Positions 1 to 64,000 of a DNA stretch of 64,000 bases are shown one piece after another. Every line of letters starts with the position of its first letter. The stretch's first letter is position 1. This DNA is from Flavivirga abyssicola (GTDB lineage Bacteria; Bacteroidota; Bacteroidia; Flavobacteriales; Flavobacteriaceae). The stretch lies in assembly GCF_030540775.2 (NCBI RefSeq), contig NZ_CP141266.1, positions 855,001-919,000 of the forward strand, read 5' to 3'. The position numbers were made by a program, and so were the translations under genes. The notes beneath the pieces are model-generated. The model did not search any database and was not told the origin of the DNA. It saw nothing but the letters and a program-made list of their open reading frames with translations.

Positions 1-730
<730 letters not shown>

Positions 731-924
731 TAATTTTTGCGTGTCTGTTATATTATGAATACAACAAACAACTTTTAACGACCAATAGGAATTTCTAATG
801 CTCAAAATGGTCTATTCTCTCTGTTCGACCCCTACCGTTTCCGGTAGCGATCTTACGCTGTCAATTCAATATGTCTATGAACTTTTTTTGTCTTCTCTAA
901 TCTCGTTTCCTCGTTTAGCGGGTG
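731..924 (-). promoter_or_regulatory. rRNA operon leader, proximal part
   Basis: Transcribed spacer between the promoter nearest the gene and the 16S 5' end. It holds a GC-rich hairpin (arms CTACCG 832-837 and CGGTAG 842-847, loop TTTC). Just after the promoter comes a GTTCATAGACATATTG segment (minus strand, about 869-884), which resembles the boxA-like antitermination region seen in Bacteroidota rRNA leaders. The antitermination role is inferred. Confidence 0.6.
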
Positions 925-955
925 CAAATATAAAACCCTTTTTTTATTCCCGCAA
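925..955 (-). promoter_or_regulatory. rRNA promoter, proximal (P3)
   Basis: On the minus strand TATATTTG (925-932) matches the Bacteroidota -7 consensus TAnnTTTG exactly. A TTG (953-955) lies 20 bases upstream as the -33 element. The element is followed by CACCCGC, a GC-rich start region shared with the two upstream units. Confidence 0.7.
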
Positions 956-1064
956 TACTTTTTGATTTTTTTTCAGAAAAAAAATTTTGGCTTTTTCCCC
1001 TCTTCTAAATCCCAGTATCCTTATGAACTTTTGCCTTGCGGACCGTTGCCCGTTTTGGCGGCTG

Positions 1065-1094
1065 CAAACATACAACCTTTTTTCGTTCCCAAAA
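1065..1094 (-). promoter_or_regulatory. rRNA promoter, middle (P2)
   Basis: TATGTTTG (minus strand, 1065-1072) is an exact TAnnTTTG -7 element, followed by CAGCCGCC. A TTTTG at 1090-1094 lies 17 bases upstream, slightly short for a -33 element. It sits 140 bases upstream of the proximal -7 element, in a diverged copy of the same promoter-leader unit. Confidence 0.6.
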
Positions 1095-1188
1095 GCTTTT
1101 TACAAAACTTTTTTTGATTTATTTTTTTAGCTTTTTATGAACGCCGCCCAGCTCCCGGTATCTACTTGTCTACCCCGCTAAGCGGCTG

Positions 1189-1220
1189 CAAAGATACCCG
1201 GCATTTTGACATTTCCTAAC
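1189..1220 (-). promoter_or_regulatory. rRNA promoter, distal (P1)
   Basis: TATCTTTG (minus strand, 1189-1196) is an exact TAnnTTTG, followed by CAGCCGCT as in the middle unit. The -33 region is weak (GTTAG at 1216-1220). It sits 124 bases upstream of the middle -7 element. Confidence 0.55.
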
Positions 1221-1467
1221 CTTTTTTTGATATTATTTTTACTTTCTTTTTTAACTACTGAAATACAGACATTTATAACCTGACTTTTTTTGAGAGTTTT
1301 TGGGCTTTTTATGCAAAGCATTAAACCAAACTACTTTTTACCCTTGTCCTTATTATTAAGGCTACTTTTCTTATGAAGTCTTCGGTTGCTTTATTAAAAA
1401 AAAATCGATCCTGAGACTTATAATTAGGGCCTACCTTAAAAATAGAGGATAATAAAGTTCTTTAGAT
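1201..1467. other. Intergenic region upstream of rRNA promoters
   Basis: AT-rich spacer between the distal rRNA promoter and the 3' end of the porin gene. It probably serves as upstream (UP-like) sequence for the rRNA promoters and as the 3' untranslated region of the porin. No coding frame, clear terminator hairpin or further TAnnTTTG element was found. Confidence 0.4.
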
Positions 1468-3435
1468 TTATAAAAAGAAATTCCAAACGATACCAAAGCG
1501 AATAGTAAAATCTCTATACGGATAGTTTGGAGCAGAATAAAAATCATACCCTGTGAATGATGAATTAAAATGTTCTGCTTTTAAAAAGATTCTAGTTTGT
1601 CGGACTTTTGCATTTATAAAGAAATCTAAACGAGGAAACTCCCCATATTCTCTTTCTGTTTGTACATAAAATTCTGCCAATAACGGATTATAAGCATTCA
1701 TATAATACTTTGTGAAATAATTAAGGGTTACTCCTGTTTGTAGAAACATGGCCTTTTTAAATAAATGGCTGGAAAAATACAGGGTACTACGTAATGTAAA
1801 TTCTGGTACATTTAAGGTACTGTCTTTGTCTTTTACATTTTGATATAGCACAGTATTGTTTAAAGCAAACTTACCCACTTTTATCTCTTTATCTAACTTA
1901 ACTCTTAAATAGTTTACCGTATTGCTATTTTGAAATGCTTGTACTTGGGTACTCGTTGTGTCTTTTTTAAAGTAAACATAATCACTAATTGTAGAATAAT
2001 CGACCGAAATGTCTGCTATTTTCTTAGACTTTAATTGAAAGGCGAGTTGCTGTGTTTCTATATTATTAAAGTTGTTTTTCCAATTGTAATTTTTATAATC
2101 GCTTTGATATAGTAATGTATTATAGTTTGGCGCTTTTGAACTGTGGTTTATTGATGCTATTACCGATATATCATCATTAAGTTTAAAAGTTGCTTTTCCT
2201 TTTAAGAAATTGCCATCGAAATCGCCAGAAACATTTACGCCTAACTCCCCTTGCAAATCGAAACCTTTATATTGTTTATGGTATTTACCGCCTGCTGAGT
2301 ATATATCTCCTTTTAATCTATTGGTAATTGTGTCCCCTCTTAATATCACAACTTTATTATAACCATAATTGTAATTGTTACTTGTTATATTAAATTGTAA
2401 ATCACCAACAATATCATTACTATAATTTAATTGCAGTTGGTTATAAAAATTCTCTAATGTCGCTCTGTCTCTAATTCCACTTTTAAATGATTCTCCGAAA
2501 AAGCTATTTGAACTCGATTGGTCATATTGATAGTATTTATCTTCAAACGATATAATATGACCCACACTTAGTTTGTTTTTTGATAACGAATCTTTTTTTC
2601 GGATAATTTTATAAGTTTGTTCTAAATGAAAACGTTTACCTCTTAATATACTTTCTGCATTTTCAAACACAGGCACAAATATTGAACGATCTAAAAACTC
2701 TTCATCGGCTTCTTCAAATTTTACAAGATCTTCATCTTTAAGCCCGCCATTTTCTTCGTTTAATAAATCTTGTGTTACCATATGTCCTCTAACACTGTAA
2801 CGATTATTCTTTGTTTTATAGTTTGCTGTAAACCTAAAATTACCTGTGCTTGTTAATATGTGTTGATATTTACCTAGTGATCGTAGTCCTTTATATGCTA
2901 TTGAAAAATTGAATTGTGGAGATGTATTTACAGTAAAAAATGAGTCTGCCAGTTGTCCTTGCTCGAAAGCAGTCTTAAAAAACAACTCTGTAAGTGGTGT
3001 TGGTACATTATAATAATTAATATTTTCAATTTCCATATAATTGAAATGTCTTGCACGTGCACCAAAACTTGGCATCGTACTTGTACTCTCAAAATTATGA
3101 GTTAAGCTATTATATGTTTGCCCCAGATTTGAAAATGGTATCAAACCAAAATCATCTCTTCTCAGATAGTTAAATTTATATTCTTTTTGAATGGTTAAAG
3201 TGGTATCTACAAAAGTAGTATCGTTCTCATGAGAAATTATCAAATAGTCTTGTATTTTTGCCTTTGGCTTTTTAGAATCTTTAGGAGTACTTCTTTTTGC
3301 TTGACCCCTGTTAATTGTATCCTGCTCTTTAAGAACCCTTTCTGACTGTCTTATTTTCGAATTAACAGGCTTTTCCTGTGCGCCTAATTGATTAAAAAAG
3401 CAAATTAAAAAAAGGAAAAAAAATAGTTTCTTCAT
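1468..3435 (-). CDS. Putative outer-membrane porin (Porin_10 type)
   Basis: A 655-residue protein with a signal peptide (MKKLFFFLFLICFF, ending at QLGA-Q). It then has a polar, Lys/Ser-rich N-terminal stretch and a long run of alternating aromatic/polar beta strands. It ends in phenylalanine (IVWNFFL), the usual last-strand signature of a beta barrel inserted by BamA. Length and layout fit the Bacteroidota 'putative porin' family (PF14121), whose substrate is unknown. The start at 3435 is chosen because it opens directly on the signal peptide; a start 11 codons upstream would put a charged extension before it. An exact -7 element lies 18 bases upstream. It stands alone, between the rRNA promoters and the uptake locus. 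Confidence 0.8.
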   Translation of the reverse strand: MKKLFFFLFLICFFNQLGAQEKPVNSKIRQSERVLKEQDTINRGQAKRSTPKDSKKPKAKIQDYLIISHENDTTFVDTTLTIQKEYKFNYLRRDDFGLIPFSNLGQTYNSLTHNFESTSTMPSFGARARHFNYMEIENINYYNVPTPLTELFFKTAFEQGQLADSFFTVNTSPQFNFSIAYKGLRSLGKYQHILTSTGNFRFTANYKTKNNRYSVRGHMVTQDLLNEENGGLKDEDLVKFEEADEEFLDRSIFVPVFENAESILRGKRFHLEQTYKIIRKKDSLSKNKLSVGHIISFEDKYYQYDQSSSNSFFGESFKSGIRDRATLENFYNQLQLNYSNDIVGDLQFNITSNNYNYGYNKVVILRGDTITNRLKGDIYSAGGKYHKQYKGFDLQGELGVNVSGDFDGNFLKGKATFKLNDDISVIASINHSSKAPNYNTLLYQSDYKNYNWKNNFNNIETQQLAFQLKSKKIADISVDYSTISDYVYFKKDTTSTQVQAFQNSNTVNYLRVKLDKEIKVGKFALNNTVLYQNVKDKDSTLNVPEFTLRSTLYFSSHLFKKAMFLQTGVTLNYFTKYYMNAYNPLLAEFYVQTEREYGEFPRLDFFINAKVRQTRIFLKAEHFNSSFTGYDFYSAPNYPYRDFTIRFGIVWNFFL

Positions 3436-3453
3436 AATTATATATAAACGCTG

Positions 3454-3461
3454 CAAATGTA
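3454..3461 (-). promoter_or_regulatory. Promoter -7 element of the porin gene
   Basis: TACATTTG on the minus strand is an exact TAnnTTTG, placing the transcript start only about a dozen bases before the start codon. No convincing -33 element was found at the right spacing. Confidence 0.5.
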
Positions 3462-3538
3462 AATACAAAATATGATAACGCTAGGATATCAAAAAATTAT
3501 TTAAATGAAAGTGTTTATTTTATATAAAACATAAATTT

Positions 3539-3575
3539 AAAAAGCCTAAAATAGTAAATCTACTTTAGGCTTTTT
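3539..3575 (-). terminator. Terminator of the SusCD-type locus
   Basis: Near-perfect hairpin (AAAAAGCCTAAA... paired with ...TTTAGGCTTTTT), 22 bases past the stop of the DUF4302 gene. T-runs on both strands make it able to work in both directions. It closes the operon that starts at the sigma factor or FecR. Confidence 0.8.
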
Positions 3576-3597
3576 GTTTGTTAATAATAAGTTTAGT

Positions 3598-5010
3598 CTA
3601 ACCAAACCATAAGCCGTATACTCTTATAGCTGGGTTTTCTATACTGGTAAATGTGCCAGCACTGTTAGAAAAATTAAATAAGGTAGATGAAAAACCGCCC
3701 TCATTTGTATAAATTAAACCTTCACTGCTATTAAAAAAGTCTATTAACGGCATTACTAATGGCTCAAAAAAGGCTGTATTACCTGCTAATATCGTGCCGA
3801 CTCCCGGTCCTGAAATTGGTCCAGTATAATTTAAAAATAGTTTTCTATCATTGATAATTCCTCTTTCAAAACAATAGAAAGCTCTAAATGTTTCCTGATC
3901 TGCAGTTCTTTCTAATTGCATAAATAAGAATGTATCGCAATCATCACTATTAAAATCAATGATTAGTTGATATTCTCGTACAGTCCAAGCTCCAAGACCA
4001 GCTGCATCAAAATTATTGCTTATTTCTTGCAACAGGGTATCATGCCCTATACTTGTTAACGGATTGCTACCCAACCTAGGTCTATACAAAAAGCCTGTTG
4101 GCCCTAATTGTGCTAAACTTTCTATGTCTCTACCTATAAATGCAGGTTCATTACCAAACAGTATTGATGCTGTAGTACCGTTTACGGTAGAAATATAACT
4201 TGATGAAGTTTCATCATAAATAAATTCCGTGTATGTTTCACCTTCAAACTCTAGAGCTGGACTAATAATAAGTCCATTTTCTGTAAATGCTATTCCAAAG
4301 TTAAACTCTGTAACCGACCCGTCATCCAAGGTTATTCTTGGGGATGCATAAAGGTTTTCTGGATTGTAATTTAAATTAAAGTTAGATGTTCCACCCGCAT
4401 TTTCTATTCTTAATAGTTGAAAAACTGAAGTCGTAGGGGAAGATAATAAATTTTGACGTTGTGCCAAAGACGCCTCAGCTTTAACCACACTTTCTGTTGT
4501 AAAATCAGTAAAGCCTGTTGGCTCCAGAATTAAAGTTGCTGTATCTCTGTTTCTAATATCCCTAAATGTAATAACTCCGTTATCGTTTGAAAAATATTGA
4601 AAAACTGATGTCCCTCTAAACCCTGCTAGCCTTGCACCAGAAGTTTCACTTAATTTTTGAATATGATTTCTGGTTGTAAAAACCAATTCTGTAGTTGTAC
4701 CAAAACTAACTTCATAAGATGATGACCGGATAGCCGTTTCAGAATTAAAATCTGAAGTCATTTGCACCGTACCATCTGCATTAAACTTCATGTAAAAAGT
4801 GAAACCTCCAAATTCATCATTTTTGGAAAAGTACACGCCTTTATACCCTTGGTCTTGAGATAAAAGCAAACTTTGTAATTCACTATTTCTTTGCGCTATT
4901 CTTTCTGCTGGAGTTTCTGAAAAAAGTGTTTGATCATCATCATTATTACATGAAAATAGACTAACAAACATTAAACAGATAACCCAATAATTTATATATA
5001 TCTTTTTCAT
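3598..5010 (-). CDS. DUF4302 domain lipoprotein of SusCD-type locus
   Basis: A 470-residue lipoprotein: signal peptide followed by lipobox LFSC (Cys21) and an acidic NNDDD tail, which in Bacteroidota is a typical surface-export signal. The N-terminal half (ERIAQRN, then GYKGVYFSKNDEFGGFTFYM) fits the DUF4302 family (PF14135). That family is found almost only next to SusC/SusD pairs and the HExxH lipoprotein encoded just upstream. It starts 6 bases after that gene, so it is in the same operon and is the last gene before the terminator at 3539-3575. It probably binds or presents the substrate imported by the SusC homologue. The substrate itself cannot be told from the sequence. Confidence 0.85.
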   Translation of the reverse strand: MKKIYINYWVICLMFVSLFSCNNDDDQTLFSETPAERIAQRNSELQSLLLSQDQGYKGVYFSKNDEFGGFTFYMKFNADGTVQMTSDFNSETAIRSSSYEVSFGTTTELVFTTRNHIQKLSETSGARLAGFRGTSVFQYFSNDNGVITFRDIRNRDTATLILEPTGFTDFTTESVVKAEASLAQRQNLLSSPTTSVFQLLRIENAGGTSNFNLNYNPENLYASPRITLDDGSVTEFNFGIAFTENGLIISPALEFEGETYTEFIYDETSSSYISTVNGTTASILFGNEPAFIGRDIESLAQLGPTGFLYRPRLGSNPLTSIGHDTLLQEISNNFDAAGLGAWTVREYQLIIDFNSDDCDTFLFMQLERTADQETFRAFYCFERGIINDRKLFLNYTGPISGPGVGTILAGNTAFFEPLVMPLIDFFNSSEGLIYTNEGGFSSTLFNFSNSAGTFTSIENPAIRVYGLWFG

Positions 5011-5016
5011 GTTTTT

Positions 5017-5871
5017 TTAATTTACTAGTTCTTGTGTTGCTGCATCTGTTAAGGCTTGTAACTCATAGATATCAATTCCAAAATTGGTTTGATAATACTC
5101 TACTACCATAGACTCTTTTAACCTTATTATTGCTCTAGCCTCAGCGCTAACAATAGTACTTAATATCGCATCAAAATCTTCTTTAGAGTTTGTTAGCATC
5201 TCGGAAACCATTTCTACAAAATCTTCCCCTTCTTGACTTGATGCATATGCCGTTATGTAACCTAATTCTCTGGCTTCAGCATCACTTCTATTAAACCAAT
5301 TGGAGTTATAGTTTTCAGGATTTATTTGACCATAAGCGACATCAATAGGTATATTTTGATTTAAAATATGTCCATATTCATGCTGCACGGTTTTTAATGG
5401 TTGTTTGATACTATTAATATCTGTAAAATCTAAAAAATCAATATTAAAAAGTGTGATCTTTGTTCCTGCTTCTGCAATACCTAGTGTGATAGTTGGACTA
5501 TTTGGATTAAAATTAAATCCTCCTACTAATGTAAATTGCCGTGGTGCAATTTTTTTTATAAAGTCTGCACCACCTAGTGCTGTATATGGCTCTATCCATG
5601 CTTTTTGCAATGCTTCTGCCACAGGCCTTACACTAGATTCTAATGGTGGATGTAAAAACCTGTCAATATCTGTATCATTTATATCCCATTTATATAATAC
5701 TTCTATGTTATATGGTGACACAAAATTGCTTCTTAACCAATTGTCTAAATCATTTAATATGGGAGCATTAGTATCTATTTGGCTTTCGCTTACACTATCA
5801 GATCCATCACTACATGCCGTAAAGCTTATTGCAGTTATAGAAAGTAGTGCTATAATAAAATATTTTTTCAT
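5017..5871 (-). CDS. Substrate import-associated zinc metallohydrolase lipoprotein
   Basis: A 284-residue lipoprotein with signal peptide and lipobox SFTAC (Cys20). The zinc motif HEYGH lies at residues 164-168. A downstream EDFVEM segment (216-221) supplies a likely third ligand, as in the Bacteroidota family of putative zinc-binding metallopeptidases (PF15890/TIGR04549). Those proteins are encoded beside SusC/SusD and DUF4302, exactly as here. The start at 5871 was chosen over one eight codons upstream because it opens on the signal peptide. The enzyme probably cleaves a peptide or other ligand at the cell surface before import; the substrate is unknown. It lies 29 bases after SusD and 6 bases before DUF4302. 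Confidence 0.88.
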   Translation of the reverse strand: MKKYFIIALLSITAISFTACSDGSDSVSESQIDTNAPILNDLDNWLRSNFVSPYNIEVLYKWDINDTDIDRFLHPPLESSVRPVAEALQKAWIEPYTALGGADFIKKIAPRQFTLVGGFNFNPNSPTITLGIAEAGTKITLFNIDFLDFTDINSIKQPLKTVQHEYGHILNQNIPIDVAYGQINPENYNSNWFNRSDAEARELGYITAYASSQEGEDFVEMVSEMLTNSKEDFDAILSTIVSAEARAIIRLKESMVVEYYQTNFGIDIYELQALTDAATQELVN

Positions 5872-5900
5872 TGTATTAAAATTTATAATCATCATTATTT

Positions 5901-7391
5901 CTACCTTGGGTTTTGTTGAATACCAAATGACTGTGCTGCTTCTGGCACTTGTATCGCTCTTCTGTTATCATCTTTTGGTAAAAGAAAACTATTTCCAAAA
6001 AAGTCTAAATGCTCAATAGCTATATTGTGTCTTTTAATATCAAACCATCTTAATCCTTCGTTATAAAATATTGTTCTTTTTATATCCAAAATAGCACTTA
6101 CCAAAGGATATGATTCACTTGAAATGGTATAAAATGGTGTGTATAGTGTTGGATCTATACCTTGATAAATAGCTGCTATATCCGCTGCTGTAAATTGATC
6201 TGTCGATGGATTATAACCATCTGTTTTTACAGCTAGGGACATATTTATATCTGCTGCTGCATCATCTAACTGCCCTAACATAGCATATGCCTCAGCTCTA
6301 TTTAATAAAGCTTCATCTGTAGAAAGAAGAACAAAGGTTACAAAGGGGATTCCAATACCTGCTGCCTGGTTAGTCACTCTAAAATATTCTTGGTATTTAG
6401 GTATGAAATTATTGTCACTTCCACCTCTAAAGAAAATGCTATAAGACCAACTTCTACCTGTTATATTACCTCTAAATAAATCACTCACTACCCCTGGACT
6501 TAATTGATATCTAGCCCTTGCATCTATTCTATTGTATAATGAATTTCCTGAAACCAATAATAGGTTTGCTGGTTCAAAAGTTGAAGATGTATATAACGTT
6601 ACCTGTTGATTAAAAGTTAAATTGCTTGAACTTGCAATATTTCTTAATACAGCTAATTCGTCACTACCTAATGCTATATTACTATGGTCTATTACTTTTT
6701 GCCATTCTCCTATGGTTAAATAGAATCGTGAGGCAAATGCATTAGCGGCCTTTTTAGTAAAGTGAAAAGCAGGAACTTCATAATTATCTTCGATTAATGG
6801 CAACCCTTCTTCAATATCTTTTTGTATGTTATCAAATACGTCTGCGACATTACCTCTTTCATAGTCGCCCAACAATACTGTTTCAGGTTCCGTAATATAA
6901 GGGATTCCCATATCTGTACTTGACGTAGTAGGGTTATAAGCTTTAGAAAAAATACTTACTAACATATAATGCGCATAGGCTCTACATATTAAAGCTTCTC
7001 CTTTTAAGGAGTTTAATTCTGCACCTCCTCCTAATTCTTCTATAGAAGTTAATGCTTGATTTGCTTGTGCAATGGCTTCATAGGCATCATTCCAATAATT
7101 TGTTGGTGTATCTTCATCAATATCATTTAAATCTCTCCAAAAATACATTTCTTCATTCACCCGAAACTCTACTGTAGCACTAGAACCTTTGTCGCCTGCA
7201 TTATCAGACATGGGTTCTAAAAATGATACATAAGCTCCTTCTGGGTATGCTCCGACTAATAATTCTTTTATTTTTTCTGCAGAGTCTATAGTTGTTCTGT
7301 TATCTGGTGTTTCATCTAAAATATCGTTACATGATGATACTATTAAAAGAACGACAACAGCTTTTATTATATTAAATTTCATATTTCTCAT
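5901..7391 (-). CDS. RagB/SusD family nutrient-binding lipoprotein
   Basis: A 496-residue SusD homologue. The signal peptide ends in lipobox IVSSC (Cys21), then NDILDETPDNRT, the usual opening of this family. The helical TPR-like core is visible (for example RAYAHYMLV, RAEAYAMLG) and so is the conserved C-terminal region (LDIKRTIFYNEGLRWFDIKR). SusD proteins form the lid of the SusC channel and capture substrate at the surface. The gene starts 11 bases after susC, so the pair is cotranscribed. A second ATG three codons in (7382) is also possible. Confidence 0.95.
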   Translation of the reverse strand: MRNMKFNIIKAVVVLLIVSSCNDILDETPDNRTTIDSAEKIKELLVGAYPEGAYVSFLEPMSDNAGDKGSSATVEFRVNEEMYFWRDLNDIDEDTPTNYWNDAYEAIAQANQALTSIEELGGGAELNSLKGEALICRAYAHYMLVSIFSKAYNPTTSSTDMGIPYITEPETVLLGDYERGNVADVFDNIQKDIEEGLPLIEDNYEVPAFHFTKKAANAFASRFYLTIGEWQKVIDHSNIALGSDELAVLRNIASSSNLTFNQQVTLYTSSTFEPANLLLVSGNSLYNRIDARARYQLSPGVVSDLFRGNITGRSWSYSIFFRGGSDNNFIPKYQEYFRVTNQAAGIGIPFVTFVLLSTDEALLNRAEAYAMLGQLDDAAADINMSLAVKTDGYNPSTDQFTAADIAAIYQGIDPTLYTPFYTISSESYPLVSAILDIKRTIFYNEGLRWFDIKRHNIAIEHLDFFGNSFLLPKDDNRRAIQVPEAAQSFGIQQNPR

Positions 7392-7402
7392 AGTATATAT
7401 TA

Positions 7403-10400
7403 TTAAAATCCAACATTTAAAGAGAATGCAAATAGTCTAGATATTGGATAAGCGACACCACCAGATCTAAAAAACTCTGGGTCTTGACCACCGAGTTTAG
7501 AATCGGAGTAAATTAAAAATGGGTTTGTACTTTGTAAACTCAATCTAAAAGAAGACAATCCTATTTTATCTAAAGTCAATTTATCAAAGCTATAACCTAA
7601 TGTTATATTTTTCATTCTAACAAAGCCTCCATCAGCCACTCTTTCAGTTGAATAATTATAAGCATTGTATGCTTGTTCTAAATCGGTATCTCCAAAAGAT
7701 TGCAATACTGCTTTTGAAGGGATTGCTGGTATATTGGTGATGTTTTCATCTCCAGGTGCTGTCCATCTATTTACAAACTCTCTTGGAAAAACATCTAAGT
7801 CTGTATATTCTGATCTATAAGCTGGATTTAATCTAATTTTATTACCTGCCGAAAAAGAGACAAAGAAACTAAAGTCCCAATTTTTATATTTAAACGAATT
7901 TGCCAAACCTCCTGAAACATTAGGTTCTGTACCACCTTCATACACTAAATAATCTAATACATCATCTGTATCTTGGAAATCAATTAAAGCATATGGGTCA
8001 CTTGGATTAAAATCAGGATCATCTGTTAAAAATTGTGGTAATCCCCATTCGTTAAGTCCTTCAAATTTAAAAGAGAACAACGATCCTTTTGGAAAGCCAA
8101 CAGCATTTCCTCTACCAGTACCTGTAATTAAATCAAATACGTTTGCTTGTTGTTTTAAAGAGGTTACTTCTTGATCAAAATGAGAGATATTAAACCCTGT
8201 TTTCCAACTAAAATTATCGGTATCAACATTCACAGTATTTAACTGAAATTCAATACCGTTTGTTGTCATTTCTGAGTTGTTACCTAGTTTAAGAGACTCT
8301 CCCCCTATACCGGTTGTTCTAATGATATCTATTAAATCTTGACCTTTTCTAAAATAAGCGTCAAAATTCATCATAATCCTATTATTAAAAAATCCAATAT
8401 CAAGTCCTAAATTTAACTCTAGTGTTTTTTCCCAGGTTAATTCGCTATTTTGTAAATCTTCAATATCAATAAAATTCTCACGATCATCGTTATTAAGCCT
8501 ATCAGTAATTTGATTTCTAAATACCGCTAAATTATTGGTAGCATTGTCTGCTAGTAAAGCTACAAGCCCGTAACTTGGTCTGAAAGCCATACTGGAAATA
8601 ACGTTTGAATTTCTAATAAAATCTTCTTTATCTATATTCCATTTAGCACCAATAGTGTAGGTTGGTAACCATCTAGTATCTGATGATTTACCAGCTCTAT
8701 TTGAACCTTCATAATTACCTGTTACGTTTAACACGTATTTTTTATCAAAATCATAAGTAACATTAGCAAAGAATGATACTTCACGCTGTCTTGTTTCCTG
8801 AAAAGAGAAATAATCATTTCCTTCTAAAATAGCTTTCTTTAATATATCTGGATCTGTAAACACGGTACCTCCTCTTGAGAATTGATACCCATAACCTGTG
8901 TTAGAACTTTGGCTTCTGTCTGTGTATCTATACTCTTGACCTCCATAAATTCTAATACCATGTATATCGTCTTTAAAACGCTTGGTATAATCGAGTGTGT
9001 TTCTAAAAGTATATGTTACAAGCGTATTTTTTGTTGTTGTTAAAATACCTCCAACTGGTAATACAACTCTTGGTCTGGAATTTGGAGCATCTGGATCTGT
9101 AAACAAAAAGGTGTTTTGATCTTGTACAATGGTTGTTTCATCTGCTCTATAAGCGGCAGCTACATTAGAGTTTTCTGTAGCTGATTGTTCTCCATTTGAA
9201 GTTACATACCTAGCAGAACCTAAAAAATTATAGTTTAAGTTATCATTAATCTTATATTCTGCCTGACCTTGAAACTTGATATCTGCTACATTGAGCTCTA
9301 ACCCATTATTATCAATTTCATTTATAATATTAAAAGGCGCCCAATTATAACGTGAATATTCTAAATTACCATCATTATCTCTAGGTCTTAATGCTCTACT
9401 AGTATTTAAGGCATAACTAAACGGATTAATATCAAAATCTCTGGTAAAGGAACCAAAAAATGTGTCTTCTTCTCTAGCTAGTGTACCAGGGGCTAATTGA
9501 TTTCTTATAGACCCTTGTAATTGCGTTGTAACTTTTAATTTATCATCAAAAAGAAAATACGTGTTTCTTAAGTTACCTGTAATTCTTCTAACCCTATCAG
9601 CAATGGTCCAACCACCGTCTGTATAATAGCCTAAAGATGCATAAGATGTGGAATTCTCTCCACCTCCTGAATAACTCAAAGTATGTGTTTGTGTTGGCGT
9701 AGTTCTAAATAATGTTTTAAACCAATCTGTATTAGCCAATTCAAATTGCTGTAAAAACCTTGCTCTCGCCTCAGGTGTATTTTGCAATTCATATTGTCCT
9801 GTACTTTCGTCAAAATTATTAATGGCTCTGTACATTATATTGTATATACCTCCAAATCGACCTTGAAATGATGTTGGTAAATCTAAAAAGCCTTTTGCTT
9901 CTAATTCTCTATATACAGAAACCGTTTCCTGAGAGTTCAATAAATCGTAGTTCTCGTACCTTGGAATATCTCTTATTGCAAATTCTGCAGCATAATTAAA
10001 TGTTGGTTTTTGATTCTTTTTTCCTGATTTTGTTGTAATAACTACCACACCATTTAAAGCTCTAGCTCCGTATAATGCCGTTGCCGAAGCATCTCTTAAA
10101 ATCTCGAAACTTTGAATATCTGTAGCATTTAATCCGGCTACAGCAGAACTTAATAAGGTATTAGGGTCACCAGACACCAAATCGGAAACAGACAAGTTTA
10201 CTATTTCCTCTTGAATAACACCATCTATGATCCAAATTGGCTTTGTATCCCCTAAAATAGATGAAGAACCACGAATAGTAATTCTTGGAGCTGCACCAAA
10301 TGTTCCTGTAACATTCTGAACACTTACACCCGCAGCTCTACCTTCTAGTGATCTAGATATGTCTGCCACACCATCAAGCTTGACTTCTTCAGCTTTTATA

Positions 10401-11092
10401 GTTTGCGAAGCCCCTGTAAACAACTCTCTTCTTACATTTTGATACCCTGTAATTATCACTTCGTCTAAATCTTCTAAATCTTCCTCCATAACTATATCGA
10501 TAACATTGCTGCTACCCACAGTTACAAATTGTGTTTTCATACCAATAAAACTGATTTTTAGAATATCTCCTTCACTCGCATTAATCGCATAAATACCATT
10601 AAAGTCTGTTTGCGCTCCTCTTGATGACCCTTCAATTATTATGTTAACGCCTGGTAAAGGCAAGCCATCTGTTCCCGTAATTGTCCCTGATATTTGCTGC
10701 TGCAAATTTGATTGCAGATTTACTTCTTTTTTATTTAAAATTACTTGACGCTCATTTATTGAATAACTGAGTCTCTTCTTATTTAAAACTCTATCTAAAA
10801 CTTTATAAATAGATTTATTTTTAATTTGAATACTCCCTAAAGCTTTTTTTAATTCGGGTAGTACTTCATCATTGTAAATAAACACGAATTCGCTTTGGTT
10901 TTCTATAGATTCAATCATACTCATTAATGTAGCTTCTTTAATTTCTATTCTCAGTTTTTTACTTTGAGAATACGAGTTTGAAAAAGAATACAGTGAGAAT
11001 AGTACTAAAAAGACGGTAAGACTCTTCATTACAAATAGAGTTTTATTTCTAAAATCCAAGAGGGAATCATAGAAACGTTGGTTATTTTTCAT
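7403..11092 (-). CDS. SusC/RagA TonB-linked outer-membrane receptor with STN domain
   Basis: A 1229-residue SusC-type transporter. In order: signal segment (to about residue 43), STN signalling domain (about 46-118), carboxypeptidase-regulatory-like domain (about 134-205), a TonB-box-like DEVIITGY (210-217), plug (about 222-355) with the SusC signature around ATALYGARALNGVVVITTK, and a long barrel ending in phenylalanine. The STN domain marks it as a signal transducer: on ligand binding it contacts the periplasmic part of FecR, encoded just upstream. The first 20 residues before MKSLTV may be excess, so a start 21 codons downstream is possible. The gene lies 89 bases after fecR and 11 before susD. 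Confidence 0.95.
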   Translation of the reverse strand: MKNNQRFYDSLLDFRNKTLFVMKSLTVFLVLFSLYSFSNSYSQSKKLRIEIKEATLMSMIESIENQSEFVFIYNDEVLPELKKALGSIQIKNKSIYKVLDRVLNKKRLSYSINERQVILNKKEVNLQSNLQQQISGTITGTDGLPLPGVNIIIEGSSRGAQTDFNGIYAINASEGDILKISFIGMKTQFVTVGSSNVIDIVMEEDLEDLDEVIITGYQNVRRELFTGASQTIKAEEVKLDGVADISRSLEGRAAGVSVQNVTGTFGAAPRITIRGSSSILGDTKPIWIIDGVIQEEIVNLSVSDLVSGDPNTLLSSAVAGLNATDIQSFEILRDASATALYGARALNGVVVITTKSGKKNQKPTFNYAAEFAIRDIPRYENYDLLNSQETVSVYRELEAKGFLDLPTSFQGRFGGIYNIMYRAINNFDESTGQYELQNTPEARARFLQQFELANTDWFKTLFRTTPTQTHTLSYSGGGENSTSYASLGYYTDGGWTIADRVRRITGNLRNTYFLFDDKLKVTTQLQGSIRNQLAPGTLAREEDTFFGSFTRDFDINPFSYALNTSRALRPRDNDGNLEYSRYNWAPFNIINEIDNNGLELNVADIKFQGQAEYKINDNLNYNFLGSARYVTSNGEQSATENSNVAAAYRADETTIVQDQNTFLFTDPDAPNSRPRVVLPVGGILTTTKNTLVTYTFRNTLDYTKRFKDDIHGIRIYGGQEYRYTDRSQSSNTGYGYQFSRGGTVFTDPDILKKAILEGNDYFSFQETRQREVSFFANVTYDFDKKYVLNVTGNYEGSNRAGKSSDTRWLPTYTIGAKWNIDKEDFIRNSNVISSMAFRPSYGLVALLADNATNNLAVFRNQITDRLNNDDRENFIDIEDLQNSELTWEKTLELNLGLDIGFFNNRIMMNFDAYFRKGQDLIDIIRTTGIGGESLKLGNNSEMTTNGIEFQLNTVNVDTDNFSWKTGFNISHFDQEVTSLKQQANVFDLITGTGRGNAVGFPKGSLFSFKFEGLNEWGLPQFLTDDPDFNPSDPYALIDFQDTDDVLDYLVYEGGTEPNVSGGLANSFKYKNWDFSFFVSFSAGNKIRLNPAYRSEYTDLDVFPREFVNRWTAPGDENITNIPAIPSKAVLQSFGDTDLEQAYNAYNYSTERVADGGFVRMKNITLGYSFDKLTLDKIGLSSFRLSLQSTNPFLIYSDSKLGGQDPEFFRSGGVAYPISRLFAFSLNVGF

Positions 11093-11181
11093 AAATTTGA
11101 ATTAGTTTTTAATTAAACATTAGCTGCCCGTATAGCAGTTTATTTTAGTCAGAGGATGTTGGCGCATTCTCTGATTTTTTT

Positions 11182-12390
11182 TTATTTCAATACATACTTT
11201 TTATCGTTTATTATCTCGAACTTAAATTCTGTTGTAGTTGTTAAGTTTTCAAGCGTTTGCTCTATCTTATCATTTAAATCTAGTTTTCCGCTTACGTTTA
11301 TATTTTTTGCATCTACCCCGTTCTCAAAAATTATTTTAACATTATAAAAACGTTCTATTTTCCTAACTATATTTATTATAGACTCACTTTCAAAATATAG
11401 AAGTCCTGAAGTCCATGATGTGTAATTATCAGTATTAACTTCCTTAACATTTATACTTTCTTTATTTTTATTCCATGAAGCTAATTGCCCTGGTTTTAAA
11501 ATTGTTTTTTGTGTACTAAATATTTTTTTCTCCGAAACAACTACTTTTCCTTCTGTTAAAACTGTTAAAATATCCGAGTCTATAGGATACGCAGATACAT
11601 TAAACTTTGTGCCAAGCACTTCTATTGAAATTTGCTCTTCAATAGTTTTTACAACAAATGGTTTCTCTTTATTAGCAGATACCTCAAAAAATGCTTCTCC
11701 TGAAAGAAAAACCGTTCTCTCATTAGATGTAAATTTTTTAGGAAATACAAACTTAGTTCCCGCATTAAGATGCACCACTGAACCATCAGATAATATAACT
11801 TTACTTCGTTTACCAAAAGGTACAATTAATTTGTTAAAAGATAATACTTTTCCTTCTTTTTCTATATCTCCGTTTATTGTATCTTTTTCATTTAGAACAA
11901 CACTCCCCTGCTTGGTATATTCAATTAAAGACTTTTTTTCATTAATTAACAACGGCTCTGCCGATCCAAGAATTAATTGAGTATTCGCGTTTACTACAGA
12001 ATCTAAAGATGTTGTAGTCATTGGATCAAAATTGAAATCGTTAGCCTTTTTAAACCCCTTATTAACAATAATATTTACGCCTATTAATACGAGCACTAAA
12101 ACTGCTACATATTTATATGTTCTTTTAACTAGATTAAATATTTTATTTGGCTTGTCTTTGCGATCAACTTTATCTAAAAGCTTAGTGAATATTTCTTTTT
12201 TTTCTGCTTCTGAAAGTGTTATCTCTTCGGGCTTTATGCTTCTTAAAATTTCTTTTAAGGCATAAATCACTTCTTTTTCTTCCGGATTTTCAAGAATATA
12301 ATCTTGCCAAAAACGAGTTGTTTCTGGTGTTGGATCATATACCCAATTTAAAAAAGAATCGTCTTCTATATATTTAGAATATCGTTCCAT
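11182..12390 (-). CDS. FecR family anti-sigma factor
   Basis: A 402-residue single-pass inner-membrane protein. It has a cytoplasmic N-terminal part (1-90), one membrane helix (about 93-110), the FecR domain (about 187-290, including VPFGKRSKVILSDGSVVHLN) and a C-terminal DUF4974 domain (about 330-402). In this family the N-terminal part holds an ECF sigma factor, and the periplasmic part receives the signal from the STN domain of a TonB-dependent transducer. It lies between the sigma gene and susC, the standard order for such regulatory sets, so it very likely controls this uptake locus. Confidence 0.93.
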   Translation of the reverse strand: MERYSKYIEDDSFLNWVYDPTPETTRFWQDYILENPEEKEVIYALKEILRSIKPEEITLSEAEKKEIFTKLLDKVDRKDKPNKIFNLVKRTYKYVAVLVLVLIGVNIIVNKGFKKANDFNFDPMTTTSLDSVVNANTQLILGSAEPLLINEKKSLIEYTKQGSVVLNEKDTINGDIEKEGKVLSFNKLIVPFGKRSKVILSDGSVVHLNAGTKFVFPKKFTSNERTVFLSGEAFFEVSANKEKPFVVKTIEEQISIEVLGTKFNVSAYPIDSDILTVLTEGKVVVSEKKIFSTQKTILKPGQLASWNKNKESINVKEVNTDNYTSWTSGLLYFESESIINIVRKIERFYNVKIIFENGVDAKNINVSGKLDLNDKIEQTLENLTTTTEFKFEIINDKKYVLK

Positions 12391-12728
12391 AATCTTGCTT
12401 TTATTTTCAATAGGGTATTAAGTCTTATTTTTGTGGACACTTTTTTTCATCTTTTTTTGGGAAAATTTTAACGATTACTCAAAAACGTAGTAATTACAGG
12501 GTGTGTTTTAATAAAAATATTAGAAAATAATTTATGTTTTACCTTAAAACATGCTAGAAATACAATGCTAAATGTTAAGAATTATAAGTTAGGCAGAAAA
12601 TACACTTTCATTGTAAGTCATATCGAAAAAACATATCAGGAGCAAATGGATTAAGGCATTGAAAACAATAAAATATAGACATGAGGACAACTTCAACTGA
12701 AAATCTGTGATTTCCTCTTAAAATACTT
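12391..12728. other. Spacer between sigma factor and fecR
   Basis: A 338-base AT-rich gap inside a presumed regulatory set. It holds a 7-bp inverted repeat (ATGTTTT at 12534-12540, AAAACAT at 12546-12552). No exact TAnnTTTG element was found on the minus strand, so fecR and susC may rely on a different promoter class, plausibly one read by the ECF sigma factor itself. No coding frame was seen. Confidence 0.35.
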
Positions 12729-13352
12729 TCATTTAATTGCCATTAAAAGAGAAAGAACACCTAAATGTGTTATGCCACTTAAGGTAAGGCTTTTTCGTAG
12801 TTTCTTTATAGCCCTATAAACCTGTTTACGAACAGAGTTATGATTAATATCTGAAATTTCTGAAATCTCTATATAACTGAACCCTTTGGCAAACCTTAAA
12901 TATAGAATTTCCTGCTGCTTAGGAGTTAACTCCTTAATTATTTTTGCAACAAGTTCTTTTTGATGCTTTTCAACTTCTATATCAATGGTTTTGGTTTCAA
13001 TATTATAATCTGTAAAAAAAGACATATTTTCATCCTCAGGCAAACTACTCTTCTTTCTCTCTTTTTTTAACTCACGAAACATATTGTTTTTAAGTGCTTT
13101 GAATAAATAAAACTTAATATTTCTAGGCATAGAAATTTGCTTCCTGTGCTCATAGATATCTAAAAAAACATCTTGAATACAATCTTTTACAAAATTCTTG
13201 TTTGAATTTAATTTCATACCATATGAAAACAGAGCATCCACATTTGAATTATATATAGATGTAAAGGCTGCTTTATCTCCATTTACGAATTCAATCCAAA
13301 CCCGTTCAAACTCATTTTGTATTTTCTCTTTTACGTCACTCATTGATTGCAA
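12729..13352 (-). CDS. ECF sigma-70 family RNA polymerase sigma factor
   Basis: A 207-residue sigma factor. Region 2 is visible (AFTSIYNSNVDALFSYG, then DCIQDVFLDIYEHR). Region 4 is a helix-turn-helix with LTPKQQEILYLRFAKGFSY and HNSVRKQVYRAIKKLR. The pattern is that of the Bacteroidota expansion of ECF factors that pair with FecR proteins. The hydrophobic C-terminal tail (LGVLSLLMAIK) is also common there. It is encoded upstream of fecR-susC-susD and should direct their transcription once released from FecR. MSDVKEK (13343) is an equally likely start. A 16-bp palindrome lies just upstream. Confidence 0.92.
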   Translation of the reverse strand: MQSMSDVKEKIQNEFERVWIEFVNGDKAAFTSIYNSNVDALFSYGMKLNSNKNFVKDCIQDVFLDIYEHRKQISMPRNIKFYLFKALKNNMFRELKKERKKSSLPEDENMSFFTDYNIETKTIDIEVEKHQKELVAKIIKELTPKQQEILYLRFAKGFSYIEISEISDINHNSVRKQVYRAIKKLRKSLTLSGITHLGVLSLLMAIK

Positions 13353-13367
13353 AATAAATGGACATTT

Positions 13368-13383
13368 ATTAGATTAATCTAAT
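13368..13383. promoter_or_regulatory. 16-bp perfect palindrome upstream of the sigma factor
   Basis: ATTAGATTAATCTAAT reads identically on both strands and ends 15 bases before the first possible start codon of the sigma gene, near a weak -7-like TTATTTTG (13350-13357). It could be an operator. In AT-rich DNA one or a few such palindromes per 64 kb are expected by chance, so support comes mainly from position. Confidence 0.3.
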
Positions 13384-13491
13384 CCACATATTTATTGATA
13401 AAAAAAATATTTCTTTTTATTAATTAAGCTTATCTCTTCTGAAGATTTCCTGAACTTAACTTTAAACAATTTAACAAAAAATATTTAAAAT

Positions 13492-13525
13492 AAAGAAAGC
13501 CAGCTACAACTGCTGGCTTTCTTTT
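13492..13525. terminator. Strong orphan hairpin between divergent genes
   Basis: A perfect 13-bp stem (AAAGAAAGCCAGC at 13492-13504 with GCTGGCTTTCTTT at 13512-13524) and a short loop, with T-rich flanks on both strands. It looks like a Rho-independent terminator but lies upstream of both neighbouring genes, so it ends no recognised transcript. Confidence 0.6.
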
Positions 13526-13811
13526 AAATATTTAGTCATCATAAAAGATGAGCTTAGAATATTTATTTTGAGTTAGTCGATTGCAAACATCTTAATATTA
13601 TATTAAAAAAACAAAAAAACTCATAAAAAAAGCAAGAAACCACCACTATCTCTTACTTTTTAAATTATCAAATTCTCAAAATATTAATATATTGCATGAA
13701 TTATTTCTAAAATAAACTCTTAAAAAAGAGCATTTAACAATACAAGCTATTAAATTCATATAAAAAAGAATAAATTTATTAGGCATGCATAATAATTAGT
13801 GTGTAAAATTA
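13526..13811. other. AT-rich spacer, nothing recognised
   Basis: Very AT-rich sequence between the orphan hairpin and the rnhB promoter. No coding frame, RNA gene or repeat of other parts of the window was recognised. A short ACTCTT/AAGAG inverted repeat is present but not notable. Confidence 0.4.
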
Positions 13812-13819
13812 TACATTTG
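13812..13819 (+). promoter_or_regulatory. Promoter -7 element of rnhB
   Basis: TACATTTG is an exact TAnnTTTG match 17 bases before the rnhB start codon. No clear -33 element. Confidence 0.5.
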
Positions 13820-13836
13820 ACAATATTTTCACTTAA

Positions 13837-14439
13837 ATGTTATTAATAAATCATTCCGATTACTCTTTAGAATGTGGTACAGATGAAGCTGGACGTGGAT
13901 GTTTGGCTGGTCCTGTTACTGCTGCTGCGGTTATTCTACCTAAAGCGTTTGAAAACTCGATATTAAACGACTCTAAACAACTTAGTGAAAACAAAAGGGA
14001 TCTTTTAAAACCAATTATAGAAGCCCAAGCTTTAACTTTTGGGGTAGCACATGTATTTCAAGAAAAAATTGACAGCATTAATATTTTAAATGCTTCCATT
14101 TTAGCTATGCATAAATCTATAGATCTGTTAGCAAAAAAGCCGCAATTTATAATTGTTGATGGTAATAAATTTAAACCTTACGGTGATGTTCCTTATGAAA
14201 CTATTATAAAGGGTGATGGAAAATATCTAAGTATTGCAGCTGCATCTGTCTTAGCAAAAACACATCGTGACATATACATGAATACTATCCATGAAGAATA
14301 TCCAATGTATAATTGGAAACAAAATAAAGGCTATCCTACTAAAGAACATAGAGCTGCCATAAAAGAATATGGGATTACTAAATATCATAGAAAATCGTTT
14401 AGACTTCTGCCCGAGCAATTAAAATTAGACATTTTATAA
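13837..14439 (+). CDS. rnhB: Ribonuclease HII
   Basis: A 200-residue enzyme that cuts the RNA strand of RNA-DNA hybrids and removes single ribonucleotides misincorporated into DNA. The signature [14 protein letters not shown] (Asp16 and Glu17 being catalytic) opens the protein. The second acidic motif (FIIVDGNKF) and the late [14 protein letters not shown] segment are also present. The length is normal for the family. It has its own -7 element and a long inverted repeat after its stop, so it is probably a single-gene unit. Confidence 0.97.
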
Positions 14440-14478
14440 ACTTATTTGTCCTATTTATACGTACTATTAATAAAGTAA

Positions 14479-14513
14479 TTTAAACTTTTTCACTTCAATG
14501 GAAAAAGTTTAAA
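14479..14513 (+). terminator. Terminator after rnhB
   Basis: Perfect 13-bp inverted repeat (TTTAAACTTTTTC / GAAAAAGTTTAAA) with a 9-base loop, 40 bases past the rnhB stop. It lacks a classical T-run after the stem. The loop motif ACTTCAATG is repeated directly after the hairpin, close to the next promoter. Confidence 0.5.
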
Positions 14514-14533
14514 TCACTTCAATGAAAAATATG

Positions 14534-14541
14534 TAGGTTTG
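14534..14541 (+). promoter_or_regulatory. Promoter -7 element
   Basis: TAGGTTTG is an exact TAnnTTTG match 18 bases before the start codon of the 810-residue lipoprotein gene. Confidence 0.5.
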
Positions 14542-14559
14542 TAAAAATTAATTCATTTT

Positions 14560-16992
14560 ATGAGAGCTTTTTGCTACCCCCTCCTTCTTATATTATTTTT
14601 TAGCTGTTCAAATACTAAAAAAAGTCGTTCAGAACTTTTTGCCTTTATACCGGAAAACACTTCAATAGTTTTAAAAACATCGAATATTGAGGGTTTAAAA
14701 AGCAGTGTTAACAACAGTGATTTTCTACAAAAGATTTCTGAAACGAACTCCTATAAAAATTTAGAAAACACATTAAACTACCTATCCTATTTAAAGCCTA
14801 CTAGCGATATATTAATTTGCTTTTCGAAAGACTTAAAAGATAGTTTACAATATTCAATTATAACAAAACATCATCAACAATTATTTAAAACCGATTCATT
14901 AACAAACTATGTTGAAGAAGCACTTTCATATAAAAACAAAACCATAACAAAATCATCTTTAAATAATAATATATTTTATAGTACTATTATTGATAGTATC
15001 TTTTTTGCTTCTTCATCAAAAAGTATTGTCGATGCTACTTTTAGTAATTCTATAGTAGATACAGAATTAGAAAAAATATATAACATAACCAGTGACGATA
15101 AAACGGTCTCAGCTATTCTGAAACCTAATAGCACATTTTTAAAATCATTTTTTATTGAAGATTCTATTTCTTTAAAAACATTCACTAATTATATAACTGC
15201 AGATATTAGTATAAGTCAAAATGATCTTATTTTTAATGGCATTACTAAAGCCACAGATTCATCTAAAAGTTTGATCAATATTTTTAAAAGCACCATTCCT
15301 CAAGAAAATCAAACACATACTATTACCCCTTCCAATAGTGATGGCTTTATGAGTTTTACTTTTAATGACTATAAAACATTTGAAACCAATTTAGCTAAGT
15401 TTAATAATAAAGATTCCATAACGAACAAGACGACGCTTTTTAATGACATTATTGAAGTTGGAGTTATTTATCAAGGTAAAAACCATGCCATTGCATTAAA
15501 CTCTATTGATGTTATTGCCACCAAAGATGCGCTTTTAAGCGAACAAAATAAAATAGATTCTTATAGAGGAGTTGATATTTTTAGCTTTAGTCATCCGCTT
15601 CTATTCTCTGAGACATTTGCTCCCTTAATAGCATTCAATAACGTTAAAAAATACTGTATTCTAGATAACTTTTTCGTGTTTTCCAGTAATACTGATATAC
15701 TGCAAAACATTATTGCTAATTATCAAAACAAAACGACATTGAATGAGAAAACCTATTTTCAAGACATTAAAAAGCATTTAAGTGATGCATCATCATTAAT
15801 GCACGTAGTAAACCCTGCTTCTTTAAATATTATTTTAAACAAAAATCTTGAAGAAGACTTAAACTATAAGTTGAATAATTATAATACATCGGCAATACAA
15901 TTTATTTACGAAACCAATTTCGCGCATGTAAATGGTATTATAAAAAAGAGTAAATCCAGAGCTTCATTAAATTCTATATCTGAAGAGCTAAATATTAAAC
16001 TAAACACAGATATATTAACCAATCCCCAGTTTGTAAAAAATCATATTACCAAACAGAAAGAGATTGTTGTACAAGACATAAACAATAACCTGCATTTAAT
16101 TTCTAACAAAGGAAAAATTCTTTGGAAAAAACAAATACAAGGTGCCGTATTAGGCCCTATTGAACAAATTGATATTTATAAAAACGGTCGATTGCAACTC
16201 GCTTTTGCAACTTCAAATATGGTTTATGTTATTGATAGAAACGGCAATAATGTCGCGCCATTTCCTATGAAGTTCAACAAGGGTATCACGCAACCTTTAT
16301 CCGTTTTTGATTATGATAAAAACAAAAATTACAGGTTGCTTATAACTCAAGGCAAAAATGTTTTGATGTATAATGTAAAAGGACAAACTGTAAACGGATT
16401 TACATTTAAATCTGCAAACAAGACTATAATTTGCCAACCTAAACATTTTAGAATTGGCTCTAAAGATTATATTTCATTTAAAACCCAAAGTAAGCTCTAT
16501 ATTTTAGATAGAACCGGAAAAACCAGAATTACACCAAAAACATCCAGCTCATTCTCTAATCAGCCTATTTACTTATACAATAACAAGTTCGCAACCACTA
16601 CCTCAGACGGAAATTTAATAACCATAGACACCAGAGGAAATGCGTCTATTAAAAGTTTGAATTTATCAGAAAAACATCATTTAGAAACAACAAGTAAGAC
16701 CCTTGTAATGTTAGATGAAAATAAATTATCCATAAAAAGTAAGACTATAGAACTCGATTATGGTGATTATTCTACTCCTCGCATTTTCTATATTAATGAT
16801 AAAATTTATGTAGCAATTACCGATAAACAAGCACATAAAATTTACCTCTATGATAGTCAGGCAAAATTACTACCCAACTTTCCTGTATATGGAAACTCTT
16901 CAATAACATTAGATAATATTGATAAAGATAAAAATCTTGAATTTGTGAGTAAAGGCGAAAATAGTTCTATCATTTTATATCAGATTAATTAG
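14560..16992 (+). CDS. Large lipoprotein with C-terminal propeller-like repeats
   Basis: An 810-residue protein of unknown function. The N-terminus is a lipoprotein signal (LLLILFFSC, Cys16). The N-terminal part (about 25-480) begins FAFIPENTSIVLKTSN and resembles DUF3352-type proteins of unknown role. The C-terminal part (about 510-810) consists of short repeated beta units such as VVQDINNNLHLISNKGKILWKKQIQGAVLG (split: ISNKGKILWKKQ) and VYVIDRNGNNVAPFPMKF. These look like blades of a PQQ- or VCBS-like propeller, and the last blade ends at DKDKNLEFVSKG. It is probably exposed in the periplasm or at the outer membrane. It has its own promoter. No enzymatic motif was recognised. Confidence 0.6.
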   Translation: MRAFCYPLLLILFFSCSNTKKSRSELFAFIPENTSIVLKTSNIEGLKSSVNNSDFLQKISETNSYKNLENTLNYLSYLKPTSDILICFSKDLKDSLQYSIITKHHQQLFKTDSLTNYVEEALSYKNKTITKSSLNNNIFYSTIIDSIFFASSSKSIVDATFSNSIVDTELEKIYNITSDDKTVSAILKPNSTFLKSFFIEDSISLKTFTNYITADISISQNDLIFNGITKATDSSKSLINIFKSTIPQENQTHTITPSNSDGFMSFTFNDYKTFETNLAKFNNKDSITNKTTLFNDIIEVGVIYQGKNHAIALNSIDVIATKDALLSEQNKIDSYRGVDIFSFSHPLLFSETFAPLIAFNNVKKYCILDNFFVFSSNTDILQNIIANYQNKTTLNEKTYFQDIKKHLSDASSLMHVVNPASLNIILNKNLEEDLNYKLNNYNTSAIQFIYETNFAHVNGIIKKSKSRASLNSISEELNIKLNTDILTNPQFVKNHITKQKEIVVQDINNNLHLISNKGKILWKKQIQGAVLGPIEQIDIYKNGRLQLAFATSNMVYVIDRNGNNVAPFPMKFNKGITQPLSVFDYDKNKNYRLLITQGKNVLMYNVKGQTVNGFTFKSANKTIICQPKHFRIGSKDYISFKTQSKLYILDRTGKTRITPKTSSSFSNQPIYLYNNKFATTTSDGNLITIDTRGNASIKSLNLSEKHHLETTSKTLVMLDENKLSIKSKTIELDYGDYSTPRIFYINDKIYVAITDKQAHKIYLYDSQAKLLPNFPVYGNSSITLDNIDKDKNLEFVSKGENSSIILYQIN

Positions 16993-17080
16993 TTTGTAGT
17001 TAAATTCTTAAAGTATTTAGTTATTAATTCATATATAAGCATAAATCATGTAAAACTTTTGTATATGAAAAACTAATTTT

Positions 17081-17310
17081 TATCTTTAAGGCAGCTATTA
17101 ATCAATTATTTACAATAAAAAATCTCAAGAAATTTTAGACTACTTCTTAAATGGATATTATGTGACAAATGAATATTTAAGAATTAACTGACAATAAAAA
17201 TTCAGTCCATTGGGTGTACCCCAATTTAACGAATTTAAAATATAACGATAACCAAATCTAAAGTCCCCAGATCTTGAACGTCAAAGCATTTGCTTTGGCG
17301 TTCTTTTTTT
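17081..17310 (+). ncRNA. Candidate small non-coding RNA
   Basis: A near-consensus promoter (TTTTG at 17057-17061, 19 bases, TATCTTTA at 17081-17088) is followed about 215 bases later by a strong terminator. The terminator stem is GAACGTCAAAGC (17276-17287) with GCTTTGGCGTTC (17292-17303), then T7. A second hairpin (ATTGGG 17209-17214 / CCCAAT 17220-17225) lies between, and no open frame of note is present. The terminator sits 50 bases before the next gene, so this transcript would end before it. It could be a stand-alone small RNA or a long leader with an attenuator for the nucleoid-associated protein gene. The family is not recognised. Confidence 0.35.
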
Positions 17311-17360
17311 GCGCTTATTTCTAATTATTTTAATAGTATTGCATACTCAATAGACGATAT

Positions 17361-18410
17361 ATGATTTCACGAAAAAATGCTTCAATCTCAAAATTCATTA
17401 TTCATAAAGTTGGAAATAAGTTTAACGATACTAAAAATGCTTTTTCTGAAAATACAGTCGATTTTGATGAAGCCAGCTACGATTTAATGCTTCCTTTTTT
17501 ACTCCGTCCTTTTGGTAGTGTGGTACAAAGTTATAGGTTTAATCATCATGCCAGTATTTCTTTAAACGAGATTAACAGCTACTGTACACAACTATTTAAA
17601 GATGAAGATACCTTTATAGATGTTTCAAAACATATCGTAACCCATTTATTCGAACAATCTACTTCTGCCAATATAAAAACTGGAGATGTTTTAGTGGTTA
17701 TGTTTGAAGGTATTGAATATCAAGATATGACTACCAATGCTATTGGTATTTTTAAGATAGAAAGCAAGGTTAATTTCTTCCAAACCTATTTAGAGAATAA
17801 GACTTATGATGTATTGGTACAAAAAGGAATAAGCTCTAAAAAAGTAGATAAGGGATGCTTAATTTTAAATCAAAGTGATACTGAAGGTCATATTATTTTG
17901 AGTGTAGATAACAATAGTTATGATGCACAATATTGGATCAATCAGTTTTTAAATATTAAATATGCCGATGATGCTAATAACCACACCCAACAATATATTG
18001 AGCTCTGCAAAGAATTCTCAACCGAAGTTTTAAAAACCAGTTATGGCGCGCAAGAACATAATAATTTTTTAGCAAAGACCATCGATTTCTTTAAAGAAAA
18101 CGACGTTGTAAATGTAGAACGTTTTAAAGAAGACATTTTTGAAGGTGAAAAGCAAATAAGACAATTTGAAGATTATAAAAAGGAATACGAAGGTGAACAA
18201 AACTTGGTGATTAGAAACCAATTTGATGTTGCAGAACGTGTTGTTAATAAAGAAAAGAAAAAGATTAAAACGGATATAAAATTAGACACCAACATACAGA
18301 TAAAACTAGATATTGATGCTCCGGATGCTTCGGCAGAATATTTAGAACGTGGTTATGATGATGAGAAAAAAATGCATTACTATAAGGTGTTTTTTAATGC
18401 CGAGGATTAA
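17361..18410 (+). CDS. Nucleoid-associated protein (NdpA/YejK family)
   Basis: A 349-residue protein. The opening SKFIIHKVGNKFND and the following DEASYDLMLPFLLRPFGSV fit the 37-kDa nucleoid-associated protein family (PF04245). E. coli YejK belongs to this family; it binds the nucleoid, and its exact role is not settled. Length matches the family. No signal peptide or membrane segment is present, as expected for a cytoplasmic DNA-associated protein. It is preceded by a strong terminator-like hairpin (17276-17303), so its expression may be attenuated or may start from an unseen promoter in the 50-base gap. Confidence 0.85.
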   Translation: MISRKNASISKFIIHKVGNKFNDTKNAFSENTVDFDEASYDLMLPFLLRPFGSVVQSYRFNHHASISLNEINSYCTQLFKDEDTFIDVSKHIVTHLFEQSTSANIKTGDVLVVMFEGIEYQDMTTNAIGIFKIESKVNFFQTYLENKTYDVLVQKGISSKKVDKGCLILNQSDTEGHIILSVDNNSYDAQYWINQFLNIKYADDANNHTQQYIELCKEFSTEVLKTSYGAQEHNNFLAKTIDFFKENDVVNVERFKEDIFEGEKQIRQFEDYKKEYEGEQNLVIRNQFDVAERVVNKEKKKIKTDIKLDTNIQIKLDIDAPDASAEYLERGYDDEKKMHYYKVFFNAED

Positions 18411-18472
18411 TTGAATTGTTATTTAAAAATTAGTCAGATAAAAAAGATGCGGCAGTTTTAAAACGCAATTCA

Positions 18473-18486
18473 TATACTTAAGTATA
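18473..18486. promoter_or_regulatory. 14-bp palindrome upstream of phosphotransferase
   Basis: TATACTTAAGTATA is a perfect palindrome 40 bases before the start of the phosphotransferase gene. It might be an operator. A palindrome of this length is expected several times by chance in a window this size, so support is weak. Confidence 0.2.
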
Positions 18487-18526
18487 AGTTCGACACTCTA
18501 AATAATATTATCCTTAAATTAGAAAA

Positions 18527-19492
18527 ATGATCGTCTTCCCTGTTACAGCTTCTACCATTTCAGCAAAAGCATTAGGAGTATTTGCAAAAGAAAAATACAA
18601 CCTGAATAAAGATTACGAATGTAAACTATTTAGAACTGGAATGAATCACACCTATTTTCTTTCAGACAATAAAACAAATTATGTCTTGAGAGTTTATAGC
18701 CATAATTGGAGATCAAAATCAGAAATTTTTGAAGAAATTAAACTTTTAACATTGCTAAAAGAAAATAACTTAAGTGTTTCTTTTCCTATTCAAGATAAAA
18801 ACGGACAATTCATTCAAGAAATAAATGCACCCGAAGGCATTCGATATGTCGTACTTTTTTCATTTGCACAAGGCAATAAAGTTAGGTTTATGGACCAAGA
18901 GACCTGTTTTTCAATTGGAACACTTATGGCAAAAATTCATAACCTTACCTTAAACAAAACTATCGACAGAATATCTTATGATAAAAAATCTCTTTTGGAG
19001 CTCCCCTATAAACACTTAAAACAATATTTTTCCGAAACATTACCTGAAATGGAATTTATTAAAAAAATTGGTGACTCTTTTCAAAAAACTGATTTCAGTA
19101 ATATTCAAAACGGAGTTATTCATATGGATATTTGGTATGATAATATGAGTGTCGCTAATAAAAAAGAAATGACAATATTTGACTTTGATTTTTGCGGAAA
19201 TGGTCCACAGGTTTTAGATATTGGTTATTTCTGTAAACAATTGTTTCATATTGAAACTGATAAAAAAGAATACCAACTAAAAGTACAGGCTTTTTTGAAT
19301 GGCTACCAAAGTATTAAACCATTATCTAAAAAAGAATTGAGGTTGATACCTAAAGCTGGAATTGCTGTTTTTATTTTTTATCTTGGTATTCAGTCTCAGA
19401 GATTTGATTGGTCTAATATATTTCTATCGGAGAACTATTTAAAAATGTATGTCGGGAGATTAAAATCCTGGATTGACTATCACAATATCTAA
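18527..19492 (+). CDS. APH-family phosphotransferase (kinase-like)
   Basis: A 321-residue member of the aminoglycoside phosphotransferase/choline kinase fold. It has a catalytic loop HMDIWYDN (199-206: His199, Asp201, Asn206) and a metal-binding DFD (219-221). The N-lobe contains NYVLRVYSHN, with the ATP-binding strand. The layout is close to RdoA/SrkA-like and homoserine kinase II-like proteins, which phosphorylate small molecules or proteins. A real aminoglycoside resistance role is unlikely, and the substrate cannot be told. It is a monocistronic gene with a 14-bp palindrome upstream. Confidence 0.8.
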   Translation: MIVFPVTASTISAKALGVFAKEKYNLNKDYECKLFRTGMNHTYFLSDNKTNYVLRVYSHNWRSKSEIFEEIKLLTLLKENNLSVSFPIQDKNGQFIQEINAPEGIRYVVLFSFAQGNKVRFMDQETCFSIGTLMAKIHNLTLNKTIDRISYDKKSLLELPYKHLKQYFSETLPEMEFIKKIGDSFQKTDFSNIQNGVIHMDIWYDNMSVANKKEMTIFDFDFCGNGPQVLDIGYFCKQLFHIETDKKEYQLKVQAFLNGYQSIKPLSKKELRLIPKAGIAVFIFYLGIQSQRFDWSNIFLSENYLKMYVGRLKSWIDYHNI

Positions 19493-19562
19493 AAAAGGCC
19501 TAGTTCTTACGCAACTATCCAGATTTTTCTTCATCTATAGTGTATTACTAATATAATTCATT

Positions 19563-19931
19563 ATGAAGAAACCTCTTTTATTCGCTATACTCATATTACT
19601 CACCTTTTTTTCATGTAAAAGTGATGATGATTTTAATAATACCTGTAATGTTTCAAACCCGGTTGAAAACTTAGAGTGGTTAAAGGAAGCTATTGAAGAG
19701 TTAGAACAATCTAGTTTAGCTCAGACCGGAGAAGTATATGTTTCTCAGACATATTATAAATTTAGTACTATATTTATTTTTGGTAATTGCTGTGCACTTT
19801 GTAATAGTGTTCTTTCGGTTTATAATTGTGAGGGTAAGATATTAGGATATATAGGTGACGATACTTTTAAACGTAGTCTGTTAGATAAATCCGTTATAAT
19901 ATGGAAACCTGAAAACTTTATTTGCAACTAA
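19563..19931 (+). CDS. Small Cys-rich lipoprotein, unknown function
   Basis: A 122-residue lipoprotein. The signal peptide ends in FFSC (Cys19), followed by an acidic KSDDDF stretch typical of exported Bacteroidota lipoproteins. The mature part contains NPVENLEWLKEAIEELEQ and a cysteine cluster (GNCCALCNSVLSVYNCEG) that could form disulfides, plus a last Cys near the end. Small lipoproteins of this shape are common in the family and uncharacterised. Its 3' end overlaps the convergent lipB gene by 4 bases, so the two stop codons interlock. Confidence 0.65.
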   Translation: MKKPLLFAILILLTFFSCKSDDDFNNTCNVSNPVENLEWLKEAIEELEQSSLAQTGEVYVSQTYYKFSTIFIFGNCCALCNSVLSVYNCEGKILGYIGDDTFKRSLLDKSVIIWKPENFICN

Positions 19932-20626
19932 AAAAACGCTGCTTCAAAAAGGTTTGCAAAATGTTTTAGGAGTTTTCCTTTTACCTCATCCATAGAAACT
20001 TCTTTCACACCAAGTTCTACATTTAAAGAGGTTACCGCTTTACCACGAATACCGCAAGGTATTATATTGTCAAAATACCCTAAGTTGGCATTAACATTTA
20101 GTGCAAAACCGTGCATGGTTACCCAACGGCTTGCACGAACGCCCATAGCACAAATTTTGCGAGCAAATGGTGTCCCTACATCCAGCCATACACCAGTTTC
20201 TCCATCACTACGTTCAGCCTTTATGCCATATTCAGCAAGGGTTAGAATAATCATTTCTTCTAAAAAACGAAGGTATTTATGTATGTCTGTAAAGAAGTTT
20301 TCTAAGTCCAAAATAGGGTAGCCTACTACTTGTCCCGGACCATGATAGGTAATATCCCCGCCACGATTAATTTTATAAAACGTTGCGCCTTTTTCGGTAA
20401 GCTGTTCTTCATTTAAAAGTAAATTAGACAAATCGCCACTTTTACCCAAAGTATATACATGTGGGTGCTCCACAAACAAAAAATGATTCTTAGTTTGTAA
20501 ACCTGCTTCTTCCCGCCTGTTTTTAATTTTGGTATCTACAATGGCCTTAAACAACGTTTCCTGATAATCCCAGGTTTGTTTGTAATCTTTAAAACCTAAA
20601 TCTTGTAGTGCAATTTGTTTATTCAA
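19928..20626 (-). CDS. lipB: Octanoyl-[acyl-carrier-protein]-protein N-octanoyltransferase
   Basis: A 232-residue LipB, which moves octanoate from ACP to lipoyl domains as the first step of lipoate synthesis. Visible motifs are RGGDITYHGPGQVVGYPI (88-105), RKICAMGVRASRWVTMHG with Lys157, and IIPCGI with Cys191. The Lys/Cys pair forms the acyl-transfer dyad. It starts 4 bases after the upstream lipoprotein gene, so both share the promoter at 21421. The 3' end overlaps the convergent small lipoprotein gene. Confidence 0.97.
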   Translation of the reverse strand: MNKQIALQDLGFKDYKQTWDYQETLFKAIVDTKIKNRREEAGLQTKNHFLFVEHPHVYTLGKSGDLSNLLLNEEQLTEKGATFYKINRGGDITYHGPGQVVGYPILDLENFFTDIHKYLRFLEEMIILTLAEYGIKAERSDGETGVWLDVGTPFARKICAMGVRASRWVTMHGFALNVNANLGYFDNIIPCGIRGKAVTSLNVELGVKEVSMDEVKGKLLKHFANLFEAAFF

Positions 20627-20630
20627 AATA

Positions 20631-21389
20631 CTAATCCTCTAATACAACATCTACATTTAAAGCTTCGGGATTTGATAAATATTCCATAAAACCAAACTCT
20701 ACGGTAAAGCTTTTTCTATCGGCACTAAACAAGGCCTTTTCGTTTGAAACCGATTTGATTGGCTTAGGGAAATGATAATTTAATTTATACATGGAAGATC
20801 CAAACATAACTGCCATCTCTCCCAAACTATCCGTTACCTTTTTATAAGCTTCTTTATCAACTATTTTAGCAACCCGCTTGAATGTTTTTCCATTAAAATC
20901 ATACTCTAACGTCGTACTCTTATCCAATCCTGGGGATGAAAATGGATTAGCAGGACTATTAGATTGCCCTCCTTTTTTTTCTTTTTCCAAGTCGCTAAAA
21001 CTATTCATTGCCTTAAACATATCCTGAAGTTCACTTACTTCTTTAAAATCTGTAAACATATCAAACTTCATTTCCGAAGTTTTCGGATTCATAACCATAT
21101 GCATGCTAAATGGCTCTAAATTCTTTAATTTTTTTTGTTCTTCTTCTGATAATTTAGAAATACTATCGCGTTTTGCATCAAATAATTCTTTAAAACTAAA
21201 GGTTGAATCTATTGCTTCTTCATTAGTTTCCCCCATTTTATCTCCTGCCATTTGCATAAGCTGGGTGCCGTCAAAAGAAAATTCCATTTTACCAGACCCA
21301 TCATCATTTATATAAATGTTTTCAGAAAACTGACAACTGGTAAAACTGATGGAAATAATAAGTACGATAAGTGTGTATAACCTGTTCAT
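20631..21389 (-). CDS. Lipoprotein of unknown function upstream of lipB
   Basis: A 252-residue lipoprotein: signal peptide with lipobox FTSC (Cys19), then FSENIYINDDGSGKMEFSFDG. Much of the mature protein is charged and beta/alpha mixed. The C-terminal half (TLEYDFNGKTFKRVAKIVD ... FTVEFGFMEYLSNPEAL) looks like a compact domain. No enzymatic motif was recognised. It is the first gene of a two-gene unit with lipB (4-base gap). An exact -7 element (TATCTTTG) lies 32 bases upstream. Confidence 0.6.
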   Translation of the reverse strand: MNRLYTLIVLIISISFTSCQFSENIYINDDGSGKMEFSFDGTQLMQMAGDKMGETNEEAIDSTFSFKELFDAKRDSISKLSEEEQKKLKNLEPFSMHMVMNPKTSEMKFDMFTDFKEVSELQDMFKAMNSFSDLEKEKKGGQSNSPANPFSSPGLDKSTTLEYDFNGKTFKRVAKIVDKEAYKKVTDSLGEMAVMFGSSMYKLNYHFPKPIKSVSNEKALFSADRKSFTVEFGFMEYLSNPEALNVDVVLED

Positions 21390-21420
21390 TTGATTAAGTT
21401 TTGGGTTTTAATTCAAGAAA

Positions 21421-21428
21421 CAAAGATA
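21421..21428 (-). promoter_or_regulatory. Promoter -7 element of the lipoprotein-lipB unit
   Basis: TATCTTTG on the minus strand is an exact TAnnTTTG, 32 bases before the start of the 252-residue lipoprotein gene. It lies just after the stop of the YqaE-like gene, so the unit has its own start of transcription. Confidence 0.55.
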
Positions 21429-21433
21429 CACTT

Positions 21434-21592
21434 TTATCTATTGGGATTGTTAATAATAACTAATGCAGCAATAACACCGGGCACCCAACCGCAAAGCCAT
21501 AATAAAAAGACAATAAAAATGGAACCACACCCTTTATCAATAACTGCTAAAGGTGGGCAAATAATAGACAGTAAAACTCTCCAGAAACTCAT
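21434..21592 (-). CDS. YqaE/Pmp3 family small membrane protein
   Basis: A 52-residue protein read directly from the minus strand. It begins MSFWRVLLSIICPPLAVIDK, continues GCGSIFIVFLLWLCGWVPG and ends VIAALVIINNPNR. Two hydrophobic helices separated by a polar turn, the CPPLAV motif and the G-W-x-PG motif are the hallmarks of the UPF0057/Pmp3 family. These tiny inner-membrane proteins are linked in other organisms to membrane potential and salt or cold stress. Start ATG and TAA stop are both clear. A longer open frame on the opposite strand here is a shadow. Confidence 0.9.
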   Translation of the reverse strand: MSFWRVLLSIICPPLAVIDKGCGSIFIVFLLWLCGWVPGVIAALVIINNPNR

Positions 21593-21771
21593 ACTTTGAT
21601 TTATTTTAATACTGAGATAACTCAGTTATAGATTGATGATTAATTGTTTGACGTTATCGTTTCTAATTTGTTACAATTTATGTTAAATATCGTTAAGAAA
21701 AATGCTTTTATCTTGTGCTTCACAGAAAGATTGCAACCCGTGGTTTATCAACTAAGATGCCTCCGAAAAAA

Positions 21772-21817
21772 ATCGTAAATCAATCATCGTAAATCGTAAA
21801 TCAAATGATTATCTTTG
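21772..21817 (+). promoter_or_regulatory. lysS promoter with upstream short repeats
   Basis: TATCTTTG (21810-21817) is an exact -7 element 30 bases before lysS. Directly upstream, ATCGTAAATC occurs three times (21772-21781, 21786-21795, 21793-21802, the last two overlapping), covering the region where a -33 element would be. The repeats may be activator or repressor sites. Confidence 0.5.
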
Positions 21818-21847
21818 TGCCTTTAAAATTCACACAGTATTTAGAAT

Positions 21848-23539
21848 ATGTCGCAATTATCAGAGCAAGAGCTTGTAAGAAGAGAAAAGTTAGCAAAATT
21901 ACGTGCATTAGGTATTAATCCATACCCTGCAGATTTATATCCTGTAAACCATACCTCAAAACAGGTAAAAGACCAATTTGAAAATGGTAAACAGGTTGTT
22001 ATTGCTGGTAGATTAATGATGATAAAAGTGCAGGGAAAAGCAAGTTTTGCACAATTACAAGATGCCGAAGGAAAAATACAGGTATATTTTAATCGTGATG
22101 AAATTTGCCCTGGAGAAGACAAAGAAAAATACAACGAAGTTTTTAAAAAACTTATTGATTTTGGTGATTTTATTGGTGTTGAAGGCGAATTATTTACAAC
22201 ACAAGTGGGAGAAAAAACAGTTAAAGTCAAGGATTTTACTTTACTGAGCAAAGCTTTAAAACCACTACCATTACCAAAGGAAAAAGATGGTGTCGTATAT
22301 GACGCTTTCACAGACCCCGAGCAACGTTACAGACAGCGTTATGCAGATTTGGTAGTGAATCCACACGTAAAAGATGTTTTTGTAAAGCGCACCAAATTGT
22401 TTAATGCCATGCGTCAGTTTTTTAATGACTCTGGTTACTTTGAAGTTGAAACACCCGTATTACAGCCAATACCTGGAGGCGCAGCTGCACGCCCTTTTAT
22501 AACGCATCATAATGCTTTAGATATTCCATTGTACATGCGAATTGCCAATGAATTATATTTAAAAAGATTAATTGTTGGTGGTTTTGATGGTGTCTATGAG
22601 TTTTCTAAAAACTTTAGAAACGAAGGCATGGACAGAACGCATAATCCCGAGTTTACAGCTATGGAAATTTATGTAGCTTATAAAGACTACAACTGGATGA
22701 TGGATTTTTGTGAACGTTTATTAGAACATTGTGCTATGGCCGTAAACGGAACAACCAAAGCCACTTTTGGCGATCATGAAATAGACTTCAAAGCTCCATA
22801 TGCCCGTGTAACAATGGCTGATTCTATTAAACATTTTACAGGGTTTGATATTACTGGAAAAACCGAAGATGACATTAGACAAGCAGCTAAAGACTTAGGT
22901 ATTGAAGTGGATGATACTATGGGGAAAGGTAAATTGATTGACGAAATTTTTGGCGAAAAATGTGAAGGCAACTACATACAACCTACCTATATAACAGACT
23001 ATCCAAAAGAAATGAGTCCTTTATGTAAAGAACATAGAGAAAACCCTGATTTAACGGAACGTTTTGAGCTCATGGTTTGTGGTAAAGAAATTGCTAACGC
23101 CTATTCTGAGCTTAACGATCCTATTGACCAACGCGAACGTTTTGAACACCAACTTAAACTAGCGGCTAAAGGCGATGATGAAGCTACAGAATTTATAGAC
23201 CATGACTTTTTACGTGCTTTAGAATACGGTATGCCGCCAACATCTGGTATGGGAATTGGTATGGATAGATTGATTATGTTTTTAACTAATAACCAATCTA
23301 TACAAGAGGTTTTATTCTTCCCGCAAATGAGACCCGAAAAGAAAGCACCTGCTATTAGTGAAGAAGGAAAAGCACTTCTAGATTTGCTAAAAAAAGCAGA
23401 GCGTTTTGCTCTTAACGATCTTAAATCACAGTCTGGTTTATCTAATAAAAAATGGGATAAAACTATTAAAGAATTAACTAAAAATAGTTTAGCCAAGGTT
23501 GAAAAAACGGATGATGGCCTCTTTGTTGAAATGGTTTAA
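21848..23539 (+). CDS. lysS: Lysyl-tRNA synthetase, class II
   Basis: A 563-residue class IIb synthetase that charges tRNA-Lys. It has the OB-fold anticodon-binding domain (about 55-145, AGRLMMIKVQGKASFAQLQD). The catalytic core has motif 1 (FNDSGYFEVETPVLQPIPGGAAARPF), motif 2 (FRNEGMDRTHNPEFTAMEIY) and motif 3 (GMGIGMDRLIMFL). After the core comes an extra C-terminal extension of about 60 residues (EKKAPAISEEGKALLDLLKKAE ...), common in Bacteroidota LysRS. It is a single gene with its own promoter. Confidence 0.98.
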   Translation: MSQLSEQELVRREKLAKLRALGINPYPADLYPVNHTSKQVKDQFENGKQVVIAGRLMMIKVQGKASFAQLQDAEGKIQVYFNRDEICPGEDKEKYNEVFKKLIDFGDFIGVEGELFTTQVGEKTVKVKDFTLLSKALKPLPLPKEKDGVVYDAFTDPEQRYRQRYADLVVNPHVKDVFVKRTKLFNAMRQFFNDSGYFEVETPVLQPIPGGAAARPFITHHNALDIPLYMRIANELYLKRLIVGGFDGVYEFSKNFRNEGMDRTHNPEFTAMEIYVAYKDYNWMMDFCERLLEHCAMAVNGTTKATFGDHEIDFKAPYARVTMADSIKHFTGFDITGKTEDDIRQAAKDLGIEVDDTMGKGKLIDEIFGEKCEGNYIQPTYITDYPKEMSPLCKEHRENPDLTERFELMVCGKEIANAYSELNDPIDQRERFEHQLKLAAKGDDEATEFIDHDFLRALEYGMPPTSGMGIGMDRLIMFLTNNQSIQEVLFFPQMRPEKKAPAISEEGKALLDLLKKAERFALNDLKSQSGLSNKKWDKTIKELTKNSLAKVEKTDDGLFVEMV

Positions 23540-23540
23540 C

Positions 23541-23703
23541 TTGAACTCATCCTGACTTTTTCTATTTCCTGAAAAATGGCTAAAATTCGCCCATATTTTG
23601 TTACTTTTTTTATGCTTAGCACTACTATGCTTTGCAAAAAATGCCTCATCTGAACAAATTTTATCTCATTTTCGGTTAAAAACAAAAAGTCAAGATGAGT
23701 TCT
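23541..23703. repeat. Hairpin repeat element after lysS
   Basis: The two ends are inverted copies of each other. TTGAACTCATCCTGACTTTT at 23541-23560 pairs with AAAAAGTCAAGATGAGTTC at 23684-23702, and similarity continues inward, imperfectly, for about 50 bases on each side. The right end (23676-23702) is repeated exactly, in inverse orientation, at 62362-62388. Size and terminal inverted repeats suggest a small non-autonomous element or a structured 3' RNA. No coding frame. Confidence 0.6.
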
Positions 23704-23726
23704 ATTATACCGAATTCATATAAAAC

Positions 23727-23797
23727 AAAAAGCCAGTAATTTTTACATTACTGGCTTTTTAACTAACTAACCAAACTAACAACTTAAACTAACTATA
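23727..23797 (-). ncRNA. GUUAGUU-tract plus hairpin module, copy 1
   Basis: Read on the minus strand this is a tract built of GTTAGTT units (23761-23797). It is followed by a 13-bp hairpin (arms 23727-23739 and 23748-23760) and a T-run. It lies 65 bases past the stop of the small repeat-protein gene and is the likely terminator of that gene. The same arrangement occurs at 32487-32577 and 62138-62208. On the plus strand the hairpin can also stop lysS transcripts. Confidence 0.5.
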
Positions 23798-23861
23798 AAT
23801 TTATATCAATCTCTTCTTTAATTTCAATAAGCACAATAGAATTCTAATCTAAATCTCCTTT

Positions 23862-24209
23862 TCATTTTAGAGGATTAAAGTTTCTTGGCAGAAAACCTTC
23901 TGTATCAAAACCAAGCTCTACCTCCTCTTCAACTTTGTAAATTTCTACAACGCTCCAATCTATGTCATGTAGCCCTTTTAAAGGGTTGAAATTTTCTGGC
24001 AAATATGCTTTGGTATCAAAACCAATTTCTATTTCCTCATCTATTTCATAAACTTCAATACTACTAACATCCAAATAATGTTCTTCGCATGTTGGTTGCT
24101 TTAAACCATCTGTGTTTCCGTTGGTGATAGCTGTTGTGTTTAACGTAAACAACAAGCTAAAAATAAAGGCTAATCTTATCATATTTTTATATTTTTTTGT
24201 CATTTTCAT
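23862..24209 (-). CDS. Small secreted protein with two 30-residue repeats
   Basis: A 115-residue protein with a signal peptide (IRLAFIFSLLFTL, to about residue 30). The mature part is almost entirely two direct repeats, residues 49-78 and 86-115, with 18 of 30 positions identical. Each is acidic (EVYEIDEEIE / EIYKVEEEVE) followed by GFDTxxxLPxNFNPLK. Proteins repeating a GFDT...LP..F-P motif occur in other flavobacteria as I recall them, without known function. The mature protein is very acidic. The start codon is uncertain (24209, 24203 or 24182). It ends with the second repeat, and the GTTAGTT module follows. Confidence 0.65.
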   Translation of the reverse strand: MKMTKKYKNMIRLAFIFSLLFTLNTTAITNGNTDGLKQPTCEEHYLDVSSIEVYEIDEEIEIGFDTKAYLPENFNPLKGLHDIDWSVVEIYKVEEEVELGFDTEGFLPRNFNPLK

Positions 24210-24470
24210 ATTGCAAAATTGGCATGTTTTTTGATCATAATTGCTTTGATTTAGAAACTTTTAACATTAATAATTACGGCTTTAACTTTTTTTAATAAAA
24301 AGAATAATAATATGTTAATTTTTTAAGGATTCTAAAAGCTAAAAACAATCTTTTAATCAATTAAACCAAACGATTATCTTTTAGTCTAACCTTAAAATTA
24401 TTTTACCAGTTACTATTAAAAATTGTAGCTATATTTATAAATTAAAAAACAAACCCCTCTTACACTAAAT

Positions 24471-26948
24471 ATGATTAAAAAACTTGTAATCTGCATCACC
24501 GTCATTACACTTTTTTCTTTTACAATTACTAACAACTTTAGAGAATTAGTGATAGAAAAACTTCAGAATTACATAGGTGACTATCCTGAAAAAGTATATG
24601 TACAAACAGACAAACCTTACTATGCTACAGGAGAAGATATTTGGTATACGGCCTATTTAGTTAATGGTATTGATCATAAAAGATCGGATAAAAGTCGGGT
24701 TATTTATGTAGAATTAATTAACGAAAAAGATAGTATTGTTTCTAAAAAACAACTGTACACAAAGGATATTAGTGTTCCGGGCGACTTCAAAATAAAAAAG
24801 GAATGGGCTCCGGGAAATTATATGCTAAGAGCGTATACCAATTATATGCGAAATAAAGATGCCGATTACTTTTTTCAGAAACAGATTCCTATTTGGAATT
24901 TAGCAGTAAACGATAGTTTAAACAACACGGTAGTTGATTTAGAGACCCCCCAGCCCCCCTTATTAGAAAAAGAGTTAGTTGAAAAACCTGAAATTAACTT
25001 TTATCCAGAAAGTGGTTATTTAATTAACGGATTAAATTCTAAAGTAGCACTTAAAGTTAAAGACAAACAAAATAGAGATATAATTGTTAAAGGCAATATT
25101 AAAGATTCTGATGGCACTACAATTTGCCCATTTGAAACTTTTGAGTTTGGTTTAGGCTATATAACCATTACACCTGAAGCGAACAAAAGTTATTATGCGA
25201 GTGTAATTATTAACAATCAGGAAATAAAATACCCTTTACCAAAAGCGCTTCCACAAGGCTACCATTTAAGCATTGTAAACAATGGTCATCAAATTATTCT
25301 AAAAGCCACTGCCAATGTAGGTTTAGGTTTAAAAAATTCCTTTTTGGTGGCACATCAAAGAGGTAAGCTCTTTTTTGAAAAACTGGAAACTGAAAATAAA
25401 AACACCTATACTATAAAATTAAACACAAACAATTTACAAGACGGTGTAGCTAGTTTCACCTTATTTGATAATAGCGGAAAACCTGTTTGTGAACGTTTGG
25501 TATATGTAAACAACCCGGTAAATGATATAAACATTAATGTTAGCAAAAACAAAACAGTTTATAAAACCAGAGATAAAGTTACTATTCAAATTGACTTAGC
25601 AGATAAAAATGGGAATCAGGCTCTCGGGAATTTATCAATGTCTGTAAGTGACTTAGATGCTGTTGGACAAAATTCTAAGAGTGAAAATATTAAAACATAT
25701 CTTTTATTGAATTCCGATTTAAGAGGAAACATTGAAAATCCCGGTTATTTCTTTGAAAAAGAAAACGACCTAAAAAGACATTATTTATTAGATTTGGTTA
25801 TGCTTACGCATGGCTGGAGACGTTTTACATGGAATCATATCTTGTATAATGCAGCAACAGAAAAGGCAAGCTTTAAACCAGAAACAGGAATTTATATTTC
25901 AGGACGTACAACGGCCTTAAAAGGAGCCAAGCAGTCGTTTTCTGCTGCTACCAGAATTACTTTTATGGGGAGTGATCCCTATCAGGACAAAAAACAATCA
26001 AATGCTAACGGGATATTCAAATACGGCCCTTTTATTTTTAATGATTCCATTCCCACACTTATTGAAGCACGTGTTAAAGATTTTAAATCGGATGACAATA
26101 GAAAAAACCGATTTGTTAATATCCTTCTGGAAGACGATTTTAATAATAGCCCAAAAGTTTCGCGAAATACACTTTTAAAACCAAATGTAAATGACAAGCG
26201 TAAAATAACCAATTTTATAAAGCAATCTCAATCCATTACAAAAATAGAAGCTGAATTTGAAGAATCCGCAAGAGTGCTTGATGAAGTCGTTATTACAGCA
26301 CAACGAAAATCGGAACGAGAAAAAAGAAACGAACTATTAAATGAGAGAACCGATTATGGATTTCCATCAAACAGAATAGATTTAAATGATTACCCTAATA
26401 GTGAATCATTAACTATTTTTGATTTATTAGCTATGGTTCCCGGAGTAAACGTTAATAATGATTCTATCTCCATAAGAAATGGGGGAACTCCTCGTATTTT
26501 TTTAGATGGAATGCCCGTTGAAATAACCGATATTTCCTATATAAATGGTAGTGAAATTGAGTTTATAGATATATTAAAAGGAGCAGATGCCGCCTTTTTT
26601 AGTAATAGTGGAAATGGTGTTATTGCTATACATTCCAAAACCGGAGCCGGCATTAGAAATATAAATGTTAAACGTAAACCAGGAATTATAGATTTTAAAG
26701 CTGTAGGGTTTTATACAGCACGGGAGTTTTATGCTCCAGATCATTTAAATGGTTTTGATGAGGCTATTAAGCGAGATATTAGAACCACTTTACATTGGGA
26801 GCCCAAAATAAAACTTACCAGAGATGCTAGTAAATCTGAAGTTTCTTTCTTTACGAGCGATACTCGAAGTAATTACGCTATTAAGATTGAAGGAGTAACT
26901 GAAACCGGAATTCCCGTATACCATTTAACAACACTTGAAGTAGATTAA
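24471..26948 (+). CDS. TonB-plug/macroglobulin-like envelope protein without barrel
   Basis: An 825-residue exported protein. After a signal segment, VYVQTDKPYYATGEDIWYTA (residues about 43-62) starts the MG2-like macroglobulin domain found in Bacteroidota plug proteins. Further beta domains follow. Late in the protein VLDEVVITAQ precedes a TonB-dependent receptor plug (about 655-735: SLTIFDLLAMVPGVNVNN, IFLDGMPVE, NGVIAIHSKTG). It ends about 90 residues after the plug, so no 22-strand barrel is encoded. Such proteins are common in the group and of unknown function; partnership with a separate barrel is a guess. Not part of an operon. Confidence 0.75.
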   Translation: MIKKLVICITVITLFSFTITNNFRELVIEKLQNYIGDYPEKVYVQTDKPYYATGEDIWYTAYLVNGIDHKRSDKSRVIYVELINEKDSIVSKKQLYTKDISVPGDFKIKKEWAPGNYMLRAYTNYMRNKDADYFFQKQIPIWNLAVNDSLNNTVVDLETPQPPLLEKELVEKPEINFYPESGYLINGLNSKVALKVKDKQNRDIIVKGNIKDSDGTTICPFETFEFGLGYITITPEANKSYYASVIINNQEIKYPLPKALPQGYHLSIVNNGHQIILKATANVGLGLKNSFLVAHQRGKLFFEKLETENKNTYTIKLNTNNLQDGVASFTLFDNSGKPVCERLVYVNNPVNDININVSKNKTVYKTRDKVTIQIDLADKNGNQALGNLSMSVSDLDAVGQNSKSENIKTYLLLNSDLRGNIENPGYFFEKENDLKRHYLLDLVMLTHGWRRFTWNHILYNAATEKASFKPETGIYISGRTTALKGAKQSFSAATRITFMGSDPYQDKKQSNANGIFKYGPFIFNDSIPTLIEARVKDFKSDDNRKNRFVNILLEDDFNNSPKVSRNTLLKPNVNDKRKITNFIKQSQSITKIEAEFEESARVLDEVVITAQRKSEREKRNELLNERTDYGFPSNRIDLNDYPNSESLTIFDLLAMVPGVNVNNDSISIRNGGTPRIFLDGMPVEITDISYINGSEIEFIDILKGADAAFFSNSGNGVIAIHSKTGAGIRNINVKRKPGIIDFKAVGFYTAREFYAPDHLNGFDEAIKRDIRTTLHWEPKIKLTRDASKSEVSFFTSDTRSNYAIKIEGVTETGIPVYHLTTLEVD

Positions 26949-27187
26949 CGTGAGTTCAAGTAATCACAATTATTACTTACAACCGACTAATATTCAGGAA
27001 AATGTCTCCTCGAGCGCAGTCGAGAGGTTCTTAAATGACTTCAAATTTCAATAGGTCTCGACTTCAGTTTATACTGAGTACTTCGACTGCGCTCAGTATA
27101 AACTATAGCCGAAGTACTCGACCTGACAACACATTAAACATCTAAAAATCAAAATGTTACAAAAATATTACATAGAAACTCACGTTA
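26946..27187. repeat. Palindromic intergenic element between convergent genes
   Basis: An 11-bp inverted repeat (TAACGTGAGTT 26946-26956 / AACTCACGTTA 27177-27187) brackets the whole gap; its left arm contains the plug gene's stop codon. Inside are a hairpin of 13-bp arms (AGTTTATACTGAG 27066-27078 / CTCAGTATAAACT 27092-27104) with loop TACTTCGACTGCG, and a smaller one (CTCGA 27009-27013 / TCGAG 27020-27024). The loop motif CGACTGCGCTCA recurs, reversed, at 40993-41004. It is likely a bidirectional terminator built from a dispersed repeat. Confidence 0.6.
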
Positions 27188-27189
27188 GA

Positions 27190-28014
27190 TTAAGGTAATA
27201 ATTTTGCCATTTGATTGTGATAGGCTTTAAAATGATTTAAATTAGTATGTCTCCCGCCTTCAATTTCTATAAACGTTGCCAACGCTTTAGGAGCGTCACT
27301 AAAAAGCCTTTTACCCGATTTAAAAGAGATAACAAAATCGTCGGTTCCATGAAATATTGAAATTGGACATTTCACATTAGAAATATACTTAAAACTAGGA
27401 AACTTGTATTTTAACATCCCTTTTGTCGGATATATAGGAAACCTACGGTTCGCAACATCTTCAATACTATGGTAAGGCGCTTCTAAGATAAGTTGTTGAG
27501 GGTTGTTTTCTGAAGCTAAAAAGGTAGCTATACCTGTTCCAATAGAACGTCCATATAGTATAATATCCGATTCATCATAATGCGCTTTCAAATAATTATA
27601 ACAATATTGAGCATCATTATAAAACGCTCCTTCGCTTAATACGCCAGTGCTTTTCCCATACCCCCTGTAATCCATAATTAAAACCTCATACCCCTTTTCT
27701 ATAAAATACCCTGAAATTTTCTCTAAACGAGGTAAATTGCTTCCATTTCCATGGAAGTATAAAATAACTCCTTTAGGGGTTTTTACTTTAAAATGAATAG
27801 CATTAATAACCGCATCTTTTTCAGTTTTAAAAAATAATTCTTCAAAAGGATATGAAAACGTATACGTATAATCTTGAGGCAACTCCATTTTATAAAACAG
27901 CATTTTTTCCTGTGTAAAATAGATTAAGGCTCCAACCAGAATATATAAGCTTATTAAAATAATACCTACTTTTTTAAATCTTCGTATTACTTTTCTTTGA
28001 CGTATGTTTGACAT
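27190..28014 (-). CDS. Membrane-anchored alpha/beta hydrolase (second of tandem pair)
   Basis: A 274-residue alpha/beta-hydrolase with an N-terminal membrane anchor (about 15-34). It carries the oxyanion region HGNGSN (88-93), nucleophile elbow GRSIGTG with Ser157, acid HGTDD (Asp225 or Asp226) and a late His256 in GGRHTNL, a complete triad. It resembles the FrsA/BEM46-like peptidase group; the substrate is unknown. It overlaps the upstream paralogue by 41 bases, so translation is probably coupled. Basic residues before the anchor (RQRKVIRRFKK) predict a periplasm-facing or membrane-bound catalytic domain of uncertain side. Confidence 0.82.
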   Translation of the reverse strand: MSNIRQRKVIRRFKKVGIILISLYILVGALIYFTQEKMLFYKMELPQDYTYTFSYPFEELFFKTEKDAVINAIHFKVKTPKGVILYFHGNGSNLPRLEKISGYFIEKGYEVLIMDYRGYGKSTGVLSEGAFYNDAQYCYNYLKAHYDESDIILYGRSIGTGIATFLASENNPQQLILEAPYHSIEDVANRRFPIYPTKGMLKYKFPSFKYISNVKCPISIFHGTDDFVISFKSGKRLFSDAPKALATFIEIEGGRHTNLNHFKAYHNQMAKLLP

Positions 28015-28852
28015 GTATACTTGTAGTTGATAAATCTATTTCTTCGGGAACTCTATTTAGAATTTCATGAATCATTTTATGATAGGATTCAAAGTTATTT
28101 AAATTTTTATGTCCACCACCAATTACCGAATACAACTTGGTTAACTTCGGGTTTACAAGAGACAATCTAACGCTTGTTTTATAAGGAATAAGTTTATCGT
28201 TCGTGCCGTGTATAATATGTATGGGGCATTGCACATATTTTAACCATTTATAAGTTGGTAAGGGATATTTTAATAAAATAGACAAAGGCATAAAAGGCGC
28301 ATAACGCGCAGTCACTTTGGTTAAACTGTAATAAGGTGCATCCATAATAAGCATTTTTGGTTGGTTCATCGAAGCTAATTTAGCTGCAAATCCAGAACCT
28401 AAAGACCTCCCGTAAAGTATAATTCTATCTTCGGTTGTGAGTTCTTTTATCTTATCATAAACTTTTTGTAAATCGCGTTTAATAGCTTTTTGTGAACGTC
28501 TCCCTGTGCTTTTTCCAAAACCTCGGTAATCGACCATTAAAACATTATAACCATGTCTGGTAAAATCGACGGCAAACTTTCCCCATCCTTTAATACTTTT
28601 AGAATTTCCCTTTAAATATAATACAACTCCCTTACTCTCTCCTTTAGGAAAAAAACGAACGCCATTAATTATTGCACCATCCCTTGTTTCTAAATTATAC
28701 TCCTTAAATTCCTGATTTTCATAATTAAACTGAAAATCTTTAGGAAGCTTTTCAGGTTTAAACAACATATAGTCCTGTAGGTAATACAAAGCAATACTTA
28801 TTACAATATAAGCGACAAAAACAAGTATAGTAATGTTTAACCAATTAGGCAT
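27974..28852 (-). CDS. Membrane-anchored alpha/beta hydrolase (first of tandem pair)
   Basis: A 292-residue paralogue of the following gene, with the same order: membrane anchor (about 5-24), LYLKGNSKSIKGW in place of the usual HGN oxyanion motif, nucleophile GRSLGSG (Ser150), HGTNDKLIP acid region and GGGHKNL histidine. The Lys-Gly-Asn in the oxyanion strand instead of His-Gly-Asn is a difference from its partner. It is probably the result of a tandem duplication. First gene of a two-gene unit; no exact -7 element was seen in the short upstream gap. Confidence 0.82.
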   Translation of the reverse strand: MPNWLNITILVFVAYIVISIALYYLQDYMLFKPEKLPKDFQFNYENQEFKEYNLETRDGAIINGVRFFPKGESKGVVLYLKGNSKSIKGWGKFAVDFTRHGYNVLMVDYRGFGKSTGRRSQKAIKRDLQKVYDKIKELTTEDRIILYGRSLGSGFAAKLASMNQPKMLIMDAPYYSLTKVTARYAPFMPLSILLKYPLPTYKWLKYVQCPIHIIHGTNDKLIPYKTSVRLSLVNPKLTKLYSVIGGGHKNLNNFESYHKMIHEILNRVPEEIDLSTTSIHVKHTSKKSNTKI

Positions 28853-28916
28853 AGAAGTGGTTTAAGCTTTTTTGTTAAAAAGCGTTATTACACTAAGATA
28901 CAATAAATGGAGTTAA

Positions 28917-29489
28917 TTATTCCGAGTCGTCTTTTTCTACGTAATCCTTAATAGATATGTTATCAATTATAACATCATTTAAAACCGTTTCCCCATCCTT
29001 AATATAAACTAACGCATGTGTATTATTTGGTAGAGAATCTCGTTGCCTATTCCTAACGGCCACTTCAGCATCATACGCTTTTGTTTCTTCCATATAATAA
29101 CGATTAAAAGGGAGTTCTATACTTAATTCATTTGAGTAATTTGAATACCATCTTACTTTAGCCTTAATATAGTCATTACTATTATTTGAAATTAAAGCTC
29201 TATTAACAGTATCAATTTTAGCAAAACCTAGGCTATCTTCAACTAAATAAACATAAATAGCTTCATTTCGTTGCCATAAAGAATCATTTGTTTTATATCT
29301 ATTCATCTCATAATTAAGATTTATATATTTCCCCTTAAATGGATCTGTAGGATCAACAGGTTGTGTTTTAAACTTATATACTGTCCCCTTTTCCAAAATT
29401 GCCTCCTGATTAAAGATCATTTGAAAAGGAACAAACAACTGCACCAGCACTACAACTATAAATATTATGAATATATGTATTGTTTTCAT
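28917..29489 (-). CDS. GDYXXLXY domain membrane-anchored protein
   Basis: A 190-residue protein with an N-terminal membrane helix (about 4-22). The diagnostic segment PVDPTDPFKGKYINLNYE (48-65) is the motif that names the GDYXXLXY family (PF14345), here with GKYINLNY, so the Asp of GDY is Lys. Family members are encoded with DUF2157 membrane proteins, as here two genes upstream. Function is unknown; the soluble part probably faces the periplasm. Last gene of the 28917-32441 membrane cluster. It starts 10 bases after the DUF2459 gene. Confidence 0.8.
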   Translation of the reverse strand: MKTIHIFIIFIVVVLVQLFVPFQMIFNQEAILEKGTVYKFKTQPVDPTDPFKGKYINLNYEMNRYKTNDSLWQRNEAIYVYLVEDSLGFAKIDTVNRALISNNSNDYIKAKVRWYSNYSNELSIELPFNRYYMEETKAYDAEVAVRNRQRDSLPNNTHALVYIKDGETVLNDVIIDNISIKDYVEKDDSE

Positions 29490-29499
29490 TTTTGTTTTT

Positions 29500-30150
29500 T
29501 TAGTCTGTATATTTATTAATTAACCCAAAATCGAATGGCGTCCAATAACAACTTTTTAAACCGCTGGTTTTAAATGCGGAATTAACCCAGGTATTACATG
29601 TTTTAAAGCATGAATAACTTCCATTTGCTCTATAAAATTCATCATTAGTAGAATACCCTTTACCTTTTAAAATTATTTTTTCACCGCTATCATCTAGTTT
29701 AAAAGATTCTGACAAGTAATGATTCAAAGTTTTCAACTGTTCTTTAGTAACATTTACAGCAACCCAATTGGGGCGCTTCCTAAAATACATTGTTAAATGA
29801 ATTAAGGAGTTACCTTTAAGAAACAAAGCTCCAAAAGCATTTTTAAACGTTAAATCGTTCCATGTAGGCGTGTTTAGGTAAAAGTTTTCGTCTCCCCAAC
29901 CAAAAGACAAATATTGTGCTTCATCTTCAACATCTAATCCAAGAATTAATTTTTCATCTAATTGATGTACAGGAAAAATAACATTTAAATGAACACCATT
30001 TGTATTAAGGTATATCGTATTTACTGCATGTACTTTATCAACGGTTTTATTTACTGTAATGAAAGTTAATAGCAAGGATGCAACGATATAACCTGCAGGG
30101 ATCATTGATAAATACAAAATAAGTCTGATTATTTTTTTTAAGGATTTCAT
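29500..30150 (-). CDS. DUF2459/TIGR02117 family protein
   Basis: A 216-residue protein with one N-terminal membrane helix (about 8-30). The mature part has IYLNTNGVHLNVIFPV, YLSFGWGDENFYLNTPTW and CFKTCNTWVNSAFKTSGLK. The His in NGVHLN and the Cys-x-Thr-W pattern near the C-terminus match the DUF2459 family (PF09601; TIGR02117). The conserved Cys and His suggest a papain-like hydrolase, but this is unproven. The start codon overlaps the DUF2157 stop by 4 bases, so the genes are cotranscribed. Confidence 0.75.
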   Translation of the reverse strand: MKSLKKIIRLILYLSMIPAGYIVASLLLTFITVNKTVDKVHAVNTIYLNTNGVHLNVIFPVHQLDEKLILGLDVEDEAQYLSFGWGDENFYLNTPTWNDLTFKNAFGALFLKGNSLIHLTMYFRKRPNWVAVNVTKEQLKTLNHYLSESFKLDDSGEKIILKGKGYSTNDEFYRANGSYSCFKTCNTWVNSAFKTSGLKSCYWTPFDFGLINKYTD

Positions 30151-31430
30151 AGTTTTCTTTTTAAGGTCTTTTGTTTTTTCAACATGACATAATTGGTTAA
30201 AAAGAAACCTACTCCAACACCAACAAATAATAATCCTCTTAGTACAAAGCTCATATTTGTATCAAAAAAACGACAGGCAATTAGTATTGTAATAATTAAT
30301 AAACCATAATTTAAAACTCCAAAATGAAATGTATCTGCTCCAATTTTAACAGCCATAATTCCTAATGTTAAAACAAGTAGATTTATTAGTACCACAGAGG
30401 TTTCCATAGTAACTAAGCTAATCATAAAAAAACCTATGAAAAATAGAAAAGCATATTGAAAAAGGTTAAAATCTCGAATCCATTTTTTTGAATATGAATA
30501 AACCACTACTGTGAGTGTTAAACAAAAAAGCACTATGGTTATATAAAATGCTTGCGAATTAAAATTCAATCTATTTTCATAAATATCTTCCCATAACCAT
30601 TTAAAACTAGTCAACATGAGCATATAAATGGTTCCTAATGAACCTAAAACCAAATAACCATTTCGTCTTAATTTTTGATTATTAAAGAACGGCATTTTAC
30701 CTATGTTATATAGCAATCCGAATAAAAGCACATAAATTAAAAAACCAAAATTACCATCACCTCTTACAAAAGCGCCTATCACAATTACAGTACTTAAGGG
30801 CAGAAGCCAATTTAAAACTGAGGTTATATTATGTAACTTTTTTTGTTTTAATAGCTTATAATAGTGTGGTAATAGTGAGGCCAATAATACCAAATATAGC
30901 CAAGGTGTTTTATGCTCTGTGAAATACCCAAAACTACATGCATAGCTTGTTATAAAAATAATTTGCAAAAGAACTAGAGCATGCGATCTTAGAAGGTAAA
31001 TCAATGGTAAGCATAACAAAATCCATGTTAGCAAGTAATCACTTAAATCCCCTGGAATATTGTAAATCTGACTCACTAAAGCAATGCTTGCGCCAACTGC
31101 GAAAAACAGAAATACGCCTGAAGCCTCTTTCCAGATAGCATTTTTATTTTTTAAGATGGAATACCCTACAATGATTTGTCCAATGACTAAAGGCATAAAA
31201 GCAAAAATTGTTTTTGTTGTCCTTGAAAAATCATCCCAATTATGAGCCAATATTAATATCATACCAAGCCCTACTAATGTAGAACCTAATACAGCAAAAA
31301 CGGTAAATAACCTATTTGGTGAATCGTGATGTTTTGACTGATAATAGGATACTATTTTCGAGGCTGTGTCTTCGGTTATAACTTGTTCTGCGACAAGTTC
31401 GTTTATATCTTTTTGAATTTTTGAATTCAT
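30147..31430 (-). CDS. DUF2157 multi-spanning membrane protein
   Basis: A 427-residue protein. The N-terminal helical region (IQKDINELVAEQVITEDTASKIVSYY, in two parts around residue 14) marks the DUF2157 family (PF09925), followed by about twelve hydrophobic segments. One reads AVLGSTLVGLGMILILAHNW, a family hallmark. The function is unknown; partner genes are GDYXXLXY (downstream) and often DUF4401. It overlaps the DUF2459 gene by 4 bases and starts 4 bases after the CPBP-like gene. Confidence 0.85.
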   Translation of the reverse strand: MNSKIQKDINELVAEQVITEDTASKIVSYYQSKHHDSPNRLFTVFAVLGSTLVGLGMILILAHNWDDFSRTTKTIFAFMPLVIGQIIVGYSILKNKNAIWKEASGVFLFFAVGASIALVSQIYNIPGDLSDYLLTWILLCLPLIYLLRSHALVLLQIIFITSYACSFGYFTEHKTPWLYLVLLASLLPHYYKLLKQKKLHNITSVLNWLLPLSTVIVIGAFVRGDGNFGFLIYVLLFGLLYNIGKMPFFNNQKLRRNGYLVLGSLGTIYMLMLTSFKWLWEDIYENRLNFNSQAFYITIVLFCLTLTVVVYSYSKKWIRDFNLFQYAFLFFIGFFMISLVTMETSVVLINLLVLTLGIMAVKIGADTFHFGVLNYGLLIITILIACRFFDTNMSFVLRGLLFVGVGVGFFLTNYVMLKKQKTLKRKL

Positions 31431-31434
31431 TTTT

Positions 31435-32172
31435 TTAATTTAAAAATATTAAAAATACATCTTGAAAAGGGTCTTGGTTAACTACAATATAATAAAACAA
31501 AGCACCTAACCACCCATGAAATATTCCCATCACATATATGTTTTTTACTTTTAAATATACATAACCATAAAATAATGCCAGAATAAATGTTCCTATCATG
31601 AGCCACATAGATGGAAAATGCACTATAGAAAACAAAACAGAAGTTATAACTATAATTAAACTTTTACTTAGTTTTTTACTATTTAGATCGTTTAAATTCC
31701 CAGCAACTAAACCTATAATTAAAAACTGTTGTACGCTCCCCCAAATAGGATATGTAATTAAAAGTGGCAAAATATGCCATGTTAGTTTGATTGTATTTTG
31801 AAAATACCCTATCCCAAAAATCAACATGAGCGAAACCATGCTAAAAGGTATCATTAATTTTAATGCCTTCTTAAAATTATCAGTTCTAAACCCCCAATAT
31901 TTAATAACGCCTTTTTCTATTTTATATCTAAAAAAGATATACAAAAACCATGATATCATTGCAATAACAACAAAAGGCAACCTCCAATTGAGATAATCCA
32001 TAAAAACAAACTTCCCCAATGCTGTTATAACGACACCTAATATCTCAAATACTCTCGTTTTATTTGAAATAGGTCTTTTTAATTTGGTTTCCGAAAACGC
32101 TATTAAATCTTTAGTGAGGTTTGGTCTCATTTTAAAGCTAAGTTTAATAATTAAAATCTGGACGATAGCCAA
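31435..32172 (-). CDS. CPBP-type intramembrane protease homologue, possibly inactive
   Basis: A 245-residue protein with about seven membrane segments. The C-terminal half has the CPBP/Abi layout (PF02517): motif 2 SIVHFP and a later GIFHGWLGAL. The family's motif 1, normally EExxxR, reads QQFLIIG, so both glutamates and the arginine are missing. The histidines remain. It may therefore be a non-peptidase member. It starts inside the end of the preceding 96-residue gene (22-base overlap). MRPNLTKD (32130) is a second possible start that would remove the overlap. Confidence 0.65.
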   Translation of the reverse strand: MAIVQILIIKLSFKMRPNLTKDLIAFSETKLKRPISNKTRVFEILGVVITALGKFVFMDYLNWRLPFVVIAMISWFLYIFFRYKIEKGVIKYWGFRTDNFKKALKLMIPFSMVSLMLIFGIGYFQNTIKLTWHILPLLITYPIWGSVQQFLIIGLVAGNLNDLNSKKLSKSLIIVITSVLFSIVHFPSMWLMIGTFILALFYGYVYLKVKNIYVMGIFHGWLGALFYYIVVNQDPFQDVFLIFLN

Positions 32173-32441
32173 CTACTCCATGTTAAGAGCATAGTAATTA
32201 ATGAGATCACCATTGTAAAAAAGGTATAAGCTTTTATTTTAAATTTTACTCTAAAAAACCTTTTCAAAGCCAGATACAATAATACAGGTTGGATCAGCAC
32301 ACAGGGAATAGTAAACATTTCTTGCATAACCCCAAGAAGTACAAAGCTTAGTTTTGTATAAGCATGATTTAGGTAAATCGCCATTAAAAATGATGATGTT
32401 ATTACACTTATATAAAAAATAGTCTTATCTGCTTTTAACAA
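32151..32441 (-). CDS. Small membrane protein, unknown function
   Basis: A 96-residue protein with three hydrophobic helices (about 7-24, 28-57, 69-88) and a basic linker RFFRVKFKIK. No family is recognised. It is the first gene of the membrane-protein run 32441-28917, and its 3' end overlaps the CPBP-like gene. The overlap and shared strand argue that it is a real gene, although no promoter element was identified. Confidence 0.5.
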   Translation of the reverse strand: MLKADKTIFYISVITSSFLMAIYLNHAYTKLSFVLLGVMQEMFTIPCVLIQPVLLYLALKRFFRVKFKIKAYTFFTMVISLITMLLTWSSWLSSRF

Positions 32442-32486
32442 CTTATTGGTTTTTATTATTTTTTTCCATAATTATAGTTTTTAAAA

Positions 32487-32577
32487 CCTCGCAGCATATC
32501 ACTGCGAGGCCTTGGGTTATCTAACTAACCAACCATCAAAACAACCCTTTATAATTTCTGTTTTGACTAACTAACAT
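32487..32577 (-). ncRNA. GUUAGUU-tract plus hairpin module, copy 2
   Basis: On the minus strand, starting 8 bases past the yiaA stop: ATGTTAGTTAGTC, a 30-base spacer, GGTTGGTTAGTTAG, then a GC-rich hairpin (arms CCTCGCAG 32487-32494 / CTGCGAGG 32502-32509) and T4. It serves as the terminator of the YiaA-like gene. The GTTAGTT tract is shared with 23727-23797 and 62138-62208, while the stem sequence is different. Confidence 0.5.
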
Positions 32578-32584
32578 ATTTAAT

Positions 32585-33067
32585 CTATTTCTCTTCCTCA
32601 GTACTTCGGTTAATAAACTGTACATCTCTTGTATTTTTCTGCACTGCAATAGCAGAAAATAGACTTAACAAAAATGACATGCCGTAAAACCCTTTTTCAC
32701 TTAAAAGCAAATCAGCATTCCATAACCCTATAACTAGTAGTACAATAGAAGTCACTGTTGTAAACCAACTAATCCCATAGTAAATTTCTGTAACTGGAAT
32801 GTCTTCTAATTTATCTCGCACGGCTTTTTGTACAGATATCACTGAGAACAATCCGAAAAGAAGAATTGTAAAATAATAGCCCTTTTCATTTAATAACATC
32901 TCCGCATTCCACAAACCAATGCAATATGACGTGATCCCAATTAACAAAGCAGACCACGAAGCTCCTATAAAAGCTGGTGTTGGTTTTTGATCGTAAATCT
33001 TCTTTTCTTTTTTGGTTTTTGTTTCTTTTGATTTTTCTTCAACTGAAACTGATGTTTGATAATTCAT
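32585..33067 (-). CDS. YiaA/YiaB family inner-membrane protein
   Basis: A 160-residue protein with two copies of the YiaAB two-helix domain (PF05360). The first is about [27 protein letters not shown] (split at [10 protein letters not shown]), the second [24 protein letters not shown]. The GLWNAxxLLxEKG(Y/F) motif occurs in both. A Lys/Glu-rich N-terminal tail precedes them. The start at 33067 (MNYQTSV) is preferred: a start 22 codons upstream would add an unrelated hydrophobic leader. Function is unknown. Single gene, followed by the GTTAGTT module. Confidence 0.88.
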
Positions 33068-33142
33068 AATTATTGTTTTAATGATTTGATTACGAAACAA
33101 AATTGCAACACTTGCCTGATACATGAAATACAATGTTTAAAT

Positions 33143-33224
33143 AAAACTGACGATATAATTTCATAAAATAAATCATATTTTACTATATTTATTAATATTT
33201 AAATTAAAAAACTGACGATTTAAT
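33143..33224 (+). promoter_or_regulatory. Two 17-bp direct repeats around a promoter and start codon
   Basis: AAAACTGACGATATAAT (33143-33159) and AAAACTGACGATTTAAT (33208-33224) differ at one base. Between them lies TATATTTA (33184-33191), one base off the -7 consensus. The second copy runs into the ATG of the 506-residue gene. This spacing (65 bases start to start) would let a bound protein block both promoter and ribosome site. Confidence 0.4.
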
Positions 33225-34743
33225 GAGTAATTTAAATGATATTATATCTACTTTTTCTTCTGAAGACCAACATCGATTTACAGCCTATTTAGACAAAAAG
33301 AATAAACGTAGTGATGCCAAAAACATTCAATTATTCAATTATTTACTAAATGATAATTTAGATTCTAACGAGATTTGTTTAAAGCTCTACGGAAGCCTTA
33401 AAAAAGATGCCTATCACGCTTTAAGAAAACGCTTATATCAATCCATCATTGATTTTATTGCAAACAACAGCATTCAAGAAGAAAATTCTATAGATATGCA
33501 AATTATTAAGTACATCTTAGCTTCAAGATCATTTCTATACCATAAGCAATATAAAGTTGCGTACAAAGTTCTAGACAAAGCCGAAGTATTAGCTTCAGAG
33601 CATTACTTATTCCCGCTACTTAATGAAATTTATCATACCAAAATTCAATACGCATACACAAACCCTTCTATTTCAATTAATGAGCTTATCTCAAAATTTA
33701 AGGCAAATCAAAAAAATCATCAATTAGAAGACCAGCTTAACATGGTCTATGCAAAAATTAAACACACATTAAATAATATTACTTACAAAGGGGATGTTAT
33801 TGATTTTCAAACGGTTTTAAATCAAACTTTGCAAGAACACAATATTAGCATTAACGAGTCTATGTCTTTTAAGTCTTTATATCAATTAACAACAATTGCT
33901 AGTATTTCGGCTTTTGTGACTAAAGATTATTTACAAATAGAACCTTTTTTAATAAACACCTACAATATTATAATCACTCATAAAAACAAAGAGAAACAAC
34001 CCTTCTATCACATTGAAATTATATACCAGATAGCCAACACCTTATTTAGAAACAAAAAATTTAATGCGTCTTTTCGTTATTTGGAATCCATGCACAAACA
34101 CATGCTTTTAAAACAGAAAAAATACTATACCGCTTATAAGTTAAAATATAATTTACTGATAGCACTGAACCATAACTATTCAAACAAACAGAGTATAGCA
34201 ATAGAAACATTGGAACCTCTAATAACGACTAAACACCCCGACACAGAATCATTATTAGATATCTATTTGAGTCTCATTATGTTTTATTTTCAGAAAAATG
34301 ATTTAAAAAAAACGCATACACTCTTTTCTAAATTTTATCATACAGACCATTGGTACACAGAAAAAGCCGGAAAAGAATGGGTCATAAAAAAGAATTTAAT
34401 AGAAATTTTACTCCATATAGACCTTAAAAATATTGATTTAGTAGAATCTCGACTTCTTAGTTTTAAAAGGAATTATTATGATTATTTAAAAAGTATTAAT
34501 CAACAGCGTGTTATTACATATTTAGGCTTTGTTGAATCTTATTATAAAACTCCAGAAGCAGTTACTTCAACCAAATTTAAAAACACTGTATCACAATCTT
34601 TCGATTGGATTGACATCCATAAAGAGGACATTTTTGTAATAAGTTTTTATAGTTGGCTGAAAGGTAAGATGAATAATGAAGACCTATACACAACTACTTT
34701 GAACTTAATAACACAATCTCAGCAAGAATTAACAAATACATAA
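33223..34743 (+). CDS. Helical-repeat protein, unknown function
   Basis: A 506-residue protein without signal peptide or membrane helix, predicted almost entirely alpha-helical. Regularly spaced helix pairs (such as YHKQYKVAYKVLDKAEVLA, IANTLFRNKKFNASFRYLES, LIMFYFQKNDLKKTHTLFSKF) suggest a TPR-like superhelix. The first 100 residues contain YHALRKRLYQSIIDFIANN. No enzymatic or DNA-binding motif is visible. It is followed after 35 bases by an exported beta-rich protein, probably cotranscribed. The direct repeats at its start hint at specific control. A cytoplasmic scaffold role is a guess. Confidence 0.6.
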   Translation: MSNLNDIISTFSSEDQHRFTAYLDKKNKRSDAKNIQLFNYLLNDNLDSNEICLKLYGSLKKDAYHALRKRLYQSIIDFIANNSIQEENSIDMQIIKYILASRSFLYHKQYKVAYKVLDKAEVLASEHYLFPLLNEIYHTKIQYAYTNPSISINELISKFKANQKNHQLEDQLNMVYAKIKHTLNNITYKGDVIDFQTVLNQTLQEHNISINESMSFKSLYQLTTIASISAFVTKDYLQIEPFLINTYNIIITHKNKEKQPFYHIEIIYQIANTLFRNKKFNASFRYLESMHKHMLLKQKKYYTAYKLKYNLLIALNHNYSNKQSIAIETLEPLITTKHPDTESLLDIYLSLIMFYFQKNDLKKTHTLFSKFYHTDHWYTEKAGKEWVIKKNLIEILLHIDLKNIDLVESRLLSFKRNYYDYLKSINQQRVITYLGFVESYYKTPEAVTSTKFKNTVSQSFDWIDIHKEDIFVISFYSWLKGKMNNEDLYTTTLNLITQSQQELTNT

Positions 34744-34778
34744 CAATTCATTTTTTAAACTTTAACTATTTTTATATA

Positions 34779-35990
34779 ATGCTAAAAAGGGGGCTTTTTA
34801 TTGTTTTTTGCATCTATAATCATTTTGTTGTCGCCCAACAAAAAGATAGCTTAACAATAAAAAATGGTATTGATAATCCCAGCCTTTTAACGACACACCA
34901 TTTTGGTATTTTTAGTTCCAGGATTAACACCAACTTTAAACTCGCTCCTCCAAAAAAACCAGTACTCACTATAAGTTCTATAAGTGGAAACTCCTTTCAC
35001 CCTTTAGTTGAAGGATACTTTCCAAAAGACCCAAGAGTCCGAGAAGAACAAAGCAAACTTATTTGGTATGATAGAAATTTCAATTTCATTGATCAAGAAA
35101 TAACTCCTGCCGATTATTTAAACATTGTTATAGACGCCGTTATTAAAGAATTTAGACTAAGCATAAATATTCCATTAAGTAAAAAACACGAACTAGGAGT
35201 TACGTTACGATCTTATTTAATAACGAAAGGCAAATACCCGTTTTCGCTTTTTACTGGCGACGAAACTATTGAATGGTTTCATAGCAATATCCACGGTGGA
35301 GAAGACCCATTTGGAAGGCGTTATTATGGCTTAAACCAAGTTAACTTTAGATATTTTGACAGGAACGGAAACGCGCTGGAGTTAAATAATAATGATTTTT
35401 TTATAGGGGGTATCGAATTAAGCCATTTTTATTACCCAACGTTTTCAACGAGTAAAAATATATTTATCAATTTTGGAAGCCATTTAGGCATTAACACCTC
35501 TAAATTTAATTCATCTCTAGATTTTGGTCTTTCTGCTAACGTTATTAAAAGAATCTCGTTTAAAAACAACTACGAGTTTAATATAGGCATTGGGGGAAAT
35601 GTTTTACGTAAAAACCTCATCGACTTTAAGGAAGTTATCGATTTAGGCAATAATCCTTTTTTGGCAACCGCCGAAGGAAATCTCGAAATAACCAAGTACA
35701 CGAAAAAGGGTAATTATAATTCATTAGGCATAAACTATCAACTCCAATCTCGTTACAATAAAAAAGAAGAGAGAAATTACTATAGACTTTTAGGAAACTG
35801 GGAAGAAATAAACGGTGGCTGGCATCATGGTATAGCAACGTTATATAAAGCACAGTCTAATTGGTCTTTTATATACACTTACGGCCGGTCTAACTATATA
35901 CTATCTTTATTTTTCAAAGAAGATTTTTTGGTAAATAATGCTCCAGATTTTCAAACTGGTCTTTCTTTAAAAATCCCTGTGTTTAAATAA
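34779..35990 (+). CDS. Predicted outer-membrane beta-barrel protein
   Basis: A 403-residue exported protein (signal LFIVFCIYNHFVVA-Q). The rest is beta-rich with alternating hydrophobic residues and aromatic girdle-like patterns (FRLSINIPLSKKHELGVTLR, ISFKNNYEFNIGIGGNVL, WSFIYTYGRSNYILSLFF). It fits a small outer-membrane barrel of 12-14 strands. Family is not recognised; DUF3187-like proteins have a similar arrangement. It is the second gene after the helical-repeat protein (35-base gap). Confidence 0.55.
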   Translation: MLKRGLFIVFCIYNHFVVAQQKDSLTIKNGIDNPSLLTTHHFGIFSSRINTNFKLAPPKKPVLTISSISGNSFHPLVEGYFPKDPRVREEQSKLIWYDRNFNFIDQEITPADYLNIVIDAVIKEFRLSINIPLSKKHELGVTLRSYLITKGKYPFSLFTGDETIEWFHSNIHGGEDPFGRRYYGLNQVNFRYFDRNGNALELNNNDFFIGGIELSHFYYPTFSTSKNIFINFGSHLGINTSKFNSSLDFGLSANVIKRISFKNNYEFNIGIGGNVLRKNLIDFKEVIDLGNNPFLATAEGNLEITKYTKKGNYNSLGINYQLQSRYNKKEERNYYRLLGNWEEINGGWHHGIATLYKAQSNWSFIYTYGRSNYILSLFFKEDFLVNNAPDFQTGLSLKIPVFK

Positions 35991-36102
35991 TTAACTTCAT
36001 TATACCTTTTGTCATTGTTAATGTTAGGTTAAAATCTAAACGTATTTTAAACCTTTTAAAAAAGACGCAGTCCAACTTGCAAATAATCTAAAAGACTTAA
36101 AA

Positions 36103-36552
36103 ATGAGAAAATTAATAGTAATTGCTATAGCACTAATATCTATTCAGGCTATAGCGCAAACCGAAAGAAGAGACCGACCTGAAAGAGCACAAAAAATGAG
36201 TAATCTTTCTACCGAAGAAATGGCTACTTTAAGAACAAAAAAAATGACTTTGTTTTTAGATTTAAACGAATCGCAACAAAAAGAGGTTCATAAAATAAAT
36301 CTGGAAAATGCGACTTTACACAAAACAATGATGGAAGAACGTAAAGCTAAAAAAACAAAAGGAACTGCTCAAAGACCTACTAAAGAAGAACGCCTTAAAA
36401 TGGCAAATGCCAAATTAGACCGTAAAATTGCCATAAAAGCTAAGATGAAAAAGATATTAGACAAAGAGCAATATGCCAAATGGGAAAAAGCACAGTCAAA
36501 AATGGCTAACAAAAGAAAAGATAAAAAGCGTGATATGAATAGAAAAAAATAA
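36103..36552 (+). CDS. Spy/CpxP-like periplasmic helical protein
   Basis: A 149-residue protein with a signal peptide (LIVIAIALISIQAIA-Q). The mature part is strongly basic and helical: KKMTLFLDLNESQQKEVHKINLE and MKKILDKEQYAKWEKAQSKM. The LxLxxxQ..K and L..EQ...W pattern is that of Spy/CpxP LTxxQ proteins, common small envelope-stress chaperones in Bacteroidota. The end is very basic (NKRKDKKRDMNRKK). A single gene facing hemL, with a palindromic repeat between. Confidence 0.6.
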   Translation: MRKLIVIAIALISIQAIAQTERRDRPERAQKMSNLSTEEMATLRTKKMTLFLDLNESQQKEVHKINLENATLHKTMMEERKAKKTKGTAQRPTKEERLKMANAKLDRKIAIKAKMKKILDKEQYAKWEKAQSKMANKRKDKKRDMNRKK

Positions 36553-36581
36553 ATTTAGTTGATTGATTTGGTTTGATTGTT

Positions 36582-36721
36582 AAAAGAGGCTGGCTAAAAA
36601 ATGTCATTCAGAATGAAATGAAGAATCTCTATGAATCATAATCTTTTGATTTGTATCTTAATAAGATTCTTCGCTACGCTCTGAATGACAAAACAGATTA
36701 CTGTTTTAAATAGCCTCTTTT
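36582..36721. repeat. Nested palindromic element between convergent genes
   Basis: Three nested inverted-repeat pairs: AAAAGAGGCT (36582-36591) / AGCCTCTTTT (36712-36721); TGTCATTCAGA (36602-36612) / TCTGAATGACA (36680-36690); AAGAATCT (36621-36628) / AGATTCTT (36664-36671). The inner part is related to the element at 40985-41072. The outermost pair with its T-run should end transcripts of both the Spy-like gene and hemL. Confidence 0.65.
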
Positions 36722-36722
36722 T

Positions 36723-38009
36723 TCATAAAGTTTTTACAACCGAATTCACGGCAGCTATAGTAAAATCTAAATCTTCATAAGTTAAGGCATCCGTAATAAA
36801 CCATGTTTCGAAAGCACTTGGTGCAATATAAACACCCTCATTTAACATCCCATGAAAGAATGTCTTAAATGTATCGTTATTTCCTTTTGCAGATGTTTCA
36901 AAATCTACAACTTCCGAATCATCAAAGTGAACCGAAATCATAGAACCAACTCTGTTTACAGTATGAACTACATTGTTATCATTTAAAACTTTAGAAATTC
37001 CTTTATGTAGATATGCTGTTTTTTCAGCTAAACGATTAAAAATATTGGTATCATTATTTAATTCATTTAACATTGCTAAACCAGCAGCCATAGCCAAAGG
37101 ATTACCGCTTAAAGTCCCTGCTTGATAAACGGGGCCTAATGGCGCTAAATGATTCATAATCTCATTCCTAGCAGCAAATGCTCCAACAGGTAAACCACCT
37201 CCAATTACTTTTCCGAAGCAAACAATATCCGCATCAATACCAAACAATTCTTGTGCACCACCTTTTGCTAAACGGAACCCAGTCATAACCTCATCAAAAA
37301 TCAGTAATACATTATGTGTATCGCACAAGTCTCTTAAAGCTTTTAAAAAACCGTCTTTAGGTGGAATACACCCCATATTTCCAGCTACGGGCTCTATAAT
37401 AATGCAAGCGACCTCATCTTTATTCGCTTCAATTAATTGTCTTACATTTTCAATGTCATTGTAACGAGCCAATAATGTATCTTTAGCGGTTCCTTCTGTA
37501 ACTCCAGGACTATTAGGTGTTCCGAAAGTAATAGCACCACTGCCTGCTTGTATTAAGAACGAATCACTATGTCCGTGGTAACAGCCCGCAAATTTTATAA
37601 TTTTATCTTTTCCCGTAAAGCCACGCGCTAAACGCACCGCACTCATACATGCTTCTGTACCAGAGTTTACAAATCGTATTTTATCAATATTAGGCACCAT
37701 TGAAACTGCTAACTCTGCTATTTGAGTTTCAATTTCTGTTGGCATTCCAAACGATGTTCCTTTTTTTGCTTTTTCTACTACGGCATTTACAACAGGGGCA
37801 TATACATGCCCTAAAATCATCGGACCCCAAGAATTAATATAATCTATTAATCGGTTATCATCTTCGTCATACAGATAAGCTCCTTTTGCTTCTTTTACAA
37901 AAATAGGAGTCCCTCCAACTGCTTTGAATGCTCTTACTGGCGAATTTACACCTCCCGGTATAACCTTTTCTGCTTCTGTAAATAGCGAGCTACTTCTCTT
38001 ATAGTTCAT
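36723..38009 (-). CDS. hemL: Glutamate-1-semialdehyde 2,1-aminomutase
   Basis: A 428-residue PLP enzyme that makes 5-aminolevulinate from glutamate-1-semialdehyde in tetrapyrrole synthesis. The opening [19 protein letters not shown] is diagnostic. The PLP lysine is Lys267 in [14 protein letters not shown], and the YHGHSDSFL and DEVMTGFR motifs are present. The length is normal. It follows the LysM glucosaminidase gene by 19 bases on the same strand, so it may be read from the same transcript (40067 to 36723). It ends next to a palindromic terminator. Confidence 0.98.
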
Positions 38010-38028
38010 TAATTTATTGATTGATTAT

Positions 38029-38835
38029 TTATGGTTTTACAACTAATACCTGCCCTATACTTAAGGCGGTATCGTTTAATCCGTTTAATTTTTGAAGGTC
38101 ATTAACCGTAACATTATATTTCCTTGAAATAGAATATAACGTATCTCCTTTAGCAACAGTGTATGTAATAGTTTCAGACTCTGAAGTCGTTGGCATTTCA
38201 AATCCCTCATGGGAATCAACCAATACGCCCTTATCTAGATTGTACAATTCATAACGCTCAATGATGCTAATTAATTTTTGAGGATACTTTTTATCGGTAG
38301 CATAACCTGCAGCTCTTAATTCTCTCGCCCAGCCTTTATAATCTCCTTTTTTTAATTTGAAAAGCTTCGCATAGCGCTTTCTATCTTTCAAGAAGAGCGA
38401 ATGATCCCTAAATGAATACTTAGCATCTTTGTATTTTCTAAAACATTCTTGTGCTCTATCATCATCATGATAAATTTTGGCTCCAGTCCAACCATGGCAT
38501 TTAATGCCAAAATGATTATTGGCTTTTACAGAAAGACGTCCTTTACCAGAACCCGATTCAAGAATCCCTTGAGCTAATGTGATACTTGCTGGGATACCAT
38601 ACAAATCCATTTCGTGCTGAGCTATTTCTTGATAAACATCAATGTATTTCTCCGTAGCATTCGCATAGACCTTAGTTGAAGTTTTAGGCGTTTTTTTTGT
38701 TTCTTCTTTATTATCACCTATTACTACTGTAGTTGTATTAGGCTTTTTTGCAACTATTGCTTTTTTAGAACGGCAACTAAAAAGGAAACATCCTAAACAT
38801 AATATTAATGCTATTTTACTTAGTATTCTATTCAA
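38029..38835 (-). CDS. LysM glucosaminidase lipoprotein (GH73 type)
   Basis: A 268-residue cell-wall hydrolase. A lipoprotein signal (LFSC, Cys21) is followed by a low-complexity linker (about 25-60). The glucosaminidase domain (about 62-200) has GIPASITLAQGILESGSGKG with the catalytic Glu and NNHFGIKCHGW. A C-terminal LysM domain (about 223-268, YTVAKGDTLYSISRKYNV) binds peptidoglycan. It probably cleaves the glycan backbone at the outer membrane's inner face. Its start overlaps the PLP-enzyme gene by 8 bases. Confidence 0.92.
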   Translation of the reverse strand: MNRILSKIALILCLGCFLFSCRSKKAIVAKKPNTTTVVIGDNKEETKKTPKTSTKVYANATEKYIDVYQEIAQHEMDLYGIPASITLAQGILESGSGKGRLSVKANNHFGIKCHGWTGAKIYHDDDRAQECFRKYKDAKYSFRDHSLFLKDRKRYAKLFKLKKGDYKGWARELRAAGYATDKKYPQKLISIIERYELYNLDKGVLVDSHEGFEMPTTSESETITYTVAKGDTLYSISRKYNVTVNDLQKLNGLNDTALSIGQVLVVKP

Positions 38836-39739
38836 TTATTTGTAAATTTTTATTTTTTAATACTCTATTCATTCCTTTAATACCTTGTAAGCCCCCAGTA
38901 TGAATTGCTAAAATCTTTGAGCCCTTTTTAAAATAACCTTTATTAATTAAATCAAAAACCCCAAACATCATTTTACCTGTATAAACAGGGTCTAACGGTA
39001 TTTTATTTAATTCTTTAAACGTATTGATAAACGCCACTAATTCATCATTTATTTTCGCATACCCGCCAAAATGATAATCGGTTATTAAGTCCCAATTCGT
39101 TTTAGTTACAAATTTACTAATATCTTGTTGTAAAAAATCACCTTTTAAGGCTGGAAAACCTAAAACTTGTTGACTGAGTTTTGAACAATTTATAAGCCCG
39201 GAAATTGTTCCGCCGGTTCCAACGGCACAACATATATAATCAAAAGCCTTATCTGTTTCTGTTAATATCTCTTCACATCCCTTAACGGCTAAGGCATTTG
39301 TTCCTCCCTCTGGGATTAAATAAAAATCGTTAAACGTATCTTTTAATTTAGCTAAAAAAGCCTCAGATGTTTTATTTCTATATGCCTCTCTGGAAACAAA
39401 TTTAAACTGCATCCCATTTTGCTTTGCAAAGCTTAAGGTTTCATTATCTAAGATTTTATTTTCTAACTCCTCACCTCTAATAACGCCAATGGTTTTAAAA
39501 CCTAATAAGTTCCCAGCTGAAGCGACAGCTGCTATATGATTAGAAAAAGCACCTCCAAAAGTAAGAAGCGTCTTAAATCCTTTTTTTTTCGCTTCCAGAA
39601 GGTTGTATTTAAGCTTTCTATATTTATTCCCAGACACGAAAGGATGTATCTCATCTTCCCGCTTTATAAATAACTCGACGCCCTTACTATTAGGTAAGTT
39701 TACGGGTTGATTTATACTATGCCCTAGCTTAAACATCAT
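38828..39739 (-). CDS. D-cysteine desulfhydrase / ACC deaminase family PLP enzyme
   Basis: A 303-residue fold-type II PLP enzyme. FIKREDEIHPFVSGNKYRKLKYNL contains the PLP lysine (SGNKYRKLK). GGAFSNHIAAVAS binds the phosphate region, and AVGTGGTISGL is the glycine loop. This layout is that of the 1-aminocyclopropane-1-carboxylate deaminase/D-cysteine desulfhydrase family. Sequence alone does not separate the two activities; in non-plant-associated bacteria D-cysteine desulfhydrase is more usual. It overlaps both neighbours (11 bases with the HExxH gene, 8 with the LysM gene), so translation is coupled. Confidence 0.85.
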   Translation of the reverse strand: MMFKLGHSINQPVNLPNSKGVELFIKREDEIHPFVSGNKYRKLKYNLLEAKKKGFKTLLTFGGAFSNHIAAVASAGNLLGFKTIGVIRGEELENKILDNETLSFAKQNGMQFKFVSREAYRNKTSEAFLAKLKDTFNDFYLIPEGGTNALAVKGCEEILTETDKAFDYICCAVGTGGTISGLINCSKLSQQVLGFPALKGDFLQQDISKFVTKTNWDLITDYHFGGYAKINDELVAFINTFKELNKIPLDPVYTGKMMFGVFDLINKGYFKKGSKILAIHTGGLQGIKGMNRVLKNKNLQIIE

Positions 39740-40067
39740 GGTCGCGAATATACTTTAAAAATCCCCAAAATGGTCTGTGTTTTAAATAATCTAGATTAAA
39801 TTCATTGGCATAAGCTTCACGCTCAAAAGAAATATTCTTATAAGCTAAATCCCAATTTTTATATTGAAATAATCGTATTAAAAATTCAATAGCATACACC
39901 AAATAAAAAGGAATCACTAACATCTCCGATTGTTGTTTTAAATGAATGCTTTCATGATTAATTAAAACAGTATGTTTTTCTAAATGCTTCGATTTTAAAA
40001 ACACAAAAGGAAAAATGGTTAAACCCGTATATCCATTTGGTACTAAATATTTCGAAATTAAAATCAT
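39729..40067 (-). CDS. Small HExxH membrane-associated protein
   Basis: A 112-residue protein with HESIHLKQQSE (His38, Glu39, His42) in a helix, a hydrophobic stretch (LVIPFYLVYAIEFLIRLF, about 50-67) and FEREAYANEF (about 81-90), whose Glu could be a third zinc ligand. The arrangement is that of a minimal gluzincin/M56-like metallopeptidase core. Activity is unproven. First gene of a four-gene unit with the PLP enzyme, the LysM glucosaminidase and hemL. Its 3' end overlaps the next gene by 11 bases. Confidence 0.6.
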   Translation of the reverse strand: MILISKYLVPNGYTGLTIFPFVFLKSKHLEKHTVLINHESIHLKQQSEMLVIPFYLVYAIEFLIRLFQYKNWDLAYKNISFEREAYANEFNLDYLKHRPFWGFLKYIRDHDV

Positions 40068-40102
40068 ACTTTACAAGAATCAAAAATCAATCCAAATTAC
40101 AT

Positions 40103-40110
40103 TATCTTTG
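40103..40110 (+). promoter_or_regulatory. Promoter -7 element of the DUF5522 gene
   Basis: TATCTTTG is an exact TAnnTTTG match 16 bases before the start codon at 40127. This position also rules out the longer reading frame that begins at 40037. Confidence 0.55.
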
Positions 40111-40126
40111 TTTTAATACAATAAGA

Positions 40127-40279
40127 ATGAAAAAAATAATTCCCATAGAGGAAGGTGATTACTACTTAACACCAGAAGGTTACCGCTGTTTTACAGAGCA
40201 ATATCACTTAAGAAGAGGTTATTGTTGTGAGAGCGGATGCAGACATTGCCCTTACGGATATGACAAAAACAAAGGGTAG
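40127..40279 (+). CDS. DUF5522 family small Cys-rich protein
   Basis: A 50-residue protein: EEGDYYLTPEGYRCFTEQYHLRRG followed by CCESGCRHCPYGY (Cys33, Cys34, Cys38, Cys41, plus Cys21). The CxxxCxxC-PYG ending is typical of DUF5522 (PF17653) and suggests a metal-binding (zinc or iron-sulfur) site. Start at 40127 is set by the -7 element at 40103-40110. An upstream ATG at 40037 would add 30 residues unlike the family and lies before the promoter. The function is unknown. Confidence 0.85.
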   Translation: MKKIIPIEEGDYYLTPEGYRCFTEQYHLRRGYCCESGCRHCPYGYDKNKG

Positions 40280-40300
40280 CAAATATTGCTATAACTCTAT

Positions 40301-40370
40301 ATACCAAAGGCTTGGTATGATTATTGATGCTATTACAAATAAAAAAACACTTAAAATCATTGATTTTAAG
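40301..40370 (+). terminator. Two hairpins after the DUF5522 gene
   Basis: ATACCAA (40301-40307) / TTGGTAT (40312-40318) with loop AGGC, then a perfect 10-bp pair CTTAAAATCA / TGATTTTAAG (40350-40370) with a single-base loop. They lie between the DUF5522 stop and the DUF4136 start and may act as terminator or processing site. The second has no T-run. Confidence 0.4.
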
Positions 40371-40405
40371 GCTATTTGTGTAATTAGAACTAAAACAAAA
40401 AGGCT

Positions 40406-40975
40406 ATGAAAAAACTATTAAACTTTTTACCACTTTTAGCATTGCTTATTGTGGTTACTTCGTGCAGTTCTGTACGTGTCGCTGCAGATTATGATAAGAA
40501 TGCTAATTTTGGAGAGTACAAAACTTTTGCATTTTTTAAAACAGGTATTGACAAAGCTGAAATTAGTGATTTAGACAAACGAAGAATTCTTCGTGCTATT
40601 GAAGCTGAAATGCTAACCAAAGGCTTTATAAAATCTGAAAATCCTGATTTATTAGTAAGCCTTTTTACAAAATCTCAGCAACGTGTAGATGTTTACAATA
40701 ACTCCTGGGGCTTTGGTGGCTGGGGCTGGGGAGGCTTTGGTCCTTGGGGAGCAGGTTTTGGTCCTGGTTGGGGCTGGGGTTGGAATCAACCTAGTGTTTC
40801 TACCAGTATACAAGGTGTTCTATACATAGACCTGATTGATTCCAGTAAAAAGGAATTAGTTTGGCAAGGTATGGGAACTGGGTATTTAAGCAGAAATATG
40901 GAGAAAAAAGAAGCTCGTATTAAAGAGTTTGTAACAGAAATTATGACGAAATACCCTCCGGTAGCTCAACAATAA
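40406..40975 (+). CDS. DUF4136 domain lipoprotein
   Basis: A 189-residue lipoprotein: signal with VVTSC (Cys20), then VRVAADYDKNANFGEYKTFAF, the opening of DUF4136 (PF13590). A Gly/Trp-rich insert (about 100-130: WGFGGWGWGGFGPWGAGF) interrupts the domain, which closes with GVLYIDLIDSSKKELVWQG. It is probably outer-membrane anchored; the function is unknown. Its 3' end faces the bestrophin gene across a palindromic repeat. Confidence 0.88.
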   Translation: MKKLLNFLPLLALLIVVTSCSSVRVAADYDKNANFGEYKTFAFFKTGIDKAEISDLDKRRILRAIEAEMLTKGFIKSENPDLLVSLFTKSQQRVDVYNNSWGFGGWGWGGFGPWGAGFGPGWGWGWNQPSVSTSIQGVLYIDLIDSSKKELVWQGMGTGYLSRNMEKKEARIKEFVTEIMTKYPPVAQQ

Positions 40976-40984
40976 AAATAAAGT

Positions 40985-41072
40985 TGTCATTTTGAGCGCA
41001 GTCGAAAAATCTCACAATATTGATGCACAGATGTTCAATTTTTAAGAGATTCTTCGCTTTGCTCTGAATGAC
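40985..41072. repeat. Palindromic element between convergent genes
   Basis: TGTCATTTTGAGCGCAGTCG... (40985-41013) pairs with ...TTCGCTTTGCTCTGAATGACA (41045-41072), forming a long imperfect hairpin whose tips are GAGATT/AATCTC. It is related to 36602-36690 (same TGTCATT and TTCGCT-GCTCTGAATGACA ends). Bidirectional terminator likely. Confidence 0.6.
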
Positions 41073-41097
41073 ATTTTTGAAATAACCTTATTTTTTA

Positions 41098-42201
41098 TTA
41101 CATCACTATATCATTGGGCCACACGTATGGTCCTGGAATATCTGTATCGTCAATAAGTTGTCTAATATCAATCTCAATACCTCTACTCATATCGGTAATA
41201 GGCACATCGTTAGGGCCTCCTTCAAAAGGATTTTCAGTATTCTCGCCTATAACCTCCATAGTATGAAATACCCATGAGATTAAAGCACTAAAAGGAACAG
41301 AAAACCATACAAAATGTTTTGCTATAGTTTCCTGAGCTATATGCATTAAAGATGACCGTTCCTCATGTCTTTGTAATAATCCTAAAATTTTATCACCAAA
41401 GCTTTCAAACTCTTCCATAATGCCATAAGGAATTAATAAAATAAAAATCCAGACAAACATGTAGTTAAGTGTCGCAAATTGCCTTGGGTACGGAAAGTTC
41501 TTAATACGTTCACTTTTTCCTTGAAGCGCATAAAACTCCACCAGCATATTCATCATTTCCATATGTCTAAAATCCTCAATCAAACCTTGATTCATCAATT
41601 CTTTTAAGCGTCGGGATTGAATTCCTAATAATTGAGAAGCTTGATTTCCTTTAGCAAAAACTTCTTTATATTCTGCTTCCGAAAGATATGGTTTTATAGC
41701 GCCATCTAAATCTTCAACATCTTCACAAACTCTATATTTTGAGGTTCTAAATTCTTGATTAGATCGTTTAGATTTTAAATGCATTTCCCAAGGTTTATCT
41801 TTTCGCAATTGATACCTCAAAGCTGTTAGCCAAGCCACATGTCTGTGTATTAACTCTCGCTTGATTGATTGCATTTCTTCCTCCGTCCTTGCTTTAACTG
41901 TATGGTCATTATTAATAAAATCTTTTACCATGATTGTCCAGGAGCGCGAGGCATTAACAATACCTCCCCATATTTTTCGAGCTTCCCAGAGTCTATCATA
42001 AGATGCATTATTTTTAAAACTCACAATAAATGCCACTGCGGTACCTAGCACACCAAGTGGTAACCAAGGCACATGCAACCATTTTAAGCCCAACACATCA
42101 AATAAAATAACGGGTATTAAAGCTAAGAATATAAATAAGAAAATGTGCCTTCGAGTCCACTTCAAAACTCCAAGCACTGGAAATATACGTCTTGTGTACA
42201 T
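41098..42201 (-). CDS. Bestrophin family ion channel
   Basis: A 367-residue membrane protein of the bestrophin/UPF0187 group (PF01062). Signature elements are MYTRRIFPVLGVLKWTRRH, the first membrane helices and FIVSFKNNASYDRLWEARKIWGGIVNASRSW (about 68-98, in parts SFKNNASYDRLWEARK). It ends with a soluble segment rich in acid residues. Bacterial members form pentameric channels; the family includes chloride and cation channels, so selectivity cannot be stated. Divergent from the aromatic amino acid hydroxylase gene. Confidence 0.92.
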   Translation of the reverse strand: MYTRRIFPVLGVLKWTRRHIFLFIFLALIPVILFDVLGLKWLHVPWLPLGVLGTAVAFIVSFKNNASYDRLWEARKIWGGIVNASRSWTIMVKDFINNDHTVKARTEEEMQSIKRELIHRHVAWLTALRYQLRKDKPWEMHLKSKRSNQEFRTSKYRVCEDVEDLDGAIKPYLSEAEYKEVFAKGNQASQLLGIQSRRLKELMNQGLIEDFRHMEMMNMLVEFYALQGKSERIKNFPYPRQFATLNYMFVWIFILLIPYGIMEEFESFGDKILGLLQRHEERSSLMHIAQETIAKHFVWFSVPFSALISWVFHTMEVIGENTENPFEGGPNDVPITDMSRGIEIDIRQLIDDTDIPGPYVWPNDIVM

Positions 42202-42334
42202 AATTTTTTTAGGTTTAAAAAATATAAAAATACTAAAATATGCCTCTATTTAACATTGTTAAAAACACAAAAAAATAAGCATTTGTTTAAAGATTTCGTA
42301 TTTTTACCTAGCAAAACCTTATTCTAATTCAATT

Positions 42335-44092
42335 ATGTCTAACACTATTGAAACTAACAATATCTTAAATCGTTTACCAAAACATTTAATGCAGTTTATA
42401 AAACCGCAAGATTATGATGACTATTCTGCTATAGATCAAGCTGTTTGGCGTTATGTCATGCGCAAAAATGTTAATTTTTTAAGTACTGTAGCACACAAAT
42501 CCTATCTAGAAGGTTTAAATCAAACAGGCATTTCCATTGATAGTATTCCTAATATGTACGGCATGAACAGGATTTTAAAAGATATTGGTTGGGCAGCAGT
42601 TGCTGTTGATGGTTTTATCCCCCCAAACGCATTCATGGAATTTCAAGCATACAACGTATTGGTTATTGCTAGTGATATTAGACAGTTAGAACATATAGAA
42701 TACACACCAGCTCCTGATATTATACACGAAGGTGCAGGGCATGCTCCTATTATTGCCAACCCAGAATATGCGGAATACTTAAGACGCTTTGGAGAAATTG
42801 GCTGTAAAGCTATTTCATCTGCTAAAGACTATGAATTATACGAAGCTGTTAGGCATTTATCTATTATAAAAGAGGCTCCAAATTCCAGTGAAAGTGATAT
42901 CGCTGCTACGGAAAAAAAGGTAGAAGCCTTACAACAAAACATGGGTGAGCCAAGTGAAATGGCACTTATTAGAAATTTACACTGGTGGACAGTTGAATAC
43001 GGCTTAATTGGAACTCTAGAAAATCCAAAAATATATGGTGCTGGGCTATTATCTTCCATTGGTGAAAGTGCTTGGTGTATGACTGATGAAGTGGAAAAGC
43101 TCCCTTATGATATTAATGCCACCTATAAAGATTTTGATATCACCAAACCTCAACCTCAACTTTTTGTAACGCCAGACTTTGCTAATTTAAGTCTTATTTT
43201 AGAAGAATTCGCAAATACTATGGCTTTACGTAAAGGAGGGCTTTCTGGAGTTAATAAATTAATAGAGTCTAATGCTTTAGGGACTATTGAACTAAGTACT
43301 GGCTTGCAAATCTCAGGAATATTCGCCCATGTTATTGAAAGCAATGGATACCCAATTTACATTCAAACTAATGGAGAAACAGCTCTAGCTTATCGAGAAA
43401 AAGAATTGGTTGGACATGGTACCAATACTCACAAGAATGGTTTCGGGTCTCCTATAGGTAAACTTAAAGGGATTAACTTAGCTATTGAAGACATGAGTCC
43501 GCGCGATTTAAGTGCTTATGATATTTATGAAGAACAAAACATCACTTTAGAATTTGAAGGCGGCGTAAAAGTATCTGGTGAAATTATTACCGGTAAGCGC
43601 AACCTTCAAGGAAAAATAATACTCATTAGCTTAAAAAATTGTACCGTTACGCATAATGAAACCATATTATTTCAACCAGAATGGGGTATTTATGATATGG
43701 CGATAGGAAAAGAAATTGTTTCTGCATTCTCTGGAATTGCCGATTTAAATAGTTTTGATTTAATTACACATGTTCCTTCCACCAAAACAATTCAAATAAA
43801 AAAATCTGATCAACAAATACAATTAGAGGCACTTTATCAACAAGTTAGAGATTACAGGGATCATAAAAATAAAACCATTTCCAGAACTAAGGTGTTGGAA
43901 CAGTTAATCGAAAAACATCCTAATGACTGGCTATTACCTGTAGAACTCTACGAATTAGCAGCTATAGGTAACGAATCTAACCTTTGCGAAAGTATTTTAG
44001 CTCATTTGGAAACCATAAAACGAAACAGACCAGAAGTTGGTCATTTAATTGATGATGGTTTAGAAATTGTTAGGCAAACAGTGAGTATTTAA
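42335..44092 (+). CDS. phhA: Aromatic amino acid hydroxylase (phenylalanine 4-monooxygenase type)
   Basis: A 585-residue pterin-dependent iron enzyme. The catalytic core has HEGAGH at residues 131-136 (two iron histidines) in PAPDIIHEGAGHAPII. The iron-ligand Glu is probably in the following region (EYAEYLRRFGEIG). LHWWTVEYGLIG and SSIGES are further family motifs. Unlike the short 270-300 residue bacterial enzyme, a further 240 residues follow the core (from about 345). This long form is usual in Bacteroidota. It converts phenylalanine to tyrosine, most likely; tryptophan as substrate is not excluded. Confidence 0.9.
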   Translation: MSNTIETNNILNRLPKHLMQFIKPQDYDDYSAIDQAVWRYVMRKNVNFLSTVAHKSYLEGLNQTGISIDSIPNMYGMNRILKDIGWAAVAVDGFIPPNAFMEFQAYNVLVIASDIRQLEHIEYTPAPDIIHEGAGHAPIIANPEYAEYLRRFGEIGCKAISSAKDYELYEAVRHLSIIKEAPNSSESDIAATEKKVEALQQNMGEPSEMALIRNLHWWTVEYGLIGTLENPKIYGAGLLSSIGESAWCMTDEVEKLPYDINATYKDFDITKPQPQLFVTPDFANLSLILEEFANTMALRKGGLSGVNKLIESNALGTIELSTGLQISGIFAHVIESNGYPIYIQTNGETALAYREKELVGHGTNTHKNGFGSPIGKLKGINLAIEDMSPRDLSAYDIYEEQNITLEFEGGVKVSGEIITGKRNLQGKIILISLKNCTVTHNETILFQPEWGIYDMAIGKEIVSAFSGIADLNSFDLITHVPSTKTIQIKKSDQQIQLEALYQQVRDYRDHKNKTISRTKVLEQLIEKHPNDWLLPVELYELAAIGNESNLCESILAHLETIKRNRPEVGHLIDDGLEIVRQTVSI

Positions 44093-44099
44093 CTCAAGG

Positions 44100-44852
44100 T
44101 TACCGAAACCGTTTTAAGGTCTTTTTTGTAAATTTACTCAACACTAATTTACCACTTATTTTGGCACGTTCAGTTAATAAAGTATCCCAGTGGTCTGTAC
44201 CCTTCCAAAAAACGGTTTTCATTTCTGCTAAAGCTTCAGGGTTATAAGATGCTAATTTTGTAGCCAAAATTTCGACAGCTTCATCAAGTTCTTCCGATGT
44301 TTCAAAAACATCTGCATACAATCCTTTTTCTTTAGCAAACTCTGCTGAGAAAAAAGTTTCAGCATCTATAGTCATTTGAGACATCGCAGGTAATCCTATT
44401 TTTCTAGTAACTACTGGTTCTATTACAAAAGGTCCAATACCAATACTTAACTCACTTAATCTAATAGATGCATATTTTGTAGCTAAACAATAATCTGTTG
44501 CTGCAGCTAAACCAACGCCTCCACCTACTGTTTTACCTTGAATACGGCCAATAATTAATTTTGGACATTTGCGAATAGCATTTATCACATTTGCAAACCC
44601 TGAGAAAAAAAGCGTTCCTGTTTCTGGATTTTCTATGGATATGACTTCATTAAAACTGGCTCCAGCACAAAAGGTTCTATTGCCTCCGCTTTTTAAAACA
44701 ATAACATTTATGTCATTATCGTTTCCAGCTTCTGTAATAGTTTTTGCTAACAATGCTAAAACATCACTAGGCATAGAATTTCTATTAGGGTGGAAAAACT
44801 CTATATATCCAACATGTTTATCTACTCTTAACTTTACGTATGATTCGTCCAT
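44100..44852 (-). CDS. Enoyl-CoA hydratase/isomerase family protein
   Basis: A 250-residue crotonase-fold enzyme. The oxyanion-hole loops are visible (NRTFCAGASFNEV and GRIQGKTVGGGVGLAAATDY). The catalytic region SIRLSELSIGIGPFVIEP has Glu in the usual second-acid position. Length is normal. It resembles the methylglutaconyl-CoA hydratase-like branch but the acyl substrate is not certain. It is convergent with the hydroxylase gene (7-base gap between stops), with an exact -7 element 19 bases upstream. Confidence 0.88.
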   Translation of the reverse strand: MDESYVKLRVDKHVGYIEFFHPNRNSMPSDVLALLAKTITEAGNDNDINVIVLKSGGNRTFCAGASFNEVISIENPETGTLFFSGFANVINAIRKCPKLIIGRIQGKTVGGGVGLAAATDYCLATKYASIRLSELSIGIGPFVIEPVVTRKIGLPAMSQMTIDAETFFSAEFAKEKGLYADVFETSEELDEAVEILATKLASYNPEALAEMKTVFWKGTDHWDTLLTERAKISGKLVLSKFTKKTLKRFR

Positions 44853-44870
44853 ATTTAATTATTATTAAAA

Positions 44871-44878
44871 CAAAAATA
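44871..44878 (-). promoter_or_regulatory. Promoter -7 element of the enoyl-CoA hydratase gene
   Basis: TATTTTTG on the minus strand is an exact TAnnTTTG match 18 bases before the start codon; the -33 region is not clear. Confidence 0.45.
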
Positions 44879-45015
44879 CAATTCGTAATTCTCTTTTATT
44901 TTATAAAAATGTAAAAAAGTACTTATTAATGTTAATTTTTATTTCTCTTAAGAAAACCTCTAGCAATCTTCCATTGAACTCGTTTAAACTTCTAGCGTTT
45001 AAATGACTTCATTAT

Positions 45016-45951
45016 TTAAAAAGGCAAATTGGACACATCTACATTTCCCCCAGATAATATAACTCCAATCTTCTTATTTTTAATACGTTTTTTATCTTTT
45101 AGAACAGCTGCAAAAGCAACTGCTGCCGAGGGTTCTATTACAATTTTCATACGTTCCCAAATTAGTCTCATTGCCTTAATAATGTCATCTTCTTCAACTC
45201 GTATGATATCTTCAACATGTTCTTTTATAATTGGGAAATTTCTATCTCCTAAATGAGACCGTAAGCCATCGGCTATCGTATCAGATGTTTTATTTTTTTC
45301 AATATTTCCAGAAATTAATGATCTATAAGCATCATCGGCTTCTTTAGGCTCTCCAGCTATTACTTTACAGTCATTAGAAAAATGATTTGCCGCTAAAATA
45401 GTCCCTGCCAATAAACCACCACCACCAACAGGTGTGAAAATATACTCTAAATCACTAAAATCCTCTAATAATTCTATAGCAACAGTGCCCTGACCATGAA
45501 TAACGTCGTCATTATTAGAAGGGTGAATAAAGGCTGCTCCTTTTTCTTTTTGAATTCTTGCTGCTTCTGTTTCTCGGGCATTTATATTAGAATCGCATTC
45601 AATAATAATACCACCATAAGCTTTAACTGCATCCTTTTTAACTTGTGGGGAATTCTCCGGCATAACAATGTATGCTTTTACATTTAGGTGTTTCCCTGCC
45701 AATGATAATGCCTGTGCAAAATTCCCTGAAGAATGTGTAACAACGCCTCTGCTTTTTTGTTCATCGGTTAGATTTAAAATAGCATTTACGCCGCCTCTCA
45801 TTTTAAATGCACCCATTTTCTGAAAGTTTTCACATTTAAAAAAGATATTGGCTTCACATAGTGTATTCAATAATTGTGAGGTTAGAACAGGAGTTCTGTG
45901 TATATAAGGCTTTATAAGATTATGAACCCTTTGTAAAGTAGACTTATCCAT
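45016..45951 (-). CDS. Threonine/serine dehydratase family PLP enzyme
   Basis: A 311-residue fold-type II PLP enzyme. KMGAFKMRGGVNAI has the PLP lysine (within FKMRGG), SSGNFAQAL is the asparagine loop and GGGGLLAGT the phosphate-binding loop. A single catalytic domain without the ACT-like regulatory domain of biosynthetic IlvA points to a catabolic threonine dehydratase or serine racemase-type enzyme. Next to a DUF4230 gene (9-base gap), cotranscribed. Confidence 0.9.
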   Translation of the reverse strand: MDKSTLQRVHNLIKPYIHRTPVLTSQLLNTLCEANIFFKCENFQKMGAFKMRGGVNAILNLTDEQKSRGVVTHSSGNFAQALSLAGKHLNVKAYIVMPENSPQVKKDAVKAYGGIIIECDSNINARETEAARIQKEKGAAFIHPSNNDDVIHGQGTVAIELLEDFSDLEYIFTPVGGGGLLAGTILAANHFSNDCKVIAGEPKEADDAYRSLISGNIEKNKTSDTIADGLRSHLGDRNFPIIKEHVEDIIRVEEDDIIKAMRLIWERMKIVIEPSAAVAFAAVLKDKKRIKNKKIGVILSGGNVDVSNLPF

Positions 45952-45960
45952 GACTTGTAA

Positions 45961-46575
45961 CTATAATTTTAATCCCTGCAAAGCATCTATTGTAGACACA
46001 GGATTTTCGTTGTATTTTAAAGTCCACCCTAAAGAATTTGTTAGAATATAGAATTTTGAAAGTTCACTTATTAATCTATTTTTAGCATTTGCCTTTAAAT
46101 CGGAAGCTTCTAACTTTTTATCTAATGATGCCTTAACAATCTTCTTTATATCGTTATAATCTTTAGCTTCAAAAGGATTAAAAAAGTCCGACTGTATATC
46201 ATAATACTCCAAATCTGGATTAATTTTTATGTCTTCTTTTGGAATACTTAAAATAGTTAGTGTTTTACTGGCTTCATCTACTTCAAATTCAATTTTACTT
46301 AAATCATAAGCTATGGTAATCTCTGCATTAACAACAATCAAGGCTTTTTTTTCTGAAGTAAAATAATCTCCAAATACATCTTTAGAGTTCTTATAATTAA
46401 AGACTTCACTAAAATGGCCTTCTGTTACCACTAACTTTCCAACATTATTAATTTGTTGTTGTATGAGAGCTGAATTTTCTTGAAGCACTGTTCTCTCTTC
46501 TACCTTACCTCCACAGTATTTAAAAGAAAACAGAACAACTAAAGTAATGATGACACCAAATAGAATTTTACGCAT
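45961..46575 (-). CDS. DUF4230 domain protein
   Basis: A 204-residue protein with an N-terminal membrane anchor or signal (ILFGVIITLVVLFSFKYCGG). Then INNVGKLVVTEGHFSEVF and a segment about a YDLSKIEFEVDE strand match DUF4230 (PF14014). C-terminal helices ISELSKFYILTNSLGW close the domain. Located on the periplasmic side; function unknown. First gene of a two-gene unit with the threonine dehydratase-like enzyme. No exact -7 element was found upstream. Confidence 0.85.
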   Translation of the reverse strand: MRKILFGVIITLVVLFSFKYCGGKVEERTVLQENSALIQQQINNVGKLVVTEGHFSEVFNYKNSKDVFGDYFTSEKKALIVVNAEITIAYDLSKIEFEVDEASKTLTILSIPKEDIKINPDLEYYDIQSDFFNPFEAKDYNDIKKIVKASLDKKLEASDLKANAKNRLISELSKFYILTNSLGWTLKYNENPVSTIDALQGLKL

Positions 46576-47007
46576 GCACTAATTTAAAAATAATTCTATA
46601 GTATTCTTTACACTTTATCTATAAAACAAAAAAACATCAGTTTCCTTCGACATAAGAAGTCTAACCAATGCATTTTATGTAATATAAACTAACGGGTCAA
46701 AAATAATAATCTTGCTTAGAAGCAGTATTAAAAGAAAGTTAAACTAACATTAAAAAAAAACACCAACCGCAAATCATTTTACTGATTACAATTGATGTTT
46801 TTGATATGAACTGATTAATAGCATTTTAAATCTACAATTATTAGATTTAGAATTCATAATTTTTCGATAAACCGTTATTAAAAAAGATTAACCGTATAAT
46901 ACTATTTACTCGTCTTATTGAAAAAATCTCGACTCTATATTTTGCTTTTCATAATTAAGAATGCAAATTATTTTTTCTTTAAAACCTGTTTTATATTAAG
47001 ATATATT
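46576..47007. other. Long AT-rich intergenic region, nothing recognised
   Basis: A 432-base gap between the DUF4230 gene (leaving leftwards) and the end of the GSCFA gene. No open frame of note, tRNA, clear terminator hairpin, exact TAnnTTTG element or repeat of other parts of the window was recognised. It should contain the DUF4230 promoter and the 3' end of the GSCFA transcript. Confidence 0.4.
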
Positions 47008-47973
47008 TTAAAATAGTATGTGTGGAAATTGAGTTTTAAGCTGCGTTTTCTTAGCTTCTATATTTTGAAGAAATTTTTGATGTGCTTCAGAGTTTGGATT
47101 AAATGGTTTGTGCTGTAATCCTTTTTGAATAACATCAATTTTTTCCATGGTTTTATTTGCTTTTGAAGACATCCAAACCTCTTGAAAACGATCCCAAATA
47201 TAATTTACAGCTGTTGTATTGGGATGAATCATATCTTCTTTATAAAAGCGATAATCACGAAGTTCATCCATCATGATTTCATAGGAAGGAAAATAAAATG
47301 ATTGATGATTAACAGTAGATGGTTTTTGATTCAAGACTTGATGTATTCCACTTATTAAATGTGCTTTACTCTGAGTGTTTTCAATAAAGCCATCTTTTAT
47401 ATGACGTACAGGAGATACGGTAAAAATAATGTCTGCTTTAGAATTTACATCCCTAATTAAACTCACTATGGTTTCTATTGATGTAGAAATTTCATCAACT
47501 GAAAGTAATTCTTTTGTAAACTCTTTTTGAGGAACTTTATGGCAATTTGCGACAACCTCTTTAGTATGTGTAGAACGATATATCCAAGCAGTTCCTAAAG
47601 TGATAACAATATGAGTTGATTCTTGGATTTGCTGATTTGCTGATTTAATGTTTCCATTTAAATTATGTAACACAGCTTCTTTGGAGGTATTACTGAATTT
47701 TGAATGTGCATTAAAGCTATGCCATTGTTCATTATGAAAAAAAACATCTTTTTCTAAATATGTCTTTTTATTTATCGCATCAGATATTAAATTTTCAATG
47801 GCTTTGGGATGAAATAAAATGCCAAAAGGGTTTTGAGTATTTTTAAATTTAAAATAATCTAGCTTCTCTCCTATATTTTCTACAAAGCAAGAACCTATTA
47901 ATAGCATATTAGAATGATAGTCTATTAGGTTTTTAGACTGCTTTTCTAATGGTATTTTGGTTTGTAGTTTCAT
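47008..47973 (-). CDS. GSCFA domain protein
   Basis: A 321-residue protein. MLLIGSCFVENIGEKL (residues about 23-38) is the GSCFA motif (PF08885), here GSCFV. NPFGILFHPKAIENLI and VSPVRHIKDG, YFPSYEIMMDELRDYRFYKEDMIHPN follow the family pattern, which resembles SGNH-type hydrolases. No signal peptide, so cytoplasmic. Enzymatic role unproven. Its start is 34 bases downstream of the GxxExxY gene, with a repeat copy in the gap. Confidence 0.9.
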   Translation of the reverse strand: MKLQTKIPLEKQSKNLIDYHSNMLLIGSCFVENIGEKLDYFKFKNTQNPFGILFHPKAIENLISDAINKKTYLEKDVFFHNEQWHSFNAHSKFSNTSKEAVLHNLNGNIKSANQQIQESTHIVITLGTAWIYRSTHTKEVVANCHKVPQKEFTKELLSVDEISTSIETIVSLIRDVNSKADIIFTVSPVRHIKDGFIENTQSKAHLISGIHQVLNQKPSTVNHQSFYFPSYEIMMDELRDYRFYKEDMIHPNTTAVNYIWDRFQEVWMSSKANKTMEKIDVIQKGLQHKPFNPNSEAHQKFLQNIEAKKTQLKTQFPHILF

Positions 47974-47982
47974 TATATATTA

Positions 47983-48001
47983 TCGCAAAGGCGCAAAGTT
48001 T
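47983..48001 (-). repeat. Inverted end copy of the GxxExxY-flanking repeat
   Basis: Reads AAACTTTGCGCCTTTGCGA on the minus strand. The same sequence, with or without a short insert (TTCGCG or TTAACA), begins each unit at 48405, 48591 and 48778 on the plus strand. This inverted copy lies on the other side of the GxxExxY gene, in the 34-base gap before GSCFA. Confidence 0.75.
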
Positions 48002-48007
48002 GCCCTA

Positions 48008-48403
48008 TTATAAACCATTAACTATTCTGGTTATTCCTGTCTTTATTAAAGGGCTATTAAAATTAATTAGTAATCCAAGTTTTAAGCCTGATAATTTTAG
48101 ATATGTTAATAATTGCTTCGGATGAACTGGATGAATTTCCTGTACCGATTTTATCTCAATAATCACTTTATTTTCAACAATTAAATCAGTTCTAAATCCT
48201 AAATCTAGTTTTTTATTTTTCCAAATAACCGGTAATTGCTTTTGACGCTCTACTTTAAACCCTTTTTCAGTTAATTCAGAAAACAAAACTTCTTCATAAA
48301 CAGACTCTAGTAAACCTGGACCTAAATTAACATGTATATGATAACAGCAATCAACTATTTTTGTTGCTAAATAATTCTCAAAAAGCTGTTCTTGTTCACC
48401 CAT
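48008..48403 (-). CDS. GxxExxY protein (PD-(D/E)XK nuclease-like)
   Basis: A 131-residue protein. GLLESVY at residues 30-36 is the motif that names the family (TIGR04256, PF13366). LGFRTDLIVENKVIIEIKS gives Asp73 and Glu83-x-Lys85, which with Glu33 match the PD-(D/E)XK nuclease core. No activity has been established to my knowledge. The gene is bordered by inverted copies of a short GC-richer repeat: 7 bases after its stop (47983-48001) and one base before its start (48405 onward). This suggests a mobile cassette or a protein linked to the repeat. No -7 element was seen. Confidence 0.9.
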   Translation of the reverse strand: MGEQEQLFENYLATKIVDCCYHIHVNLGPGLLESVYEEVLFSELTEKGFKVERQKQLPVIWKNKKLDLGFRTDLIVENKVIIEIKSVQEIHPVHPKQLLTYLKLSGLKLGLLINFNSPLIKTGITRIVNGL

Positions 48404-48404
48404 A

Positions 48405-48806
48405 AAACTTTGCGCCTTAACACCTTTGCGAGGTCAGTTCAAATAATCTTTAGCCTTTATTAATGACTATGTGATGTCTCAATCGTGCCTCATTTCAACA
48501 TGACAACAAGATTCTATTTGTATTCCGAGCCATTTCGACAAAAGGAGAAATCACATAATCAAGTACAACCCAATTACTATAAAAACCCCTAAACTTTGCG
48601 TCTTCGCGCCTTTGCGAGATCAGCTCAAATAACCCTTAGCCTTTTTATTAATGACTCCGTGATGTCTCAACCGTACCTCATTTCAACATGACAACGAGAT
48701 TCTATTCGTATTCCGAGCCATTTCGACAAAAGGAGAAATCACATAATCAAGCACAACCCAATTACTATAAAACCCCTAAACTTTGCGCCTTCGCGCCTTT
48801 GCGAGA
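48405..48806. repeat. 186/187-bp tandem repeat, two full copies and a partial third
   Basis: Copy A 48405-48590, copy B 48591-48777, partial copy C 48778-48806. Copies A and B are near-identical over their whole length. Each starts AAACTTTGCG...CCTTTGCGAG and contains a hairpin (GTGATGTCTC 48471-48480 / GAGAAATCAC 48545-48554 in copy A). Copy C runs exactly to the alaS stop codon, and copy A starts one base before the GxxExxY start. There is no coding frame. The whole gap between the two genes is made of this repeat. Confidence 0.85.
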
Positions 48807-51422
48807 TTAATTCACAAAATCCTTCGCCTTCTCTAAAGCCTCATCAATCCCATCTGGATTCTTACCACCTGCTGTTGCAAAAAATGGTTGTCCACCACCA
48901 CCGCCTTGGATAAACTTTCCAAGTTCTCTAACAACTTGTCCCGCATTCAATGCTTTACTTGCGACCAATTCTTTTGAAATATAACAAGATAACAAGGCCT
49001 TTCCTTTTTGCTCAGTTCCAAATAACAGGAATAAATTATCAAACTGACTTCCTAATTCGAAAGCAACATCTTTTATTCCACCTGCATCCAAATCTACTTT
49101 CTTTGCTAAAAACTGAATACCATTAATATCTTGTAATTCACTTTTTAGTGCTCCTTTTATACTTTTAGCCTTGTCTTTTAAGAGTGATTCTATTTGCTTT
49201 TTAAGATTCGTATTTTCTTCTTGTAAGTTTTGTAACGCCTTTACAGGTTCTTTTGCATTATTAAGCAAATCTTTCATTTCAAAATAAGCCCGATTATTTT
49301 CAAAATAGAAATCCTTAACGGCATCATTGGTAATTGCTTCAATACGGCGAATTCCTGCCGCTACTGCTCCTTCCGATATTATTTTAAAATGCCAAATATC
49401 TGCTGTATTTTTTACGTGTGTTCCTCCACAAAGCTCAATAGATTGACCAAAGCGAATAGCCCGAACTGTATCTCCGTACTTCTCACCAAATAAACTCATA
49501 GCGCCATCTGCTATAGCCTCTTCTTTAGAAATATTCCGTTTTTCTATTAAAGGTAATTTCCCTGATATTCTAGCATTCACAAAGTTTTCAACATCTCGCA
49601 ATTCTTCGATAGTTAGTTTGGAAAAATGAGAAAAATCAAAACGTAAATACTTTGAGTGTACCGCACTTCCTTTTTGTTCTACATGCGTCCCTAAAACTTC
49701 TCTTAAAGCTTGATGTAATAAATGTGTTGCAGTATGGTTACATTCTGTTCTGTAACGTTGCTTAGAGTCTACAACTGCTTTAAACGTTTCTTCAATATGC
49801 TTTGGTAAATTTTTAGCAAAATGAATAATAACATTGTTTTCTTTCTTAGTATCTAAAATATAGATAACATCACCATGTGCATCTTCTAAATATCCTTTAT
49901 CTCCTACTTGCCCACCTCCTTCAGGATAGAATGGAGTGATATTAAATACCAATTGATACATTTCCCCGTCTTTTTTAGAAACCACTTTTCTATATCGGGT
50001 TAATTTAACATCGGCTTCGAGCGTATCATACCCTACAAACTCTTCCTCTTGATCATCAAATAAAACGGTCCAATCGTCCGTTGACATTTCGCTAGCGGCA
50101 CGTGAGCGATTCTTTTGCTTTTGAAGTTCAGCATCAAAACCTTTTTCATCAAGTTTTAATTTTTTTTCACTTAAAATAAGCGCTGTTAAATCTATTGGAA
50201 AGCCATAAGTATCATATAACTCGAAAGCTTTTTCACCTGATACCGTATCGCCTTTCGTTTCCTCAACAATTCTGTTTAGTAATACCAATCCTTGATCCAG
50301 GGTTCTTAAAAATGATTGCTCCTCTTCTTTAATAACATTCTCAATAAGTTGTTTTTGAGCCTTCAATTCAGGAAAAGCCCCCCCCATTTTCTTACTCAAA
50401 ATATCAACTAACCTATAAATGAATGCTTCTTTTTTCCCAAGGAATGTAAATCCATAGCGCACTGCTCGTCGCAGAATTCTACGAATAACATAACCTGCTC
50501 CGTTATTACTAGGTAGTTGTCCGTCTGCTATAGAAAATGCCACAGCCCTAACATGGTCTGCTATAACTCGAATGGCAACATCTGCTTCTTCCAGCTTACC
50601 GTACTTCTTCTTAGTAATCGTTTCTATTTCTCTAATTAAAGGTGTAAATACATCTGTATCATAATTAGATTGCACACCTTGCAATACCATACACAAACGC
50701 TCAAAGCCCATACCCGTATCTATATGCTTATCGGGAAGATTCTCTAAACTACCATTTGCTTTTCTGTTATATTGCATGAAAACCAAATTCCAAATTTCTA
50801 CAACTTGTGGATGGTCTTTATTTACTAAATCTTTTCCTGAAATTTTTGCTTTTTCTTCAGCAGAGCGAATATCAACATGTATTTCACTACAAGGGCCACA
50901 AGGTCCCTGTTCTCCCATTTCCCAAAAATTGTCCTTTTTATTTCCTTTTAAGATACGGTCTTCAGAAATGTATTGTTTCCAGAAATCATAAGCCTCTGTA
51001 TCCATTGGAAGCTTATCTGCATCATCACTTCCTTCAAAAACAGTCACGTATAATATCTCTTTATCAATACCATAAACTTCTGTTAATAGTTCCCAAGCCC
51101 ATGCAATAGCTTCTTTTTTAAAGTAGTCTCCAAAACTCCAGTTACCAAGCATTTCAAAAAGTGTATGGTGGTAGGTATCATAACCAACTTCTTCTAAATC
51201 GTTATGTTTTCCTGAAACACGTAAACATTTTTGAGAATCAGAAATACGGTTATTCTTTGGCTGTGCATTTCCTAAAAAATACTCTTTAAAAGGTGCCATT
51301 CCTGAATTTACAAACATTAATGTTGGATCATCCTTTAAAACCATAGGTGCAGATGGTACTATACTATGTTTCTTCTCTTCAAAAAAACTTAAAAACTTTG
51401 ACCGTATATCTTGTGACTTCAT
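48807..51422 (-). CDS. alaS: Alanyl-tRNA synthetase
   Basis: An 871-residue class II synthetase. Catalytic core at 1-240 ([32 protein letters not shown]). Middle tRNA-recognition domain includes [36 protein letters not shown]. Editing domain has [11 protein letters not shown] and CGGTHVKNT (zinc-binding His/Cys). Oligomerisation and C-Ala domain follow, ending [16 protein letters not shown]. All expected motifs are present and the length is normal. Its last bases abut a tandem repeat. A possible minus-strand -7 element (TATTTTTG, 51620-51627) would give a leader of about 190 bases. Confidence 0.98.
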
Positions 51423-51563
51423 GTATTCTTATTAAAAAATCTTGTTTCTATTAAGTTACTTTTAATAAAAAACAATTTTTATATTTACTTTCTATTTATT
51501 TAAATTTAAGATATTGTAAACATACAATGGAAATAATCGTAAATGATTATGATAATTTTTTTG

Positions 51564-51571
51564 TAGGTTTG
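51564..51571 (+). promoter_or_regulatory. Promoter -7 element of the M23 peptidase gene
   Basis: TAGGTTTG is an exact TAnnTTTG match 70 bases before the start codon. Upstream, ATCGTAAATGATTAT (51537-51551) resembles the ATCGTAAATC repeats in front of the lysS promoter. A minus-strand -7-like element overlaps this region at 51620-51627. Confidence 0.45.
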
Positions 51572-51641
51572 CTCGTTTGCATATTAAATGCTGTAATTAC
51601 TATGACCTCAATTTAGTTGCAAAAATAGTATAATTTAAGAA

Positions 51642-52613
51642 ATGAGTAAGGTAAAATATTATTACGATTCAGAATCGCTTTCTTACCGAAAAATAGAGCG
51701 AAAAAAAAGAACCACTTTTAAGTATGCTTCCTTTTTCTTATTAGGTTGCGCTTTCTTTGCTTTTATCTTTGTTTTTATAGCAAGTCAGTATCTTGAGTCC
51801 CCTAAAGAAAAAGCTATGAAAAGGGAGCTACATAATATGCAGCTTCAATTTGAATTGCTTAATAAAAAGATGTCTGAAGCTGAAACTGTTTTAGCAAATA
51901 TAGAAGATCGGGATAATAATATTTATCGAGTGTACTTTGAAGCCAATCCCATACCTGAAGCACAACGTAAAGCAGGTTTTGGGGGAATTAACAGATATAA
52001 AACTCTAGAAGGTTTTGACAATTCTAAGTTAATCATAGAAAGTAATAAACGCATAGATATCTTACAAAAGCAAATTGTAGTGCAATCTAAATCCCTTGAT
52101 GAAATTGCCGTTCTGGCAGAAGAAAAAGAAAAGATTTTGGCAGCGATACCTGCCATACAGCCTGTTAGTAATGAGGACTTAACAAGAATGGCTTCTGGCT
52201 ACGGCATGCGATCTGATCCTTTTACTAAAGCTAGAAAAATGCACTGGGGTATGGACTTTACCGCTCCAAGGGGCACGCCTGTTTATGCTAGCGGTGATGG
52301 AAAAGTTGTTCGTGCAGATTCGGGATCAAGTGGTTACGGAAAACATATACGAATCGATCACGGTTTCGGATATATTAGTTTATATGCCCATTTGTATAAA
52401 TATAATGTGAGAAAAAATCAAAAAGTTAAACGTGGCGATATCATTGGTTTTGTAGGTAGTACAGGACGTTCTGAAGCACCTCACTTACACTATGAGATTT
52501 TTAAAGATGGTGAGCGTATTAACCCCATAAACTTCTACTACGGTAGTTTAACAGCCGAAGAATTTAACAAGCTATTGGAGCATGCTTCTTTAGAAAATCA
52601 ATCTCTGGATTAA
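51642..52613 (+). CDS. M23 family peptidase with membrane anchor
   Basis: A 323-residue murein hydrolase-type protein. It has a cytoplasmic basic N-terminus, one membrane helix (about 27-46), a coiled-coil stretch (about 55-90) and the LytM domain (about 190-300). The domain has HWGMDFTAPRGTPVYASGDG, in which the His and Asp are zinc ligands, and HLHYEIFKDG with the third ligand pair. Such proteins cleave peptide cross-links or activate amidases in cell growth and division. It shares one base with the following MerR gene (TAATG), so the two are translationally coupled. Confidence 0.95.
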   Translation: MSKVKYYYDSESLSYRKIERKKRTTFKYASFFLLGCAFFAFIFVFIASQYLESPKEKAMKRELHNMQLQFELLNKKMSEAETVLANIEDRDNNIYRVYFEANPIPEAQRKAGFGGINRYKTLEGFDNSKLIIESNKRIDILQKQIVVQSKSLDEIAVLAEEKEKILAAIPAIQPVSNEDLTRMASGYGMRSDPFTKARKMHWGMDFTAPRGTPVYASGDGKVVRADSGSSGYGKHIRIDHGFGYISLYAHLYKYNVRKNQKVKRGDIIGFVGSTGRSEAPHLHYEIFKDGERINPINFYYGSLTAEEFNKLLEHASLENQSLD

Positions 52614-52942
52614 TGCATATAGATTTACCCGAAAAAAGATATTATGGTATTGGCGAAGTCGCCAAAGCATTTAACGTTAACACGTCTTTAATACGTTTTT
52701 GGGAAAAAGAATTTGATGCTCTTAAACCTAAAAAGAATGCTAAAGGCAATCGTAAATTCACTCCTGAAGATATAAAAAACCTTAAACTTATTTATCATCT
52801 GGTTAAAGAACGTGGATTTACTCTTGAAGGCGCTAAAATTCACTTAAAAGAAGGCAAAAAAGACACACTTACTAATTTTGAAATTATAAATAAACTTGAA
52901 GATGTTAAAAATCAACTCATTAAAATAAAACAACACCTTTAA
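52613..52942 (+). CDS. MerR family transcriptional regulator
   Basis: A 109-residue MerR-type winged helix protein: YYGIGEVAKAFNVNTSLIRFWEKEFD (residues about 9-34) is the DNA-recognition helix pair, followed by GNRKFTPEDIKNLKLIYHL and a short coiled coil. There is no effector domain after it, as in the flavobacterial regulators always found after an M23 gene. Its ATG overlaps the M23 stop codon. Targets are unknown. Confidence 0.92.
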   Translation: MHIDLPEKRYYGIGEVAKAFNVNTSLIRFWEKEFDALKPKKNAKGNRKFTPEDIKNLKLIYHLVKERGFTLEGAKIHLKEGKKDTLTNFEIINKLEDVKNQLIKIKQHL

Positions 52943-53044
52943 GAGTTGACTGCTAGAATTAAAAATGTATGTAATCATGTAACATTTTTAAAAATTAAGT
53001 GTCTCATAAGTAACCATTAAAAAATTATATTAAATTAATTTATT

Positions 53045-53632
53045 ATGAAGAAATTTTTACCATGGATTATTATAATTGCTTTAATTCTGTTATTGGTTAA
53101 ATGGGGAATTGGAGTAAACAATATGCTTGTTGAAAAAGAAGGCTTAGCTCAAGCTCAATGGGCAAATGTTGAAAGCTCTTATCAACGAAGAGCCGATTTA
53201 ATACCTAATTTAGTTGCTACCGTGAAAGGTTACGCTTCACATGAAAAAGAAACCTTAGAAGGTGTTATTAAGGCACGTTCTGAAGCTACAAAAACAACAA
53301 TTAATGCTGGTGATTTATCTCCAGAAAAAATGGCACAGTTCCAGCAAGCTCAACAAGGTTTAAGTGGTGCACTATCCAAATTATTATTAACTGTTGAACG
53401 TTATCCTGATTTAAAAGCAGATAAAAGTTTTTTAGAATTACAATCTCAATTGGAAGGCACTGAAAACAGGATTAATGTTGAACGAAATAGATTTAATAAA
53501 ATAGCAGGTGAATATAATATCACTATCAAAAAAATCCCTACTAATTTTATTGCAAGGATAGGTGGGTTTAAAGGTATGCCTTTATACAAATCTGACCCAG
53601 ATAGTAAAAATGCTCCTAAAGTAGAGTTTTAA
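53045..53632 (+). CDS. LemA family protein
   Basis: A 195-residue LemA protein: N-terminal membrane helix (about 4-22), then helical bundle with QWANVESSYQRRADLIPNLVATVKGYA (residues about 38-64) and ENRINVERNRFNKIAGEYN. LemA proteins (PF04011) are widespread and of uncertain role; in bacteria they often neighbour TPM-domain proteins, exactly as here. First gene of three; its stop overlaps the next start by one base (TAATG). Confidence 0.96.
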   Translation: MKKFLPWIIIIALILLLVKWGIGVNNMLVEKEGLAQAQWANVESSYQRRADLIPNLVATVKGYASHEKETLEGVIKARSEATKTTINAGDLSPEKMAQFQQAQQGLSGALSKLLLTVERYPDLKADKSFLELQSQLEGTENRINVERNRFNKIAGEYNITIKKIPTNFIARIGGFKGMPLYKSDPDSKNAPKVEF

Positions 53633-54069
53633 TGTCAAAAATTGAAGATTTTCTTTCTACTGATGAAGAACAAGAAATTGTTGAGGCTATAAGGTTAGCA
53701 GAATTAAACACTTCTGGAGAAATACGAGTTCATATAGAAAAAACTTCTAATGACGATGCTACGAATCGTGCTTTAGAGCTTTTCCACACATTAAAAATGG
53801 ATAATACCAAACTCCAAAATGGGGTGTTAATTTATGTAGCAATTGAAGAAAAAACATTTGTTATTTACGGTGATAAAGGTATTAACCAAGTTGTTGAAAA
53901 TGATTTTTGGGATAGCACCAAAGATGTTATACAATCACATTTTAAACGAGGTAATTTTAAACAAGGATTGATTGACGGAATTTTTAAATGTGGAGAACAG
54001 CTTAAACACTATTTCCCTTATTCAGATTTAGATACCAACGAACTATCAAATGAAATTTCTAAAGGGTAG
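53632..54069 (+). CDS. TPM domain protein, soluble
   Basis: A 145-residue protein without signal peptide. SKIEDFLSTDEEQEIVEAIRLAELNTSGEIRVHIEKT opens the TPM domain (PF04536), with EIRVHIE and GVLIYVAIEEKTFVIYGDKGI as core strands. TPM domains occur in the plant photosystem repair phosphatase TLP18.3 and in bacterial proteins of unknown role. Coupled to LemA by a one-base overlap and followed after 9 bases by a second TPM gene. Confidence 0.92.
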   Translation: MSKIEDFLSTDEEQEIVEAIRLAELNTSGEIRVHIEKTSNDDATNRALELFHTLKMDNTKLQNGVLIYVAIEEKTFVIYGDKGINQVVENDFWDSTKDVIQSHFKRGNFKQGLIDGIFKCGEQLKHYFPYSDLDTNELSNEISKG

Positions 54070-54078
54070 AATTAAAAT

Positions 54079-54915
54079 ATGCAATTAATTATAAAGCAAA
54101 AAAGCATTATTATTTCTTTATTCCTTACTCTTTTTGTTTTAGGAACAACTTCTGCTCAATATAAAATACCGGAAAAACCTTCAGATAAAAAACAAACTTT
54201 TGTATACGATTATACCAATCCCAAACTACTTTCAAAAAGAGATAGTATTGAACTGGCAACGAAGCTAAGAAAATATTCAGATACTACTTCCACTCAAATC
54301 GTTGTAGCTATTATTAATTCTACTGAAGGCGAAAACATTAACTTTTTAGGTGCAAAATGGGGCCAAGAATGGGGAATTGGTCAAGAAAAAAAAGATAATG
54401 GTATTTTAATTTTACTAGCTAAAAATGACAGAAGGATAGCTATAAACACAGGTTATGGAATAGAACATTTATTAACCGATGCCTTATCTAAACGTATTAT
54501 CGAACGAGACATTATTCCCTATTTTAAACAAAACAACTATCCAGGAGGTTTAAATAGAGGTGTCGATGCTATTTTTGAAGTTCTTAATGGTGAATATAAA
54601 GGTGCTCGGAAATCATCAAATAAGAGTTTTCCAATTGGATTAGTTTTTATATTCATTTTTATATTTATCGTTATTCTCATTTCGATATCCAAAAATAGAC
54701 GTGGAGGTGGTAACAATAGAGGCAATAGATCTACGGGCAGTGATATTTTAGAAGCGATCATACTTAGCAATATGGGGAGAGGTAATTACAGCCGAGGCTC
54801 TTCCAGCGGTTGGGGTGGTAGCTCCGGAGGCGGAAGTTTTGGAAGTGGTGGAGGTTTTGGAGGCGGCTTCGGTGGTGGAGGTTTTGGTGGAGGTGGCGCT
54901 TCTGGTGGATGGTAA
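54079..54915 (+). CDS. TPM domain protein with Gly-rich tail (YgcG type)
   Basis: A 278-residue exported protein: signal peptide (LFLTLFVLGTTSA-Q), TPM domain (about 40-170; FVYDYTNPKLLSKRDSIELATKLRKYS, GILILLAKNDRRIAINTGYGIEHLLTD), one membrane helix (about 190-203), and a tail (about 208-278) made almost only of Gly, Ser and Phe (SSGGGSFGSGGGFGGGF). This is the YgcG/YdgA-like layout. Third gene of the LemA-TPM-TPM unit; the tail is low complexity. A bidirectional terminator follows. Confidence 0.92.
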   Translation: MQLIIKQKSIIISLFLTLFVLGTTSAQYKIPEKPSDKKQTFVYDYTNPKLLSKRDSIELATKLRKYSDTTSTQIVVAIINSTEGENINFLGAKWGQEWGIGQEKKDNGILILLAKNDRRIAINTGYGIEHLLTDALSKRIIERDIIPYFKQNNYPGGLNRGVDAIFEVLNGEYKGARKSSNKSFPIGLVFIFIFIFIVILISISKNRRGGGNNRGNRSTGSDILEAIILSNMGRGNYSRGSSSGWGGSSGGGSFGSGGGFGGGFGGGGFGGGGASGGW

Positions 54916-54936
54916 GTTTACTCTGTGCCAATAAAA

Positions 54937-54965
54937 AAATCTCAACCTATAAATGATTGAGATTT
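54937..54965. terminator. Bidirectional terminator
   Basis: AAATCTCAA (54937-54945) pairs with TTGAGATTT (54957-54965) across an 11-base loop. It lies between the stops of the TPM gene (plus) and the TlpA-like gene (minus) and has A/T-rich flanks on both sides. Confidence 0.65.
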
Positions 54966-54990
54966 ATATACTTTATTAAATTATCTGATT

Positions 54991-57195
54991 TTATTTGTGT
55001 TTTTCAAGAATTCCGTCCAGTAGATGATCAAAATTATACATTGGAAACTTATCATTAATAACATCTCCTTTTTTATCAATTACCACATATCTGGGAATAC
55101 CATTAAATCTGAATAATTGGCGCAAATAGTTATAATCGTCTAACGACAATCTATAAATATTTTTAAGTTCTTGCTCTTTAACAAATTTTGTATACCTACC
55201 CATTGGAGAAGAACGCTCATCTGTAATAAAAATAAAATCGAAATCTTTATTATCTTCATATTCTTTTCTGGTATCTTTCATTCTTTTTATACCACCAACA
55301 CAAGGTGCGCATGATGTTGCCCAAAAATCAATGAATAATATTTTGCCCTTAAATGGATCCACAATTTTTCTAAAAATATCAGTTGCCTTACCCTCTGGTA
55401 ATTTAGTTGTTTTAGCTTGAATACTAGCCGTATTCGTATTACCATCTAATGTATTGTTATTTGTTGATACTATTGGAAATTTTTTATTTACAATTCTGTC
55501 GCCTTCTTCTTTTAAAAAAGGATGTGTTATCTCTTTTTTTAAAGTTTCCCAATACTCATGTGCATCATTGCTATTCGATCTTTGTATATCAAAATCCAAT
55601 GCTCTTATTTTTGCCACATCATGAACCAGATTCTTTTTTAAGTTGAAGACATTGCTCACAACAGAATCTCTTAGTCGCCATTTTTCCATTGCTGTTTTTT
55701 GTGGTTTAGATTGCGCATCTACAAGAGGTTGAATATACTTTTTGTTATATGCTTTTAACCCATTTCTATAGTCTTCACTAAATAATTTGAGTTGTTCTTG
55801 GTATTCTTTATACGATTTATAACTTCTATTTTTTTGAAGCGCCATTAACTCTTTATCATTTTCTGATATTTTGATATTTGCTTCTTCAAAATACTCTAAC
55901 AATGTCTTCTCTGGCTTAATGCCCGTTTTATTTCCCTTTGGATAAATAGATATTGGCTTACAAAACTCGAAACGGTTAACAAAAGCTGAGAACTTATCTA
56001 ACGCTAAAAGGCTTTGATCATTTAAAGGAATTTCCTTTAAAAAGTCATAATACTCCTTTTTTACTGGTATTTTTAAGACCCTATTAATAGTATCTTTTTT
56101 AGCTTCATAATTTCTCCTTTTTACAAAATCAAATAAATGTATAGCATAGTCTAAATCAACTGTATTTATCAATAAAACCTTCGCTTTGTCAGTTATGTTA
56201 TTCGCTAAATATTTAGATAGTGCTTCTTGATTTTTTTGATAAGCATGTTTTTCTTCTTTTTTAAATTCTTCGGGGGATAACTTTTTCACCTTCTTCATAA
56301 AAGATTTATAATCGAATTCTTTAAAATCAAATCCCATTAGATCTTTATTTATTTGTGCCAAATCGCCTTTGAATACTATATTTTTAAACTTATGTCGCTT
56401 GTACCTAAACCTATCGGCTAATAGAAACTCATCAAAATCCAAAATCATTGCGAGCGTTTGCTCTGGTTCTAAATATAAATTAATGATCCTTTTTTCAAAC
56501 ACAACGTATGTATACAATGGATTATTTAAAGGAATGTCTGCTTCAAAACGGCCATCGGAATGCACTTGAACAACTATTGGATAACTCTCATTAGTTATAG
56601 GATTACCCATATACATAATACCTGTTTTAAAACCCAACCTAACATCATAACCTTTAATGTAGCCAATTAATCTAGCTGTAGATTTATTGAAGAATTTAGG
56701 AGAATTATAATTTTCTATAGGCTTAGTAGCTACTTTTGTAAGCTCATCATCAATCCATTTTACAACGCTTTTAGGAACTTTTTTAGTTTTATTAAGTTTT
56801 TTATCAGTTTCAACTAATGATATTCCAAAAATTTCATTGTTGAAATCTATTTTCTTAACATTATTGCTTATCGGAGGAAACACTAGAACAATTGTTTTTT
56901 CTCCTGATTTTGGCATGAAAATTCTCGTTCCTAAATCATGCCCTATAATAGACTTTAAATAGGCTTTATCATCCCCATTATTATACTGAATAAATACATC
57001 GTTTTTAAACATATCCCACCAGTTAGGCATAAATTTGTCATGAATATGAATTCTAGTTTCATTTTTATATATTTCAATTTTAGAGACATGTCTTATACCA
57101 CTTTTGGCAACTTCAAACGAAGGGTTTTCAATAGTTTTTTGGGCAAAAGCATTACATGCGAGCCCTAATAAAAAGATAAAGATGATTTTTTTCAT
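54991..57195 (-). CDS. TlpA-like thioredoxin domain protein
   Basis: A 734-residue exported protein (signal IIFIFLLGLACNAFA-Q). The C-terminal 140 residues are a TlpA-type thioredoxin fold with KILFIDFWATSCAPCVGG; the CxxC pair is Cys629 and Cys632 in CAPC. The remaining N-terminal 590 residues are a mixed beta/alpha region containing RLIGYIKGYDVRLGFKTGIMYMGNP and long charged helices. This combination is a common Bacteroidota layout; role probably periplasmic disulfide exchange. The gene follows the GntR-linked gene by 101 bases. Confidence 0.85.
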   Translation of the reverse strand: MKKIIFIFLLGLACNAFAQKTIENPSFEVAKSGIRHVSKIEIYKNETRIHIHDKFMPNWWDMFKNDVFIQYNNGDDKAYLKSIIGHDLGTRIFMPKSGEKTIVLVFPPISNNVKKIDFNNEIFGISLVETDKKLNKTKKVPKSVVKWIDDELTKVATKPIENYNSPKFFNKSTARLIGYIKGYDVRLGFKTGIMYMGNPITNESYPIVVQVHSDGRFEADIPLNNPLYTYVVFEKRIINLYLEPEQTLAMILDFDEFLLADRFRYKRHKFKNIVFKGDLAQINKDLMGFDFKEFDYKSFMKKVKKLSPEEFKKEEKHAYQKNQEALSKYLANNITDKAKVLLINTVDLDYAIHLFDFVKRRNYEAKKDTINRVLKIPVKKEYYDFLKEIPLNDQSLLALDKFSAFVNRFEFCKPISIYPKGNKTGIKPEKTLLEYFEEANIKISENDKELMALQKNRSYKSYKEYQEQLKLFSEDYRNGLKAYNKKYIQPLVDAQSKPQKTAMEKWRLRDSVVSNVFNLKKNLVHDVAKIRALDFDIQRSNSNDAHEYWETLKKEITHPFLKEEGDRIVNKKFPIVSTNNNTLDGNTNTASIQAKTTKLPEGKATDIFRKIVDPFKGKILFIDFWATSCAPCVGGIKRMKDTRKEYEDNKDFDFIFITDERSSPMGRYTKFVKEQELKNIYRLSLDDYNYLRQLFRFNGIPRYVVIDKKGDVINDKFPMYNFDHLLDGILEKHK

Positions 57196-57296
57196 GTTTG
57201 ATAATTATTAAAGGGTAAGTTTTTATTTGTTAATAATATTTTTAATAAATGAGTTCAATAAATTATTTACTATGATATTTTTGTTTTTTGATTCAA

Positions 57297-57860
57297 TTAT
57301 TTACTTTTCAACTGATTTTGCTCTTCTAATTTTTCTTTAAACCTCTCAAGGTCTCGGGTATAAAATTTCACATATTTATGCCCTTCTTCAATACCCTTCT
57401 TCTCTGCAAATGTTTCATATCTTATGGCTTCTTCAATATATCCCAGATGAAATAATGTTTGTGCGTATGTATCATTTACAGTATGAGAATAAGGTTTTAA
57501 ATGACATGCCTTTTTAGCCCACTTATTAGCAAGTTTCATGACTGCTGTATCTTTAATTTTATCAAATTGTGTATGAATATACCATGCAGCACTGTTCATA
57601 TCTTTAGGATATGCATGCTCATCAGAAAAATATCTGTTTGCCTTTATAATAAATTCATTTCTTTTTTCAATATTTCCTACATCTCTCTTAAAGTTCTCCA
57701 TTGCTACCTGAAACTCATTTCTAGCCTTTTCAATTTTAGATGCTATGTCTCGCAACTCAATATATTCCTCTTCATATAGTTTAGAATCAATATGTAGTGC
57801 CATTATGGCTCCAAAAAAGAATATTAAAAACGCAATAAGTATATAACTACTTGTTTTCAT
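57297..57860 (-). CDS. Membrane-anchored helical protein of the ABC-GntR operon
   Basis: A 187-residue protein: N-terminal membrane helix (about 5-22), then charged helices (ELRDIASKIEKARNEFQVAMENFKRD) and a TPR-like pair near the end (WAKKACHLKPYSHTVNDTYAQTLFHLGYIEEAIRYETFA in parts). No family recognised. It overlaps the GntR gene by 14 bases and so belongs to the ABC-transporter operon. It may be an accessory sensor or anchor, by position only. Confidence 0.6.
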   Translation of the reverse strand: MKTSSYILIAFLIFFFGAIMALHIDSKLYEEEYIELRDIASKIEKARNEFQVAMENFKRDVGNIEKRNEFIIKANRYFSDEHAYPKDMNSAAWYIHTQFDKIKDTAVMKLANKWAKKACHLKPYSHTVNDTYAQTLFHLGYIEEAIRYETFAEKKGIEEGHKYVKFYTRDLERFKEKLEEQNQLKSK

Positions 57861-58227
57861 TTAAATCATTTTTTTTTAGTTCTAAAATGATTGCTTCCAA
57901 ATTGGTGCTATTCAACTTTAGTAATCTTATTTTTTCAAGTAAGTATGGCATATCATTTTTAAAAAAATCTAACTTCTCTTTATTCTTTATAATTTTTATA
58001 GCAGCATCGGACACAAAAAAACCAATGCCTCTTTTGTTTTCAAAAATATTTTCGTCTTGCAAATAACTATAGGCTCTCATTACCGTATTTCTATTAACCT
58101 CCATTTCACTAGCTAAATCTCGTATGGAAGGAACCCTAACATTAGGAGTTAATTTCCCTTCAAGAATTTGGCTACAAAGATTATCTGCAATTTGTAGGTA
58201 TATACCCTTCGTAGCTTTAAAGTCCAT
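57847..58227 (-). CDS. GntR family regulator, YtrA type
   Basis: A 126-residue GntR winged helix protein: KGIYLQIADNLCSQILEGKLTPNVRVPSIRDLASEMEVNRNTVMRAYSYLQ (residues about 7-57, in parts) with the recognition helix MEVNRNTVMRAYSYL. The short C-terminal domain and coupling to an ABC transporter fit the YtrA subfamily, which represses its own ABC operon. The start at 58227 is preferred over one 23 codons upstream, which would lie within the permease gene. One base separates it from the permease stop. Confidence 0.9.
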   Translation of the reverse strand: MDFKATKGIYLQIADNLCSQILEGKLTPNVRVPSIRDLASEMEVNRNTVMRAYSYLQDENIFENKRGIGFFVSDAAIKIIKNKEKLDFFKNDMPYLLEKIRLLKLNSTNLEAIILELKKNDLNENK

Positions 58228-58228
58228 T

Positions 58229-59062
58229 TTAAATTTCTTTTTCTTTAAGCTTAAAATAAGCATATGGTAATAAAAAAAGACTAGAAAATACCCCAATAAT
58301 ATAAAAGTACAGTTGAATATTTAGCATGCCACTATCTAGTTTTCTAGATAATATTTTAACTTCGAATCCGCTAACTTCATTTGGAATAAAAATATATGAA
58401 AGCACTAATGAAAACATATATGCCAATAATGATAGAAGCCCTAAAGATAAGACCGTTTTAAAAAAGGCATTTTTTTGAAAATGGCTAGCTCCTGCAAATA
58501 GAAAAGTTGCATAAGATAATAATGATAAGGTTACAAAGACCTTATCTGAACTCTTAGCAATATAAGTAAACGGATGAAATAAATTAAAATTTCGGATTTC
58601 AAATGGCATTGACAAGTCAATCATATTAAAAATGATTTCTGCTACCTTAAAACCTAACCAAAATAGGACTATGAATATGATACTAAATCCAAAAATTCGA
58701 ATTGAAAATTCAATTAGAAATTTTTCTAAAACTGATATTGGAAGCATTAAATAATGGGAAGCGTTCTTTCGATTTCTTAAATAAGGAAATGCTGTTCCTA
58801 TGGCAAACAAAGCGCATATCATGTAAGTGATAAAAAACATTTTATTATACCTATTTGGATTATATTGCTTCTTATATTCTGGGATAAGACCATTATATAA
58901 CCCCATCTCATTATAACTATCCATAATGAAAATTAAATCTACTATTAGCAATAAAACAAAAAGACCAGCAATAAATAAAACATATTTTTTCCCATTTAAT
59001 ATCAAATCATATTTTAAGGCATTGTAATAGCGTTTTATATCAAAATTTGTAAATATTAACAT
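58229..59062 (-). CDS. ABC transporter membrane protein
   Basis: A 277-residue protein with about six membrane segments (around 28-48, 75-95, 115-140, 172-190, 200-220, 248-268), no signal peptide. It follows the ATPase gene by 4 bases and precedes GntR by one base, so it is the permease part of an exporter-like ABC system as in YtrA-controlled operons. The exported substrate is unknown. No further family is recognised. Confidence 0.85.
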   Translation of the reverse strand: MLIFTNFDIKRYYNALKYDLILNGKKYVLFIAGLFVLLLIVDLIFIMDSYNEMGLYNGLIPEYKKQYNPNRYNKMFFITYMICALFAIGTAFPYLRNRKNASHYLMLPISVLEKFLIEFSIRIFGFSIIFIVLFWLGFKVAEIIFNMIDLSMPFEIRNFNLFHPFTYIAKSSDKVFVTLSLLSYATFLFAGASHFQKNAFFKTVLSLGLLSLLAYMFSLVLSYIFIPNEVSGFEVKILSRKLDSGMLNIQLYFYIIGVFSSLFLLPYAYFKLKEKEI

Positions 59063-59066
59063 AACT

Positions 59067-59888
59067 TTAAATTTTGATATCGGTTTTGTTAATGATTGCT
59101 TTGTAAAGCAGTTCTATATCAACATTAGTTTCTTCGCCTCCAACAACGGGAGAAATAACGTTATAACCACCTAGGCATTTTTCGTGATAAAGTGCTTCAG
59201 GACACTCTAACAACGACGTCATTTTTTTAAATTGTAACTTTTCGCTTATTGCCCATATTCCTTTGTCAAAAACGATTTCTCCATTTTCTATTATGACAAT
59301 TTTGTCAATAATGGTTTCTATGTCTTGAACTTGATGTGTTGAAATAATAACTAACTGGTCTTCATCAATAGAATTAACCAATACTTTTCTAAAAATACTT
59401 TTTGAGTGAATATCAAGACCATTTGTAGGCTCATCTAAAAGTAACATTTTACAATTGGTAGAAAGTGCAAAAGCTATTATAAATTTTTTCTTTTGTCCAT
59501 GAGAAATATCTTGTAGCTTGTCCTTTTCATTAAGTTTAAATTCGTGTAAAATTTGATGCATCTTTTTTAAATCAAAATTCTTATATAATGGAGTATATGC
59601 TTTTAAATAAGCATTTATGCTCAACGAAGGATAAAAAGGCTCTTCGGGTACTAAAAAAATGTTAATAAGAAACTTTGGATTTCGTTTAAAAGGATTAAAA
59701 CCATTAACTCGAAGTACTCCTTGTTTAGGTTCAATTAATCCTGCTAACAAATTAAATAACGTAGACTTTCCAGCAGCATTTTTTCCGAGTAGCCCTAGAA
59801 TACTACCTTTTTTTTGATTAAAGCTTAAATCTGAAAATAACATATTTCTGTTTTTGTAATTAAATGATATTTTTTTAGCAGAAACCAT
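59067..59888 (-). CDS. ABC transporter ATP-binding protein
   Basis: A 273-residue ATPase: Walker A GKNAAGKST (35-43), the signature loop as ISHGQKKKF rather than LSGGQ, Walker B CKMLLLDEPTNG and a switch His in STHQVQDIET. Exporter-type, encoded upstream of its permease and a YtrA-type GntR regulator. The start at 59888 is set between two ATGs: the upstream one at 59915 adds 9 residues and would lie almost on the predicted transcript start. Substrate unknown; antibiotic or lipid export is a possibility from family membership only. Confidence 0.92.
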   Translation of the reverse strand: MVSAKKISFNYKNRNMLFSDLSFNQKKGSILGLLGKNAAGKSTLFNLLAGLIEPKQGVLRVNGFNPFKRNPKFLINIFLVPEEPFYPSLSINAYLKAYTPLYKNFDLKKMHQILHEFKLNEKDKLQDISHGQKKKFIIAFALSTNCKMLLLDEPTNGLDIHSKSIFRKVLVNSIDEDQLVIISTHQVQDIETIIDKIVIIENGEIVFDKGIWAISEKLQFKKMTSLLECPEALYHEKCLGGYNVISPVVGGEETNVDIELLYKAIINKTDIKI

Positions 59889-59902
59889 ATTCAAATGTAT
59901 TA

Positions 59903-59924
59903 GTGTCCTATTCAACTATGACAC
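59903..59924. promoter_or_regulatory. Possible operator of the ABC-GntR operon
   Basis: GTGTC (59903-59907) and GACAC (59920-59924) form a dyad with a 12-base centre, placed right at the start of transcription just after the -7 element. YtrA-type GntR proteins in other bacteria bind dyads of the GTGTA-N13-TACAC kind, so this is a good candidate site for the encoded GntR. The match in detail is inferred. Confidence 0.45.
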
Positions 59925-59931
59925 AAATATA
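59924..59931 (-). promoter_or_regulatory. Promoter -7 element of the ABC-GntR operon
   Basis: TATATTTG on the minus strand is an exact TAnnTTTG match, 35 bases before the ATPase start at 59888. It overlaps the edge of the GTGTC/GACAC dyad, as expected for repression. Confidence 0.55.
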
Positions 59932-59969
59932 CATATTTATATTATACAAGCATAAATTTATTGACATTC

Positions 59970-61274
59970 TTATTTTTTACGCATATAAACACTCACAGGA
60001 ACCCCTTTAAAATCAAAATGTTCACGAAGTTTATTTTCTAAAAAACGTTTATAGGGATCTTTTATATATTGTGGTAAATTACAGAAAAAAGCAAACTGCG
60101 GTTGAGGCGTTGGCAATTGCATGATGTATTTAATCTTTACAAATTTCGCTTTATAAGCTGGTGGCGGGTAGTTTTCTATAATTGGAAGTAAAACATCATT
60201 AAGCTGACTTGTCTTTATTTTTTTAGAACGGTTTTTATAAACTTCGACAGCCGTTTCTATCGCTTTGAAAATACGTTGTTTGGATAAAGCCGAAATAAAT
60301 ATAATCGGCACGTCTGTAAAAGGCTCTATTTGTTTTCTGATAGCCTTTTCATATGCTTTCATTGATTTATGGTCTTTCTCTACCAAATCCCATTTATTAA
60401 CCAAAATAACAATGCCTTTTCGGTTACGTTCTGCCAACCAGAATATATTTTGAACCTGACCATCAAACCCTCGTGTTGCGTCTAATACCAAAAGACATAC
60501 ATCGGCATGCTCAATAGCTCTAACACTACGCATTACGGAGTAAAATTCTAAATCTTCTTTTACTTTGGCTTTTCTACGTATTCCCGCTGTATCAACCAAG
60601 TTGAACTCAAAACCAAAACGGTTATATTTTGTATCGATAGAATCTCTAGTTGTACCTGCAATATCCGTTACAATGTATCTCTCTTCTCCTATCAACGCAT
60701 TAATAAATGACGATTTTCCAGCATTGGGACGTCCAACCACCGCAAATCGTGGTAACTCTTCTTCTACAACTTCTTCTTTTTCTGGTAAGGCTTCAACTAA
60801 AGCATCTAACAAATCTCCTGTGCCACTTCCATTTATACTAGCAATGTTATAATACTCCCCTAACCCTAACGAATAAAACTCTACTGCATCTTCAGATCGT
60901 TTAGCATTATCAACTTTATTTACGACTAAAAATACCGGCTTACTTACTTTTCTAAGTAAATTAGCAACATCTTCGTCCATACCTGTAACACCATTTTCAA
61001 CATCTACCATAAAAATAATAGCATCTGCTTCATCAATAGCCAATTCAACTTGTTTATCAATTTCAGCTTCAAAAACATCATCACTTCCCAATACATAACC
61101 CCCAGTATCTATAAGAGAAAACTCTTTTCCATTCCAATCACTTTTACCATAATGACGGTCTCTTGTAACGCCACTCACGGCATCAACTATGGCTTCTCTT
61201 CGTTGAATTAAACGATTAAAAAAAGTTGATTTCCCTACATTTGGTCTTCCTACTATAGCTACTATATTGCTCAT
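59970..61274 (-). CDS. der: Ribosome biogenesis GTPase Der
   Basis: A 434-residue protein with two GTPase domains in tandem: GRPNVGKST (8-16) with DAVSGVTRD switch I and NKVD, and GRPNAGKSS (about 180-188) with TDIAGTTRD and NKWD. A KH-like C-terminal domain ([17 protein letters not shown]) closes it. Der is needed for 50S subunit assembly. Single gene with its own -7 element; leader of about 60 bases with a CAGCC-TTA-GGCTG hairpin (61296-61308). Confidence 0.98.
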
Positions 61275-61340
61275 AATCTATAAAATGATATACAACAGCC
61301 TTAGGCTGATTTATTTATATCTCTCTTTTGAAATATTTTG

Positions 61341-61348
61341 CAAAAATA
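61341..61348 (-). promoter_or_regulatory. Promoter -7 element of der
   Basis: TATTTTTG on the minus strand is an exact TAnnTTTG match, giving a leader of about 60 bases that contains a small GC-rich hairpin (61296-61308). Confidence 0.5.
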
Positions 61349-61509
61349 GGAAATATAGTCTACTCAAAGTGTTTTTATAAAAAATAAAGATTTTTTTGAA
61401 ACGAACTATCCTCAAGGTAGAGCCATAGAAGTATTTCGCCCGTTTCATACCCAATCAAGTTGAGCACAGGCTTTGACCTTTGGGGCAAAAATCAAAATTC
61501 TGTATTTAG

Positions 61510-61567
61510 ATTCCCGTCTTCACGAGAATGACAATTTCTACGGAAACCTCGACGCAGAGCATCGAGG
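61510..61567. repeat. Two palindromes upstream of a membrane protein gene
   Basis: ATTCCCGT / ACGAGAAT (61510-61529, imperfect) and a perfect pair CCTCGA (61547-61552) / TCGAGG (61562-61567). The ATTCCCG...GAGAATGAC form resembles dispersed intergenic repeats found in many Bacteroidota genomes. It occupies the divergent gap (61275-61641) between der and the next gene; nothing else is recognised there beyond the der promoter. Confidence 0.45.
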
Positions 61568-61641
61568 AATTCTTTTCGATTAAAACTATTTATGTGTTAT
61601 AGAAAAAAATAGTAATTTACTGTACTAAAAATACTAAACAT

Positions 61642-62154
61642 ATGCCAATAGATAATGATATTGCTTTAAGACCACGATTTAAAATAGAACTTGATAGAAA
61701 TAACCAATCCATTTTAGAAGATTTTGAAGTTCTGAAATCTAAGCAATCTGATTTTATTGTTACCCGACTGGACAATCATGTCTTCATAAAATTCCCTAAA
61801 GAAAAACAGCATTTTTGGTCTCCTCAACTCCATCTGGAAATTGATGAGATTGACACTAATTCTAGTTTACTTCATGGACTATTTGGACCTAACCCAACCG
61901 TTTGGACCATGTTTATGTTCTTTCATTTTATAGTTGCTGGATTATTTATAGCTTTTGGGATATGGGCGTATACCAATTCGTCTTTAGATAAAAGTTACGC
62001 CATACAAGTTAGTTTGATGCTTTTAATGGTACTTATTTGGATTGTTTTATACTTTGCAGGAAGTATTGGAAAAGCTTCTAGTAAAAGTGAAATGCGTGCA
62101 TTACATGATTTTATGAACCGTGTTATTAAAATTGAAAAAGCACCTCAATCTTAA
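61642..62154 (+). CDS. Two-helix membrane protein, unknown function
   Basis: A 170-residue protein: soluble N-terminal part (1-85; RPRFKIELDRNNQSILEDFEVLK, KFPKEKQHFWSPQLHLEIDE) then two membrane helices (about 92-112 and 123-143). No family recognised. Found between der and era. Its stop codon lies in the loop of a hairpin that belongs to the minus-strand module at 62138-62208. Confidence 0.6.
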   Translation: MPIDNDIALRPRFKIELDRNNQSILEDFEVLKSKQSDFIVTRLDNHVFIKFPKEKQHFWSPQLHLEIDEIDTNSSLLHGLFGPNPTVWTMFMFFHFIVAGLFIAFGIWAYTNSSLDKSYAIQVSLMLLMVLIWIVLYFAGSIGKASSKSEMRALHDFMNRVIKIEKAPQS

Positions 62155-62208
62155 AAATTGAAGTGCTTAACCAACTAACTATAACTCAACAAACTAAACT
62201 AACTAAAC
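62138..62208 (-). ncRNA. GUUAGUU-tract plus hairpin module, copy 3
   Basis: On the minus strand, a tract of GTTAGTT/GTTTAGTT units (62169-62208) followed by hairpin AAGCACTTCAAT / ATTGAGGTGCTT (62138-62168, one mismatch) and T5. The hairpin overlaps the last codons and stop of the plus-strand membrane protein gene. The layout matches copies 1 and 2. Here the nearest upstream minus-strand gene (era) ends 250 bases away. Confidence 0.5.
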
Positions 62209-62361
62209 ATTTTTATATAGTTTCGTAGAAACGAACTATCTAGTATATTTTAAAAACCAGCAATAAACTTTTCATTATTGTTTCCTCTTGAACTCCATAA
62301 GACACTTAAAAAAAGAAGCTACAAAAACATCTATGAATTATTTATTACTAGGTTTTGTATT

Positions 62362-62388
62362 GAACTCATCTTGACTTTTTGTTTTTAA
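62362..62388 (+). repeat. Second copy of the lysS-linked repeat end
   Basis: This 27-base stretch, beginning GAACTCATCTTGACTTTTTG, is the exact reverse complement of 23676-23702, the right end of the hairpin element after lysS. It stands alone here; no inverted partner was found within 150 bases. The surrounding gap (62209-62458) holds nothing else recognised. Confidence 0.65.
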
Positions 62389-62458
62389 TTAAAGTCCAAA
62401 TATTATAATAGTATTTAAATTTAACGTTACCCTATTAAGAAGAAAGTATTAGGATTTT

Positions 62459-63340
62459 CTATTGATTGTAACCAAAACGTTTCAGTTGGTTTTGATTGCT
62501 TCTCCAATTTTTATTTACTTTAACATACAGTTCTAAATGAATTTGCTTGCCAAAGAATTTTTCTAAATCTTTTCTAGCCTCTACGCCCACCCGTTTTAAA
62601 GCACTTCCTTTATGACCAATAATAATACCTTTTTGAGTATCGCGTTCTACCATAATAACAGAACGTATTCTAATGATCTTATCTTCTTCTAAAAATTCTT
62701 CAGTATCAACTTCAACGGCATAAGGAATTTCTTTTTTGTAATGAAGTAGAATTTTTTCTCTTATACTTTCATTTATAAAAAAACGCTCAGGTTTATCTGT
62801 TAATTGATCTTTTGGATAAAATGGTGGAGATTCTGGAAGTAATTCTATAATTCTATTAAATACTTCTTTTACTTGAAAGCCTTCAAGTGCAGAAATTGGT
62901 ATAATCTCAGCATTAGGGACTTTTTCTGCCCAAAGCTGTACTTGAGTTTCTAGTTGTTCTTGATCTGATCTATCAATCTTATTTAAAAGTAATAATACCG
63001 GGATTTTTGAGCTTGTGATTTTTTTAAAGAAGGCTTCATCCTTAAGTGCTTGCTCACCAATTTCTACCATATAAATTAGTACATCGGCGTCTTCAAAAGC
63101 TGATTTCACAAAGCCCATCATAGATTCCTGTAACTCGTAAGCCGGTTTTATAATTCCTGGTGTATCACTAAACAATACTTGAAAATCATTACCATTTACA
63201 ATACCTAAAATCCTATGGCGCGTGGTCTGCTCCTTTGACGTTATAATAGATAGCTTCTCACCCACAAAGGCGTTCATCAATGTAGACTTACCTACATTAG
63301 GGTTACCAATAATATTTACAAAACCTGCTTTGTGACTCAT
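62459..63340 (-). CDS. era: GTPase Era
   Basis: A 293-residue protein: MSHKAGFVNIIGNPNVGKSTLMNAF opens with the G1 motif, then SDTPG (G3), LNKIDRSD (G4) and ISALEGF (G5). A C-terminal KH domain follows (VERDTQKGIIIGHKGSALKRVG) that binds the 3' end of 16S rRNA. The start at 63340 matches the family; a start 8 codons upstream lies close to the -7 element. Needed for 30S assembly. Confidence 0.97.
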   Translation of the reverse strand: MSHKAGFVNIIGNPNVGKSTLMNAFVGEKLSIITSKEQTTRHRILGIVNGNDFQVLFSDTPGIIKPAYELQESMMGFVKSAFEDADVLIYMVEIGEQALKDEAFFKKITSSKIPVLLLLNKIDRSDQEQLETQVQLWAEKVPNAEIIPISALEGFQVKEVFNRIIELLPESPPFYPKDQLTDKPERFFINESIREKILLHYKKEIPYAVEVDTEEFLEEDKIIRIRSVIMVERDTQKGIIIGHKGSALKRVGVEARKDLEKFFGKQIHLELYVKVNKNWRSNQNQLKRFGYNQ

Positions 63341-63361
63341 ATATTCTTTATTTAACTCATG

Positions 63362-63369
63362 CAAAGTTA
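63362..63369 (-). promoter_or_regulatory. Promoter -7 element of era
   Basis: TAACTTTG on the minus strand is an exact TAnnTTTG match, 21 bases before the era start at 63340. It supports the shorter era start. Confidence 0.5.
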
Positions 63370-63410
63370 CAATGTTTGGATTTTATCACACCATAACAAT
63401 ACTTATAAAA

Positions 63411-63442
63411 CAAAAACAGGAAGCAAATGCTTCCTGTTTTTG
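63411..63442 (-). terminator. Terminator of the FKBP isomerase gene
   Basis: A perfect hairpin: CAAAAACAGGAAGC pairs with GCTTCCTGTTTTTG across AAAT, followed by T-rich sequence. It is 25 bases past the stop of the FKBP gene and separates it from era. Confidence 0.85.
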
Positions 63443-63467
63443 TTTTATAATATTAAATAATCTTAAA

Positions 63468-64000
63468 TTACTTAACTATTTCTATTAGTTCTACTTCAAA
63501 TATCAAAGCATCAAACGGTTTAATAACACCTCCCTGACGTGGAAAAGCACCATATGCTAAATCTTGTGGAATGAAAAATTTATATTTAGAACCAACTTTC
63601 ATTAGCTGTAGCCCTTCTATCCATCCTGGTATCACTTGGTTAACTCCAAATTCCGATGGCTCGCCTCTATCAACAGAACTATCAAACACAGTCCCATCAA
63701 TTCTAGTTCCATGATAATGAACTTTAACTCTTGATGTTGCTTGTGGGGTTTCTCCACTTCCTTCTTTTAAAACAATATATTGTAAACCACTATCTGTAGT
63801 TTCAACACCATCTTTAGATATATTTTCAGTTAAAAACTTTTCGTTTTCTACTTTATTATCTCCAAACTGCTCTTCAGCTTTTTTAAGCGCTTCTTCTTGC
63901 TGCTTTTTCATCTCTTCCTGCTGCTTTTTTTGGAAATAAGTTTGAATAATAACATTAATTTTATCTTGTTCTATTAAAATATTTGTTGAGTCAGCCCCAT
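63468..64000 (-). CDS. FKBP-type peptidyl-prolyl isomerase (5' end outside window)
   Basis: The frame is open to the window edge with no stop, so the true start is beyond 64000 and the ATG at 63911 is internal. At least 176 residues are seen: [22 protein letters not shown], a Lys/Glu-rich coiled stretch ([23 protein letters not shown]), then the FKBP domain with [53 protein letters not shown] and DLAYG. The layout fits the exported FkpA/Mip-like isomerases that help fold envelope proteins. It ends at the terminator at 63411-63442. Confidence 0.92.

Follow-up and report, generated by a model that had tools for sequence, protein, structure and literature searches.

The window analysed here, a stretch of 64,000 nucleotides from Flavivirga abyssicola, contains a small gene of the GxxExxY family enclosed by copies of a short repeat, and the question that it raises is what ties the gene to its repeats. 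The initial annotation, made from the letters alone, had offered two answers: either the cassette is mobile, or the GxxExxY protein maintains the repeat.

The gene and its repeats in the window

The GxxExxY gene (48008..48403, minus strand) encodes a PD-(D/E)XK nuclease-like protein of 131 amino acids and is located between alaS and a GSCFA gene, not in an rRNA gene. No CRISPR or helicase gene is found among the open reading frames that adjoin it in the window. The repeat is composed of 7-nt units, CGCNRAG, with a period of 8 nt. The sequence AAACTTTGCG..CCTTTGCGA is present in three direct copies of three units each (48405-48431, 48591-48617 and 48778-48804). A shorter copy of two units is inverted (47983-48001), and the gene lies between it and the direct copies, as had been proposed. 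The upstream array (48405..48431, on the minus strand, which is the one reading CGCAAAG) adjoins the start codon at a distance of 1 bp, as first described; its outer and inner CGCAAAG units are intact, while the middle unit has diverged. An inverted-repeat search placed the downstream copy (47983..48001, plus strand) between the GxxExxY and GSCFA genes, 6 bp from the gene end and not 7 as first described.

The gap between the gene and alaS is a tandem array (48405..48807, no strand assigned) with units of 187/188 bp and one triad in each, again in line with the earlier description. Tandem Repeats Finder returned it as the top of its 18 rows, with a period of 188, 2.2 copies, 91% matches and a score of 674, and the 133-nt cores of the units are 94% identical. 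One triad opens the second unit (48591..48617, minus strand). The last (48778..48804, minus strand) had been thought to touch the alaS stop codon (48807-48809) and in fact ends 2 bp from it. With up to three mismatches, CTTTGCGNCTTTGCG occurs eight times in the window, compared to an expectation of 2.7 and a count of eight in one of 100 shuffles, and seven of these matches fall within 47983-48804. The tandem-array score, the shuffles and the comparison of flanks across loci described below led us to reject a chance origin of the repeat. The TTATGTGATTTCTCCTTTTGTCGAAATG..GTCATGTCGAAATGAGGCACGATTGAGACATCAC stretch of the 187/188-bp unit (48456-48588 and 48644-48776) also fills a gene-less gap in the related genome G019 (L150), where triads are lacking, and looks like another dispersed flavobacterial repeat.

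The protein matches TIGR04256 (GxxExxY) at 3.7e-44, with 149.8 bits against a curated cut-off of 35, which makes it a family member, and PF13366 (PDDEXK_3) at 5e-41, with 140.2 bits against a cut-off of 22. The latter is its only Pfam match, and neither a HuH nor a Y1 transposase domain was detected. Glu33, Asp73, Glu83 and Lys85, singled out beforehand as the PD-(D/E)XK residues, do not vary in alignments of 27 and of 62 relatives. Gly28, Gly30, Glu33 and Tyr36 are invariant in aligned relatives as well, and Gln97 and Tyr101 are conserved at 90% or more in the 62-sequence alignment. An AlphaFold2 model of the protein has a pLDDT of 94 and finds restriction-endonuclease-like folds among its best structural matches, with one Foldseek match at E ≤ 0.001. 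A profile search (A3) gave no sequence relative of solved structure at E ≤ 1. Rpn-type nucleases and TnsA are not among the matches listed, an absence that is no evidence in itself. Both the sequence and the modelled fold are those of the PD-(D/E)XK superfamily, and nuclease activity is predicted.

Repeats and GxxExxY genes in other genomes

We compared 30 GxxExxY loci from the 41 carriers among 199 Flavobacteriaceae genomes, together with 80 loci from named genomes, the best among 576 confirmed relatives. The latter are mostly MAGs, and their titles name Bacteroidota, Cyanobacteria, Acidobacteria, Planctomycetes, Verrucomicrobia, Chloroflexi, Geobacter and other groups. Both samples lean towards well-conserved copies because reading was confined to the 30 best-scoring loci of each family search and to the best 80 of these relatives. 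In the family samples each genus is represented by about one genome, and the named and other sets may overlap in genomes besides the one that yielded L021 and L037, two loci of the same contig of which L037 was dropped before counting.

Most GxxExxY flanks carry short periodic arrays that follow a common grammar in differing letters, with units such as CGCAAAG, CGCAGAG, CACAGAG, CGCAACG, CGCCAAG, CGCAGATT and CACGAATT. After removal of loci with short or N-rich flanks or an ORF below 300 nt, 97 of 109 could be scored for inverted similarity between the two 150-nt flanks. The median was 29, compared to 16 for control ORFs of the same loci (n = 309, p = 1.6e-28) and 17 when flanks were swapped between loci (n = 959, p = 3.6e-25). 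The similarity is modest in many cases, with 62 of the 97 loci not above the 99th percentile of the controls. Some loci have direct repeats in place of inverted ones, and others, L030, L053 and L056 among them, display neither inverted nor direct similarity. Three or more copies of a 7-mer (at most one mismatch) within 48 nt are found in 45/58 and 111/151 GxxExxY flanks and in 8/38 and 172/580 controls. Two of the four top-scoring control ORFs resemble four-helix-bundle proteins by sequence. Two outcomes had been named in advance as counting against the association, repeats that are not enriched near GxxExxY genes elsewhere and a gene that is always present without repeats. Neither was seen: inverted repeats bracket GxxExxY genes across phyla, and the motif is enriched in carriers, as detailed below.

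The type of repeat follows the type of protein. In 3303 locus pairs with unrelated outer flanks, taken from 96 of the 109 loci, repeat similarity correlates with protein identity (rho = 0.42, a value reached in none of 300 label permutations), compared to a rho of 0.08 for control windows in the outer flanks, about 700-800 nt away. The median repeat score is 26 for pairs with 60-70% protein identity and falls to 18, the background value, below 35%. In a pair from Nostoc (L048) and a Desulfobacteraceae MAG (L049), proteins that are 70% identical accompany a repeat score of 50. That the repeat type follows the nuclease type in many bacteria suggests that the protein acts on these repeats, but such co-variation is equally expected if gene and repeats are inherited as a passive cassette.

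Solo copies of the repeat provide a further link. The strict motif CGCRAAGNCGCRAAG has 80 matches in the 199 genomes, compared to nine for the reversed motif, and 68 of the 80 are located in the 41 GxxExxY carriers. Treating genomes as independent, we found it in 15/41 carriers and 10/158 non-carriers (p = 3.6e-6). As many as 52 of the 68 carrier copies lie more than 1 kb from the GxxExxY gene, and such solo copies alone occur in 14/41 carriers and 10/158 other genomes (p = 1.4e-5, genomes again taken as independent). The ten non-carriers with the strict motif speak against a pairing of gene and repeat, as does genome G074, which has 22 loose-motif matches without any GxxExxY match and only a weak match to Y1_Tnp; its copies may reflect a lost gene or another author.

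Y1 transposases of the RAYT/IS200 type were considered as the true authors of the repeats. Y1_Tnp was detected in 73 of the 199 genomes. In a logistic model of motif presence on GxxExxY, genome size and Y1_Tnp, in which genomes are treated as independent, GxxExxY has an odds ratio of 7.0 (p = 9e-5), compared to 1.2 (p = 0.69) for Y1_Tnp. This value, and the fact that the genome richest in doublets, G027, is a carrier without a Y1_Tnp match, led us to reject Y1 transposases as authors. Among Y1_Tnp-positive genomes the motif is present in 13/30 carriers and 2/43 non-carriers (p = 8e-5), and among Y1_Tnp-negative ones in 2/11, one of them G027, and 8/115 (p = 0.21, not significant). Since the association is significant only in the positive stratum, Y1_Tnp may be a helper.

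Twelve motif places were retrieved from G027. Ten of these are doublet-like (four complete, six diverged) and two are single triads. In a doublet, a loop of about 12 nt separates three reversed units from three forward units, with unit spacings of 9,8 and 8,9. The doublets are gene-less and their surroundings look unrelated by eye, and the GxxExxY gene of this genome (L289) is flanked by a doublet both upstream and downstream. Established at the level of sequence are the inverted repeats around the gene, the way in which repeat and protein vary together, the excess of solo repeats in carriers and the dispersed doublets.

Inspected by eye, the genome of the window has three tandem duplications bounded by triads. 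Besides the window array, there is a gene-less array at 3.563 Mb, in which every unit measures about 117 bp and opens with a triad, and one at 4.524 Mb in which a unit of about 208 bp, including the 3' end of the neighbouring ORF, is repeated between triads. By the same inspection, genomes G203 and G069 contain gene-less units that are arranged in tandem and end in inverted triads on both sides. At three other loci of the window genome (L183, L184 and L187), CGCAAAG triads adjoin arrays of the ACTGAATACTGGATACTG type, a kind that also accompanies four-helix-bundle genes, which gives the impression of sites common to several repeat classes.

Occupied sites, exchanged cassettes and other protein families

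Relatives were examined at two sites. Eleven of the twelve species of the genus have a GxxExxY gene between alaS and GSCFA, intact in six and broken in five. In the twelfth, G019, the site is a 154-bp gap that contains neither the gene nor the repeats. The six intact copies have a mean dN/dS of 0.03 over 15 pairs, with dS near saturation in some, which indicates purifying selection at the sequence level.

The second site is the gap between map and a methyltransferase gene, where sister species have different cassettes. It is occupied in five species by a GxxExxY gene of type A with CGCAGAG/CACAGAG repeats, in six (one of them decayed) by type B with CACGAATT repeats, and in one by another gene. 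The flanks of this site are 94.4% and 93.8% identical between G000 (type A) and G204 (type B), and the exchange therefore involved gene and repeats together. To the right of type B, G200 and G204 retain a remnant resembling the last unit or right end of type A, and in G199 a more diverged remnant beside type B is probably also type-A-like. Among the 28 loci outside the genus with the most similar methyltransferase, the gap holds a GxxExxY gene in four, is no longer than 27 bp in nine and contains other sequence in 15. It measures 2-9 bp in five near genera. The empty sites are too diverged in sequence from the occupied ones to reveal target-site duplications. By coordinates, at least 18 of the 199 genomes have a GxxExxY gene in this gap, which marks it as a hot spot. 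In G203 (L161/L225), where the gap measures 929 bp, a decayed second copy lies upstream of the intact one.

Other small protein families have the same layout. Four-helix-bundle genes (TIGR02436) occur in 89 of 120 genomes, and those of L117-L146 have periodic inverted repeats on both sides that are rich in AT (AACCAACAACC, TACTGAATACTG, GTTAAGAAGTTAAAAAG); the comparison that brought out this layout used 28/30, 69/79 and 28/30 loci of its three sets. Several of them share one recurrent gap before a gene starting MKTAYIVKAYRTAVGKAP, which we take to be fadA-like. GIY-YIG singletons of Flavobacteriaceae (L229-L258) adjoin the palindromic repeats TCGACTNCGCTCGA, CCTGAACTTGTTTCAGGA and CCTGCGAATGCAGGAATC, and DUF559 singletons (L259-L288) adjoin CTCCCC..GGGGAG palindromes; 26/30 and 17/30 loci, respectively, were used after truncated loci and large proteins had been dropped. 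In a comparison of all four families (101 of 103 loci used), the flank nearest in repeat similarity belongs to the same protein family in 81 of 101 loci, compared to 33 for outer flanks and about 26 by chance, and 32 of the 34 locus pairs with a repeat score of 36 or more fall within one family. The class of repeat is therefore tied to the protein family, which on sequence grounds favours a connection of each repeat with its protein over a common outside author. The layout of the four-helix-bundle genes, whose proteins are not known as nucleases, shows in turn that a nuclease is not required everywhere and that such repeats may have other partners, a point against the pairing proposed below. 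The initial annotation had missed this recurrence of one layout in unrelated small families, as it had the differences in repeat sequence between GxxExxY lineages.

A probable repeat-nuclease pair and its alternatives

We consider it fairly probable that GxxExxY supplies the protein of a repeat-nuclease pair, which resembles a REPtron in organisation while its enzyme and its repeats are unrelated to those of the REPtron. The gene, usually present once per type, would stand between inverted arrays of its cognate repeat, each with two to four 7-nt units at a spacing of 8-10 nt. The PD-(D/E)XK protein would recognise the array, perhaps with one subunit per unit, or a fold-back that the array forms, and nick or cut there. 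Repair of the breaks could then duplicate triads together with neighbouring DNA, giving tandem arrays, spread solo triads and symmetric doublets, and occasionally copy the complete cassette, gene and repeats together, to another site, strain or phylum or swap it there. The fold and the association lead us to infer that the factor binding and cutting the repeats is the GxxExxY protein and no other, and that the repeats may spread when these cuts are repaired. Triad-bounded tandem duplications, a cassette swap and gap-sized empty sites at one locus, and genes under purifying selection or in decay can be read directly from the genomes compared.

Instead, the cassette might be a minimal self-mobile element of about 450-500 bp, with GxxExxY as transposase or homing nuclease and the gene-less copies as non-autonomous derivatives. 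Its terminal inverted repeats, the patchy presence of the gene (41/199 Flavobacteriaceae genomes), the replaced cassettes and gap-sized empty sites between map and the methyltransferase gene, the units of G203 and G069 that have both ends but no gene, and the sharing of a repeat by similar proteins across phyla would all agree with this, and a plasmid copy (L313) and a viral-contig copy (L309) likewise have inverted ends. Recent self-transposition was nevertheless rejected. Among 20 GxxExxY copies in five multi-copy genomes, 30 of 31 paralogue pairs are only 29-61% identical and each copy has its own repeat, as expected of lineages kept apart and not of fresh copies; the remaining pair is 86% identical and has one broken member. 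The alaS-site copy, whole or broken, occurs in 11 of 12 species. Phages and plasmids were also rejected as main carriers, with no match in 50,697 phage records, eight in 72,556 plasmid records and four confirmed viral contigs out of 110 pattern matches. On one viral contig (L312), a GxxExxY-like gene lies beside arrays of a further repeat type, CATTTGTTTCATTTGATGA. We therefore regard self-mobility as unlikely. Of the two answers given initially, the pairing of repeat and protein is favoured over a self-mobile cassette, in view of the diverged paralogues and of the alaS-site copies in 11 of 12 species; gap-sized empty sites and swapped cassettes do exist, and the functional half of that answer is drawn from association.

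The association might also be passive, the repeats spreading by slippage, recombination or another enzyme and the gene being tolerated cargo with an unrelated role, for example in defence or repair. This would fit the repeat-bracketed genes of the three unrelated families, the motif in ten non-carriers and the loss of a significant motif-gene link where Y1_Tnp is missing. However, a repeat class that is specific to the family and, within GxxExxY, to the protein subtype is difficult to reconcile with mere cargo, as are solo copies enriched in carriers and a Y1_Tnp term that adds nothing beside GxxExxY, and we hold passive association to be rather improbable. An RNA-level device, in which the inverted arrays serve as terminators or as an mRNA panhandle that regulates or protects the small gene, like the stem of an rRNA intervening sequence, appears very improbable. 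The arrays do directly adjoin the gene, and the Coxiella 23S intervening sequence, as described in PMC4990558, has terminal inverted repeats that form a stem and enclose a small ORF. Yet in orthologues (for example G208, by eye) the degenerate position varies independently on the two sides, unlike what maintenance of a stem would produce, and solo copies, distant doublets and tandem duplication of neighbouring DNA would be left unexplained.

A wider form of the repeat-nuclease reading, which we hold to be somewhat less likely than not, is that GxxExxY is one of several unrelated small proteins, at least GxxExxY, the S23/Avd-like four-helix bundle, GIY-YIG singletons and DUF559 singletons, each recognising and propagating its own class of intergenic repeat. 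If so, much dispersed repeat DNA of Bacteroidota and other phyla would be written by single-gene systems of which RAYT/REP was the first described.

Almost nothing has been published on GxxExxY (TIGR04256/PF13366), a widespread nuclease-like family. A search of the open-access literature found no paper linking it to repeats; the two matches to the name are a passage on RT-adjacent genes (PMC8934634) and a listing (PMC12085832). Pairing with a specific repeat would supply a testable substrate, since each locus names its own candidate recognition sequence, and the subtypes with their distinct repeats form a natural series for how a PD-(D/E)XK protein reads DNA. GxxExxY may also be the author of short periodic intergenic repeats that have been described without a mechanism, such as the TAACTGA repeats. 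Should the four-family pattern hold, REP/RAYT would be one case of small single-gene systems that write and maintain dispersed repeats, with a bearing on genome plasticity, hot spots of tandem duplication and the travel of genes between phyla.

Compared to known systems, GxxExxY differs from the Cas4 and RecB-like PD-(D/E)XK nucleases and from Hjc resolvases in being, in the window, a stand-alone gene for a protein of 131 amino acids. Cas4 contains a cysteine iron-sulphur cluster, and there is no cysteine among the invariant or nearly invariant GxxExxY columns of the 27- and 62-sequence alignments. Terminal inverted repeats and gene-less units with both ends recall insertion sequences and MITEs, but GxxExxY has no known transposase domain, its ends are internally periodic, and the five multi-copy genomes contain no set of near-identical copies. 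The 23S rRNA intervening sequences, as presented in PMC4990558, similarly have a small S23/four-helix-bundle ORF between inverted repeats and are called selfish, with a transposition origin under discussion; the window cassette, in contrast, lies between protein genes, encodes another fold and has periodic repeats that vary with the protein type. Heptamer units in intergenic repeats are shared with the TAACTGA repeats of Beggiatoaceae, Cyanobacteria and some Bacteroidetes. The passages of PMC4679880 on these repeats suggest horizontal transmission by a mechanism that is not evident and propose a role in translational regulation, for which proteins of the S1, Csp or Csr families are the candidates to bind the repeats, and unlike the case of GxxExxY they name no repeat-bracketed gene.

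The closest likeness is to the REPtron (TnpAREP/RAYT with REP/BIME/REPIN). In the sections of PMC8266576 that describe it, a nuclease gene adjoins its cognate dispersed repeats, which form inverse pairs and tandem copies; the gene is mostly single copy, its presence is often correlated with repeat abundance, and its mobility is not evidenced. The GxxExxY cassette resembles this description in layout, copy number, correlation with repeat abundance and inverted doublets. It differs in that its enzyme is of the PD-(D/E)XK type and not HuH, in its arrays of 7-nt units without a GTAG tag (no GTAG is present in the window arrays, and solo units are CGCNRAG arrays by eye), and in the swap of whole cassettes at one site. 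With a non-HuH enzyme and repeats free of GTAG, the GxxExxY system is not a REPtron; the two are alike in layout only.
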